Positions 1 through 47,500 of a DNA stretch of 47,500 nt are shown here, in pieces. Each line of letters opens with the position of its first letter. Position 1 is the stretch's first letter. Below the pieces are notes generated by a model. It did no database searches, was not told the DNA's origin, and was given only the letters and a program-made list of their open reading frames with translations. This DNA is from Halobacterium sp. KA-4 (lineage in GTDB: Archaea > Halobacteriota > Halobacteria > Halobacteriales > Halobacteriaceae): assembly GCF_021028995.1 (NCBI RefSeq), contig NZ_JAJJZG010000021.1, forward strand, positions 1 through 47,500. The letters are read 5' to 3'. Position numbers and translations under genes: made by a program.

Positions 1-2
1 CA

Positions 3-113
3 CCACCGCCGCTGCTCGACCGGCTGATCGAAGACGCTCAAAAGATCCACAAGCAACGACCAATCTTACAAGAGACGCTCGCTACCACTACACAACCGAG
101 GTGTGAGGCTTAA
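3..113 (+). CDS. C-terminal end of an unidentified protein (partial)
   Basis: An open frame enters from the left edge and ends at TAA 111-113, giving 36 residues with helical character (LLDRLIEDAQKIHKQRP) and a short polar tail. No start lies in the window. The family is not recognised. It is listed because the frame is uninterrupted from the edge and has a natural amino-acid mix, but 36 residues is weak evidence. Confidence 0.3.
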   Translation, partial: PPPLLDRLIEDAQKIHKQRPILQETLATTTQPRCEA

Positions 114-369
114 CTAAAGACGGATGAATCTTCGACATAGGCATCGGCGGTTTCCCGCTTCATTCCACTAGTTCTGACGGTCGAAGCCGACGCTGTCCAG
201 CGATTCACCAGAGCCATCTTGACCCATAAATTCCTCAGCAGCTCTAGTGAAATGGGCGCGAAGTAGGGATGCGAAATTTCCGGGTAGAAGTCAGAGTCGT
301 CGCCATGCTGTCTCAAAGTGTGCATATTAACCAAAGTTAAATGCGGAAGAAACTGGATGATAGTATCAA

Positions 370-1173
370 ATGACGAAAAGAAAATTTCTGTCAGCCATTC
401 TAATCTCCCTTCTCATTTTGAGTGCAGGCTGCAGCGGGATGACAAACACATCAGGGCCGAATACGACGGCCAACACTCCGAATACGACGAGTCCCTCAAG
501 TGCGGAACCTGAGTCCGGGAATCCATCTCAACTCGCACCCGGACTTACCGAAGCGGGTGTCACCGACGCGTGGGCGCTGGCCCAAGCCCACCGCGACAGT
601 CTCGATAACGTCACGTACACCGAACGCAGCTACCGCTCAGTCCACACCAACGAAACACTGCTGCAAAACGTCTCCACCACACTGATGCGCGGCCACGGTG
701 AACGCTACATCTACGAATTCCGCACCTACGGCACGGAAGACGCCCCCATTCCGAACCTGACGGTGTTCCGCAACGACTCAACGCTCGTCCAGCGAATAAG
801 CTACGAGAATGGAACAGTTGCGTACACCGGCCCGGAGAACGCTGCGACACCCCAGACAGAACAATACGGAAACGTCTACTCAATTCTCAGCGCGAGTAAC
901 ACAACCGTTGTGCGCTCAGTTGAACGGAACAGTACGACGCTCTACCAGGTGACTTCGGTCGGCGCTCCCTCCGAATCCTCCACGTATGCTGGTGTATCCA
1001 ACTACGAAATGTCCGCGCTTGTCGATTCAGATGGGCTTGTCCACGAATACGAACTTTCCTACAGAACCACCCGCGACGGACAAGCAGTGAACATCGCCGA
1101 TAGTCTCCGATTCACTCATCTCGGAGAGACGGTCGTTCAGCCGCCTGAATGGGTTGTAGAAGTAGAGCAGTAG
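370..1173 (+). CDS. Secreted lipoprotein, DUF7537-like
   Basis: 267 residues. The N-terminus has basic residues, a hydrophobic stretch and a lipobox (LSAGC, Cys21), so the mature protein should be lipid-anchored on the outer face of the membrane. A Thr/Asn/Pro/Ser-rich linker (about residues 22-52) precedes a beta-rich domain that begins with a LAPGLTEAGVTDAWALAQAH segment, the pattern I associate with the haloarchaeal DUF7537 lipoproteins. There are many N-x-S/T sequons, consistent with N-glycosylation. The ATG at 370 sits directly before the signal peptide. No enzymatic motif is visible. The gene stands alone, with an AT-rich stretch and a small palindrome (TTAAC-CAAA-GTTAA, 327-340) upstream. 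Family assignment is from memory of the pattern and the function is unknown. Confidence 0.8.
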   Translation: MTKRKFLSAILISLLILSAGCSGMTNTSGPNTTANTPNTTSPSSAEPESGNPSQLAPGLTEAGVTDAWALAQAHRDSLDNVTYTERSYRSVHTNETLLQNVSTTLMRGHGERYIYEFRTYGTEDAPIPNLTVFRNDSTLVQRISYENGTVAYTGPENAATPQTEQYGNVYSILSASNTTVVRSVERNSTTLYQVTSVGAPSESSTYAGVSNYEMSALVDSDGLVHEYELSYRTTRDGQAVNIADSLRFTHLGETVVQPPEWVVEVEQ

Positions 1174-1302
1174 TTGCGTGAATCCTCTGTACTTAGCGAA
1201 GCTATGAATCACATCGAGGCGGATTCTTACCAGCGGATTCGGAGTGAAATAGGCACTCAGTAGGAGTGAGGGTGTAGTGACAGTAGTTGCGATCGCCCTC
1301 TT

Positions 1303-1491
1303 CTATTCTTGCCTAGACTGAACGGCGTAAATGCCGATTGCAACTCCTAAGCCAATTCCGCCAGCAGTAATGCCTGTTTCTACAAGACTATCCTCAAACA
1401 CCAGAATCCCGATTAATACCCCGACGATGACAGCAGTGAGGAATCCAACGAAGGCAAATCGAAGTGGAGATGCTTGTTCTTGGAGAGTCAT
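1303..1491 (-). CDS. Small two-helix membrane protein
   Basis: 62 residues from ATG 1491. Two hydrophobic helices (about residues 11-31 and 38-56) are separated by a short acidic loop, and the C-terminus is charged. The frame stays open further upstream to 1674, but that extension has no hydrophobic or domain character, so the ATG next to the first helix is preferred. Another ATG at 1548 is possible. No family is recognised. Small membrane proteins of this type are common on haloarchaeal plasmids. Confidence 0.5.
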   Translation of the reverse strand: MTLQEQASPLRFAFVGFLTAVIVGVLIGILVFEDSLVETGITAGGIGLGVAIGIYAVQSRQE

Positions 1492-1802
1492 AAATACTGA
1501 TACGAGGAGGTGATTATTAAAATACTGCTCTATCTTAGAGATAGACATACGTTCTGTACTTAGCGATTCATCGAATCCCGAGAAAACGAGTTTCCGCGTG
1601 AACCCATGGGGTTGCGCGCTAAGAGGGCTGATTTCCGAGATATGCACACGAGATCGGGAATCCTGTGTGAACAAAGCGTTGGGCAGATTGGAGGAGTGGC
1701 CCGTTCAGACGCTGATTCAAGGAGATACCGTGCCGTGAGCGTGCTCTTGTTCACACGACCGGAGGAGCACCGGTAGCGCGAGGTCACTCAACCAACACGG
1801 CC

Positions 1803-1843
1803 TTAACCAACATCCGTCGGCAGATTCGGCCAGTGTTGGTTAA
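1803..1843. promoter_or_regulatory. Long inverted repeat, TTAACCAACA arms
   Basis: A perfect 10-bp inverted repeat, TTAACCAACA (1803-1812) and TGTTGGTTAA (1834-1843), has a 21-nt spacer. A further half-site ACCAACA lies at 1791-1797. The same two arms, with a 22-nt spacer, recur at 4876-4917. The site lies 46 nt past the stop of the HTH gene at 1889-2284. Operator or recombination site are both possible. Confidence 0.55.
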
Positions 1844-1888
1844 CGCTGAGAGCGAGAATAGCATCGACCCAAGCGAAGAACCAGTCCG

Positions 1889-2284
1889 CTAGGCGTTTGC
1901 TGCGTCCCGTTGGGCTCCCGTCGACGTCAGCGGGAGGTCGACGTCGATCTCGTCGTACCAGACGACCGGGCGTTTTGCCTGTCCATCTTCCTTGAGTTCG
2001 AGGAGGCCGTAGTCTGCGAGCTCGTTGACGTTCTCCAAGACCTCCGGCGGGTTCCGGTCGACGAGACGCGCGAGTTCCCGAATGCTGGCGGGGTTGTGTT
2101 CGACGATGGCTTCTAGGAGTTCGAGGTTCGTGCTGCGGAACACCCGCCCGAACGTTTCGAGGTCTTCGATGGCGAGCGTTGGATTGTGGGGCGCGACGTC
2201 CTCACCAGCATCAATTGCTTTGAGGTGGTCTTCGAGGCCGCTGCGGTCCGGCGAACTAATCGTGACGTGGAGTGTCTGAGTCAT
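1889..2284 (-). CDS. HTH DNA-binding protein, HVO_A0114-like (TumA-type antitoxin?)
   Basis: 131 residues. The central part (about residues 52-100) is a winged helix-turn-helix: LLEAIVEHNPASIRELARLV followed by a recognition helix in NPPEVLENVNELADYG and a wing ending KRPVVWYDEID. The same layout occurs in the product of 3914-4435 (RQLAERLDRDVKSVHDDLQV, then KRPFVPYDSIEV), so the two are paralogues. This family is often the DNA-binding partner of TumE-type toxins. Here no toxin gene is adjacent, so it may be a solitary regulator or the survivor of a decayed pair. The start ATG 2284 gives a natural N-terminus. Confidence 0.75.
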   Translation of the reverse strand: MTQTLHVTISSPDRSGLEDHLKAIDAGEDVAPHNPTLAIEDLETFGRVFRSTNLELLEAIVEHNPASIRELARLVDRNPPEVLENVNELADYGLLELKEDGQAKRPVVWYDEIDVDLPLTSTGAQRDAANA

Positions 2285-2420
2285 GTTGGGGGTGTGTATT
2301 CATTCGAGATGAGCCGTACCCTTAGACGGGTCGGGGCAAAGGAGAGGAATGATTACTCTCAGGGAGGTCTGGTGAAACGACTGATATGCGCGTCTTAAAT
2401 TTCAACCTGACCGTTAACTT

Positions 2421-2996
2421 CTACGGCTCGATTGTCGCAACTGTGGCACAAATCTGGTCGAGTTCCTGATGTGCTATATAATAGCTGCACGCGACAGCAA
2501 AAGGAATGAACGCGACGACGCTTTGAGATGCTACGGCAGTGAGTATTGTTGTCGTTAGCAGAAATTCCCTATTCACATCGTCGTAAACCTCCTTAAGGCG
2601 TGCCTGGATTCCATCTTGACCACAGAACAACTCATAGTGTTCCTCGACGATATCATGAATTAACGATTTTCCTGGGTAGAGGAGATACTCATGGTTAATC
2701 TCCCGAGCCCTGAGGTCAGGAAGATTGATCTTCCCGCGAGAAGCTTCTTCTGCAAAGCCAGTTGGTAGATCGCTCGACTGAATCTGTTCTCTCGCCCTTA
2801 AATTCGAATCTAATACTTTGTCTACCGCCACGTGGAATTGGGTCTCCAGAATGTTGAGATTACTAGCGTGATCTCTCAGATCCAACGCGAAAAGAAACGC
2901 CCCCTGTGCATAGTGGTCGTGTTGGTACTCTTCTCGCCCTAATTCCGCAAGCGCCTCTTTGATGAGCGTTTCTTCCCGAGTATCTATTGGAACCAT
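2421..2996 (-). CDS. Hypothetical protein with C-terminal membrane helix
   Basis: 191 residues. About residues 1-145 are acidic and helical, beginning DTREETLIKEALAELGREEY. About residues 146-180 form a long hydrophobic stretch (LLTTTILTAVASQSVVAFIP and following) that could cross the membrane once or as a hairpin. Base composition is less GC-rich than in the neighbours, suggesting a separate origin. No family is recognised. The start ATG 2996 is followed by a good charged N-terminus. Confidence 0.6.
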   Translation of the reverse strand: MVPIDTREETLIKEALAELGREEYQHDHYAQGAFLFALDLRDHASNLNILETQFHVAVDKVLDSNLRAREQIQSSDLPTGFAEEASRGKINLPDLRAREINHEYLLYPGKSLIHDIVEEHYELFCGQDGIQARLKEVYDDVNREFLLTTTILTAVASQSVVAFIPFAVACSYYIAHQELDQICATVATIEP

Positions 2997-3223
2997 GTCA
3001 CACTGGTTGTAAAGTAGGGTGAAAAATTACCCGCCCGGAAATCTAAACTTGATTCCGGTGACTACCCTAGGGTCAAGGCCCGAGACACTCGGCCTGCTCA
3101 GCCTGTAGATGTTCTCCGATGTCAACGGCCCCGCGCACGGTGAGCCGGGGAGTCAGCCGTGCTACCTAGTTTGAAGGAGCTCAGCAGAGCCGGATTTTTC
3201 TTTTTGGACTGGGTATCGATGAT

Positions 3224-3484
3224 ATGGACTGGGTGACGCTTCTGGCGGGTGGCCTCTTTGCGCTTGCGTGGCTCATCGTGGTGTATCAATCACGGACAGA
3301 GAACTGGACGCTGGGACGAACCACTGGCTGGCTTGTGTTTCTCGGTGGTGCAACCATTGGAGCGTTCTACGATGAGGTCGTCTCCGCTGAATCAGCGCTT
3401 CTCCCGTGGATCGAACCAATTGCCGCCCTTATTATGTTCCTCGGAATCGGTATTGCAGTGATCCGTACGCGTCGTAGACATTGA
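3224..3484 (+). CDS. Small membrane protein, abutting an IS remnant
   Basis: 86 residues with three probable membrane helices (about 4-21, 33-51, 62-80) and a basic end (RTRRRH). The stop codon TGA at 3482-3484 coincides with the outer edge of the tnpB-element right end, so the original C-terminus may have been cut by the insertion and the present stop supplied by the element. The ATG at 3224 is the only sensible start. No family recognised. Confidence 0.55.
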   Translation: MDWVTLLAGGLFALAWLIVVYQSRTENWTLGRTTGWLVFLGGATIGAFYDEVVSAESALLPWIEPIAALIMFLGIGIAVIRTRRRH

Positions 3485-3730
3485 CCGCCTCCCACCCCTA
3501 AAGGCGTGGAATTCCCCGAAAGGGATATCAGGTTGCGCGTTTCCTCGGCAGCTCAGGGACGCTTTCGCGTCCCGCGTCAGCGGTCGCCGTCCGGTTACGA
3601 CCGCGGGCGTGCTTTTCAGCGCGTACAGCCGGGTCAACGCGGCCTTCCTCCCCGGTCACGCCGGGCGTCGGCGAAGCAGACGGTGGAGTGTTCAGTCCAC
3701 AAGGCCGCACGGTTCGTGGCACCCGAAGTG
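3483..3730 (-). ncRNA. Right end of an IS200/IS605 (IS1341-type) element; probable omega-RNA remnant
   Basis: This is the non-coding stretch that follows the tnpB stop on the minus strand. It is GC-rich and ends in a hairpin (CCACGCC-TTTA-GGGGTGG, one mismatch, about 3492-3509) followed by GAGG..GTCAA. That matches what I remember of haloarchaeal IS1341 right ends. In TnpB systems the region overlapping and following the 3' end of tnpB is transcribed as the guide (omega/reRNA) RNA, whose guide would be the flanking bases just past the end, here inside the gene at 3224-3484. Transcription is inferred. Confidence 0.5.
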
Positions 3731-3910
3731 CTACACCGTGCATGGTTCTCCCTCCCGTTGACGGATGTTCTCGGCGGCGTTCAGGTCGGCATGCCGGCCA
3801 CGGTCGCACTCAGGACACGAGAAGTAGTCGCCGTCACGCGACCCTTCAGCACCGCAGGCCGAACAGCGTTGACTCGTCTCGAACGAGTCAACTTCGTGCG
3901 GAATCGAGGT
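3731..3910 (-). pseudogene. tnpB: tnpB C-terminal remnant (zinc finger part)
   Basis: The minus-strand frame ending at TAG (3733-3731) encodes the last ~58 residues of an IS200/IS605-type TnpB. It reads [20 protein letters not shown], then [20 protein letters not shown], ending QREGEPCTV. The CxxC...CxxC zinc finger and the final RuvC aspartate motif (H-A-D-x-N-A-A-x-N-I) are intact. Everything upstream, including the other RuvC motifs, is missing because the stop codon of the HTH gene at 3914-3916 abuts it. A functional nuclease cannot be made. A large deletion between tnpB and the toxin-antitoxin-like locus is the simplest history. Confidence 0.85.
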
Positions 3911-3913
3911 CGG

Positions 3914-4435
3914 TCAGGCGGGGGCGGCGTCGTCGGCCGAGGTCGGGGTCGAGATTTCGAGACTGACCTCGATGGAGTCGTAGGGGACGAACGGGCGCTT
4001 CGCCCGGCCGTCCTGCTCAAAGTGGACGATATCGTAGTCAGCGAGGACCTGCAGGTCGTCGTGGACGCTCTTGACGTCACGGTCGAGACGCTCGGCCAGC
4101 TGGCGGATGCTGTCCGGGCGGTCGGTCATGATGCTCCGGAGGAGCTCAACGCGGCGGTCGGTGAGCAGCGCTCGGAGATCGCTGGGGTTCTGGAAGTTGA
4201 TGACGTGTGGGACCTCCTCGCCGGCTTCCCAGCGGTCGAGGCGGTCGAGCGCGTCCTGGCGGTGGGCCTCGTCGGAGTCGGATGTGATCCGCAGCACCGA
4301 GGGGTAGTCCTCAGGGCCGCGGTCCTCAAGGAAGCCCGCCTCGGCTTCGACGTCGTCCATCACGATCTCCTCGGTCTCGGAGTCGGTGCTGTTGACGTCG
4401 TCGGTGTCGTCGGGCGTGTTGGATTTGTCAGGCAT
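3914..4435 (-). CDS. HTH protein, probable antitoxin partner of TumE-like toxin
   Basis: 173 residues. An acidic N-terminal third (about 1-60, rich in D/E/S/T) is followed by a winged HTH (about 90-150: LLRSIMTDRPDSIRQLAERL, then KSVHDDLQVLADYDIVHF) and a KRPFVPYDSIEV wing. It is paralogous to the gene at 1889-2284. It starts 6 nt after the stop of the TumE-like gene on the same strand, so both are probably one transcript with the toxin first. By analogy with TumE/TumA-type pairs it should bind its own promoter, where three TTGG/CCAA inverted repeats sit. The pairing is clear from the sequence; the toxin-antitoxin function is inferred. Confidence 0.8.
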   Translation of the reverse strand: MPDKSNTPDDTDDVNSTDSETEEIVMDDVEAEAGFLEDRGPEDYPSVLRITSDSDEAHRQDALDRLDRWEAGEEVPHVINFQNPSDLRALLTDRRVELLRSIMTDRPDSIRQLAERLDRDVKSVHDDLQVLADYDIVHFEQDGRAKRPFVPYDSIEVSLEISTPTSADDAAPA

Positions 4436-4441
4436 GGTGGG

Positions 4442-4741
4442 TCACCTCTCGCGGCGGTCGTCCATTTCGTCGTAGAACGTCTGGGCGTGGGCTTTGAGGG
4501 CGGTGTACTCGATGTCGTCGTAGACGCCGGTGGGCGTGTGGTAGTGATGGCGGTCAACGCCTGGGTGGTCCGGGAAGTTGTCGAACCGGAGCAGCGTTCG
4601 ACCGTCTTCGGCCATGTACTGGAATCGATACTTGACGCCCTCGGGGTAGTCGTCACTTTTTGGGATGGCGGTCGCGATCATCTCGTATCTGGAGCCGTCG
4701 GCGAACGTGTCTTCGTCTTCGTAGATGATCGTCGATCCCAT
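4442..4741 (-). CDS. TumE-family toxin-like protein
   Basis: 99 residues, small and soluble. The core YRFQYMAEDGRTLLRFDN, then HHYHTPTG, and the C-terminal helix with TALKAHAQTFYDEMDD fit the TumE-type family: a beta-rich core with an R-[FY]-D-N motif, a His-rich turn and an end helix. This toxin family is paired with HTH antitoxins in archaea and bacteria. The partner gene begins 6 nt downstream. The start ATG 4741 lies immediately after the operator-like repeats. Family recognition is by motif pattern; toxicity is untested. Confidence 0.75.
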   Translation of the reverse strand: MGSTIIYEDEDTFADGSRYEMIATAIPKSDDYPEGVKYRFQYMAEDGRTLLRFDNFPDHPGVDRHHYHTPTGVYDDIEYTALKAHAQTFYDEMDDRRER

Positions 4742-4750
4742 CTGTGCTCC

Positions 4751-4809
4751 CTATGTTGGTGTAATGCGCCAACATAGAATAAATCTTTCCGTTGGTGTGG
4801 GGAACCAAC
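4751..4809. promoter_or_regulatory. Two inverted repeats in the TumE promoter
   Basis: CTATGTTGG (4751-4759) and CCAACATAG (4769-4777) form a perfect 9-bp inverted repeat with a 9-nt spacer. GTTGGT (4791-4796) and ACCAAC (4804-4809) form a second one with a 7-nt spacer. Both lie directly upstream of the toxin start (4741) and share the core TTGG/CCAA with the larger repeat at 4876-4917. They are most likely autoregulatory operators for the HTH partner. Confidence 0.65.
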
Positions 4810-4875
4810 ATCATCTTAGCTGGAGCCATTCTGCCAGTATTTGGGCTCGCGATCCTATCGAGCAGCCAGCCAGTC

Positions 4876-4917
4876 TTAACCAACACACTCAGTCAAAGCA
4901 CGCAATATGTTGGTTAA
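4876..4917. promoter_or_regulatory. Long inverted repeat, second TTAACCAACA copy
   Basis: TTAACCAACA (4876-4885) and TGTTGGTTAA (4908-4917) form a perfect 10-bp inverted repeat with a 22-nt spacer. The site lies between the divergent toxin operon and the lipoprotein gene at 4967. The arms are identical to those at 1803-1843. Confidence 0.6.
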
Positions 4918-4966
4918 TACTCAGGCACCCGAAAGTGATTTTCCGGTCGCATAGATTATCTAATCT

Positions 4967-5830
4967 ATGCCAGACCAGCGCCGCCGCGCGGCCCTCGCTT
5001 CCATCGGTACAGCCGCCGTCACGGCCCTCGCCGGCTGCAACTCCACCTCCAACAATTCCAACGACTCCGAGAACGGAGATGCCACAGCCGCGACAAACAC
5101 GTCGACGTCCACGCAGTCGTCGAACGCAGATGTCTTCGAGGCGGTCGAGCCGACCACTGGCAGCCTCCCCACCGAGAACGAGGAAGGCGCAGTCCTGGAC
5201 GTCGCACTCACGGACACATCGATCTCCGCAGTTACCCTCCGCAACAGTAACGGATCCGAGGTTGCCCGCCGTGAACTCGCTACCGGCACCGCAACACAGC
5301 TGCCTCTTACCGGGATTAAAGCCGGTGCGTTCGACGTCGTTGCCGTCAAAAACGGAAATGTTGTCGGAGAGCAGTCGATTACGCTTGAACGGAGTTTCGA
5401 GGTCGACAATATTACTCTCGCCAAGTCCAGCGGGGTTGGCTCAGATAAGCAGGTGACTGATAAGATTGCTCTGGAACTGTCGAATACGGGAGATCTCCCG
5501 ACGCAAATTGAGGTACTACGTGTTGAGGGGGACGTCCCGAATCCGACGCCGCCTCGCTTCGAACGACCAAGGATTAGCGGAAGGGCGACTGCGGAATTTA
5601 ACCCGGGCGAATCGATGACAGTAACGTCTCGTGGGTCACCGTTAACGGGGGATTCAGACGAGTTGTGTACGGGTGAGTCGCGAAGTGCAGATGTCGTTCT
5701 TGAGACGGCACATGAGCATGTGGCGACCGTAGATCTCGATTTCACCTTGTTTGGTAGTCAAGTGCAATCTGTGGGGAGTGTTGGCTGTCAGGAGTCGTCA
5801 ATTCAGGATTGGACTGTTAGCAAGTCGTAG
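4967..5830 (+). CDS. Tat-exported lipoprotein, function unknown
   Basis: 287 residues. The N-terminus has a twin-arginine motif (RRRAAL, residues 5-10), a hydrophobic stretch and a lipobox ending LAGC (Cys24), so export through Tat and lipid anchoring are expected. A Asn/Ser/Thr-rich spacer (about 25-55) leads to a beta-rich domain with cysteines near the end (residues ~228 and ~269). Only 68 nt separate it from the VirB6-like gene downstream on the same strand, so the two may be co-transcribed and the lipoprotein may belong to a conjugation-type apparatus. That link is inference from position; no family is recognised. Confidence 0.75.
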   Translation: MPDQRRRAALASIGTAAVTALAGCNSTSNNSNDSENGDATAATNTSTSTQSSNADVFEAVEPTTGSLPTENEEGAVLDVALTDTSISAVTLRNSNGSEVARRELATGTATQLPLTGIKAGAFDVVAVKNGNVVGEQSITLERSFEVDNITLAKSSGVGSDKQVTDKIALELSNTGDLPTQIEVLRVEGDVPNPTPPRFERPRISGRATAEFNPGESMTVTSRGSPLTGDSDELCTGESRSADVVLETAHEHVATVDLDFTLFGSQVQSVGSVGCQESSIQDWTVSKS

Positions 5831-5898
5831 CCAATTCTCATTTTCTAGAACGTTTTATTGACAAAAATATAATAGAGATAGAAATTGTGAATTAATCT

Positions 5899-7536
5899 AT
5901 GCCAGGAATCGGACAGACAGTTAAAAATGCCATCTACGACGTTATTGGTGGGCTCGTCGAACCAGTCCGTGGATTCGTCAAGTGGTTATTCAGCCTCGCA
6001 GCGGACTACCTCACCAGCACCCCCTACCCCGATAATCTCTATTCATTTGGCAGCCCGACGAAGGATCCGTGGGCGACCCTCTTCCAGAACATATACAACG
6101 ACACCGTCATCCTCCTCCTACCGACGCTATTCGGGCTAGCGCTTGGGCTTGCGATGTTCTTCAACATTTTCACGCCTAAACAGAAGCAGACGAGCATACG
6201 CCGAGCTGTCTTCGCTTATCCGCTCGCCTATTCATGGTGGTGGTTTGGCGGTTGGTTCCTCAAATTCAACAACGACCTCGCAGACGTCATTCTCGGAGGT
6301 GCAGCAGACCAATTTGCATCAGCAATCACCGGATCTGCCACTTCTGCAGCCGGCACAGGTATCGTCGCCCTGCTTATCTATATCGCTGGTTCAAGCGTCC
6401 TACTGGTAGTTATTGCTGTTTTCCTACTCCGGCGAGTCGGCATCTACGCCTATATGGTCGCGATGCCCATTCTGTTGATGTTCTGGATTGTCCCCATCAA
6501 GCCCGTCGAGGGATGGGCAAAGAGCATGATGGGGAAATTCATCCCACTCGTCTTAATGACCCTCCCGACCGCCTTACTACTCCGAATTGGCGCATTACTC
6601 CTCCAAGGCAACGGAGGGGCCGCTGCCACAGGAACCGGCGGAATTGGGGCAGGGATGACGTCAACAGTTCTTGGATTCGCGACGATTGCGGGTGCAGCGC
6701 TGGTTCCGAAGTACGTGTTTTCGTTCTCGTCGCAGGTGTCCCGGGCTGTCCGAACGGGGTCGCGGGCAGGCCATGGGGTGTCTCGTGGGGTGCGAGCATC
6801 AGGGGCAAGCGCAGCGGCGGCGAGTGGTGGCGGCGCGCCACAGGCTTCGGATACCAGAAGTGGCGGTAGCCGTAGTGGCGGAACGTCGAGCGCGTCGAGC
6901 GAAGAACACAAGCACGACCCGAAGACGGACTTCTCGTCGTCGCGACGGATGCGGTCGCAACGACGTCGTCGTCAGCAGCGTGCCGAACGCATCGGATCAG
7001 GTGCCCGGAAGGCCGGTCGAAAAGCTGTTGACGGGACTGCACGCGCCTCAAAGAGCGTGCTACGGAACAAGCGTGCAGACGGATCGACGGCACGCGGTGT
7101 GGCTGGGGACGCGAAAAACGCAGCGAAAGGCGGAATGAGTGGATATCGGCAACGGATTAACGAACGAATGGCCGTTCGGAGCGAACAAGTCAAAGAGAAG
7201 TTCACTCCCGGAGACAACTCCGGTGGGAACGCCCCGACACAGACGTCTATCGACGATTATGACGATGGACGTGGGGAACCACCTGGATTTGAGGACCCCT
7301 CACAAACTGGCCTCGAGGAGTATGAGGACTCAGCCGGCAACGAGGGTCCGGGGACAACGACAGATGCCGGTCCTGACGTCGAGGACGAGAGAGCGGGCGG
7401 GAGGGATACCGAGATCAACAGCTCGCCGCGAGAGTTTGGGTCGCCGTCGACGAACAGGACGCCCGATGAAACCGAACAAATAGACGAAACCGGGTCGTTC
7501 TCTCAGAGCACAAATCGCCAAGAGAGCGACGACTAG
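5899..7536 (+). CDS. VirB6/TrbL-like polytopic membrane protein
   Basis: 545 residues. About residues 70-270 hold six or more membrane helices. Residues 290-545 form a long polar tail, first rich in Arg/Ser/Ala/Gly (RSQRRRRQQR) and then acidic. A multi-pass core with a long hydrophilic tail is the layout of VirB6/TrbL-type inner-membrane channel components of type IV secretion. Haloarchaeal plasmids carry similar genes beside VirB4-like ATPases. No ATPase is present in this window, so the assignment is by architecture only. The ATG at 5899 follows an AT-rich stretch (5860-5895) likely to hold the promoter. Confidence 0.6.
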   Translation: MPGIGQTVKNAIYDVIGGLVEPVRGFVKWLFSLAADYLTSTPYPDNLYSFGSPTKDPWATLFQNIYNDTVILLLPTLFGLALGLAMFFNIFTPKQKQTSIRRAVFAYPLAYSWWWFGGWFLKFNNDLADVILGGAADQFASAITGSATSAAGTGIVALLIYIAGSSVLLVVIAVFLLRRVGIYAYMVAMPILLMFWIVPIKPVEGWAKSMMGKFIPLVLMTLPTALLLRIGALLLQGNGGAAATGTGGIGAGMTSTVLGFATIAGAALVPKYVFSFSSQVSRAVRTGSRAGHGVSRGVRASGASAAAASGGGAPQASDTRSGGSRSGGTSSASSEEHKHDPKTDFSSSRRMRSQRRRRQQRAERIGSGARKAGRKAVDGTARASKSVLRNKRADGSTARGVAGDAKNAAKGGMSGYRQRINERMAVRSEQVKEKFTPGDNSGGNAPTQTSIDDYDDGRGEPPGFEDPSQTGLEEYEDSAGNEGPGTTTDAGPDVEDERAGGRDTEINSSPREFGSPSTNRTPDETEQIDETGSFSQSTNRQESDD

Positions 7537-7990
7537 CTGTTAGTCTACTCGACGACGAGCTCCCGGTGTTGTAGCGATGCTTTGCCACTACGGACGTAGC
7601 AGTCGCTCAGCGTGAAGGGAAGCGAGAGCGCGGGTGTGCATCCCAATAGTGGCACAAAGCGACACCCACACGCGCCCTCGCAGTTCCAACTTACTGACGT
7701 TACGTTAAAAGCCATTCGTCGGCTGCCTATCAGTAGTCATCAATACGGTTTCTTTATTCAGCGGATAAGGTGAAACGCCCGGTCAGTACAGTATATCTAC
7801 GGAGCGGCTAAAGAAGGTCGTCGATCCAGTCGCACCACGCTTGGAAGTCGTTGGCGCCACATTGACTGGCGTTGTTGCGTAACATATCCCCGCCAATCTT
7901 TCTCTATGGGAACCGTCACGTTTCGTCTCTCGTCAGTTTCAAGACGATGTTGGCGGAGGTTTAAGGAATTCTACTGCTTCTCCCCGGCAA
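7537..7990. other. Non-coding stretch with interleaved inverted repeats
   Basis: 454 bases without a convincing gene. Two partly complementary pairs alternate: GCTTTGCCACTA (7579-7590) with TAGTGGCACAAAGC (7647-7660), and CGAGAGCGCG (7623-7632) with CGCGCCCTCG (7671-7680). This A-B-A'-B' order could form a pseudoknot. A copy of the dispersed repeat lies at 7728-7779. A short frame ending at about 7881 (RLKKVVDPVAPRLEVVGAT) has no start and may be a gene fragment. Confidence 0.4.
7728..7779 (-). repeat. Dispersed intergenic repeat, copy 1
   Basis: Read on the minus strand it contains CTGAATAAAGAAACCGTATT followed by GATGACTACTGAT. It is alignable with the sequences at 10933-10995, 42645-42705 and 44335-44400. 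Confidence 0.5.
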
Positions 7991-8608
7991 ATGCTTCACT
8001 CCCTCTGGGAACGCGTTCGACTCTTCTTAGTTGAAGGAATTGCTCAGATACCTGGGCTACGGTTGGTGGTGGCGTTAGCTCCCATCATCTCCGGCTGGTT
8101 CACACACCATCTGGTGAAAGACGTTTCAATTGGCGCGGACGCCGAGCTCTCCGTCGTTCACCAAGACCGCGTAATCGCGCCAATACGCCTTACGTTTTCT
8201 GTTGAGAATTGGAGTCCCGACAACATCACCATCGATAGCACCCATTTACATATCGGACTCAGGTGGCCAGACCCAGCCCTTGAATCAATAGATTGGGATC
8301 GTGAAACAGTTCCTGAGCCACCCAGCACTGTCTTTGTCGAACCGATAGCTGCGAAAGACGACGGAGAGTTCAATATTGAATTCATCCCACCCCGGTTTCT
8401 ATACTACACATCCAGTGCTCGGACACTCTACGTCACCGGCACGGTGCAGGTGAACACGACGTTCGGCAAGGAACGCGTTCGTGTTCGGGCAAGCGCTCGT
8501 ATCGAGGAACACCACATCGAGGACGACTTCTACCATGTGAAGGACGACCTCGAACGCGGGTTCAGCCTTCCCGGAGAATCGAGAGAAGAACAACCCACGA
8601 TGGAATAG
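7991..8608 (+). CDS. Hypothetical protein with N-terminal amphipathic/membrane segment
   Basis: 205 residues. Residues 1-35 contain a hydrophobic segment (IPGLRLVVALAPIISGWF). The rest is beta-rich (LSVVHQDRVIAPIRLTFSVE, then TLYVTGTVQVNTTF), resembling a small immunoglobulin-like or LEA14-type fold facing one side of the membrane, and the C-terminus is acidic. No family can be named. It is not clearly co-transcribed with either neighbour: the upstream gap is 454 nt and the next gene is convergent. Confidence 0.6.
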   Translation: MLHSLWERVRLFLVEGIAQIPGLRLVVALAPIISGWFTHHLVKDVSIGADAELSVVHQDRVIAPIRLTFSVENWSPDNITIDSTHLHIGLRWPDPALESIDWDRETVPEPPSTVFVEPIAAKDDGEFNIEFIPPRFLYYTSSARTLYVTGTVQVNTTFGKERVRVRASARIEEHHIEDDFYHVKDDLERGFSLPGESREEQPTME

Positions 8609-8629
8609 CTCGCTCTAATTTCTACCCGG

Positions 8630-9229
8630 TTAGAGGATGGAGCCTGTTTTCTGACGCTTCCGCGCGAGCCAGGTGAATCCGGCCAGCGGCGCGATGAACG
8701 GGATGATTGACGGCACGCAGTACGCCCACCAACGGAACTTGATACCCGACTTCTCGCTAGTGGAGCTGATGTCTAGGTACACAGAGATTGGTAAGATAAT
8801 CCAACCCGCGAACAACGCGACCGCGAACAACGTCTCCTGATTCAACAACGCGAACAGTGCCAGCCAAAGCACTGCGCCGAGCAATACACCTGCCGTCCAC
8901 ACGACCGGCGGTACGCCAAACCGGTCAGCAACCCCAGACACCGCACCTGCCGCCCTCGCACCAACACCACCATTCGAATCCTCCGACTCGCCGGTATCGT
9001 CTTCAGGAACGTTGTAGGGTTCGCTACGATCCCATTCGTCCTCAGTGCCGAATGCCCACTGAATCAGTCTCACCGACCCGCCAACAACCATCACACCGAA
9101 GGCAAGCATGATGGCACCCCAAATGATGCCGATGATAGAGAGAATCCCAGCAATCCCACCGACAACACACAGTCCGCCGATAACGAGTCCGAGGATGCCG
9201 ACAACACCGCCGACGACTTGCTTCGTACC
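8630..9229 (-). pseudogene. Membrane C-terminal half of a PH-domain protein, separated by one TAG
   Basis: The frame is the direct continuation of the PH-like gene at 9230-9625: only the TAG at 9232-9230 separates them and phase is kept. After the stop it reads GTKQVVGGVVGILGLVIGG and goes on as a hydrophobic helix, then an acidic linker (DEWDRSEPYNVPEDDTGE), three more helices and a basic end. The first ATG in this half (9109) lies inside the first membrane helix and would give a 159-residue protein with a truncated helix; no GTG or TTG precedes it in frame. The sequence therefore looks like the back half of a 331-residue gene broken by a TAC-to-TAG-type change. Readthrough is the alternative. 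Confidence 0.65.
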
Positions 9230-9625
9230 CTACTCCGCGAGGCTTTCTTCGCCCCAGCTGGTTTTCCCCAGCTTGGCCTCACTAGTGATTGCGTCTACAA
9301 TCGCTCCACTGCCGTTCTGAAGCGGTGGCAGCTCGTACACGTCGTCACCAAGGGTGACGACTTCGATGGTTTTCGTCGCGACGCCGGTGCGTCGGACCGT
9401 CTCGATGTCGGCCAGATCGATATCGAGATTGAGCTTGTCCGCTTCTTCCTCATCGACACTGCGGCCCTTCTTCGCACCAGTGATGATGCGCTGTGTGGTG
9501 ACGATGACGATGGCGTTGTCGCGGATACTATCCCCCAGCTTTGTGCTTTTGGCCGCGAGAACGGATTCGCCGTCGCGCAAGTCGGGTTTGACTTGCAAAT
9601 CGTGGATTGTTGGGTCGTCGAACAT
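9230..9625 (-). CDS. PH-like (bPH/GRAM) domain protein, probably truncated
   Basis: 131 residues from ATG 9625. The pattern fits a bacterial PH domain: GESVLAAKSTKLGDSI, then a beta strand with IVIVTTQRIITGAKKG, then DIDLADIETVRRTGVATKTI and VTLGDDVYELPPL. Such domains often precede membrane helices or a SHOCT tail. The product stops at TAG 9232-9230, but the reading frame continues into a hydrophobic region (8630-9229), so the original protein was likely PH-domain plus membrane helices. A soluble PH-only protein might still be made. Confidence 0.65.
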   Translation of the reverse strand: MFDDPTIHDLQVKPDLRDGESVLAAKSTKLGDSIRDNAIVIVTTQRIITGAKKGRSVDEEEADKLNLDIDLADIETVRRTGVATKTIEVVTLGDDVYELPPLQNGSGAIVDAITSEAKLGKTSWGEESLAE

Positions 9626-9709
9626 TCAGGCCACCATACACGTGGGTTGGGGCGTGTTACCGAAAATGTTGCGCTGTAGTTACAACTTCGAGACAATACT
9701 GGGTGTGGA

Positions 9710-10786
9710 GTGAACCAAGTGACCGCAAATTGGGACTCCCTGACCGTAAGCCGTAATGTCTCTCCCCCTGACTTGCCGATGAAAATGCCGGAAACACTAG
9801 TTTTCGAAATGCAGAACCTCTACATTCCGGAGGACGAAGTGTACGTAAGCGAGGCGTTTCCGATACGCATCGAGCCAGTCGAAGGTGTTGAGGAGTTCGA
9901 GAATAACCGGCGGGAGGAGGACAGCAAGTACCGGACAGGGTACTGGTTGACTGCGAAGTGTTTTATTGAGGCGGACGAGGAGCGGGCGAAGGAGTTGGCC
10001 GAGTGGGTAACATACGTCTACTCGTTTTATCAGAACCGGGACGTTCGGTGGGAAACGTACTATCCAGAAGGTTCATCGGAGGAAGCCTGCAACCTAGACA
10101 CGTATCGAATCCCCGTTGACAACACCGGCCTTCGGTTCGTACACGCCGTTCACGAGACAGGGCCAGTGTTCAACTCCAACATCGGCAAGTTGGTGGACGT
10201 AGCGCTGACGACAATTGACGAGGCCGATGAGGATTTAGCGACCGATCTCCGCACGAACATCTCGCTGTTCCTGCACTCTGAGGCGACGAAGCTGATGACA
10301 CCGAAGTTTCTGCTGTTGTGGCTGGTACTGGAGGCGAACGCGGACAGAAATTATCACCGGTATATGAAGAGCCAGCGCGAATACCTGTTTGACGAGGATG
10401 AGAAGGAGCGCGTCCGTGAGTACGTGTTGGACGAGTTTGAGGACGAGTTCACTAAGGGGCAGTTGAACCGGCTGGAGTACAATCTCGGGAAGGACTTCAT
10501 CTTCGAACCGAGCACTCTAGTGAAGATCAAGAAGTACGCCGAGCAAATCGACTTGGGGTTCGACTCGGACGAGGTGGAGGAGATAGTGGAGGAAGCGAGG
10601 GACATTAGGAATCAGATCGTGCATTCGATGGACGAATCGGGGCTTCGGGAGAACACCGATATTCTGGTGGACTTGAGGAAGATGGTGATGTTCCTGATAA
10701 TGCGGGAGTTGGGCGTGAAGCCTGAGTGGCAGGACAGGTTGGCTACGCCGAACATTTTTGGCCCAGATAGCGAGCACGAGTGGTGA
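9710..10786 (+). CDS. HEPN-motif protein, ApeA-like
   Basis: 358 residues from GTG 9710 (other in-frame starts: GTG 9719, ATG 9779). About residues 25-190 are mixed alpha/beta; about 195-350 are helical and contain ARDIRNQIVHSMDESG, in which R300-x4-H305 matches the HEPN RNase signature R-x4-6-H. A beta-rich N-terminal region followed by a C-terminal HEPN domain is how ApeA-type anti-phage proteins are built. HEPN domains often act as RNases in abortive defence or toxin-antitoxin systems. There is no adjacent antitoxin gene. The general HEPN call is reasonable; the ApeA link and the defence role are inferred. Confidence 0.6.
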   Translation: MNQVTANWDSLTVSRNVSPPDLPMKMPETLVFEMQNLYIPEDEVYVSEAFPIRIEPVEGVEEFENNRREEDSKYRTGYWLTAKCFIEADEERAKELAEWVTYVYSFYQNRDVRWETYYPEGSSEEACNLDTYRIPVDNTGLRFVHAVHETGPVFNSNIGKLVDVALTTIDEADEDLATDLRTNISLFLHSEATKLMTPKFLLLWLVLEANADRNYHRYMKSQREYLFDEDEKERVREYVLDEFEDEFTKGQLNRLEYNLGKDFIFEPSTLVKIKKYAEQIDLGFDSDEVEEIVEEARDIRNQIVHSMDESGLRENTDILVDLRKMVMFLIMRELGVKPEWQDRLATPNIFGPDSEHEW

Positions 10787-10932
10787 TGGTGAGTCACTCT
10801 GAGGCGGCCAAGAGATTTCGGTGGCGGAATCGAACCGCTATGAAAGCTACGCGCCCTGTATTCAGCACGGGAGTGAGAACCTCTCTTGTTCCTGACTGAG
10901 GAGTTAGCGACAGATTCGCATTCTCACTTGCC

Positions 10933-10995
10933 GATTCAGCCACCTCAGTTTCCGCACCTGTTCTGAATAAAGAAGTCGCGCTAGCAACTACTGCT
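10933..10995 (+). repeat. Dispersed intergenic repeat, copy 2
   Basis: It runs GATTCAGCC..CAGTTTCC.. and then TTCTGAATAAAGAAGTCGCG followed by CTAGCAACTACTG. It lies between the convergent genes ending at 10786 and 11031. The closest relative is the copy at 44335-44400. Confidence 0.55.
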
Positions 10996-11030
10996 GCGCC
11001 AGACCCTGAAAAGCACAGCAAGCCAACCTG

Positions 11031-11474
11031 CTACTCGTCGCGAAGTCCGTCCGTATCCCCCTCAATACCGCGTGCGTCCTTGATATACTCCACGAGCACG
11101 TCCGAATTGTCCATCACCATCTGGAGCATCGCGTCGTGTTTCTCGGACGTCGTGACGTCCTTCACGCCGTCTTGGACGAGTGCCGGCGTCACTTCCACGT
11201 CGTCCACGGTATTCCACTCGTCAAGTGTCGCTTCCCGCACGTAGAACGGGAACTGCGTTGCTTCATCCCCGAACTCGAACGCCTTCGTCGTGTACGGGTC
11301 CGTTTCCTCGTTCGCTACCTGTTCCCCGGTCATCGGTTCATCCGTGCCATCATCACTGGTAGTTTCCTCGGTCGCTGCCGTCAATGTCGACGCGGTCGTG
11401 GTTGATTCACTGTCGGCATCGTCGGCGTCCTGGTCCTCGATTGTCTCGTCGAGGTCGTCGAACGGATCACTCAT
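11031..11474 (-). CDS. Acidic partner protein of ParA
   Basis: 147 residues. The N-terminal half (1-60) is very acidic and Thr/Ser-rich and probably unstructured. The C-terminal half (QFPFYVREATLDEWNTVDDV, then EKHDAMLQMVMDNSDVLVEY) looks folded and helical. The start ATG 11474 overlaps the end of parA by 8 nt, so translation is coupled. A small gene directly downstream of parA usually encodes the centromere-binding or adaptor protein of the partition system. The sequence has no recognisable HTH or ParB motif, so the role as adaptor rests on position. Confidence 0.7.
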   Translation of the reverse strand: MSDPFDDLDETIEDQDADDADSESTTTASTLTAATEETTSDDGTDEPMTGEQVANEETDPYTTKAFEFGDEATQFPFYVREATLDEWNTVDDVEVTPALVQDGVKDVTTSEKHDAMLQMVMDNSDVLVEYIKDARGIEGDTDGLRDE

Positions 11475-12369
11475 CGCGGATCACCTCACCACGTTCGACA
11501 ATCTGCGCGAGCTCGTCGTACGCTGCCAGTTGGTCACACTCGGGGTCGTAGTCGCGCAGCGGCTCGTTGGCGTCCCGCAGCGAGTTATTGATGGCGTCCC
11601 GGTGGCGGATGCCCGGCAAGCCACCGTCGTAGTCGCCGGCTTCGATAGCCTCCCAGTCCTCTGGAGAGATATATGCGAAGTTCGGGACCTTCGATGCCAC
11701 ACCGTCCCGCGTAGTAATCTCCTTGAGAAGTTCTTGGTCGAGCGTTGCTTGGTCGATACGCCGCTGGAGGTCGGACGGCACGACCGCGAGAATGTCGAGG
11801 TCGAAGTACCGGCGCGCTGGCTTCACAAGCCGGTTGACCGTGTTGTCGAGGCCAGTCTTGTAGCCGAGTTCCGGTCGCAGCGGGATGATGAGGTTGCCGG
11901 TGGCGTACATCGCGTTGTCGTTGAGTTTTCCCCGATTCGCCGGGCAGTCAACGACAATATAGTCGTAGTCCTCACCGAGAAGCGGTTCGACAAGATGCTG
12001 CTTGAGGCGAGCAGAGCCCTGTACAGCGTCTTTGAGCGTGGATTCGACACCTTCCAAGTCCGCGTGGGACGGGAACAGGTCAAGGCCGCCAGCGACGTCG
12101 ACGATGTAGTCACGGGGGTCGGCCTCGTTGACGAGGACCGCTTCGGCGTGGTTCTCGTCGTCATCCCCGGAGCCGTGCTGGTAGGCATCACGTTGCCCGA
12201 GGTTGAGTGTCAGGTGGCCGTTGTCATCGAGGTCGATGAGTAGGGCGGTTTCGTTGCGGTGTGCGAGCTCGCGCGCGAGGTTGAGCGCGGTTGTCGTTTT
12301 CCCGAATCCGCCTTTCAGGATGCCTACGCACACTGCTCGCGGGGTTTTGTCGGTATCGCTTTGTGCCAT
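11467..12369 (-). CDS. parA: ParA-family partition ATPase
   Basis: 300 residues from ATG 12369. The deviant Walker A motif KGGFGKTT (residues 19-26, with the signature Lys19) follows a short polar N-terminus. LLIDLDDNGHLTLNLG and DYIVVDCPANRG are the Walker A' and B regions. ParA ATPases segregate low-copy replicons by cycling on and off the nucleoid. A TTG at 12429 would lengthen the protein by 20 residues, but it starts inside the 9-bp repeat array. The ATG at 12369 has a GGTGAGG motif about 8 nt upstream. Together with the gene at 11031 and the repeats at 12421-12580 it makes a complete-looking partition locus. Confidence 0.9.
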   Translation of the reverse strand: MAQSDTDKTPRAVCVGILKGGFGKTTTALNLARELAHRNETALLIDLDDNGHLTLNLGQRDAYQHGSGDDDENHAEAVLVNEADPRDYIVDVAGGLDLFPSHADLEGVESTLKDAVQGSARLKQHLVEPLLGEDYDYIVVDCPANRGKLNDNAMYATGNLIIPLRPELGYKTGLDNTVNRLVKPARRYFDLDILAVVPSDLQRRIDQATLDQELLKEITTRDGVASKVPNFAYISPEDWEAIEAGDYDGGLPGIRHRDAINNSLRDANEPLRDYDPECDQLAAYDELAQIVERGEVIRDE

Positions 12370-12420
12370 ATTGGTTTCCTCACCGGATACAACAGTAGAC
12401 AACTCCTTTAACTTTTCCAA

Positions 12421-12580
12421 AGTAGTCAAAGTAGATGGAGTAGGTAGAATAGACAGAGTAGATAGAGTAGACAGAGTAGAAATGGGACTATATCGCCTAA
12501 TAGCCCACAGTAGCCATCTGCTGTAAAGTAGATGGGGTAGATAGAGTAGACGGCTACTTTAGAGTAGATAGAATAGATGG
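12421..12580. repeat. 9-bp tandem repeats upstream of parA, probable centromere (parS-like)
   Basis: Two blocks of direct repeats with 9-bp spacing and consensus AGTAGAYRG. Block 1 (12421-12483) has seven units: AGTAGTCAA, AGTAGATGG, AGTAGGTAG, AATAGACAG, AGTAGATAG, AGTAGACAG, AGTAGAAAT. Block 2 (12527-12580) has six, of which the fourth (CTACTTTAG, 12554-12562) is degenerate and resembles an inverted unit. The 43 bases between them include TATATCGCC. Position just upstream of parA suggests both centromere and operator for autoregulation. Confidence 0.8.
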
Positions 12581-12970
12581 GAGAGTCGGAGAAGATGGAG
12601 GAGGAACAGGGGGAGCGGGAGTCGTACTGCAGGGGGACGTCGAGCGGAGATCGGCTGCTCGAACTGGATTGAGAAGCGCGAAATCCGGTTCAGGGGCGAG
12701 GTGGAACGCCAGAATGGGCCCGCACTCAGCACCAATCTGGGAATCGTATTGTTACCCGGTCGAGCTACCGGTTTATGGACACGACACGCGTCGAGGGAGG
12801 AGCTATGTTCAGGGGCCTTGAATCAGAACAGCGTAGCAGTAGTTGAGACTGATTCTCTTAATGCATATGGTGTGAGCTATCTAAGGATCATCAAGCGTTG
12901 CTAAATCTATTTGAGTTCAGTCGAGATGTTCTACTTGCTAACGCTGTTGGCTGTTACCGTAGATCTCGCG
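12581..12970. other. Stretch without a gene
   Basis: 390 bases between the partition repeats and the lipoprotein gene, whose stop is at 12971. I see no convincing coding frame. A weak relative of the dispersed repeat (TTCAGTCGAGATGTTCTACT, then TGCTAACGCTGTTG) lies at about 12916-12950. A replication origin could be here, but no known origin box is recognised. Confidence 0.4.
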
Positions 12971-14095
12971 TTATGATGGCTGAGTGAGAGCGTATAGAGT
13001 TCCGTTGGTTGTTTGTGCAAACACTTGCTCGTCACCGGCACCGAGGAGAAATGTCTCACTGGAAATCGTCGTCTGAGCTTGCTCAAATGAAGAGAGTCTA
13101 TCGACCCACGTGACCTGTCCGGCATCTGTTCCGACAATAAACCTATCCAAGGTCGAAGTTGTTTGTGTTACGGGCGTCTCAAAGCGTCTCTCATACCGTT
13201 CCGTACCGTTCTGAAGTGAGAGCTCATATAATGTCCCAAAAGTTCCAGAAGGTGCTTGCGCTGTCGACTCTGCAACTAAAAGGGATGATTCAGCTTTGTG
13301 GACCCCTTGGACTCGGGCATCCATTCCAAATGACGAACGCCACTGGAGCTGGCCAGTTGTCCGATCAAGTGCGGCGACGTTACCGTCTGCTCCAACATAT
13401 ACATGGGTATCGACAGGAAGAGGGCCGACAGTTGTTGACGGCCAGTCCTCCGGCTGCCACGCCCACAGAAGTGTTCCGTTACTGGGTGAGAGTGCGACGA
13501 CGCCTCCTTGGTTACCGAAGTAGACCGCCGTATCATCAGCTGCAAGTTGGTCGTCTGGTGCGGCAATCACGGTGAAGTCGATTCCATCGATCGACGACTG
13601 CTCCCAGCGAAGTGTTCCATCACTCGTCTCAAGGGCTGCAAGAGAGCCGTTCGCCGCATAGAGGGTCTCATCCGAAACAGTGAGCGCTGAAGCGAGGTTA
13701 TTCACGGCCTGTGTCCACAATTGCTCACCACTCGATGCATCGAACGCGTAGATCTGTGCTTGTGCACCACGGGGGCCGCCTCTCTCGCCGGCGTAGATAC
13801 GGCCATCTGAAGCAGTGAGGCCAGTTATTCGTTCTAGATCAATATCCCACTGTCGTGTCCCGTCTGTTGCATCAAAAACCGCGAGCTGGCTATTCCCAGA
13901 TTGACTGCTATGATACCCACCAACTGCAAGCCATCCGTTCGTTACACAGGGTGGGGACAGTGATGTTGGTTCAGGAACTGATGCGGTCCATTGCGTCCCA
14001 TCTGGCGATTGTGAGAGAATTGTCCCCGAGCAGCCAGCGAGAACACCTGCCAAGAGCGTACCACTAGTGGCGAGGAACGAACGGCGGGAGGGCAT
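12971..14095 (-). CDS. PQQ-type beta-propeller lipoprotein, Tat-exported
   Basis: 374 residues from ATG 14095. The N-terminus MPSRRSFLATSG..LLAGVLAGC has a twin-arginine motif and lipobox (Cys22). The rest consists of repeated propeller blades with the motif DATDGTRQWDIDL, DASSGEQLWTQAV, ETSDGTLRWEQSS, SPSNGTLLWAWQP, DRTTGQLQWRSSF, i.e. the A-x-[DS]-x-x-[TS]-G-x-x-x-W signature of PQQ/BamB-like repeats. Such proteins are extracellular scaffolds, or quinoprotein enzymes when they keep cofactor and catalytic residues; none is evident here. An upstream GTG (14107) is in frame but would put four extra residues before the signal. Confidence 0.85.
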   Translation of the reverse strand: MPSRRSFLATSGTLLAGVLAGCSGTILSQSPDGTQWTASVPEPTSLSPPCVTNGWLAVGGYHSSQSGNSQLAVFDATDGTRQWDIDLERITGLTASDGRIYAGERGGPRGAQAQIYAFDASSGEQLWTQAVNNLASALTVSDETLYAANGSLAALETSDGTLRWEQSSIDGIDFTVIAAPDDQLAADDTAVYFGNQGGVVALSPSNGTLLWAWQPEDWPSTTVGPLPVDTHVYVGADGNVAALDRTTGQLQWRSSFGMDARVQGVHKAESSLLVAESTAQAPSGTFGTLYELSLQNGTERYERRFETPVTQTTSTLDRFIVGTDAGQVTWVDRLSSFEQAQTTISSETFLLGAGDEQVFAQTTNGTLYALTQPS

Positions 14096-14294
14096 ACAGA
14101 AATCCACCTTACACCCGAATCATATAGACATTCTGGAAGCTATATCTAGAACCCACTCTGTTACATCCTCACTCTACATCTAACGATTAGCTGCACCAGT
14201 CTTGTTCGCGACTGAAGAATCCAATAGAGCTACTGAAGCCACTATACAGGTCAGTTAGACGGACTCTTGGGCATGTCCGGGCTATCTATCCGTA

Positions 14295-15971
14295 GTGGTC
14301 GCGACTCGCGAGTCTCGGCGCAGCGTCTTTCGACAAATTGCACACCAGCAGCACGTCGAGTGGCCCGCATATGACTCGACGCCGCTGTACGATCGCTCCT
14401 CACTCGGTGGGTTAGAATCGGACGTTCGAGTCGTCTCGAGTGCCTGGTTTACGCACCCAAATCATAACTCACTCGAACAGTTCGTCTGCGAACTTCCGAT
14501 AGCCTACTTCAGATTCGAGGCCCACGACCGGTACGAGGGTTCGACACGTTACGAGATGGACACTCTCTTTCGCGTGTTCGTGCTGAAAGAACTCCACGGC
14601 TGGACGCATGAAACATCTCTCGTCAAGTACCTCAATAGCCACCCCGCACTCTGCGAACGCTTAGAGTTGGGGACGGTGCCCGATCAATCGACACTGTGGC
14701 GAACTTGGAACGAGCGCTTCACGCGAGATCTCCGCGAGACCGTCCAGAAAGCGGCTCGAATGATCCTGATCAAAGCGCAGAACGCGAATGTCGCCGTGCC
14801 ACGTGAACCAGAACGAAACCTTCCGGATCGAGGCGACGACGCTACTGAATCGGACCCAAACGACCAAGCCATCCTCGACAAGGCTGGGAAGATCACCGAC
14901 CACATCAGTCGCGTCGTATTCCCCGTGTTCTCGCTCAACCGGGGCGAGGGCTGTGAGATTCCTGAGAACGCCTACTGGGACTTACAGACCTATCTGGGGC
15001 TCCGTGAGAACTTGGCCGCCAACGAGGGCGCTCAGAGCTTCATCCACGAGTCGACGCGTGATCGAACACCACTCGGACACGGCCACCGCGACCAGATTCG
15101 TGACCTCCCTATCGAGCAGATCCGCGAGATGTACCGACAGGCAGTCCAGCAACTCACCAACGAACTTGCGGGGACGGAGGAGTTCTTCCGAGCTGGAATC
15201 GTCGCGATCGACATCACTGAGGACGATCCCTTCACGGGCGACCGAACCGGCCACGAGGACGAGATAATCGGAACGAAGGAGAAGAACGACGAGTACGCCT
15301 ACCAATGGGCGACCGTCCAGCTGGTCGGCAACGCTGTTCCACTCGTGCTTGATGCCCGCCCAGTTCGACGAGGCGAGTCACGAAAGGAGATCGTCAAGGA
15401 CCTGCTCAACTCCGCTGAAGAGCTCGTTCACGTCGATAACGTGCTAATGGACCGAGAGTTCGATAGTCAGCACCTCTTGGAGATGATTAGCCAGCGGGGA
15501 CTCTCCTATGTTGTCCCAAAGCGGATGCAGGCTAGCGAGAAAGCCCAGGCAAAACGACTCCTCCAACGGGGGCAAGACCGGTACGAGACCGACCGGAAGC
15601 TCCATCTCGGGAAGAATGAGTGGCACGAGACGACGCTGATCTACCGACGTAAAGAGAACTCTGAGCACGACGATCACCGGCAGTACTCGGTGTTCATGTC
15701 CAACCGAGGTGGCGGCTTTCTCAGTGAGTACGGCCATCGGTGGGAGATTGAGAGTGGCTATCGGTCGATCAAGCGATTCATGGCCGCGACGACGTCGACG
15801 AATTTCGGACTGCGGTTCTTCTACTTCGCGTTCGCCTGTTTGTTGTACTCGATTTGGCGAGCAGTCGACCTACTCGTCCAAGTCGAGTTGACGGGTGAGT
15901 ACGAACACGCACCGATGGTGACTGCCGATAATACGCTGACGCTGCTGAAGAAGGAGACTGGAATTGGATAG
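14295..15971 (+). CDS. IS4-family DDE transposase
   Basis: 558 residues from GTG 14295. The catalytic triad can be placed at D306 (AIDITED), D386 (LMDREFD) and E486. The last sits in YGHRWEIESGYRSIK, which matches the IS4 signature Y-x2-R-x3-E-x6-K exactly (Y479, R482, E486, K493). An N-terminal DNA-binding part (about 80-150) precedes an acidic linker (170-190). The gene looks intact. I could not find convincing terminal inverted repeats or a target duplication within 200 bases of either end, so the boundaries of the element are not set. Confidence 0.85.
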   Translation: MVATRESRRSVFRQIAHQQHVEWPAYDSTPLYDRSSLGGLESDVRVVSSAWFTHPNHNSLEQFVCELPIAYFRFEAHDRYEGSTRYEMDTLFRVFVLKELHGWTHETSLVKYLNSHPALCERLELGTVPDQSTLWRTWNERFTRDLRETVQKAARMILIKAQNANVAVPREPERNLPDRGDDATESDPNDQAILDKAGKITDHISRVVFPVFSLNRGEGCEIPENAYWDLQTYLGLRENLAANEGAQSFIHESTRDRTPLGHGHRDQIRDLPIEQIREMYRQAVQQLTNELAGTEEFFRAGIVAIDITEDDPFTGDRTGHEDEIIGTKEKNDEYAYQWATVQLVGNAVPLVLDARPVRRGESRKEIVKDLLNSAEELVHVDNVLMDREFDSQHLLEMISQRGLSYVVPKRMQASEKAQAKRLLQRGQDRYETDRKLHLGKNEWHETTLIYRRKENSEHDDHRQYSVFMSNRGGGFLSEYGHRWEIESGYRSIKRFMAATTSTNFGLRFFYFAFACLLYSIWRAVDLLVQVELTGEYEHAPMVTADNTLTLLKKETGIG

Positions 15972-16276
15972 GGCGGTACTCGGTCCGGGGCAATGCGGAT
16001 TCCTGAGTGGCAACGCTGTCGGGGATCTCGGAAACTCACCGATCTGGTCGGTAGTACGACACGAGAAGCTCCTCGAAAGAGGATTCGAAGCGTCCTCCCC
16101 TCACAAATTCGCCCGAAACCACGCATTACAGCCCCGCTAAACCCGCCGTAGTCTCACCTTCTCCCCTACCCAATTTTGATATAGCGGCATATAGTTTATA
16201 ATTTGCCTAGATCGCCTAATCTGCGGATAGGGGCAGAGAAACCGCCGAATTAGCGGGATTCTAGCGTTCATCTTGT

Positions 16277-16306
16277 TGGTCGTGATTATGCCCGTAATCA
16301 CGACCA
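16277..16306. repeat. Perfect 12-bp inverted repeat (hairpin)
   Basis: TGGTCGTGATTA (16277-16288) and TAATCACGACCA (16295-16306) pair perfectly around a 6-nt loop TGCCCG. It could be a recombinase or protein binding site, a terminator-like stem, or a trace of a mobile element. No T-tract follows directly. Confidence 0.7.
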
Positions 16307-16479
16307 CTTTGAAGTACCCCGCCGCCGTCGGTGAAGCACGAATGCTGCAATCGGCTCAGCAAGACGGTTCCCCTGGGTAGAGCCGCCAAGACCACGGTTC
16401 TAGTTTACCCCGACTCTCTACAGCTGTGGTCGGGGCGATGGTGGCAGATAAAATTCGATATAGGACGAATGACCTCAAC

Positions 16480-16486
16480 CTATATT
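16480..16486 (+). promoter_or_regulatory. TATA-like box for the integrase operon
   Basis: CCTATATTAAG around 16478-16488 lies about 25-30 nt upstream of the ATG at 16511, the spacing expected of a haloarchaeal TATA box driving a leaderless transcript. Confidence 0.55.
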
Positions 16487-16510
16487 AAGACAAAGCACGA
16501 ACGGTGATGT

Positions 16511-17050
16511 ATGGCCGAAGACGAATCGAGCTCCGAGGGACTGTTGCAACGCCAAACTACGGGTGAAGACCGAGTGCGAATGGTCGCCCGACAGCTGTCG
16601 GAGCCGCGGACGGTCAACTGGATCGCTTCCGAAGCGGACTGGTCCCACGAGCCGACCAAACGCGTTCTCGAACGCCTCGTCGACGACGGGATCCTCCATC
16701 GCGACGACAGCGGGACTCACACCACGTACTACCCCGATTACCGTCGTCAGGCGATGCAGGAGGCGATGCGTCTTCGAGACAGCGGCCACACTGTCGAAGA
16801 ACTCACGGATCGCCTCGCCGATATGAAGACCCAGATCCGCGACTGGGAGGATGAATTCGGGATCGAGTCACCGAACCAGCTTCGCGGGACGCTCGCTAAC
16901 GAATCGCTTGACGCTGACGAGGAAGATCGCCGCCGTGAGATTGCCCGCGAGTGGGAGCACCTACAGCGACGGATCCAGATCGTCGGATTCGCCATCCGCG
17001 AATGGGACTTCCTCGCCCCGACGACAGAGCCTGCTGAGGCCAGCAGCTAA
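16511..17050 (+). CDS. Winged-helix regulator at the head of the integrase operon (DUF7342-like)
   Basis: 179 residues. Residues 20-75 form a winged helix (RMVARQLSEPRTVNWIASEA, then HEPTKRVLERLVDDGILHRD). Residues 80-165 are helical, with a probable coiled coil (RLRDSGHTVEELTDRLADMK). Proteins of this layout are typical of haloarchaea and often precede a TumE-like gene. It is followed after 3 nt by the next gene. Its likely job is to repress the operon, i.e. to act as antitoxin/regulator. The winged helix is visible; the DUF name is from memory and the role is inferred. Confidence 0.7.
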   Translation: MAEDESSSEGLLQRQTTGEDRVRMVARQLSEPRTVNWIASEADWSHEPTKRVLERLVDDGILHRDDSGTHTTYYPDYRRQAMQEAMRLRDSGHTVEELTDRLADMKTQIRDWEDEFGIESPNQLRGTLANESLDADEEDRRREIAREWEHLQRRIQIVGFAIREWDFLAPTTEPAEASS

Positions 17051-17053
17051 CGG

Positions 17054-17515
17054 ATGTCGGTCCCACACCCAGGTGGTGATCCGAATGCAAATCTCTACGC
17101 CCAATTGAAGCGAGACGTCCTCGACCGGGTTCCTCAGATCACGACCGTCGAGTTCGTTCCCGACAATATCGAGGCCACGCAGCTGCGAGCGGTGTTCGAT
17201 CCGACCCGCCTTGAGGATCCCCCAACAGGCCCTGAGTCGCCAGTATTGATCGTCAAGTGGTATCGACAGGATCCCCACGATTGGTTCCGGATCAACTACA
17301 CCGACCCGAACACGGGCTTTCACGCCGGCTGGCACCAGGACGAAGACCATCCCGATCTCGGACGGACGCATTTCCAGTACTCAGCCGCCACTACGGAGGA
17401 CCGCTGGGGGATCACATTCGAACACGAAACCCCCTCCCTGATCCTCTGGGAAATCGTCGAAGCACTCCTCGAGGACGTCCGTCCGACCTACCAAGACGCG
17501 AACGAAGACTCATGA
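17054..17515 (+). CDS. TumE-like protein, probable toxin partner
   Basis: 153 residues. The core SPVLIVKWYRQDPHDWFRIN, then YTDPNTGFHAGWHQDEDHPD and LGRTHFQY, has the His/Asp-rich turn and R-[FI]-[DN] element of haloarchaeal TumE relatives. The C-terminal helix (ILWEIVEALLEDV) is also typical. It lies 3 nt after the winged-helix gene and its stop TGA overlaps the start of the recombinase gene (ATGA at 17512-17515), so all three are translated together. Family assignment is by motif and context; the toxin role is inferred. Confidence 0.6.
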   Translation: MSVPHPGGDPNANLYAQLKRDVLDRVPQITTVEFVPDNIEATQLRAVFDPTRLEDPPTGPESPVLIVKWYRQDPHDWFRINYTDPNTGFHAGWHQDEDHPDLGRTHFQYSAATTEDRWGITFEHETPSLILWEIVEALLEDVRPTYQDANEDS

Positions 17516-18759
17516 CTCCCGATACACCTCGAGAACGCGTTGATCAGTCGCTCGCGAGTTCCTTCGAGCGCTACCTTCAGGACAAGGGGAAAGGCCGCAG
17601 TGGGGCCGGTGGGAACTATCGACGCAACGCAGCTCGCGAGCTCGAGCGGTTCACTGAGTGGGCCGCCGGCGACCGCGGCGACGACGGCTGGACCGGGATC
17701 GTCCCCGACGACGTCGACCGGAAGCCGACCTTCGACGATCTCGACGAACGCGTGTTTCGGGAGTACGCCCGGCATCTCGGAGGAGACCGGGGGCTCAAGC
17801 AGAATACGGTACAAACCTATTACCGCTATATCTCTGCGTGGTGTGGCTGGTGCGTCAACGAGGGGTATCTCGAAGCGCACTATGCGCAGCGGGCGAGTGC
17901 GATGGCGCCGCTGCCGGAGGACGACGGCCGTAAGCCCGGTGACCAGCAGGCCTGGACGTCCGAACAGCGCCACGCCCTCACCCGCCACGTCGACGAACGG
18001 GCCCGCGACGCCATCGAGGCGTACACGACACTCCCGGAGGATACTGACCCGCTCGACAAGCAGCGAGCACGCTATGCGGCGCTGAAGGCGGCTCGTGACC
18101 GGGCACTGGTGTTCGTCCTCGCGTACACCGCCGTCCGCGTTGGCGAACTCCTCCGAGATCCAAACGACCCGCGCCGGCGCGGCGTTCGCTGGGAGGACCT
18201 CTCTCTCGACGACGGGAGTATGGACGTCTACCGCAAGAAACAGCAGTGGGACGCCGCCAGTCTCCCCGACCCGGTGATCTCGCCGCTGCGGAGCTACCGC
18301 CAGCTGATGGACCCACCCACGGAACGCTGGCCGGTGTTTCCGACGTTCGACCAACGGACGCTCGCAGAGCTCGTCCGGGATGAGCTAGCCGATCGAGGGG
18401 CACGCCCAGAAGTAATCGACGAGCGACGTGAGGCACACGCCCGGGACCTCTTGCTGGCGCTCGATGAGAATATTCGGCCGCCGTCGATCACGACGGACGG
18501 CGCACGGTCGATTCTCCAACGACTCTCGGAGGCCGCGGAGATAGACATCGACCATCCGAAACACGATTATCTTGCTCCGCACGGTGGCCGTCGTGGCATG
18601 GGCGAGGTTCTGGTCCGGGCATTCGGATATACTGTGGCGGCCCGATATCTCGATAATTCTGAGGAGATGGTTCGTGAGCGGTACTCGCATATCGAGGCTG
18701 GTGAGTTAGGTGATGTCGCTACTGAGGCCCTCGAGGAGATCGATAGTGTACCGCAGTAA
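17512..18759 (+). CDS. Tyrosine recombinase / integrase
   Basis: 415 residues from ATG 17512; a longer frame upstream is shadow coding of the preceding gene. The N-terminal core-binding domain (about 10-135) is SAM-like. The catalytic domain has R209 (TAVRVGELL), K242/K243, the H357-x2-R360 box (APHGGRRGMGE) and the nucleophile Y391 (VRERYSHIE). The second His/Trp position appears to be Asn (YLDNS), which is tolerated in archaeal members. It should catalyse integration, excision or dimer resolution of the element. The ATGA overlap ties its expression to the regulator and TumE-like protein. Confidence 0.9.
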   Translation: MTPDTPRERVDQSLASSFERYLQDKGKGRSGAGGNYRRNAARELERFTEWAAGDRGDDGWTGIVPDDVDRKPTFDDLDERVFREYARHLGGDRGLKQNTVQTYYRYISAWCGWCVNEGYLEAHYAQRASAMAPLPEDDGRKPGDQQAWTSEQRHALTRHVDERARDAIEAYTTLPEDTDPLDKQRARYAALKAARDRALVFVLAYTAVRVGELLRDPNDPRRRGVRWEDLSLDDGSMDVYRKKQQWDAASLPDPVISPLRSYRQLMDPPTERWPVFPTFDQRTLAELVRDELADRGARPEVIDERREAHARDLLLALDENIRPPSITTDGARSILQRLSEAAEIDIDHPKHDYLAPHGGRRGMGEVLVRAFGYTVAARYLDNSEEMVRERYSHIEAGELGDVATEALEEIDSVPQ

Positions 18760-18791
18760 CTTATTTCGAGTGAGAGGGGTAGACCGTCGCG

Positions 18792-19445
18792 TCAAACCGC
18801 TTTGACAGTGAACAGCGAGTCGTCACTGAGGACGACCTGTATCCGGCGGTGCCAGGCGTCAGCGAAAGCCTCTCGTTGCTGTTCAGTTGCCGATTCGTCG
18901 AGAATCCCTTGGAGGTTCCCGATTGCGGGTCCACCGTCAGGAACGTCGCTGACGTGGTAGGTCACTTCGACGGTCTCGTCCGTGTCGGTTCGCCGGAACC
19001 GGAACGTCGGCTCTGCCGTGTCCGGGTCGAACGCGTCGAAGACGAGGAGGTCGCGGCGGCCGCCGTAGCCGCCGGCGAGCCCGCTGAATCCGTCGTCTTC
19101 GGTCGCGCCAGTAACGTACGAGATGATGCGGCTCATCACGCCATACGCAGCATCGTCCTGCGGGCCGGCCGCCTGCACCTCGATTTCGCTCCGAACTGGA
19201 TAGTCGTCGGGATACAGGGCGTCGAGCCCCAACTGGACGATCCGGTAGGCGCCCGAGGCAGTCGGACAGGAATGTCCCGCCTCTTTCACCGCGTCTCTAT
19301 AGGTGATGACGAACGGGTCACCCGGTTCGAGAACGCCGAGGGCCTCCGCGACAGGGTCGCGAATTTCGATCGGATCGACGTCGTAGTCTACCTTCCAATT
19401 GGTTCTAGTCTGGGTCTCGGCGGTCGCAGTCGAGTTTGATGTCAT
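18792..19445 (-). CDS. FmdE-like domain protein
   Basis: 217 residues. After a Thr-rich start, the segment FVITYRDAVKEAGHSCPTAS (H58, C60) followed by GAYRIVQLGLDALYPDDYPV and a Gly-rich GLAGGYGGRRDLLVFDAF loop resembles FmdE (formylmethanofuran dehydrogenase subunit E family), a metal-binding fold with a G-H-x-C-P motif. In FmdE relatives the motif binds metal. It lies 28 nt downstream of the P1B ATPase gene on the same strand, so it is probably expressed with it and may bind the same metal or a reduced product. A methanofuran role is unlikely in a halophile. Confidence 0.6.
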   Translation of the reverse strand: MTSNSTATAETQTRTNWKVDYDVDPIEIRDPVAEALGVLEPGDPFVITYRDAVKEAGHSCPTASGAYRIVQLGLDALYPDDYPVRSEIEVQAAGPQDDAAYGVMSRIISYVTGATEDDGFSGLAGGYGGRRDLLVFDAFDPDTAEPTFRFRRTDTDETVEVTYHVSDVPDGGPAIGNLQGILDESATEQQREAFADAWHRRIQVVLSDDSLFTVKAV

Positions 19446-19473
19446 GAGTGGTTGTGATGATCGTATCTAGTGG

Positions 19474-21393
19474 TCAGTGGCGAAGCAGTCGCATCCCGTT
19501 GAGGATGACCGCGAGGACGCTGGCCTCGTGGACCAACATTCCCGCGGCGAGGGTGACGTAGCTGGTGAGCACGCCCGCGAGCAGGACGGTCACGGTCAGC
19601 ACTGCGAGCCCGACGTTCTCGAGGACGTTCCAGCGCGTCGCCTTGCTGAGTTTGACCGCGTAGGGGATGCGGTCGAGGTCGTCGGCCATCAACGCCATGT
19701 CTGCCGTTTCGATGGCGGTGTCCGTCCCGGCGGCACCCATCGCGATGCCAACGTCGGCGGTCGCCAGCGACGGCGCGTCGTTGATGCCGTCGCCGACCAT
19801 CGCGACCACGTGGCCGTCGGCTTGGTAGGCCTCGATGACTGTCTGCTTGTCCTCGGGGAGGAGTTCGGCGCGGTACTCGTCGATGCCGACCTCCTCGGCG
19901 ACGGCGGCGGCCGTCCGCTCGTTGTCGCCGGTGAGCATCACCGTCTCGATGCCGACGTCCTGAAGCGCCGTGACGACCCCAGGAGCTGCCTTCCGGAGCT
20001 CGTCCCGCAGCGCGATTGCGCCGATGATGTCCCCGTCCCGGACGACGTGGACGACAGTTTCGCCGCGCTCCTCACGCTCGCGGACGTAGTCGGCGATCCG
20101 ACTGGGGACGTTAATGTCGCGGTCCTCCAGCAGTGCGCGATTGCCGACAACAACTTCGGTGCCCTCGGTATGGGCGATAACGCCCTTACCAGCGACCACG
20201 TCGAAATCGTCCGGACCGGGAATCGACTGAAGGCTGGCGTCCGTCTCGTCCGCCTGGGCGACCGCCGCCCCACCGTCCGTCGCAGCAGTCGGGCGCTCGC
20301 GGGCTGCGTCAACGATGGCGTCAGCGAGGTGGTGTTCGCTCTTCTTCTCGGCGGTTGCCGCGAGCGAGAGGACTTCGTCATCGGCGACGCCGAATCCCTC
20401 GACGTCGGCGACGGTGGTTTCGCCCTTCGTGAGGGTGCCGGTCTTGTCGAAGGCGACGAGGTCGATCTTGCCGGCGCGTTCGAGGTGTTCGCCGCCCTTC
20501 ATCAGCACGCCCGATCGGGCGGCGTTGCCGATGGCCGAGACGATGCTGACTGGCGGCCCGATCACCAGCGCGCCCGGACAGCCGATGACCAACAGCGTCA
20601 ACGACAGGATCGCGTTCTGCGTGACTGCATATGCGCCGATGGCCAGCACGATGACGGCCGGCGTGTAGTACTTCGCGAACCGGTCGATGAGACTCTCCGT
20701 GGGCGACTGGGCCTCTTGGGCCTCCTCGACGCGACGGATGATACGTTCGAGCGTCGTGTCCGAGCCCGCACCCGTCGTCCGGATTTCTAGCGCGCCCTCC
20801 TGGTTGACCGTCCCGGCGTAGACTTCGTCGCCGTCGGCCTTGTGGACGGGGGCGCTCTCGCCGGTGACCGGCGCCTGGTTGACGGCGCTTTCGCCGTCGA
20901 CGACCTCGCCATCGACCGGAATCTTCCCGCCCGGCCTCACGACGACGACCTCGCCCTCTTCGACTTCCCGGGCGGGAACCTCTTGGAGTTCCCCGTCGCG
21001 ACGGACGGTCGCCGTGTCGGGCGTCATCTCCAGGAGCTCCTGGAGGGCCGTCCGGGTCTTCCGCATGGTCCGGCCCTCGAGGTAGCTGCCGAGGCTGAAC
21101 AGGAAGACGACGGCGGCAGCCTCCCAGTACTCCCCGATGACGATGGCCCCGATAGCGGCCAGCGTCACCAGCGTCTTGATGCCGAGTGTCCGGTTCGTGA
21201 CCTCGTGGTAGGCGGTCTTGGCGATGTCGTAGCCACCCACGATCGTCGCGAGGACGAGGATGGCGGCGCTTGCCATCTCGAAACTCGTGAGGTAGCCCAG
21301 ACTCCAGCCACCGCCGTACAGCAGGCCGCTCGTCGCCGTGACGATGGCCTTCCGGTGTTTCCGGTAGTACTGCGTGATCGATTGAATGTTCAT
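19474..21393 (-). CDS. P1B-type heavy-metal ATPase with unusual CPG motif
   Basis: 639 residues from ATG 21393; an upstream extension is shadow coding. It shows the P-type core: TGES (177-180), the membrane metal-site motif in helix 6 (C272-P273-G274), the phosphorylation site DKTGTLTKGE (D316), MLTGDNERT, and GDGINDAPSLATADVGIAMG. There is no N-terminal HMA domain; a separate HMA gene sits upstream. The last helix carries LVHEAS, and overall similarity is closest to Zn/Cd/Pb pumps (ZntA/CadA type), which usually have CPC. Also, the usual SEHP is SEHH (352-355). It should export a divalent metal from the cytoplasm, with specificity uncertain because of the changed motif. Confidence 0.85.
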   Translation of the reverse strand: MNIQSITQYYRKHRKAIVTATSGLLYGGGWSLGYLTSFEMASAAILVLATIVGGYDIAKTAYHEVTNRTLGIKTLVTLAAIGAIVIGEYWEAAAVVFLFSLGSYLEGRTMRKTRTALQELLEMTPDTATVRRDGELQEVPAREVEEGEVVVVRPGGKIPVDGEVVDGESAVNQAPVTGESAPVHKADGDEVYAGTVNQEGALEIRTTGAGSDTTLERIIRRVEEAQEAQSPTESLIDRFAKYYTPAVIVLAIGAYAVTQNAILSLTLLVIGCPGALVIGPPVSIVSAIGNAARSGVLMKGGEHLERAGKIDLVAFDKTGTLTKGETTVADVEGFGVADDEVLSLAATAEKKSEHHLADAIVDAARERPTAATDGGAAVAQADETDASLQSIPGPDDFDVVAGKGVIAHTEGTEVVVGNRALLEDRDINVPSRIADYVREREERGETVVHVVRDGDIIGAIALRDELRKAAPGVVTALQDVGIETVMLTGDNERTAAAVAEEVGIDEYRAELLPEDKQTVIEAYQADGHVVAMVGDGINDAPSLATADVGIAMGAAGTDTAIETADMALMADDLDRIPYAVKLSKATRWNVLENVGLAVLTVTVLLAGVLTSYVTLAAGMLVHEASVLAVILNGMRLLRH

Positions 21394-21397
21394 GGTG

Positions 21398-21613
21398 TTA
21401 GGCTGGTTGGGGCGTGTACCCCTGGTTTTCGATGGTCTGTGCGAAGGCGTCGGGATCAGCGACGCTGTCGTCATATTCGATCTCGACGCGGCCGGTCGCG
21501 TAGTGAACCTCGACGTGCTGGACACCGTCGACGTTCGATAGGGCGCGTTCGACGGTGCTCGCACAGGTCGGGCAGTCGAAGTCGAGGACGCGGAACTGGG
21601 TTGTGTCGCTCAT
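21398..21613 (-). CDS. HMA-domain metal chaperone
   Basis: 71 residues making one HMA fold. The metal-binding loop is DFDCPTCAST (Cys14, Cys17), an unusual form because the usual G-M-[TH]-C-x-x-C is D-x-D-C-P-T-C, with an acidic residue before the cysteine as seen in Zn-type HMA domains. The gene ends 4 nt before the start of the ATPase, so the two are co-translated. It likely delivers metal to, or acts as the detached N-terminal domain of, the pump. Confidence 0.85.
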   Translation of the reverse strand: MSDTTQFRVLDFDCPTCASTVERALSNVDGVQHVEVHYATGRVEIEYDDSVADPDAFAQTIENQGYTPQPA

Positions 21614-21777
21614 TACAGTTTGAGGTAGTGCCCGTACCCCAATAAGTATTTTTTAGATGATATGTTTGAATACAGATATAGGTGATTGGAACAGTCAAAC
21701 GGGTTGTCTAGGGCTTTCGGTATCGCGGACCCAGCGACCTGAGTTCTAAGCAGCGTCCCGCTAGCTTTTCCCGCCTG

Positions 21778-21800
21778 CTCATACTCAGTTCTCGTATGAG
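21778..21800. promoter_or_regulatory. Inverted repeat overlapping the regulator start codon
   Basis: CTCATAC (21778-21784) and GTATGAG (21794-21800) form a perfect 7-bp inverted repeat with a 9-nt spacer and include the ATG of the regulator (21796). A repressor bound here would block initiation on a leaderless or short-leader mRNA, which fits autoregulation by the metal sensor. Confidence 0.55.
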
Positions 21801-22320
21801 TAGTTCCGGTACCGACCACCGGCTTGAGGACATCGCGGTGCGAGACACCCGGGTTTCGGACGCCATCGACGAACCGATGCGGGCGATGATCCTCGATATC
21901 CTCTCCGAGGAGGCGCTGACCGCAACTGAGGTCCACGGCCGTTTGGAGGACCGCGGCGTCGACCGCACGGAGAACACGGTTCGTCATCACATCAACGAGT
22001 TACGGGATGCCGGTCTCGTCGACGTCGTCCGCTTCGAGGAAGGGCGCGGTGGGACGACGAAGTACTACCACGCGAATACGATCGTCCTCTCGTACTCGCT
22101 GCCAGAGTCAGCTGATGACGCTGTTGAGGAGATGATCGAGGCCGTTCAACCCCAGATCAGGGACTCACTCGATACTCTCACAGAAGACCACGACGACGCG
22201 ATAGCGGAGATCGTCGCAGATATGCAGCCGTGTGAGCACTGTCAGACCCAGAAGTACGAAACCTACGTACTCCTGACTGTCCTCCGCCGGGCGTTCGTTC
22301 GTGCGCACCGAGATTCTTGA
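21796..22320 (+). CDS. ArsR-type winged-helix metal sensor
   Basis: 174 residues. Residues 15-90 form a winged helix (AMILDILSEEALTATEVHGR, then NTVRHHINELRDAGLVDVVR and wing GRGGTTKYYHA). A helical C-terminus ends with PCEHCQTQKYE, where C146, H148 and C149 could bind metal. Divergent orientation from the HMA-ATPase pair, with 182 nt between start codons, is the standard arrangement for a metal-responsive repressor of an efflux pump. The cysteine motif supports thiophilic or Zn-type metals. The metal identity is not known. Confidence 0.8.
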   Translation: MSSSGTDHRLEDIAVRDTRVSDAIDEPMRAMILDILSEEALTATEVHGRLEDRGVDRTENTVRHHINELRDAGLVDVVRFEEGRGGTTKYYHANTIVLSYSLPESADDAVEEMIEAVQPQIRDSLDTLTEDHDDAIAEIVADMQPCEHCQTQKYETYVLLTVLRRAFVRAHRDS

Positions 22321-22340
22321 GCTTGCGCCCTGTACCGCTG

Positions 22341-22997
22341 TCAAGGCCTCACTTCACCGTGTGTTTTAGTTATCCGGCGATATCCCTCATACACAGCTGG
22401 CAATCCGAGGGGAAGTGCGAAGACTCCGAACCCGAGTAGGATGTATCCGGCTACGTGCCGGCGTCGCACAGCTAGAACTGTCGCGGCGACGCCGACGAAC
22501 GCAATCAGATAGGCAAGATTACTCCAGAGCACGTTGTACGAGGAGCAGTATAGCCAGCAGACGACCGTGTAGGAGGGAGCGTTCCAGGTCGGCGGATGAA
22601 GCTTCGGCCAGAAAAACCGGCAGTATGTCGTCCAGCTGAGCATCGCGAGCGCCGGAAGTCCAGCAAGCCACATCGGTGTTCCGAACGGCATCCAGTCTCC
22701 GAATCGTCTATAGCCAGCGAGGAACAGCGCGGGAAAGCCGATAATCCACAGCCAGATACCGATAGTGTAGGTCACCGGCCAGTGTTCGATCCGGGGCTGT
22801 GCAATCGGTAATCGTAGAGACTCGGGCAGCGTCGCCCACGGGAACGAGGGATCGGGAACGGGATTCGTGAGGAACGCGACCAGACAGAGTCCAGTCCCGA
22901 TGAGGAGCCCGTATAACCCCACCGTCGTGTATCGGTCAAGCCACGCTGGAAGTTGCGGACGGGGAGACTGTTGACGGTGGTCGGGGTAGCCGGTCAT
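22341..22997 (-). CDS. Multi-pass membrane protein of unknown function
   Basis: 218 residues with about six membrane helices (about 24-44, 75-97, 108-126, 143-160, 165-180, 185-200). An aromatic-rich loop contains a few cysteines (SWTTYCRFFW, VVCWLYCSSYN). The N-terminus is polar and Pro/Gln-rich, the C-terminus basic. No family is recognised. It is convergent with the metal-sensor gene and lies 26 nt upstream of the SHOCT gene on the same strand, so the two may form a short operon. Confidence 0.65.
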   Translation of the reverse strand: MTGYPDHRQQSPRPQLPAWLDRYTTVGLYGLLIGTGLCLVAFLTNPVPDPSFPWATLPESLRLPIAQPRIEHWPVTYTIGIWLWIIGFPALFLAGYRRFGDWMPFGTPMWLAGLPALAMLSWTTYCRFFWPKLHPPTWNAPSYTVVCWLYCSSYNVLWSNLAYLIAFVGVAATVLAVRRRHVAGYILLGFGVFALPLGLPAVYEGYRRITKTHGEVRP

Positions 22998-23023
22998 CCT
23001 TCAGCTTTGATGTCTCGTCGTAA

Positions 23024-23395
23024 TCAGGTATCTCGTTCGAGTGCTTCGCGTCGCTGTTCGTATTCCTCGTCAGTCAGCTCCCCGCGAGCGTAGGCAAGCC
23101 GAAGCTCTTCGAGTGCCTGGTCCGAATCACTCGCAGCTCCCGTAACTGCGCGATAGATGAGGTACCCACCACCGACGAGGGCAGCGAGGAACAGCAGCTG
23201 CATCACGATGTCGACGATGAACATCCAGCCAGGCATCGTCCCGTCGCCCCACATGTGACCGCCCCACATCCCGCTCATCATCGGACCAAACCCCATCATC
23301 CCGAAGCCCATGAAGAACAACGGGACGATGAAGACGGCACCGATGATAACGAGGAGGAGCGTAACAAGTCGCGTATCGTCTGAATTTGTCGGCAT
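23024..23395 (-). CDS. SHOCT-domain membrane protein with Met/Trp/His-rich loop
   Basis: 123 residues. Two membrane helices (about 10-30 and 58-84) flank a loop with repeated Met, Gly, Trp and His (FGPMMSGMWGGHMWGDGTMP). The C-terminus is a short SHOCT domain (ALEELRLAYARGELTDEEYE). Met/His-rich loops of this kind are found in copper- and silver-handling membrane proteins, and SHOCT domains are small oligomerisation helices. A close analogue lies at 25583-25978. A role in metal handling is inferred from the loop and neighbours. Confidence 0.75.
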   Translation of the reverse strand: MPTNSDDTRLVTLLLVIIGAVFIVPLFFMGFGMMGFGPMMSGMWGGHMWGDGTMPGWMFIVDIVMQLLFLAALVGGGYLIYRAVTGAASDSDQALEELRLAYARGELTDEEYEQRREALERDT

Positions 23396-23577
23396 ATTGT
23401 GATCCCTCCCTGAGTTGGGGTTCTCAGATTATACTACGCACTAACTATTCAATGCGGTTGTGCCTTTGACCTACGTGTTCCACCCGCCACAATTCTTTTG
23501 AATACCTACTCACCACGGCTCTGACCCAAACTATCTGAAGGAAAACTGCAATAGATGATCCCTTCGAACTGATACCT

Positions 23578-24963
23578 ATGGTAGCGACGATGATTGATGC
23601 CATCTCCGAAGCTCTACGTATCGGAGTGGGCTTCCTCTGGACGGCAGCGTGGGCGATCATCATGGGCCTCACGATCACGAGCCTCGTCCAAGTCTACGTC
23701 TCCAAGGAGCGGATGGCGCAGGTCCTCGGCGATGGCGATCTGAGCGGGCTCACCAAGGCGACTGCGTTCGGCGCGGCCAGTAGTGGCTGTAGTTTCGGCG
23801 CCGTCGCCATCGGGAAGGGGTTGTTCAAGAAGGGGGCGCACGCGGTGAACTTCCTCGCGTTCATGTTCGCGTCGACGAACCTCATCGTCGAACTCGGGTT
23901 GATGATCCTGATTCTGCTGGGGTGGGAGTTCCTCGTCGCAGAGTTACTTGGCGGCCTCATCCTCATCGCCGTGATGGCGGTCATCGTTCATCTCACGCTT
24001 CCGGAGAACCTCTTCGATGAGGTGCGAGAGACGCTCAACGAGCGCGATCACGAGGCGGGCGTCACCGAGGATCCAACTTGCGGGATGGAAGGCAAAGACG
24101 AGTACACGCTTACGACTGACGGCGGTGAGACGCTCAAGTTCTGCTCGGAGGGGTGTATGGAGACTTACCGCCAGGAGATGTCGAGTCGCGGTGGGTGGCG
24201 TGACGAGTTGCTGTCGTGGGGTGGCTGGTACAAAGTCGGGAATCAGTACCGCAAGGAGTGGTCGATGATCTGGAAGGACATCGTCGCTGGCTTCCTCATC
24301 TCGGGGTTCGTCATCGTCTTCGTCCCGCAGTGGGTGTGGAACACGCTGTTCATTCAGGGCGACGGCCTGCTCGTGACCGCCGAGAACGCAATTATGGGTG
24401 TCACCATAGCCGTCCTCAGTTTCGTTGGCAGTATGGGCAACGTCCCGTTCGCCGTCGCGCTGTGGGGCGGTGGCGTCAGCTTCGCCGGGATCATCGCGTT
24501 CGTCTACGCTGACCTCATCACGATTCCCGTGCTGAACGTCTACCGGAAGTACTACGGCTGGAAGATCATGCTGTACATCCTCGGCGTCTTTTTCGTGACG
24601 ATGGCGTTCACTGGCTTCCTCATGGAGCTGCTGTTCGACGCGCTGGGAATCGTTCCGGATCTGGCGGGCGGCGAGACGGCGACGGAGCAGACGTACTTCA
24701 AACTCAACTACACGTTCTATCTCAACCTCATCGCGTTCGCGCTCTCCGGGTTCCTGCTGTATGTTTATCGTCGCGGTCTCGGTGCGCCCGGCCAGTACCG
24801 CGACCCCGTCTGTGGGATGCGGACTGACGACAGCGAGCCATCGGCGACGCACGACGGCGAGACGTACTACTTCTGCTCGCAGACCTGCAAGGAGACCTTC
24901 GGGGAAAACCCGGACGAATACGCCACCGGGCATCCGATGGTGATGGAGGGGCACGACCACTGA
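23578..24963 (+). CDS. Permease (DUF318/YraQ-like) with two YHS domains
   Basis: 461 residues. Two membrane blocks (about 12-140 and 232-400) contain the permease motif SSGCSFGAVAIGKGLFKKGA and a second half with SMGNVPFAVALW. Two YHS metal-binding domains are present: about 165-200 (C168, C189, C193; DPTCGME and KFCSEGC) and about 409-450 (C412, C433, C437; DPVCGMR and YFCSQTC). The permease family is suspected of metal or metalloid transport, and YHS domains bind Cu/Zn-type ions. It has a homologue at 27875-29209 with only one YHS domain. Function as a metal exporter is probable but unproven. Confidence 0.8.
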   Translation: MVATMIDAISEALRIGVGFLWTAAWAIIMGLTITSLVQVYVSKERMAQVLGDGDLSGLTKATAFGAASSGCSFGAVAIGKGLFKKGAHAVNFLAFMFASTNLIVELGLMILILLGWEFLVAELLGGLILIAVMAVIVHLTLPENLFDEVRETLNERDHEAGVTEDPTCGMEGKDEYTLTTDGGETLKFCSEGCMETYRQEMSSRGGWRDELLSWGGWYKVGNQYRKEWSMIWKDIVAGFLISGFVIVFVPQWVWNTLFIQGDGLLVTAENAIMGVTIAVLSFVGSMGNVPFAVALWGGGVSFAGIIAFVYADLITIPVLNVYRKYYGWKIMLYILGVFFVTMAFTGFLMELLFDALGIVPDLAGGETATEQTYFKLNYTFYLNLIAFALSGFLLYVYRRGLGAPGQYRDPVCGMRTDDSEPSATHDGETYYFCSQTCKETFGENPDEYATGHPMVMEGHDH

Positions 24964-25118
24964 CGGACAGCTCGTTGATGGTTCACAGTCTCGATTGAGT
25001 ACGTCAGTCGTGCTTGGACACATCCGCTGACGCGGCAATACTGAACACGCTACCGTGACTCTTGAGCAGAGAGAATTGGAAGCCGAATTTATGATACCCG
25101 CCTTTGAATTCTGACTGA

Positions 25119-25568
25119 ATGTACGACCGAATTCTCCTGTCGACCGATGGAACTGTTGCGTCTGAAGATGCTGAAACGCATGCACTCGAGCTCGCAGCCG
25201 CTCACAACGCAGTCCTCCATGTGCTCTACGTCGTTGACGAGGATGTCGTAACTGCGTACAGCGGGGACGAGTACGTCGACGAAGCCGAAGGTCCCGAACA
25301 CGGTCTCGAAGAACACGGCGAGGAGACGCTTTCCGAACTCCGACGTCGAGCCGCAGAAACCGATGTCGATGTCGAGACGGCAATGCAACATGGCCGCCCC
25401 GCTGAGACCATCGTGGACCACGCAGACGACTGTGACGCCGATCTCCTCGTGCTCGGTACCAAACGCCGGCCGGACGAATATCGTGCGTTGCTCGGAAGTG
25501 TCACCGACCGCGTCCTTCGGCTGACGACGCGTCCGGCAACCGTCGTGAAAACCGAAGTCAGCGAGTAG
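25119..25568 (+). CDS. Universal stress protein (UspA family)
   Basis: 149 residues with a typical Usp fold. It begins YDRILLSTDGTVASEDAETH and ends with the nucleotide-binding signature DADLLVLGTKRRPDEYRALL followed by GSVTDRVLRLTTRPATVV (G-x2-G-x9-G-[S/T]-type, here G-x8-G-S with an insertion). Haloarchaea carry many Usp genes; within metal islands they are common neighbours of efflux systems. It is monocistronic and convergent with the SHOCT gene downstream (14 nt between stops). Confidence 0.85.
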   Translation: MYDRILLSTDGTVASEDAETHALELAAAHNAVLHVLYVVDEDVVTAYSGDEYVDEAEGPEHGLEEHGEETLSELRRRAAETDVDVETAMQHGRPAETIVDHADDCDADLLVLGTKRRPDEYRALLGSVTDRVLRLTTRPATVVKTEVSE

Positions 25569-25582
25569 GGAACGACCGTCCG

Positions 25583-25978
25583 TTACCGTCCATCATCTGG
25601 TGTGAGACGGGCGCGACGGCGGTCAAACTCCTCGTCGTCGATCTCGCCACGGGCGTACCGCTCTTGGAGGACGGCGAGTGCGCTATCCTCAGCGGGGCCG
25701 TTCGATTGCGACCGCGTTCCCAGCCAGTAGATGAAACCGAGGGGGACGGCGACGAGGAGTGCCATCCACAGGAGCCCGAACAGCATCATCCCCCAGCCCC
25801 AGCTACCCCATTCGGCCATGTGGCCGTCGTTCCACATCCCGTCGTGCCAGCCCCACATCATTGCATCTGGGACAGTCGCGTGTGTTAGCGCCATTCCGGC
25901 GACGACGGCCAGAGCCAGCGCTCCGACGACGATGAGTCCCAGAGAACGAATCCCGCGTGCTTGAATTGGATTTTGCAT
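25583..25978 (-). CDS. SHOCT-domain membrane protein, Met/Trp/His-rich, second copy
   Basis: 131 residues. A first hydrophobic helix (about 13-35) is followed by a striking MMWGWHDGMWNDGHMAEWGS loop (about 40-59), a second helix (about 62-86) and a SHOCT tail (VLQERYARGEIDDEEFDRRR). Same architecture as the protein at 23024-23395, though the sequences are diverged. The gene lies 28 nt downstream of the DoxX gene and is probably co-transcribed. A metal-binding loop on the outer face of the membrane is likely from composition, not proven. Confidence 0.75.
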   Translation of the reverse strand: MQNPIQARGIRSLGLIVVGALALAVVAGMALTHATVPDAMMWGWHDGMWNDGHMAEWGSWGWGMMLFGLLWMALLVAVPLGFIYWLGTRSQSNGPAEDSALAVLQERYARGEIDDEEFDRRRARLTPDDGR

Positions 25979-26006
25979 TGTTGTACTCCCAAAGGTCTCG
26001 GCGTGG

Positions 26007-26567
26007 TTAGCCGAGGATGTATTCGAGGGCGGGGTAGCGCTCGACGAGCGTCTCGCCGCCGACGTCGTAGTTCTCGATGTACTGGTCGAGGCCCAGGATG
26101 CGGCCCGCGGCGAACGCGGCGACCGCGAGGAACACGAGCATGTACGCGAAGTCCCCGTTGATGAACCCGTGGCCCATGTCCCAGTTCCCGAAGTAGAACA
26201 TGAGCATCATGAGCGCGCCGAAGAACGCCGCGAGGCGGACGAACGCGCCGACGAGCAGGCCGAGGCCGATGAACAGCTCGCCCCACGGCACGGCGACGTT
26301 CGCGAACTCGACGAACCACGGCGTGCTACCCATCCACGCGAACATGCCCGCGAGCGGGTTGCCGTTGGTCGCCGCGACGTTCGACAGGTAGCCGCCGGCG
26401 GCGAACTCGCCGGTGATCTTCGTGAACCCGGAGTACGCGAACGCGTACCCCATCATGAGCCGGAGCGCGAGCACGAACCACGCGCTGAGGCTGTGGACTT
26501 TCCCGCCGACGGTCAGGCCGCCGACTCTGCTCTCGAGCTGGTTCATGCCGGAGTCGAGTGTGGACAT
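26007..26567 (-). CDS. DoxX-family membrane protein
   Basis: 186 residues with four membrane helices. The motif LRLMMGYAFAYSGFTKITGE near residue 31, FVEFANVAVPWGELFIGLGL around residue 93 and MLMFYFGNWDMGHGFINGDF are typical of DoxX/DoxD-type quinone-associated proteins. Family members work in sulfur or redox metabolism at the membrane. It is divergent from the HTH gene at 26682, and the 114-nt gap contains TATA-like AT-rich segments for both directions. It shares a transcript with the SHOCT gene downstream. Confidence 0.85.
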   Translation of the reverse strand: MSTLDSGMNQLESRVGGLTVGGKVHSLSAWFVLALRLMMGYAFAYSGFTKITGEFAAGGYLSNVAATNGNPLAGMFAWMGSTPWFVEFANVAVPWGELFIGLGLLVGAFVRLAAFFGALMMLMFYFGNWDMGHGFINGDFAYMLVFLAVAAFAAGRILGLDQYIENYDVGGETLVERYPALEYILG

Positions 26568-26681
26568 AATTATTGCACCTTCAACTATCAGTAGGCGGAG
26601 TAAGACGATATAATAGCGAGCCGGCGTTCTGAGTCAGAAAACCGGGGGACTATATTACCCTCCTGTCGCGAGTACGGACGT

Positions 26682-27032
26682 GTGACTGAGGAGGCCGACC
26701 CGTCGGACATCTTCGCGACGCTCGACGACGAGTACGCCCGCGACATCCTCGTGGCGACGAAGACTGACCGACTGTCTGCGAAGGAACTCAGCGAGGAATG
26801 CGACATGTCACGCCCGACCGTCTCGCGGCGTGTCACCAGCCTCGTCGAGCAGGGCCTCCTCGAGGAGTACACGCACGTCGATCCCGGTGGCCGGCACTAC
26901 AGCGAGTACGAGGCACGCCTCGAACGCGTCGAAGTCCTCCTGCAGGCGGAGGGGTTCGATGTCCAGATCGATGTCCGGCCGGACCCCGCCGACCGGATCA
27001 CGTCCATATTCGAGGAGATGCGGGGAGACTGA
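26682..27032 (+). CDS. Winged-helix transcriptional regulator
   Basis: 116 residues from GTG 26682. The HTH (about 5-75) reads IFATLDDEYARDILVATKTD, then KELSEECDMSRPTVSRRVTS, with a short wing (VDPGGRHYSEYEA). A C-terminal helix follows. TATATTA at 26651-26657 lies ~25-30 nt upstream, consistent with a leaderless mRNA. The next gene (27036) follows after 3 nt and encodes a DUF7521-like membrane protein, a pairing I recall from other haloarchaea. It probably regulates its own operon and possibly DoxX. Confidence 0.8.
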   Translation: MTEEADPSDIFATLDDEYARDILVATKTDRLSAKELSEECDMSRPTVSRRVTSLVEQGLLEEYTHVDPGGRHYSEYEARLERVEVLLQAEGFDVQIDVRPDPADRITSIFEEMRGD

Positions 27033-27035
27033 CTC

Positions 27036-27311
27036 ATGGAACACACGTTATTCGTCATTGGCAAGCTGTTCACGACCGTATTGGCGCTGGTCATCGCCTA
27101 CCAGGCCTATCGCGGATACCAACGGCATCACACACAGTTCCTGCTGTACGTCGCCGCTGGCTTCGCGCTGGTCGGGCTGGGCGGCCTTCTCGAAGGCGTT
27201 CTCTTCGAACTCCTCCAAGTGTCTATCTTCGAAGCGGGATTCGTCGCAGCACTCGTCACCGCCGCCGGGATGCTGTCGATCCTCTACGCTCTGTATGCCC
27301 CGAACCCCTGA
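27036..27311 (+). CDS. Small membrane protein, DUF7521-like
   Basis: 91 residues with three hydrophobic helices (about 5-22, 33-55, 62-86). The pattern LVIAYQAYRGYQRHHTQFLL, then GFALVGLGGLLEGVLFELLQ, fits the DUF7521 membrane proteins that are paired with a winged-helix gene. It starts 3 nt after that gene's stop. The function is unknown; a membrane sensor partner of the regulator is a possibility. Confidence 0.7.
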   Translation: MEHTLFVIGKLFTTVLALVIAYQAYRGYQRHHTQFLLYVAAGFALVGLGGLLEGVLFELLQVSIFEAGFVAALVTAAGMLSILYALYAPNP

Positions 27312-27448
27312 GGATTCGGGACGTTCATTCGAAAAGCGGCCTCTGGGCGTCGTTCCCGATTAGAAGCCACTATTCTTCGGACTCCCCTTATTCTCGCCAG
27401 TGTAGGACCGCAGCGGGAATTATGTCCGTACCGGTCCTACCATATCGT

Positions 27449-27844
27449 ATGATTCGAACACTCGTGGGTGTCCTTGGCGCTCTCTCAGCGCTGTTCCCGG
27501 ACGAAATCGTCGAGCTCTTCGAGAAACTCGCGATTGCGAATCCAAGCGAGGGAACGGTGAGAGGGTGGGTACGTCCAGCAGTCCGGTCGGAGGGCGTTCT
27601 GATAGCTGCGATTTCCCTCTTTAACGGGCGGGCATACACGTGGCTAATGAATCTTACCGGCCTGTTCGGCGCGATCGTCCTCCTGTTTCCCGATCTGTAT
27701 CGGAGATTTGCCACCGCGTTCCTGTACGAGCGTCCGGAGTCGATCGAATGGAACGAGCGATTCAAATCGGCCGTTCGGGCTATCGGCGCACTATACGTCT
27801 TTTTAGCAGCGAAGACGTACAGAGAGCGCCACAACGATACCTGA
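27449..27844 (+). CDS. Membrane protein of unknown function
   Basis: 131 residues from ATG 27449 (another in-frame ATG at 27422). Hydrophobic segments lie at about 1-16, 50-60, 66-84 and 112-124, with several aromatic and basic residues between them (LYRRFATAFLYERPESIEWN). No recognised family. It is convergent with the permease-YHS gene that ends at 27875. The long frame further upstream is shadow coding, because it overlaps two good genes. Confidence 0.55.
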   Translation: MIRTLVGVLGALSALFPDEIVELFEKLAIANPSEGTVRGWVRPAVRSEGVLIAAISLFNGRAYTWLMNLTGLFGAIVLLFPDLYRRFATAFLYERPESIEWNERFKSAVRAIGALYVFLAAKTYRERHNDT

Positions 27845-27874
27845 TCCTACCTGCCATCGACAGCTGGCCAAGGG

Positions 27875-29209
27875 TCAGTTCATCATCGTCGCGTGGTCTT
27901 CACTACTGCGTTCCCCGCCGCCGACTGAATCCTGATTGTGGAGCCAGTAGAGGAACAGGAAGAACACAGTCGCGAGGACGTTCAATACGAGCTTGTAGTT
28001 GAGTTCGATGGATACCTCGGCAGCCTCGGCGGCAGCCCGCGAGGGGATGAGGCCGACGCTCAGGAAGAGGAAGTGAATCACGAACCCGACGATGACTGCA
28101 GCGACGAAGATCATCAGAGACAGAACCGCCGCGAACGTCGTTCCGTAGTACTCGTCGTAGGCTTTCATGATCGGGGGGACGATGAGGTCAGCGAAGATGT
28201 ACGAGAGCACCGATCCGAATGGCAGCCCCCGTGTCCAGAGAACGGTGCCGAACGGGACATTCCCGACCGAACAGACGAAGGTGACGACACCAATAATCGC
28301 CCCCAGCGCAGCCGTCCAGAGGACGTACACCGGCAAGCCGAACGTGGCTCCGGAAAAGACGCTCGTCCAGACTGATTCGGGGATGAACCCGGCAATGAGG
28401 CCGGCGAAGATGAACCCGATAGCGATTTCATCCCACAACATCGCCCATTCTTTCCACTGTTTGTCCGCGAGCGACTTCCACCCCGACCATGAGGTCGCCT
28501 TCTCCGGGATAGAGGTGTTCGCCGCTTCCGGGTCGAAGGAGTCCTTGCAGGACTGTGAACAGAAGTAGTACGTCTGGCCATCGTGTTCGATGGAGTAGTC
28601 CGTCTCCTCGGGATCGACGTCCATCCCACAGACGGGGTCCTGTACGGTGATCCCCTCGTCGTCGGTGACATTCTCGCGTGCTTCGTCGAGAATCTTGTCG
28701 GGAACGACGTAGACGAAGCCGACCGACATCAGGCCGATGAGGAGCAGCCCACCGATGATGTCGGCAAGCAGGAACTCCCAGCCGAGCAGCAGCCAGATGA
28801 CGATCCCGATCTCGATGACGAGATTCGTTGAGGCGAACTGGAACGCTGCTAGCGCCGCCGCCGCGGACGCTCCCTTCTTGTAGAGGTTCTTTGCCGTAGC
28901 GATAGCTGAGTACGAACACGACGAGGAGACGAACCCGAAGAACGTAGCGACGCCGAGCGATCGCGGACCGTGGCCTTCGAGCAGCTCCGAGATCTGCTGG
29001 GTCGATACCCACGCCTCAACGCCGCCGGCGATAGCGAACCCGAGGACGAGCGCCCACCAGGTGATCCACGCCATCGCGGCGGTCGTTGTCGCGGCCTGCC
29101 GCGCGCTCTCCGCGAAGAACGTCCCGAGGGATTGGTTGGTCGTCACGAGGCCGATGGTGACAGTGATTACGGCGATGACCGTGAGGATCGCGTAATCTGA
29201 TCTGTCCAT
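27875..29209 (-). CDS. Permease (DUF318/YraQ-like) with one YHS domain
   Basis: 444 residues. The first membrane block (about 8-170) has SSSCSYSAIATAKNLYKKGA; a YHS domain follows at about 189-226 (C194, C217, C221: DPVCGMD and YFCSQSC); the second block (about 250-430) has SVGNVPFGTVLWTRGLPFGS. It is homologous to the product of 23578-24963 but has a longer N-terminal helix and no second YHS domain at the end. Both probably transport a metal ion or metalloid, with the cytoplasmic YHS as a metal sensor or acceptor. Transport substrate unknown. Confidence 0.8.
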   Translation of the reverse strand: MDRSDYAILTVIAVITVTIGLVTTNQSLGTFFAESARQAATTTAAMAWITWWALVLGFAIAGGVEAWVSTQQISELLEGHGPRSLGVATFFGFVSSSCSYSAIATAKNLYKKGASAAAALAAFQFASTNLVIEIGIVIWLLLGWEFLLADIIGGLLLIGLMSVGFVYVVPDKILDEARENVTDDEGITVQDPVCGMDVDPEETDYSIEHDGQTYYFCSQSCKDSFDPEAANTSIPEKATSWSGWKSLADKQWKEWAMLWDEIAIGFIFAGLIAGFIPESVWTSVFSGATFGLPVYVLWTAALGAIIGVVTFVCSVGNVPFGTVLWTRGLPFGSVLSYIFADLIVPPIMKAYDEYYGTTFAAVLSLMIFVAAVIVGFVIHFLFLSVGLIPSRAAAEAAEVSIELNYKLVLNVLATVFFLFLYWLHNQDSVGGGERSSEDHATMMN

Positions 29210-29560
29210 TATCGAGGTGTTCTATGATACGGGTCCTCTTCCTAATGCGCTTGTGGCTTCTATCGCGGGCTGTCTCGTGTGTTGGTCTTTCGATTCCATG
29301 GTTGTATCCGGGGGAGAGATTTGGAATCTGAGCCGGGCCTTCAGCGAGGTATTACGGAGTTGTAGCTGATGGAGTGGATGCTCACAAGCTTGTCTCCCTC
29401 AGCGAGACGGTGATATGATTGGTGAATTAACGGTCCTGACGCCGGAACCACAGCTGTGGCATGATCTGGATTACGAAATTAGTAAACGGCCATTCGTTTT
29501 GGATATAATTTTTGTGCGGTCTGATACTGGGGTTTCCTAAGCGAAATCGCATTAGAACAT
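29210..29560. other. Stretch without a gene, divergent promoters
   Basis: 351 bases between the divergent permease-YHS gene and the ABC operon. I see no gene. An AT-rich element TGGATATAATTTTTG at 29498-29512 is a likely TATA region for the ABC operon, about 50-80 nt before its start. Confidence 0.45.
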
Positions 29561-30400
29561 GTGTCCGTACATACGAATGTGATGAACGGAGCTTCCAAGG
29601 GTGACGACGCCAGAGGTACCGCGGACAGTTCTGGTGACACCGTCGTTAGTGCGAACAGCGTCGAGAAGACCTACGACTCTATCCTCCCGTTCACCCGATC
29701 CGTCGAAGTACTCGACGGCGCGACCCTCCACGTCGAGCGTGGACAGGTTGTCGGGATAATGGGCGAGAACGGGAGCGGGAAGTCGACGCTCATGGGCATC
29801 CTCGCCGGTGTCCTTGACCATGACGCCGGCGAGGTTGAACGGGCGGGCCCTATCGGCTGGTGTCCGCAGGAGCCGCGGCTGTACGACCGGCTGACCGTCG
29901 ACGAGACCTTCCAACTGTTCGGAACTGCCTACGGGATGAGCGACGACGAGATCGTCGACGCCAGAGCGTGGCTGACCGACGTGCTGGACTTCGAGCGCTT
30001 CCGTGACAGGCAGATCCGCCACCTCAGCGGCGGGAACCGGCAGAAAGTCAACCTCTCGGTCGCGTTGATGCACGAGCCCGACCTCCTCCTCCTCGACGAA
30101 CCGTACACCGGGTTCGACTGGGAGACGTTCCTGGCCTTCTGGGACTTAACTGAAGAGCTTCGCACCCGCGGCGTCGGTGTCGCCATCATCTCTCACATCA
30201 TCAACGAGCGCGACCGGTTCGACGTCGTCTACGAGCTCCACGAAGGCCACCTCCACAGACAGGAGATCGGCGACGACGATGGCCTCAGCTCGGAGCCAAC
30301 AGACGACGACGTCGCCTGCGAGCGGACCGCCTCATTTATCGACGAGGCTGGTGCCGGGAGCGGTCAGCGAGCGACCGCCGGACAGGAGGAAAGCGAATGA
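29561..30400 (+). CDS. ABC transporter ATP-binding protein
   Basis: 279 residues from GTG 29561 (ATG 29582 is also possible). Walker A GENGSGKST (68-76), Q-loop (WCPQEPRLYD), signature LSGGNRQK (155-162), Walker B LLLLDEP (D179, E180), and the H-loop in VAIISHI. A variable acidic tail (about 235-279) is specific to haloarchaea. It overlaps the next gene by ATGA (30397-30400), so the three genes form one operon encoding an ABC-2-type exporter. The substrate is unknown; proximity to copper genes suggests a Nos-like or metal-related role, but this is weak. Confidence 0.85.
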   Translation: MSVHTNVMNGASKGDDARGTADSSGDTVVSANSVEKTYDSILPFTRSVEVLDGATLHVERGQVVGIMGENGSGKSTLMGILAGVLDHDAGEVERAGPIGWCPQEPRLYDRLTVDETFQLFGTAYGMSDDEIVDARAWLTDVLDFERFRDRQIRHLSGGNRQKVNLSVALMHEPDLLLLDEPYTGFDWETFLAFWDLTEELRTRGVGVAIISHIINERDRFDVVYELHEGHLHRQEIGDDDGLSSEPTDDDVACERTASFIDEAGAGSGQRATAGQEESE

Positions 30401-31143
30401 GCACCGTTCACCGGACTCTGGCGGGCATCCAAGCGAGCACGCGTTCGTTCGTCCGGGAGCCGTTCACCGTCGTGTTGCTGGTCGTCCTGCCGGCGCTGTC
30501 GATCCAGATTTACGGGATCGGCATGGGGCAGTTTCCCGACGTAGGGGTCTTCGCGGTGAGCGGGTCGGTCGCGACAGTCGGACGAATCACCGGCGCCGTG
30601 TTCGCCACCGGCGCGCTCGCGGGCGTCCTCGGCCTCTTCCAGATGATTAGCGCCCGGCACGCCGACCGCAGACTCGCTATCTGTGGCTTTCGCGGCGTCG
30701 AACTCGTCACCGCACGGTTCGCGACCGTCGCCGTCGCGAGCGCCGTCGTCAGTGTGGTCGCCACGCTCTCTCTGATTGTCCTCGTTGACGACCCGATTAG
30801 AGCACCGCTCGCCGCGTTCGGAGGGCTCGCGATAGCCGGTGCCATATACGGCCTGCTCGGCATCGTCGTCGGCAGCGTGCTCCCGAGGGAACTCGAGGGC
30901 TCGCTGTTGCTAGTCATCCTGACCGACGTGGACAATGTGTTCGCGAGCGGCCTGTTCGGCATCGAGGATAGCATCACGCAGTTCGCACCGCTCGCGCACC
31001 CGCACGCCATCGTGACGGAGGCCGTCGTCGAGGGCGCGCTAGCGACCGGACACCTCGTCCCGGCTCTCGGCCACCTTTCGCTATTTGCCCTCTTGAGCGT
31101 CGCCGCGTACACGTACCAGCTCGAGTCAGGAGGTGACGCCTGA
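30397..31143 (+). CDS. ABC-2 type permease subunit 1
   Basis: 248 residues with six hydrophobic helices, the pattern of an ABC-2 permease: N-terminal FVREPFTVVLLVVLPALSIQ, a large extracytoplasmic part, then VFATGALAGVLGLFQMISAR and GRxxRLxxxGFRG-like ARHADRRLAICGFRGVELV. Start ATG overlaps the ATPase stop; end TGA overlaps the next ATG (TGATG). It pairs with the following permease gene. Confidence 0.8.
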   Translation: MSTVHRTLAGIQASTRSFVREPFTVVLLVVLPALSIQIYGIGMGQFPDVGVFAVSGSVATVGRITGAVFATGALAGVLGLFQMISARHADRRLAICGFRGVELVTARFATVAVASAVVSVVATLSLIVLVDDPIRAPLAAFGGLAIAGAIYGLLGIVVGSVLPRELEGSLLLVILTDVDNVFASGLFGIEDSITQFAPLAHPHAIVTEAVVEGALATGHLVPALGHLSLFALLSVAAYTYQLESGGDA

Positions 31144-31877
31144 TGAACCGCCGTGTCACGACCGCCGTGCGGATGGGCGTTCGAGAGTTCCGCCGGACGC
31201 CGGTCCTCCTGGCGCTGCTTGTGTTCCTGCCGGCGTACATCATCGGCGCGTTCGTCCTGCTCGTCCCGGATGTCGACGTCCCCGCGACGATTGACGGAAC
31301 GAGGGTCGCTGTCCCCATGACGGACTTCGCGGCGGCGTTCATGACGCCCGTTACTGTCGCCATCCTCTCGGGTATCGTCGGACTGTTCCTCGTCCAGACG
31401 TCGCAAGCGGCCGACGACAGGCTCCGGCTGGCCGGCTATACTGCGACTGACCTCGTCGTCTCACGGGTCGGTACGCTCGGACTCGGGATCGTCGTCGTCA
31501 CGATGGCGTCGGTTGTCGTCGCCGTGTTCGCGTTTACGCCCGAATCGACCGTTCCGTTCGTCGCCGCGACGCTGCTGGTCGGGCTCACGTACGGTATCCT
31601 CGGCGTTGTTGTCGGCATCGTGTTGGGTCGACTGGGCGGGGTGTACGTGATGCTGTTTTCGCCGATGGTCGACGTCCTCCTGTTCCAGAATCCGCTCGCG
31701 ACTGACGCGCCTGAGTGGACGAAACTACTGCCGAGCCACTACGCGACGAACGCGCTCTTCGACGCGGCATTCACGTCGAGCATCGACGTGTGGGATTTCG
31801 GCGGTGCCGTCGCATATACCGTCGGCCTCCTCGTAATCGGCGTGCTGGTCTTCTATCAGGCGACAGACGTCGAGTGA
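31143..31877 (+). CDS. ABC-2 type permease subunit 2
   Basis: 244 residues, six hydrophobic helices. FRRTPVLLALLVFLPAYIIG at the start and SGIVGLFLVQTSQAADDRLR, then LAGYTATDLVVSRVGTLGLG, are homologous to the corresponding parts of the preceding subunit. The two genes are a duplicated pair, presumably forming a heterodimeric channel with the ATPase. No periplasmic-binding-type protein gene is near, which fits export. Confidence 0.8.
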   Translation: MNRRVTTAVRMGVREFRRTPVLLALLVFLPAYIIGAFVLLVPDVDVPATIDGTRVAVPMTDFAAAFMTPVTVAILSGIVGLFLVQTSQAADDRLRLAGYTATDLVVSRVGTLGLGIVVVTMASVVVAVFAFTPESTVPFVAATLLVGLTYGILGVVVGIVLGRLGGVYVMLFSPMVDVLLFQNPLATDAPEWTKLLPSHYATNALFDAAFTSSIDVWDFGGAVAYTVGLLVIGVLVFYQATDVE

Positions 31878-31934
31878 CTTCTCCAACGACCAAAGTCGTG
31901 GTAGAAATTATGAAGCGCGGTGCGTAATCCCGAA

Positions 31935-32534
31935 TCAGTCAGCCCCCTCTCGGAGTTGCTCGTACTTCTCCTCAAACCGAGCCTCACACGATGGACAACA
32001 GAACTGGTACAGCTCTCCATCGATGCGGGTGGCTGTTCCTTCACTGTCAACTGTATTTCCACACTGAGCGCAGGAGAGCGCGAACTCCGTTTCCCCCAAT
32101 TCTGGTGCCCAGTTAGCGCCTGCGAGAAGCGTTACCTCAAAGTCGTCGACTGCTCCGGTGTCGATGGTATCCGCAAGCCAGCTTGCGATGTCTGTATCTG
32201 GAACTCTGGCGTACAGGACTAGGTCCGCTTCGGCAGTGGTAAATACGTGTTCGATGGCGCCTTCGTCGATGAGATCGTCTTTGATCGATGCAGCGCTATG
32301 GCTGGCTGATTCGACATCGAGCGTAATCAGGACCGGAATTCCGCCGCGGAGCTGTGAGCGATCGACGTCAAGCGTGAACCGATTAATAATTCCCATCTCT
32401 TGTAGCCGTTCGACTCGGTCCGACACAGCTGGCGCTGAGAGGTCTACAACATCTGCGATCTCACTGTACGGTCGACGAGCGTCCAACATCAGTAGCTGAA
32501 TAATCTCGAGGTCAGTTTCGTCCAAGTCGCGCAT
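31935..32534 (-). CDS. AsnC/Lrp-type regulator with TRASH domain (copper sensor)
   Basis: 199 residues. The N-terminal HTH (about 1-55: IIQLLMLDARRPYSEIADVV, then SAPAVSDRVERLQEMGIINR) is of AsnC/Lrp type, a ligand-like domain follows, and a TRASH domain (about 152-190) has C155, C158, C179/C180 and C183 (SCAQCGN; FCCPSCEARF). This is the architecture of Halobacterium VNG1179C, shown to act in copper response by controlling a P-type ATPase. It is divergent from the CopZ-CopB genes (131 nt between starts), so it very likely controls them. Confidence 0.9.
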   Translation of the reverse strand: MRDLDETDLEIIQLLMLDARRPYSEIADVVDLSAPAVSDRVERLQEMGIINRFTLDVDRSQLRGGIPVLITLDVESASHSAASIKDDLIDEGAIEHVFTTAEADLVLYARVPDTDIASWLADTIDTGAVDDFEVTLLAGANWAPELGETEFALSCAQCGNTVDSEGTATRIDGELYQFCCPSCEARFEEKYEQLREGAD

Positions 32535-32658
32535 AGTAGCACGCCGTTGGCGAGTAACTAAAGAATCACGACCATCTCTGTTTTGATTCTAAAGTCAAAC
32601 CGAACCTCATACCAGCCTATCGAAGGAGAAATCCGCTAAAGGGAGGAGGGCATACATT

Positions 32659-32668
32659 CATACGTATG
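32659..32668. promoter_or_regulatory. Palindrome at the copZ-like start codon
   Basis: CATACGTATG is a perfect 10-bp palindrome overlapping the ATG (32666) of the chaperone gene. A related CATAC half-site lies at 32651-32655. Candidate operator for the TRASH regulator. Confidence 0.4.
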
Positions 32669-32863
32669 ACGACGACCATCAGCGTTGAGGGGATGACCTG
32701 TGGCCACTGTGAACAGACAGTAGAAGAAACGCTTCAAGAGATACCTGGCGTGACCGACGCGACCGCAGACCGGGAAGCTGAACAGGCGAAGGTGGATGGT
32801 GACGCCGACGCCTCGGTCCTCGTTGAGGCTGTCGAAGACGCCGGTTACACTGCCCACGCCTAA
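32666..32863 (+). CDS. CopZ-like copper chaperone (HMA domain)
   Basis: 65 residues, a single HMA domain with the canonical GMTCGHCEQTV loop (Cys12, Cys15) and the final EAVEDAGYTA helix-strand. Such proteins bind Cu(I) and pass it to P1B-1/3 ATPases or the sensor. It lies 149 nt upstream of the CopB-type pump, on the same strand. Confidence 0.9.
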   Translation: MTTTISVEGMTCGHCEQTVEETLQEIPGVTDATADREAEQAKVDGDADASVLVEAVEDAGYTAHA

Positions 32864-33012
32864 GTAGTGTATCTCTGGGGATAGCACATCACGCTCCTGG
32901 GTGAACGGTCCACCGTTCTCTTCGGAGTTTGCCCACCTTGACCCTGTTGTACGGTTTCAGGGACCGAACTTTCAGGAAGCCGGCGGAACCACCTCAATAG
33001 AGAACATGATCT

Positions 33013-35295
33013 ATGGACGACCACAAAGATACAGCTAAGAATTCCCAGGGCGGAGAGGACCAGCAGGACACCACCAGTCACCAGCACGAACACGGCGACC
33101 ACGATGAAGCGGTCGCGGAATCTGACGAGGAAGGGGTAGAACAGGAGCTACTAGAGGAGGAGGCTCACCCTGCTGCGGCAGGTGAGATGGCGTCCCACGA
33201 ACAGCACGAACACGCCGGCCACGAGGGCGACGGGCACGGCCACGGTTCCCACGAGGGACACGGCGAGGGCCATGGCGGGATGCACGAAGGCCACGAGCAG
33301 ATGTTCCGGCGACGCTTCTTCGTCTCGACACTCCTGTCGGTTCCCGTCCTCCTGTACAGCGAAATGCTGCAGGAGTGGCTCGGCTTCTCCGTCCCCACGT
33401 TCCCGGGGAGCGAGTGGATCAACCCGGTGTTCGCCGTCATCGTCTTCGCGTACGGTGGGGTCCCGTTCCTCCAGATGGCGGTGCCGGAGCTGAAAGACCG
33501 GTCGCCGGGGATGATGACGTTGATCTCGATGGCGATCACCGTCGCGTTCGTCTACAGTCTCGCGAGCGTGGTCTTCCCGACGCAGTCTGCGTTTTTCTGG
33601 GAACTCGTCACGCTGATCGACATCATGCTGCTGGGCCACTGGATCGAGATGCGGTCGGTCCGGCGGGCCTCCAGCGCGGTCGACGAACTGGCGAAACTGA
33701 TGCCAGACACCGCCGAGCGTATTACCGACGACGGAGAAACCGAGGAGGTTCCCGTCAGGGAGCTCTCGGAAGGCGATCTCGTGCTCGTCCGGCCGGGCGC
33801 AAGTGTCCCTGCTGACGGCACCGTCGAGGAAGGTGATTCGGACGTCAACGAGTCGATGATCACTGGCGAGTCCAAGCCCGTCTCGAAGGAGCCTGGCGAC
33901 GAGGTCATCGGCGGCACCATCAACGGCGATGGTAGTCTCCGCGTCCGTGTTGGCGCGACGGGCGAGGAGACGACGCTGGCGGGCATCATGCGTCTCGTCG
34001 AGGAAGCCCAGCAGAGCAAGTCCAAGACGCAGGTACTGGCCGACCGGGCGGCAGGCTGGCTGTTCTACGTCGCGCTCGGGGCGGCAGTCGTGACGGCGAT
34101 TGCGTGGACCGTCGCGGTCTCGTTCGACGCGACCGTCATCGAGCGAGTCGTGACGGTGCTCGTCATCGCCTGCCCGCACGCCCTCGGGCTCGCCATTCCG
34201 CTGGTCGTCGCGATCAACACGTCGCTCGCCGCTCGCAACGGGATGCTCGTTCGCGACCGCATCGCGATGGAAGACGCACGGAATCTGGACGCGATCATCT
34301 TCGACAAGACAGGGACGCTTACCGAGGGCGAACACGGCGTCGTGGATATGGCGACCGTCAACGGCGTCGACGAGGACGACGCGCTCGGGCTGGCGGCAGC
34401 CGTCGAGAGCGACTCCGAGCACATGATCGCGCGAGCGATTCGCGAGGCCGCCGACGAGCGAGACCTAACTACTCCCGACGCGACCGCCTTCGAGGCGATC
34501 AAAGGCCGAGGGGTTCGCGCGAACGTCGACGGAAACGAGGTGTACGTCGGTGGGCCGAACCTGTTGACCCAGCTCGATAGCGAGATCCCCGACCATCTCC
34601 AGCGCTTCGCTGACGAGGCCGGACAGAACGCCCAGACAGTGGTGTATCTCGTTCGTGACGGAGAGCTAATTGCCGCCTTCGCGATGGCCGACGTGATCCG
34701 CGAGGAGAGTTTCCGCGTCGTCGACGCGCTCCACGATCTGGGTATCGAGGTGGCGATGCTGACGGGGGACTCCCAGGACGTCGCCAACGCCGTCGCCGAC
34801 GAACTGGGCATCGACACGGTGTTCGCGGAGGTCCTCCCCGAAGACAAAGACGAGAAAGTACAGGAACTCCAGGACCAGGGCAAGCTCGTGGGGATGGTCG
34901 GCGATGGTGTGAACGACGCGCCGGCGCTGACGCGAGCCGACGTCGGCATTGCGATCGGGAGCGGCACCGACGTTGCGGTCCAGTCGGCCGACGTCATCCT
35001 CGTCCAGAACAACCCGATGGACGTCGCCCGGCTGGTGAAGCTCAGTAAGGCGAGCTACCGGAAGATGCAGGAGAACATCGTCTGGGCGGCCGGCTACAAC
35101 GTGTTCGCGATTCCGCTTGCAGCAGGCGTGTTGGCACCGGTCGGGATTCTGCTGTCTCCCGCCGTGGGCGCGCTCCTGATGTCACTGAGTACGGTCATCG
35201 TTGCCATCAACGCTCAGCTGCTCCGCCGCGTGGACTTGTCCATTCCCGAGCTTCCGGGCGGGACACCAGCGACTGACGCACAACCTGCAGACTGA
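33013..35295 (+). CDS. CopB-type copper P1B-ATPase (CPH motif)
   Basis: 760 residues. Residues 1-95 are extremely His/Gly/Glu-rich ([20 protein letters not shown]) and replace an HMA domain as metal-binding region. The core carries TGES (284-287), CPH (387-389, in [11 protein letters not shown]), DKTGT (D431), MLTGDSQDV and [23 protein letters not shown] with a His-rich N-terminus is the mark of P1B-3 (CopB) pumps, which export Cu. The usual SEHP is SEHM (468-471). The divergent TRASH regulator and CopZ-like gene complete the circuit. Confidence 0.9.
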
Positions 35296-35480
35296 AACGC
35301 TCCCGATCGCTTCGGTGCTTCTTTCAATTGAGTTCGGTTGGTGGACAGCAAATGGCGACACTGCGTAATTTCGGTGGGTATCGCTACGTGGTCACCGGTT
35401 CCACAGTTTTCCCGAAGGGTGCATAGTTCGGTATACACAGACGCTCGTCTGATGGGCTACATTGCTGCGTCAGCACTAGG

Positions 35481-35488
35481 TTTATACC
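35481..35488 (+). promoter_or_regulatory. TATA-like box for a short gene
   Basis: TTTATACC begins 30 nt upstream of the ATG at 35511, the spacing of a haloarchaeal promoter of a leaderless gene. Confidence 0.6.
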
Positions 35489-35510
35489 GCTTGACGGACT
35501 TCTTTCCAAT

Positions 35511-35615
35511 ATGAGCCTCGAAGAGACGGTTGACTACCTCGCCGAGGAACTCGACCTCGAGCGAAGTGAACACGTCCGTGAGGTTGGTCAGTCAGTCGCC
35601 GAGCTTCGCGACTGA
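35511..35615 (+). CDS. 34-residue acidic protein
   Basis: ATG 35511 to TGA 35613-35615. It encodes MSLEETVDYLAEELDLERSE and VREVGQSVAELRD, an amphipathic helical peptide with strong acidic composition. A TATA-like box at the correct distance supports expression. The gene is convergent with the Fic-like gene and ends one base before that gene's stop, so an antitoxin-like role is conceivable but unproven. Confidence 0.5.
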   Translation: MSLEETVDYLAEELDLERSEHVREVGQSVAELRD

Positions 35616-36503
35616 TCAGAACATTTCTCTGAAGTCCCGTTCGACCAGTCCGTCCTCCAGATACGTGATGAACTCTTGTTTCGTTGGTCCTTGACGGTCG
35701 AGCAGATCGTCCCGCTCTGCTCGTTCGAGAACTGACTGTGCAAAGTCCGTACAGTGGGATTCGTGCTGCTCAGCGTACTCTGAGAGGGCTTCTCGCCAGT
35801 GCATATCCAGCTCGAACTCGGCTAATCGGATTTGGATTCCGTCTTTCCGTTCGACGAGGTCGACGTTCAGCTCTTCGAGTTGCTTGAAACGGAGGTTGTT
35901 CCGGCGGACCGTGATGAGCCGCTTAGAATCAACAATATAAGGATCAACCCACTCTCGCCAGGTATCGTCGTCGACGTGCGTTCGTGGCATCTCAAAATCC
36001 GGCTCCACACTCTCAATACAGAACTGCAGCATCGCGATGCCAGTTCGATGATTCGCATTCGGGAGGGAATGTCGTAGGATCAAATTCGACATCACCTCTC
36101 CAGCGACGGTCGGAAGTGGTGCTCCCCAGGAGACGTGATCGAGTGCCTGCTGGATCTTTTGCGGTTCGAACTCCTTGTAGAGCCGGAACTCATCCTCATC
36201 TCGAACATCGACCGCGGCTTCGAGCAACTCCACTAATCGGAATGCGACAACCTGCCCAGCACGGGGGAGATCACGAATACGGTCGCTCAGCCATTCCTGA
36301 TCGAAGTCGATGTCTTGGGCTGATTCGATCTCTGAATCGCCTTCGTAGAGCACATAGACCGGTGTTTCAAAGGGATACCCGATGAGCTTTGTCGACTCGT
36401 CGGATTGCTCTCGCTGAGACAGGATTTCTGCCACCGATGCCGAGCTATATTTGAGTGAGAAATTCTCGGCCTGTGGGTGATGATAGAAGACGAGCCGAGC
36501 CAT
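35616..36503 (-). CDS. Fic/Doc-like protein
   Basis: 295 residues. A helical middle contains HSLPNANHRTGIAMLQF (H145 to F161), which resembles the Doc/Fic active-site motif H-x-F-x-[DAN]-x-N-[KG]-R. H145 is the presumed base, N151 and R153 the phosphate-binding residues. The first 70 residues and the last 100 are not recognised. Fic-domain proteins attach nucleotide or phosphate to targets and often act as toxins. Here the motif is degenerate (L instead of F after the His, H before R), so activity is uncertain. Confidence 0.6.
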   Translation of the reverse strand: MARLVFYHHPQAENFSLKYSSASVAEILSQREQSDESTKLIGYPFETPVYVLYEGDSEIESAQDIDFDQEWLSDRIRDLPRAGQVVAFRLVELLEAAVDVRDEDEFRLYKEFEPQKIQQALDHVSWGAPLPTVAGEVMSNLILRHSLPNANHRTGIAMLQFCIESVEPDFEMPRTHVDDDTWREWVDPYIVDSKRLITVRRNNLRFKQLEELNVDLVERKDGIQIRLAEFELDMHWREALSEYAEQHESHCTDFAQSVLERAERDDLLDRQGPTKQEFITYLEDGLVERDFREMF

Positions 36504-36736
36504 CTCAATATGTATTCGTGAGAAGTAGGTAAAGCAGTCCCGGTTTTATAGGTTTCAATCGAGTAGTAGCGAGTATGCCACTCAGCACATCCACGGGAGA
36601 ACACTGGACACAACCGCCTAGCTGACGAAACGCAGTTTGGTGGGAGTATAATCGGCCGGACTGACTGGTAGGTGCTGCGACGACTGGTCTGCCCCGTCTC
36701 GACCCGGGTAGGGGAAAATCGTGACGGGGAATCAAA

Positions 36737-37060
36737 ATGGAACTCGAAACAAAGAACGAAACCTACGCTGAAGGCCACGCACTAACAAAGCTCTTCGGAG
36801 AATCGGCGAAAACGAAAATCATCGCAGCACTGCTCAGCGAGAGCGACGTCGACGTCAACGTCACCGATATCGCTGACCTCGCCGGCCTGCACCGCACGAC
36901 CGTCTACGACCACATCGACGACCTCGAAGCCCTCGGCGTCGTCGAACAGACCCGAACGGTCAGCGGCAGCCCCATGTACCAGATCAATCGCGATAGCGAC
37001 GTCGCAGAAGATATCGCCCAGCTCCACTGGGACCTCCTCGACGTCGTCGGCGAGGGGTAG
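36737..37060 (+). CDS. Small winged-helix regulator
   Basis: 107 residues. The HTH (about 20-90) reads KTKIIAALLSESDVDVNVTD, then IADLAGLHRTTVYDHIDDLE, with a short wing (RTVSGSPMYQINRDS) and an amphipathic C-terminal helix. This family is common in haloarchaea and usually acts alone. It lies 234 nt from the Fic-like gene and is convergent with the following sensor kinase. Target unknown. Confidence 0.75.
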   Translation: MELETKNETYAEGHALTKLFGESAKTKIIAALLSESDVDVNVTDIADLAGLHRTTVYDHIDDLEALGVVEQTRTVSGSPMYQINRDSDVAEDIAQLHWDLLDVVGEG

Positions 37061-37227
37061 CTACCAGAATTTCCAGCGGTTGCTACAGCGTGGCACCTAT
37101 TGGATCTTGACGAAGAGTGCTGGAGACAAATTCAACTACCTCCTAGAAACCGCTTCTTTGACTCCCTCGAGTTGACGACCACGATTGATTCTGCTCTCGA
37201 CCAAATTTCAACTCCAGAAGTAAGTAG

Positions 37228-38250
37228 TTACCACGTAATTTCGAACCGTGCTCCCTCTGAGGCACTCTCGGTCACGACGATCTCCCATCCGTGCCCCTCA
37301 ACAATTTGAGCCACGATTGAGAGCCCGTAGCCGGTTCCCTCCTCGCTTGTTGAATACCCGTGTGCAAAAATCTCTGATCGAAGTGACTCTGGAATTCCTG
37401 GCCCATCATCTGCGATATATACACCCGCCTCGGGAGATAGGCTGCCCACACGAACGGTGGCATTACTGCCAGCATGCTCGATCGTATTGCGAAAGAGATT
37501 CGCAAGCAGCTCCCGAAACCGGCTTTTATCAGCCGTAATTACCCCTAGTTCATCTTCGATTTTCACTGTCGCTTCCTGCGTATCAACGCTCTTCCAGGCT
37601 TCCCGAACACTGTCTTGAATCTCGACTGACTCAACCTCACCAATATACTGTCCCTCCTTCGAGAGGGCAAGGACGTCATTAACGAGATTATCAATCCGAG
37701 TGAGCGACTCTGCAACTCTTTCTAGTTCTGGACTGTCGTGGTTCTGTTGTGCGAGTTCAGTATACCCCTGGGCGACCGAGAGCGGGTTCCGAATATCATG
37801 TGTAAGGATGTCCGCGAAATCATTCCACCGGTCTTTTTGCGCTTCTAATTGATTCTCACGTCGTCGCCGCTCCGTAATATCTCGAATAATGCCCGTGAAG
37901 TACTGTTCGCCGTCGTGTTCGTGCTCGCGGAGACTGATCAGCGTCGGCACCTCGTGGCCATCCTTGTGAAGCGCGGGCAGTTCCATCCCATCCCAGTCGA
38001 TGTTGCGCTCTCCGGTTCTGACGTATGACTCAAGCGCGGCAGCATGCACTGGCTCCAGGCGCTCTGGAATGATCTTCATCTTCGAACTACCGATTAACTC
38101 AGCAGGTGTGTAGCCAAGAATCTCCTCAATCGCCGGGTTCGCGTACACGATCTTGCTCTCCTCATCAATTGTCAGCATTCCCTCAGCAGCGTTTTCAACA
38201 AGCGTCTGATAGAAATCACCAGCAGTGGCGTGCGGTGGAGGGGATTCCAT
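37228..38250 (-). CDS. PAS sensor histidine kinase
   Basis: 340 residues. One PAS domain (about 12-127), then a dimerisation/phosphoacceptor helix with H151 (ILTHDIRNPLSVAQGY), and an ATPase domain with the N-box (ELLANLFRNTIEHA), G1-box (YIADDGPGIP) and G2-box (EEGTGYGLSIVAQIV). No membrane segment, so it is a cytoplasmic sensor. No response regulator gene is next to it; the receiver domain at the N-terminus of neighbouring kinases could be the partner. Confidence 0.85.
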   Translation of the reverse strand: MESPPPHATAGDFYQTLVENAAEGMLTIDEESKIVYANPAIEEILGYTPAELIGSSKMKIIPERLEPVHAAALESYVRTGERNIDWDGMELPALHKDGHEVPTLISLREHEHDGEQYFTGIIRDITERRRRENQLEAQKDRWNDFADILTHDIRNPLSVAQGYTELAQQNHDSPELERVAESLTRIDNLVNDVLALSKEGQYIGEVESVEIQDSVREAWKSVDTQEATVKIEDELGVITADKSRFRELLANLFRNTIEHAGSNATVRVGSLSPEAGVYIADDGPGIPESLRSEIFAHGYSTSEEGTGYGLSIVAQIVEGHGWEIVVTESASEGARFEITW

Positions 38251-38340
38251 TCGTTGTTAGCCTAGGCACGGAAGTATGCTTAACACTTCTTCACAGTTTC
38301 TCAGTGTGGGAACCGTGGATAAAGTCCAGGCTACGAGTGA

Positions 38341-40512
38341 TCAGAGTGAGTCTTCGGATACGATTTCGAATCGAACACCATCGAGGTGTATTCCATCGTC
38401 AATCTGGATGTCCCACTCGTGAGCCAACACGATTTGGCGAATGCTCGCCATCCCCATCCCAATCCCCTCATCACCATTCTTCGTGGAGAATCCGGGAGTG
38501 AACACGCGGTCTCGATGGTCGGGGTTGATTCCGGGACCACTGTCTTCGTAGTAGAATCCGTCCTCGAGGGCTCCGATACGAATCCGCACGTCGCTTGGAC
38601 CGTGCTCGATGGAATTCCCGAGAAGGTTCTCGAGCATCCGCTGGAGTGCGTCGCGATCGGCGTCAATTTGTATGTCGCTGGCGACTGTGACAGCCGCTTC
38701 CTGTGGCGGATCAACTGTCGTCCAGACATCCTCAACGACAGACCCGACATCAACAAGTGCGGTTTCCGAGATTATCTCTCCGGTCCGTAATGTTGTCACG
38801 AGATCTGTCCGAAGGTCATCGACACGTTCGATTGCCTCCCCAGCACGTTCGACGTGTTCCTTGTCTCCGGTTTCCAGAGCTAACTCTAGGCGTCCTTGAA
38901 CCGTTGAAATAGGGCTTTGCAGGTCGTGTGAAACGAAGCTCGCAAATCGGTCAAACTGTTCGTTACGCCGTTCCAATTCCCGTTCTCGTCGTCGCCGCTC
39001 CGTCACATCCGTCGCTGATGCGATAATACGAATTACCGCTCCATCAGCATCCGTAACCGGCCGAAATTGCCCCTCCACTGTCGCTGTTCCACCGTCTCCT
39101 TTCGGATGCGTTGCTTCGTACTCGACGTACTCCCCCTCTGCTGCAGTCGCCACCCACTCTTTGACCGTTGCTTGGTAGTCTTCGGTCCACCACGGCGTTT
39201 CCCAGAACGGATCGCCGATGAGTTCCGCTCGTGTCCCCTCAACGTAGTCAAGCGCAGTCTGGTTTACGTCGAGTGTTGTCCCGTCGACGTCAAGGAGGCC
39301 GACGAGGAGATTTGGATCGTTGAAAATCGCGTCAAACTGCTGTTCCTGTCGGCGCATGGTCTGCTCACGCTCCTTCAGCTCCGAGATGTTGCGCCCCTCC
39401 GGTATTAATAACGTGACATCGCCAGCCTCATTGATGACTGGTCGCACCGAGAAATCGATAATCGCGTCCTGGTTCTCGCCACGAATTGTGATCTCATCTC
39501 GGAATGACTCACCGCGCTGTGCCGTCTTAACCGCGTTACGAGCAATTTGTTGGGCTTGCTTGTTCGACTGGAACCATGCACCCTCCCAGAGCGGGAGGCC
39601 AACCACATCGTCTCGGTCAACGCCTGCAAACGAGAGTGCGGCCTCGTTTGCCTCAATAATTGTCCCGTCTGGCTCAAGGAGTCCAGTAAATTGGTAGGTG
39701 TTGTTGAAAATCGCCTCAAACCGTCTCTCACGCCGCTTCGACTCCGTTATATCCGTGATAAACCCCTCTAATATGCGGTCCTCGCCGTCGGCGTTCGTAA
39801 TACTCCGACCACGTTCCCAGACCCACTTGGTCTGCCCGTCAGCTGTTTCGATTCGATACGTTGTCTCGAATGGCTCGCTGTCGTCGAGTGCAGTCTGTAC
39901 GTCTGTCCAGACTGGTCTCTGGTCGTCTGGATGGAGTACGTCCTCGCCCCATGAGACGGCGCCGGATTCGAGCTCGGAGGCAGGATACCCTGCAAGCTGC
40001 TCGCACTCCCCGGCCACTTCTTCCATCGGCCATCCCGGTTCGTTCCGGCACCGGTACACAAGCCCAGGAACGTTACTGACGAGCGTTTCGAGCCGGCGTT
40101 TCTGTTCTTGCACGGCTTGCTGTGACAGATAGCGGTCGACAGCATTCTCAACCCGGTTGGCGAGTAGCGTGTATTGTTGCGTGCCACTTTCTTTCTGGAG
40201 ATAGTCCGTGACACCAGCCGAGATCGCGTCGCTCGCGATTTCTTCGGAGCCCTTCCCAGTAAAGAGAATGAATGGAAGATCCGGGTAGTCATCGCGAACT
40301 GCGGTGAGCAACTCAATCCCTGTCATCGAGGGCATGTCGTGGTCTGCGATAACACAGTCTGGAGTGTCATTCCGAATGTGGGCCAGCGCGTCAGTGGCTA
40401 CCGTTTCAGTTACAACATCAAAGCGGCTGCTCTCTCGTTCCATGAACTCGGCCGTGAGACTCGCAAAATCCGGCTCATCATCGACATGCAGCACTCGAAT
40501 GGAGGCCGCCAT
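38341..40512 (-). CDS. REC-PAS-PAS-PAS histidine kinase
   Basis: 723 residues. A receiver domain (1-125, phospho-acceptor D57 in VIADHDMPSMTG, K107) is followed by three PAS domains (about 142-258, 262-378, 390-505), a phosphoacceptor helix with H529 (FVSHDLQSPISTVQG) and an ATPase domain (LENLLGNSIEHGP; YEDSGPGINP; DEGIGMGMASIRQ). None of the PAS domains has a LOV-type NCRFLQ motif. The receiver at the N-terminus suggests that it is a phosphorelay intermediate whose activity is set by another kinase. No membrane segment. Confidence 0.85.
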   Translation of the reverse strand: MAASIRVLHVDDEPDFASLTAEFMERESSRFDVVTETVATDALAHIRNDTPDCVIADHDMPSMTGIELLTAVRDDYPDLPFILFTGKGSEEIASDAISAGVTDYLQKESGTQQYTLLANRVENAVDRYLSQQAVQEQKRRLETLVSNVPGLVYRCRNEPGWPMEEVAGECEQLAGYPASELESGAVSWGEDVLHPDDQRPVWTDVQTALDDSEPFETTYRIETADGQTKWVWERGRSITNADGEDRILEGFITDITESKRRERRFEAIFNNTYQFTGLLEPDGTIIEANEAALSFAGVDRDDVVGLPLWEGAWFQSNKQAQQIARNAVKTAQRGESFRDEITIRGENQDAIIDFSVRPVINEAGDVTLLIPEGRNISELKEREQTMRRQEQQFDAIFNDPNLLVGLLDVDGTTLDVNQTALDYVEGTRAELIGDPFWETPWWTEDYQATVKEWVATAAEGEYVEYEATHPKGDGGTATVEGQFRPVTDADGAVIRIIASATDVTERRRRERELERRNEQFDRFASFVSHDLQSPISTVQGRLELALETGDKEHVERAGEAIERVDDLRTDLVTTLRTGEIISETALVDVGSVVEDVWTTVDPPQEAAVTVASDIQIDADRDALQRMLENLLGNSIEHGPSDVRIRIGALEDGFYYEDSGPGINPDHRDRVFTPGFSTKNGDEGIGMGMASIRQIVLAHEWDIQIDDGIHLDGVRFEIVSEDSL

Positions 40513-40650
40513 AGCCAGTCCTTTAACATAGAGAGTGAAAAGATATTCCCCTATATTTTATCCTTGTTTCTTTTAATCACTCTTAATAAATAGTCAATAA
40601 TTCTATCCTACTAGACTCAATTTATTACCCTCCGGCAACGTGTCCAGTCT

Positions 40651-41805
40651 ATGCCGCCCTCGGCTCTCAGTGAAATTCCTCCATTTAACGGAGGGAATCA
40701 GCTCATGTCGGTGGTTCTCGTTGATGACGACGAATCGCTGGTCGAGATGTCCTCAGCATTCCTGCAGCGAGAACTCGACAATATCGAAACGACGACGCTC
40801 ACTGACCCAACAAATGTACTCAACGAACTCCAGGGTGGGGAGTACGACTGTATCGTGAGCGACTTCGATATGCCACGGTTGGATGGCTTAGCGCTGCTGA
40901 ACGCACTCCGCGAGGCGGGTATTGATATTCCGTTTGTTCTGTTCACCGGCAAGGGAAGCGAAGAGATCGCCAGCCAAGCTATTACCGCTGGTGTTGACGA
41001 GTACCTCCAGAAGGGTGGCCCCGAAGAGTATCCCGTTCTCGCGAATAAGATTGAGAACCTTGTCGAGAAGCATTGGGCGGAGACACAGGTACAGCGCGGG
41101 TTTCTCGCGATTGAATCCGCCGAGGAAGGGATTGGTATCATCGACGACGACGGCGTCTACCAGTATATGAATGAGGCGTACGCAGCAGTGTATGACCGTG
41201 ATCGCGGCGAACTAATCGGGGAGCACTGGGATATGCTGTACCCACCGGAGGAGACCGACCGCTTCCACGATGAAATTCTCCCAGAGCTCGAAACTGAGGG
41301 AGTGTGGCGCGGTATTTCGACAGGCATCACAAAACAGGGTGAGCCAGTTCCGGAGCGGCTCGTCCTCACACAGATGGATAGCGGTGGCCATGTCTGTATC
41401 GTCCAAGAACTCGACCAGAATGACGAACTCGAAGCCGAACTCGCGCTAAAGAACCGAGCACTTGACGCAGCTGGCTTAGGCATCGTGATAACAGATGCTC
41501 TGGAAGACGACAACCCGATCGTCTACCTGAACGAAGGCTTCGAAGAACTAACTGGGTACGACGAAGAGAAGGTCCTAGGACGTAACTGTCGATTCTTGCA
41601 AGGCGATGAAACAGACCCTCAAACAGTCACCAACCTGCGCGAGTCAATTGATGCTGGAGCATCGATTTCGACGGACATTCGGAACTACGACGCCGACGGC
41701 GAGCTATTCTGGAATCACCTCGAGATCTTTCCTATCACCGACGAGACGGGGACGGTCACGAACTTTGTCGGCTTCCAGCGCGACATTACGGACCGGCAGG
41801 GGTGA
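40651..41805 (+). CDS. REC-PAS-LOV protein without kinase domain
   Basis: 384 residues from ATG 40651 (ATG 40705 is the alternative). Receiver domain about 19-140 (D71 in IVSDFDMPRLDG), PAS domain about 148-258, and a LOV domain about 265-382 ending GFQRDITDRQG. The LOV signature GRNCRFLQG has the reactive C313, and the other flavin-binding positions N345 (IRNYDADG), N355 (FWNHL) and Q376 (VGFQRD) are present. A LOV domain binds FMN or FAD and forms a cysteine adduct in blue light. There is no output domain. TATTTATTACC-like AT-rich sequence upstream may be the promoter. A TrmB-type gene begins 42 nt downstream. Confidence 0.85.
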   Translation: MPPSALSEIPPFNGGNQLMSVVLVDDDESLVEMSSAFLQRELDNIETTTLTDPTNVLNELQGGEYDCIVSDFDMPRLDGLALLNALREAGIDIPFVLFTGKGSEEIASQAITAGVDEYLQKGGPEEYPVLANKIENLVEKHWAETQVQRGFLAIESAEEGIGIIDDDGVYQYMNEAYAAVYDRDRGELIGEHWDMLYPPEETDRFHDEILPELETEGVWRGISTGITKQGEPVPERLVLTQMDSGGHVCIVQELDQNDELEAELALKNRALDAAGLGIVITDALEDDNPIVYLNEGFEELTGYDEEKVLGRNCRFLQGDETDPQTVTNLRESIDAGASISTDIRNYDADGELFWNHLEIFPITDETGTVTNFVGFQRDITDRQG

Positions 41806-41847
41806 ACGGCCGCTTTGCTTTTCGGGTGGTATCTTCTACGAGGGCGT

Positions 41848-42645
41848 ATGGCGGGAAAGTCAACCGAGCAACTCGAATACGAGTGTTCTACTCTACTCCA
41901 GAAGTTCGGCTTCACCGAGTACGAAGCCTCTACGTTCGTCTATCTCCTCCGCCTCGGGACTGGCACCGCAAAAGATGTCGCAGAGATCGGCGATGTACCC
42001 CGAACTCGCGTCTATGACGCCGTTGACGCCCTCCATGAGGCTGGATTGGTTGACATCCAACACACGTCGCCGAAGAAATTCACGCCAGTCTCGCGAGAAA
42101 GCGCCCTCCGAAAGCTCAACCTCCAACGGCAGAACACCATCACGGAGTTGAGTGAGCTGTTCGAAGACCTCGAACCCGCCACCCAGCAGCCCGAAGAACT
42201 CGGGGTGTGGACGGTCACGGGCTACGAGGGTGTCACTAGTCGACTTCTCGAATTCATTGACGACGCTGACGACGAACTCATCTATATGACCGTCGACGAA
42301 CTTCTGACCGAGGACCACCTTGATCATTTGGAGGCGGCCGAAGAGCGTGGTGTTGACATCTATCTTGCGGGTCTGTCTGATTCCGCACAGGCCGAGATTC
42401 AGGAGCGGATTCCTTCGGCTGAACTCTTTGAAACACTGTGGGCGTGGTCCGAGGAAGGCGCTGGAAGCCTGCTCATTACCGACGAACGAACCGCACTTGT
42501 AAGTGTCCTGACCGACCAAGAAGCGACGGATAGCATCCACGAGACGGCCATCTGGGGAATGGGCGAGCGCAATAGCCTCGTCGTGGTACTACGGGCCATT
42601 TTCACCTGGCGACTCAACACACTCACCCCCGAAGCTAATGAATGA
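41848..42645 (+). CDS. TrmB-type transcriptional regulator
   Basis: 265 residues from ATG 41848; the frame upstream overlaps no domain. The N-terminal winged helix (about 8-80: LLQKFGFTEYEASTFVYLLR, then AKDVAEIGDVPRTRVYDAVD, ALHEAGLVDI) is of TrmB type. The C-terminal part (about 110-250) resembles the TrmB effector/phospholipase-D-like domain (TGYEGVTSRLLEFIDDADDE; SLLITDERTALVSVL). TrmB proteins sense sugars or related ligands; here a preceding REC-PAS-LOV protein, 42 nt away on the same strand, suggests a shared transcript and a sensor-regulator link. Confidence 0.8.
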   Translation: MAGKSTEQLEYECSTLLQKFGFTEYEASTFVYLLRLGTGTAKDVAEIGDVPRTRVYDAVDALHEAGLVDIQHTSPKKFTPVSRESALRKLNLQRQNTITELSELFEDLEPATQQPEELGVWTVTGYEGVTSRLLEFIDDADDELIYMTVDELLTEDHLDHLEAAEERGVDIYLAGLSDSAQAEIQERIPSAELFETLWAWSEEGAGSLLITDERTALVSVLTDQEATDSIHETAIWGMGERNSLVVVLRAIFTWRLNTLTPEANE

Positions 42646-42705
42646 ACAACAGCAGTTGCCAATACGATTTCTCTATTCAGAGTGAAACCTGAAACAGCCG
42701 CTACA
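42645..42705 (-). repeat. Dispersed intergenic repeat, copy 3
   Basis: Read on the minus strand: GTTTCAGGTTTCACTCTGAA, then TAGAGAAATCGTATTGGCAA, CTGCTGTTGTT. It starts right at the end of the TrmB-type gene. Homologous to the copies at 7728, 10933 and 44335. Confidence 0.55.
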
Positions 42706-42817
42706 TACAGACTGACGGGTGATTACCTTGGTCAAAATTGTTGACGCCGAATAGAGTCTGGTAGGGGCGGATGGGTTTATCCGGACAGCGACCTTAAGGA
42801 CGTATAGTCCGATCATA

Positions 42818-42977
42818 GTGCCCTATATCGTTGCCTGCACGCTGTGCGACTTCCAGCGAGAGATTGCCGAATTAGCAGATGTATTCGAATTCCGCGACAC
42901 CCATCAAGCCACCTACGGCGAAAAACCACGTTTTCGAGTGGAAACTCATCGAGGAGAGTGACCAAGCCCCCGACTGA
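42818..42977 (+). pseudogene. CxxC zinc-type small protein with probable frameshift
   Basis: From GTG 42818 the product starts VPYIVACTLCDFQREIAELA and then DVFEFRDTHQATYGEK, almost identical to the protein at 44435-44584 (VTYLVTCTLCEFQREIDELE, then AVFEFRDTHQANYGDK). A run of five A (42921-42925) then shifts the frame: the unshifted reading ends at TGA 42959-42961 (47 residues), while removing one A restores HVFEWKLIEESDQAPD up to TGA 42977, matching the paralogue's length. This suggests a frameshift, either real or a sequencing error. Confidence 0.6.
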
Positions 42978-43081
42978 CTGGTATTTTCGGCGTTCGAAGG
43001 GCATAGAGCGGAACTGTTGTTACGGGAATTATCACAATTGATTGAAGTCAGTCGGGGGTGAGTTGTGCGTATGTCCCGATA

Positions 43082-43210
43082 ATGCGATACTGTGAGTGTC
43101 GAAATTGTGGATTCGTGTTTTTCGCTTCAGAGGATGAATCACCTCAGCCAAAACGCTATAATTCCTGCCCTAACTGTGACGGCACTAAATTCTCCCTTTT
43201 GGAGAAATAA
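43082..43210 (+). CDS. 42-residue zinc-ribbon protein
   Basis: ATG 43082 to TAA 43208-43210. It starts MRYCECRNCGFVFF and has CPNCDGTKFSLLEK, giving two cysteine knuckles (C-x-C-x2-C and C-x2-C) of a zinc ribbon. Small zinc-ribbon proteins of this size are numerous in haloarchaea; most have unknown roles. No close overlapping gene is present on either strand. Confidence 0.6.
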   Translation: MRYCECRNCGFVFFASEDESPQPKRYNSCPNCDGTKFSLLEK

Positions 43211-43308
43211 CACCGAGAGCGTACCCCTACTGAGCGGCTGTTCCAAACCATGGTGACAATCGATAGCCACCAGATAGTTAACCTATTCTCACGCTAGACT
43301 TGCTTGTT

Positions 43309-43560
43309 GTGAGGATTCTCGAAACACTGCTTGGCGGGCAGTCCCTCAACGACGTTCGGGTCAGTAACTTCACGGAGTGCGTCGTGGAATCACCGGGACT
43401 CGAACTCGTAGACACCGACAACAGCACCCTCACAATCCGAATCCATCCAGAAACAACCGCCAACGCCGATTTCATTCGGCTGTTGAACTTCTCGCGCGTC
43501 TCCATCCGTGACCTCTACACCGAGGACGGGAGTTCCTACCTCATCGTGACCATCAGTTGA
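43309..43560 (+). CDS. Small hypothetical protein
   Basis: 83 residues from GTG 43309 (a TTG at 43300 is also in frame). Alpha-beta character: RILETLLGGQSLNDVRVSNF, then LELVDTDNSTLTIRIHPETT and SRVSIRDLYTEDGSSYLIVT. No motif or family is recognised. It lies 62 nt upstream of the next gene on the same strand and may belong with it. The even composition and haloarchaeal bias in codon third positions support it as real. Confidence 0.55.
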   Translation: MRILETLLGGQSLNDVRVSNFTECVVESPGLELVDTDNSTLTIRIHPETTANADFIRLLNFSRVSIRDLYTEDGSSYLIVTIS

Positions 43561-43622
43561 ACACACCATGACCCCATCAACTCGCCCCGAGGAAAAACAG
43601 CGTCAAGTCACTGTCCAGAGTG

Positions 43623-44033
43623 ATGATTGAGGAACGCCACCGGAAGCTACATCGATTCATTCAGCAGCGTGCCAGGGCGTCCTACCGGTCGGCGTTCTAC
43701 TACGAGCGCGACAACTGGGAACCGCTGTACGTCCGCGATGACGTGGCAAGCCAACGGCTGCGTGATGAACTCCCGGATATTGTCAAGCGCGCCCGCCAGA
43801 ACCAGCCACTGCTTCGAGAAGAAGATTATCCGCCACTTGGAGAGGTACACGCGACCTCAGAAGTCCACGAGGGCGGCGTTATTCTCCACTTCCCGGAAGG
43901 GCCAGAGGTTGGCACGATTGTCTCGCTCGACCGGGATGCTGCCCGCCGGCTTGCCGGGTTCGTCTCACAAGCGATGACAATCCTCCAGTCACCACAATCC
44001 TCGGAATACCGTGCTGGCACCGTAGACGACTAA
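43623..44033 (+). CDS. Hypothetical haloarchaeal protein
   Basis: 136 residues from ATG 43623; a GTG at 43620 immediately precedes it. A basic helical N-terminus (IEERHRKLHRFIQQRARASY) leads to a central segment (SAFYYERDNWEPLYVRDDVA, then RLRDELPDIVKRARQNQPLL) and a beta-rich part followed by a C-terminal helix (RDAARRLAGFVSQAMTILQS). The combination Y-Y-x-x-D-x-W-x-x-L-Y-V-R-D-D is a pattern I have seen in small haloarchaeal proteins without known function. The next gene lies 23 nt downstream. Confidence 0.65.
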   Translation: MIEERHRKLHRFIQQRARASYRSAFYYERDNWEPLYVRDDVASQRLRDELPDIVKRARQNQPLLREEDYPPLGEVHATSEVHEGGVILHFPEGPEVGTIVSLDRDAARRLAGFVSQAMTILQSPQSSEYRAGTVDD

Positions 44034-44056
44034 CCCCAGATCAACACCGCGTAAGA

Positions 44057-44296
44057 ATGCCACCACAGAGGATACCTCAATCAATCGCCGTGTTGAACGT
44101 GGGACTCTCCGCCGCAGCACTCCTCACCGCAGGGACCGCAATATTTCTGACTGGTGCGTATCCGGGCGGGGCATGGCGTCCGCCGGGAGAGTGGCCGCCA
44201 CTGGTCTTCGTGTTGCTGGTGCTGTCAGTCATTCTTGGACTGCCACCAATTGTGCTGCTCCGTAGGTATCGAACGCAACTGCGCGTCTCAAATTGA
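44057..44296 (+). CDS. Small two-helix membrane protein
   Basis: 79 residues with two hydrophobic helices (about 7-30 and 48-68) separated by a Pro/Gly/Trp-rich loop (GAYPGGAWRPPGEWPPL), and a basic C-terminus (LLRRYRTQLRVSN). It follows the preceding gene by 23 nt. No family recognised. Confidence 0.55.
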   Translation: MPPQRIPQSIAVLNVGLSAAALLTAGTAIFLTGAYPGGAWRPPGEWPPLVFVLLVLSVILGLPPIVLLRRYRTQLRVSN

Positions 44297-44334
44297 CTCG
44301 CTTTGCTATTGGTCAGTCCGCAAACCCACTTATC

Positions 44335-44400
44335 GATTCAGCTGCTCCAGTTTCAGTATCCTTTCTGAATAAAGAAGCCGCGTTAGCGTCTACTGATAAT
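44335..44400 (+). repeat. Dispersed intergenic repeat, copy 4
   Basis: GATTCAGCTGCTCCAGTTTC, then CTTTCTGAATAAAGAAGCCG, CGTTAGCGTCTACTGATAAT. Closest match is the copy at 10933-10995. Located between convergent genes. Confidence 0.55.
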
Positions 44401-44434
44401 GTTTCGGTACCTACTCCTCCGATTCTACTGTTCA

Positions 44435-44584
44435 TCAGTCAGTGGATGGCTCCTTTTGTTCGAACTCAATGATATGCTTATCGCCGTAGTTCGCTTGGTG
44501 CGTGTCACGGAACTCGAACACAGCCTCTAATTCGTCAATCTCGCGCTGGAATTCACACAGCGTACAAGTGACGAGATAGGTCAC
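44435..44584 (-). CDS. 49-residue CxxC protein, paralogue of 42818-42977
   Basis: Start GTG 44584 chosen by alignment with the paralogue; the frame is open further upstream to 44716. The product has the CTLC knuckle (Cys7, Cys10) and an acidic helix EFQREIDELEAVFEFRDTHQ, ending IIEFEQKEPSTD. One CxxC alone may form half of a zinc site and could dimerise. It is convergent with the small membrane gene. Function unknown. Confidence 0.6.
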   Translation of the reverse strand: MTYLVTCTLCEFQREIDELEAVFEFRDTHQANYGDKHIIEFEQKEPSTD

Positions 44585-44814
44585 GACTGGGCGTTCTACG
44601 TTCGATAAACGCCTGCGAATGGGTAAACCCCCAAATTCACCGAGCGAATAACAAACTGGCCCGCAACTGCCGTTTGCAACCTGTCTGTTGCTCACCTCGA
44701 CGCTACAGCCAGTCACTCCCCGCTCACATAGAATTTACAATCCATCCCTCAAATCAGGGTACAAACGGAGACTAACTAGTAAGACGGATACCACTTCACG
44801 CACGAACCAAGAGT

Positions 44815-46974
44815 ATGACCGGTGACGATGGCAGCCATCCGGATTCGACATTCCTTCCGGATGCGAAGACGGTGGAAGTCCTCCACATCGATGACGACTC
44901 GAGCTTTGCCGATCTCGTTGCGACGTTTCTCGAACGTGAACACGAAGCGTTCACTGTCCACACTGAGACCGATCCCAGAGACGCCCTCGCGGTCCTTGAG
45001 CAAAATGATTGCTCTGTTGATTGCGTCGTCAGTGACTACGATATGCCGGGCTTGGATGGACTGGACGTCCTCGAACGTGTGCGAGATACTCACCCGGGCC
45101 TACCGTTTATTCTCTACACCGGCAAAGGTAGCGAGGAGATCGCCAGCGAAGCGATTAGCGCAGGTGTCACCGACTACCTCCAGAAAACCGGTGGCACGGA
45201 ACAGTATAGCGTCCTCGCCAATCGGATTCTGAACGCTACCGAGGGATATCGGGCTGAGCGATACCTGAATCGTGGCCTCGAAGCCATCGAAACCGCACAG
45301 GACGGCATCAGTATCCTCAACGAAGATGGCTATATCGAATACGCGAACACTGCCTGTGCAGAAATGCTCGGCTACACCCGGGAGGAGATCATCGGTCTCC
45401 ACTGGGAAACATTCTATCACGACGACGATGTCGATGCCGTCTACGACGTGCTCCTCCCGGAAGCACGCGACGGCCGCTGGCACGGGACCACGACGTTCGT
45501 CCGAAAGGACGGTGCCGAACTCAACATCGAACATACGCTCTCGTACACGGAGGATAGGTCACTGATCTGCACGCTCAGTCCACAACCAACGATTGACGCA
45601 GACACGACGAATTTGTCTGCAAAAGAGCAAGCGATGGACGAAGCGCCTGTCGGGATCCTCCTGACCGACCCCCATCAGGAGGATAACCCAATCATCTACG
45701 CGAACGACGAATTCACGGAACTCACTGGCTACGAGAAACGCGACGTTATCGGCCGAAACTGCCGGTTCCTCCAAGGCGACGCGACTGCTGACGAACCAGT
45801 TCAAAAATTGCGGACTGCGATCGACAATCGGGAATCGGTAACCGTCGAGTTACGGAACTACCGGAAGGACGGCACTGAGTTCTGGAACCGCGTCCGCGTC
45901 GCACCGCTATTCGATGACGACGGAGAGATCGACCTCTTCGTTGGGTTCCAAGATGACATTACGGAACGTAAACAGTACGAGGAACAATTGCAGTCCCACA
46001 GCGCACGGTTGGAGGCGGTGTTCGAACACTCGCCGGACATGTTCGCAGTCCACGACATCGACGGTGTGATTCGGGATGTTAACCAGCGGCTGTGTGACGA
46101 ACTCGGCTATACCGAATCAGAACTTCTCGGACGAAAGGTCTGGGACATCGACCCAACAGCCGACCCGGGTCGGGCGTCGTCGTTCTGGGATACGCTCCCA
46201 CCGAATACCCCACACCGCTTTGAGGGCGAACTCGAACGAAAGGATGGGTCGACGTTCCCCATCGAGGTGCATCTCATCCGTCTGAACTTGGATGGGGAAG
46301 ACCGGTTTGTGGCGATGGACCGCGACATCAGCGACCAGAAGCAACGCGAACGCGAGCTCGTCCAGCAGAACGAACGCTTGGACCGGTTCACGAGCGTGGT
46401 GAGCCACGACCTGCGAAATCCATTGCAAGTTGCGGAGGGGCGTCTCGAGTTACTGCGTGAGGACTGCGACAGCGACCACATCGACGAGATTGACCACGCG
46501 CTAGGCCGCATGGATGCGTTAATCGAGGATTTGCTGGCGCTCGCGCAAGCAGGCGAAGAAGCGATGGACTTGGAGCCCGTCTGGTTGCCGGAGCTTGTCG
46601 AATCCTGCTGGGAGACACTCCCGGAGACGACGGCAACACTAACAATTGAGACGGAACGGACTGTCAAGGCCGACCGCGATCAACTCCGTCAACTCGTGAT
46701 GAACCTCCTTCGGAACGCGATTGAGCACGGCGGTTCAGACGTGACAGTAACGGTCGGTGATACCGGAGACGGGTTCTACGTTGCCGACGATGGAGCTGGA
46801 CTCCCCGAATCAGTGAGTGGAAGCGTGTTTGAAGCAGGCTATACAACTGCTGACGAGGGAACGGGATTCGGGCTCAGTATCGTCGAAGAAGTCGCCAGTC
46901 GACACGGTTGGAAGATTTCGGCAGCAAACGGACGGAACGGCGGTGCTCGCTTCGAAATTACTACCACTTGCTGA
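44815..46974 (+). CDS. REC-PAS-LOV-PAS histidine kinase
   Basis: 719 residues. Receiver domain about 20-145 (D74 in VVSDYDMPGLDG), a PAS domain (about 155-255), a LOV domain (about 270-385) with GRNCRFLQG (C316) and the flavin contacts N348 (LRNYRKDG), N358 (FWNRV) and Q379 (VGFQDD), a further PAS domain (about 395-510), a phosphoacceptor helix with H531 (VVSHDLRNPLQVAEGR) and an ATPase domain (LLRNAIEHGG; VADDGAGLP; DEGTGFGLSIVEEV). All elements for blue-light-regulated autophosphorylation are present. No membrane segment. Its LOV domain matches that of the kinase-less protein at 40651, and the first PAS of both is related. Confidence 0.9.
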   Translation: MTGDDGSHPDSTFLPDAKTVEVLHIDDDSSFADLVATFLEREHEAFTVHTETDPRDALAVLEQNDCSVDCVVSDYDMPGLDGLDVLERVRDTHPGLPFILYTGKGSEEIASEAISAGVTDYLQKTGGTEQYSVLANRILNATEGYRAERYLNRGLEAIETAQDGISILNEDGYIEYANTACAEMLGYTREEIIGLHWETFYHDDDVDAVYDVLLPEARDGRWHGTTTFVRKDGAELNIEHTLSYTEDRSLICTLSPQPTIDADTTNLSAKEQAMDEAPVGILLTDPHQEDNPIIYANDEFTELTGYEKRDVIGRNCRFLQGDATADEPVQKLRTAIDNRESVTVELRNYRKDGTEFWNRVRVAPLFDDDGEIDLFVGFQDDITERKQYEEQLQSHSARLEAVFEHSPDMFAVHDIDGVIRDVNQRLCDELGYTESELLGRKVWDIDPTADPGRASSFWDTLPPNTPHRFEGELERKDGSTFPIEVHLIRLNLDGEDRFVAMDRDISDQKQRERELVQQNERLDRFTSVVSHDLRNPLQVAEGRLELLREDCDSDHIDEIDHALGRMDALIEDLLALAQAGEEAMDLEPVWLPELVESCWETLPETTATLTIETERTVKADRDQLRQLVMNLLRNAIEHGGSDVTVTVGDTGDGFYVADDGAGLPESVSGSVFEAGYTTADEGTGFGLSIVEEVASRHGWKISAANGRNGGARFEITTTC

Positions 46975-47129
46975 TCTGACGGTCTTGGTGAAACAGCCGA
47001 GAAAACAAGTTCAGAAACGTCGTTCACTCACGAAGCCCGACACCCCGCTGGGCTAATAATACTGTGAGGTGCTATCTATCAAGGGCCATCCATCGGCTCT
47101 TTCGATGGCGTAATGTCCGATGACTTGCA

Positions 47130-47276
47130 TCATGTTCGTTTCTCTCGGATTCCTTCGCGGCTGCGAGTCATGTCTTCGCAGTTCGGACAGACACGTGGCT
47201 CGTCGATAGAGTCCGGGGTGAATACACGGACGTAGACGTCTGTGACGTGGCTGCCACAGTTCTGGCACTCCGGCAT
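47130..47276 (-). CDS. Small zinc-ribbon protein, DUF7563-like
   Basis: 48 residues from ATG 47276 (ATG 47303 upstream is also in frame). MPECQNCGSHVTDVYVRVFT, then RVCPNCEDMTRSREGIREKR: two CxxC knuckles form a zinc ribbon. This agrees with the DUF7563 zinc-ribbon family often found in haloarchaeal mobile elements (from memory). Role unknown. Confidence 0.7.
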   Translation of the reverse strand: MPECQNCGSHVTDVYVRVFTPDSIDEPRVCPNCEDMTRSREGIREKRT

Positions 47277-47381
47277 ACCAGTAGCAGTCATCTTATCGGT
47301 CATAGGCTTTCTGTCAGCGCCGAAACGACCGAGTAGAACTGCAGAAGCGTCCACAACCCTTCCAGACTTAGTCTCAGTACC

Positions 47382-47500
47382 TCACAAAGCATCGCCGGCT
47401 AATCCGACTTGAGCCATCTGTTCTGTTGTGGTGAGTCGTCGATCACGGTTGAGCAACGCTGATCGAAGGCGGAGCTGTCGCTGTCGGCGGCGCTCAGCCG
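47382..47500 (-). CDS. C-terminal end of an unidentified protein (partial)
   Basis: A frame runs in from the right edge to TGA (47384-47382). It reads AERRRQRQLRLRSALLNRDR, then RLTTTEQMAQVGLAGDAL. The basic helix and open frame are suggestive, but 38 residues are not enough for a family call. Confidence 0.3.
   Translation of the reverse strand, partial: AERRRQRQLRLRSALLNRDRRLTTTEQMAQVGLAGDAL

Follow-up and report, generated by a model that had tools for sequence, protein, structure and literature searches.

In the delta-omega partition system of plasmid pSM19035, a ribbon-helix-helix (RHH) ParB activates ParA when bound to contiguous heptads, of which at least four are needed, with several heptad orientations having been tested (PMC9499535). 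Like the locus described below, this system joins a small ParA to a small partner (PMC4498918) and uses contiguous short repeats of mixed orientation (PMC9499535). The stb operon of plasmid R388 offers a second likeness, as direct repeats of a 9-bp unit, grouped in two sets, lie around the operon promoter and are bound by the operon product StbA, and the operon includes a ParA-like gene (PMC3098194). Among archaea, SegAB of Sulfolobus and AspA-ParB-ParA of pNOB8 are likewise ParA-type systems with DNA-binding partners, and the 2016 review that covers them names the characteristics of archaeal centromeres as an outstanding question (PMC5120986).

Here we analysed a stretch of 47,500 nucleotides from Halobacterium sp. 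KA-4 (hereafter the window), in which a 9-bp repeat array lies next to parA and the gene of a small protein, termed the adaptor (Table 1). The locus departs from each of these systems. In pSM19035 the units measure 7 bp, compared with 9 bp here, and omega is a known RHH protein, whereas the adaptor has no family match; the repeat sequence also varies widely within the haloarchaeal family, unlike in pSM19035. The R388 stbDRs form two sets of five with units two nucleotides apart, and the StbB ATPase is reported to be dispensable for stability (PMC3098194), whereas in pNOB8 AspA is a winged helix-turn-helix (HTH) protein with a 23-bp site and a third component is present (PMC5120986). The open-access literature, searched by title and abstract opening, yielded no description of 9-bp arrays beside haloarchaeal parA. 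Judging from sequence comparison, we consider that the array is the candidate centromere of a ParA plasmid partition system, probably serving as its operator too, and that the adaptor is the predicted centromere-binding protein, reading the array through a short segment of its C-terminal domain, a reading to which we assign a probability of about 85%. The set of parA, adaptor and array would then represent a widespread and apparently undescribed variant of the ParA partition system.

Table 1. Coordinates of the parA-adaptor-array locus in the window
Feature	Position	Strand	Description
adaptor, proposed centromere-binding protein	11031..11474	-	147 aa; overlaps parA by 8 nt
codons for adaptor residues 74-81 (QFPFYVRE)	11232..11255	-	putative DNA-reading strand; strand nature inferred
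parA	11467..12369	-	300-aa Walker-type ATPase; P-loop KGGFGKT; Pfam PF13614 E 6.9e-29
outlying in-phase unit AGTAGACAA	12394..12402	+	between block 1 and parA
array block 1	12421..12483	+	seven contiguous 9-bp units, AGTAGAYRG type
spacer between blocks	12484..12508	.	25 bp
array block 2	12509..12580	+	eight 9-bp slots, single register; slots 12518, 12554 without sense match
outlying degenerate in-phase unit AGAAGATGG	12590..12598	+	

The window parA encodes a deviant Walker-A ATPase of the ParA family and shares an operon with its partner gene through the 8-nt overlap, as in type I (ParA) systems. Counted from the ATG at 12369, ~18 residues precede the P-loop and there is no N-terminal DNA-binding domain, which corresponds to type Ib. 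This ATG is common to the annotated pNRC200 gene, and a TTG at 12429 falls inside the array. The PDB chains closest to ParA are named ParA family protein, cobyrinic acid a,c-diamide synthase and Soj. The adaptor comprises an N-terminal FDDL motif, an acidic linker of low model confidence and a C-terminal domain (approximately residues 64-135) containing the invariant Y78. The closest named relatives of the pair are found on Halobacterium plasmids such as pNRC200, where VNG_RS11095-VNG_RS11100 is a direct homologue with a ParA 93% identical and an adaptor 70-72% identical to those of the window. The array is retained there (lag-9 count of 13), with an alignment gap of 17 columns corresponding to about two extra units in pNRC200, and DNA past the array aligns poorly by eye. 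The pNRC200 pair is annotated merely as 'ParA family protein' and 'hypothetical protein', and the latter name is given to the adaptor in all 15 annotated records among 16 plasmid records (L054 carries no annotation).

The original prediction placed thirteen 9-bp units upstream of parA, and these were recovered, seven at 12421-12483 and six at 12527-12580. The 43 bases said to separate them exist (12484-12526), but slots 12509, which reads AGTAGCCAT with 2 mismatches, and 12518 fit the register of block 2, giving 7 + 8 slots and a 25-bp spacer. The register of block 2 is itself 2 bp off that of block 1 (34 instead of 36), and single in-phase units lie outside the blocks at 12394 (AGTAGACAA, 27 bp from block 1) and 12590 (AGAAGATGG). 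The array thus counts 17 slots over ~200 bp. Where a single inverted unit had been claimed, we found two, AGCAGATGG on the opposite strand at 12514-12522 (1 mismatch) and AGTAGCCGT at 12550-12558 (2 mismatches), which are 36 bp apart within block 2 and each straddle two slots. TRF detects the array with a score of 67 at a 9-bp period and of 78 at a 27-bp period. Over the 500 bp that precede parA, there are 17 occurrences of identical 5-mers at lag 9, against 0.7 ± 1.2 in Markov shuffles, none of 200 reaching 17. Across the whole genome AGTAGAYAGAGTAGA has 13 matches at up to two mismatches, nine of them within the array and four single ones elsewhere; because the reversed pattern, used as a control, also matches 15 times (a count without positions), it is the clustering of these matches and not their number that is informative. 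At up to one mismatch, 26 unit matches occur elsewhere in the window on both strands, compared with 12 at the array, on a single strand over 260 bp. In the 380 bp ending 30 bp inside parA, 13 of the 24 inverted 5-mer pairs no more than 60 bp apart fall in one phase.

Loci related to that of the window were assembled in two sets. The first, obtained by ParA similarity, comprises 25 genome loci and 16 plasmid loci, the latter picked among the best 40 of at least 5000 matches, and some of the two kinds are possibly the same plasmids. The adaptor gene directly follows parA in 41 of these 41 loci. Pooled over the window and the 41 loci, 5-mer repeats upstream of parA number 338, 355, 235 and 196 at lags 9, 18, 27 and 36, compared with 9-59 at other lags. 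On lag 9 alone, the count observed in 30 of the 42 upstream regions was equalled or exceeded by no more than 3 of 200 shuffles, and 12 are not significant (L016, L018, L025, L026, L027, L029, L033, L034, L035, L050, L052 and L056), five of which (L016, L025, L029, L033 and L056) peak at 18, 27 or 36. The signal lies in the 400 bp immediately preceding parA. In six control regions of ~40 loci each, located further upstream, inside parA and downstream, lag 9 gives 47-81 counts, against 46-68 at other multiples of three and ~30 at the remaining lags, whereas the upstream region gives 329 against 23. The control counts thus reflect codon periodicity, lag 9 being at most mildly above the other multiples of three in some regions (81 vs 57.5, 68 vs 48.1 and 69 vs 53.9).

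A profile of the adaptors recovered relatives in 200 of 391 sampled genomes of the class, and in 38 of 392 genomes of a phylum-wide sample, all 38 belonging to one same order. The second set, drawn from the class search, consists of 49 loci, of which 29 were best matches and 20 were weaker listed ones picked blind to their repeats, and it may share species or records with the first set. Its pooled counts at lags 9, 18, 27 and 36 are 352, 354, 186 and 138, with 14-50 at other lags; for lags 9, 18 and 27 combined, 39 of the 49 loci individually reach p<0.02 against 100 shuffles and 10 fail. The unit itself changes by clade: read on the parA strand, it is CTACTCTRN in the window, ATTCGTACG in Haladaptatus litoreus, GTACAATNG in Halorussus aquaticus, TAGCTA-based in a Halorubrum and TTAGGTAAG in Halorientalis. 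The 9-bp phase is conserved and the repeat sequence is not. By eye, the array seemingly continues into the parA 5' end in L038-L040 and at host C12:4341 (L071), encoding an N-S-rich extension, so that centromere and coding sequence may overlap in these loci. A single scan of viral contigs with the window adaptor as query, the reach of which is close relatives, gave no match. In the halovirus ChaoS9, the 3' end of a ParA gene (genes 255-260) is overlapped by a gene described as uncharacterised and also found in phiH1 (PMC6471424), which may be a like pair.

The array might instead be a mere operator for repression of the operon by one of its own products, the adaptor or ParA, with the centromere lying elsewhere or being absent. 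Its location directly upstream of parA fits this explanation, as does the promoter-like sequence AAAGTTAAAGG that it flanks, seen by eye on the minus strand between the 12394 unit and block 1, and in many systems the partition binding protein doubles as a repressor. However, 17 slots over ~200 bp, together with a signal reaching to -400 in relatives, are in our judgement beyond the need of a simple operator; the repeats seem by eye to enter the parA coding region in L038-L040 and host C12; and the genome holds no second array of the window sequence, just the four single matches. Although it survives better than the other alternatives, we regard this explanation as unlikely.

Several such systems coexist in the host genome. 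Its 15 ParA-family matches include five with an adaptor (C10, C13, which is the window, C12, C5 and C26), each having its own ParA and 9-bp array; the C5 array was recognised by eye and that of C10 peaks at lag 18. The five arrays are nearly disjoint in their spectra, with pairwise cosines of 0.00-0.22. None of the other ten host ParA-family genes has lags 9 and 18 both above counts of 3 and 2, respectively; two of them reach counts of 5 and 7 at lag 9 with no lag-18 signal, and another has an 8-bp array.

The co-variation of repeat and protein was evaluated in 94 of 95 loci with a usable ParA and adaptor, L036 being dropped as the script found no ParA there. A tyrosine is invariant in 94 of the 94 adaptors, and the segment from -5 to +2 around it was chosen from the alignment before the column scan, yet after the table had been sorted by it. 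Once the remaining domain columns are controlled for, identity within this segment predicts array similarity with a partial r of 0.461 (35 representatives), and of 0.474, 0.541 and 0.430 under other settings (51, 32 and 27 representatives), phylogeny being controlled in part only in these statistics. No label permutation out of 2000 reached the observed value in any of the four settings, and the best 7-column window outside the segment attains 0.23-0.30. Columns -4, +1 and -2 rank first, second and third in all four settings, the signal at -4 resting on few exceptions because Gln occupies this column in 30 of the 35 representatives. When ParA identity is also controlled, the segment retains partial r values of 0.432 and 0.446, compared with 0.209 and 0.232 for ParA given the adaptor. 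The best 7-column windows of ParA reach 0.34 and 0.37, so that the co-variation may reflect linkage without contact. An alignment with three truncated rows gave a weaker co-variation (0.168, 44 of 2000), and a rough pairwise comparison showed the same trend. Within ParA, the stretch around AVQGSAR (P0001) tracks the repeats best (partial r 0.34-0.37) and is possibly an adaptor-facing surface. A conserved phase combined with a repeat sequence that drifts along with an adaptor segment is what would be expected of a centromere and its binding protein. The original prediction of a candidate centromere bound by the adaptor is partly supported, in silico, by the family-wide link of the two, the retained 9-bp phase and the drift that follows the adaptor segment.

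These data also bear on a reading of the repeats as iterons of a replication origin to which an initiator binds, parA being close by because plasmid modules cluster. Repeats are common near replication genes, in pNRC200 parA follows the end of orc1 by ~0.7 kb, and L049 has an orc1/cdc6-type gene ~0.7 kb past the adaptor. The array nevertheless accompanies parA and the adaptor despite quite different neighbours, its sequence follows the adaptor, it is present in two of three tested loci on contigs >3 Mb (L111 and L119 but not L123), and no recognised initiator was found among the 28 window ORFs scanned of 167 listed, so that we consider iterons very improbable. A functionless tandem duplication or low-complexity DNA, for which the generation of short tandem repeats by slippage and the purine-rich unit could be invoked, is scarcely credible: dozens of loci share the period at this position although their unit sequences differ, and nine of the ten other host ParA-family genes have no such array beside them, the tenth having an 8-bp one.

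If the adaptor is the centromere-binding protein, its fold becomes relevant. The protein has no Pfam, NCBIfam or PDB family, its best PDB match being a proteasome chain at E 0.023; a weak match to a PHROG of unknown function appeared in 2 of 32 adaptor members (2.2e-4). No RHH family occurs among Pfam and NCBIfam matches of these 32 members up to E 1, and profile alignment (hhalign) with 20 haloarchaeal PF01402 (RHH_1) proteins gave a probability of 0.3%; the register of the RHH_1 alignments is suggestive and is not counted as evidence. No ParB or HTH domain was present among the adaptor family and PDB matches, and no SegB among 7 and 7 PDB-chain profile matches up to E 10, in a PDB set in which the presence of SegB is unconfirmed. 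The statement that the adaptor has no visible HTH accordingly held in the Pfam, NCBIfam and PDB searches.

In the AlphaFold2 model the first half of the adaptor is of low confidence, and helices span residues 81-101, 109-122 and 124-135, the first being longer than is usual in RHH proteins. Residues 66-80 are non-helical, without an assigned strand in the single chain, and have pLDDT values of 65-80 over 71-80. The alternation of columns -4 and -2 fits a strand, and segment 74-81 is a putative strand of the kind present in RHH proteins. Structure library searches with the full-length model returned nothing useful, presumably because half of the chain is of low confidence, and the C-terminal domain alone had no Foldseek match in the PDB. 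RHH proteins have a strand, placed in the major groove, ahead of two helices. With its non-helical segment ahead of three helices the model recalls the proposed RHH-like binder, but no strand is assigned and no sequence or fold search linked the domain to RHH proteins; the adaptor may work like an RHH centromere binder and is not classed as an RHH protein. Similarly, the proposed new kind of centromere-binding protein is borne out as a new sequence family, whose fold class may be new or RHH. In a dyad test of 94 loci the top phase bin held 0.36, compared with 0.25 in shuffles, a difference that does not speak for a dimer, since periodicity of any kind in an array would have the same effect.

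A sister family with 8-bp arrays was also detected. In the host genome, C12:43676-44988 (L001, L074 and L144) carries a ParA with TGAATCAN-like 8-bp repeats and a different small acidic partner, which was matched in 103 of 292 genomes, although weak matches may arise by chance via the acidic tail. The sister relatives are numbered L145-L193. An 8-bp phase is present in 29 of 30 close sister loci, which are not independent because they are 71-100% identical to the query, and the pooled counts at lags 8, 16, 24 and 32 are 361, 239, 209 and 233. Of 20 further sister loci fetched, one was too short; among the 19 used, four (63-66% identical) have an 8-bp phase, 14 have strong 9-bp arrays and one has neither, the 14 being ~30% identical to the query and near-identical among themselves. 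Profile comparison of the two adaptor families aligned 59 columns, including the invariant Tyr, with a probability of 86% and an E of 5e-6 calculated for one comparison, compared with a probability of 0.1-0.3% for ParA controls; the adaptor against the 9-bp sister subgroup alone gave 12%, and a smaller alignment of the two families 19 and 47%. Against 20 haloarchaeal RHH_1 proteins the sister family reached a probability of 3-5%, which leaves that homology unsupported. Homology of the two adaptor families is probable on these profiles. Tentatively, and at somewhat less than even odds, they might belong to a haloarchaeal centromere-binding superfamily of an undescribed fold class with a three- or four-residue strand code, in which few changes would create a new incompatibility group, and a subfamily's change of period from 9 to 8 bp would shift the pitch of the nucleoprotein helix with the rest kept.

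Under the preferred reading, with the array as centromere, the C-terminal domain of the adaptor, presumably as a dimer, would set a short strand (Q74-x-P76-F-Y78-V79) on every 9-bp unit, and dimers side by side on contiguous units would form a helical protein coat. A 9-bp step on 10.5-bp DNA corresponds to a rotation of ~50 degrees per unit, so that by geometry, not data, the coat would wind round the helix. By analogy with pSM19035, the acidic FDDL tail may contact nucleoid-bound ParA and stimulate its ATPase, and through this trigger the plasmid would track ParA over host DNA. Because the strand would determine which repeat is read, plasmids could carry different, mutually blind arrays and coexist, several per cell. 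We infer that the adaptor binds DNA, dimerises and contacts ParA through its tail, and likewise that the system acts in partition and incompatibility.

The surroundings of the locus are varied. An Apea-like HEPN domain protein (PF18739, E 6e-7) is encoded at 9710-10786 (+), and HEPN-type domains often occur in defence genes. A TrbL/VirB6-like protein (PF19590, E 4e-14) at 5899-7536 (+) suggests the presence of transfer genes on the element. A cargo probably devoted to metal handling, located at 19474-21564, 23578-24963, 27875-29209 and 33013-35295, comprises two E1-E2 (P-type) ATPases together with two YHS-domain permeases of the ArsP type. No tRNA is present in the window.

For roughly half of the sampled genomes of the class (200 of 391), among them that of the laboratory strain Halobacterium salinarum NRC-1, the parA-adaptor-array set supplies a predicted centromere and a protein that would bind it, and it would permit naming of genes now called 'hypothetical protein'. 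Within a single genome, five different pairs occur, each predicted to ignore the other four, which would offer naturally occurring data from which to derive a protein-DNA recognition code and could help explain the coexistence of several large haloarchaeal plasmids.
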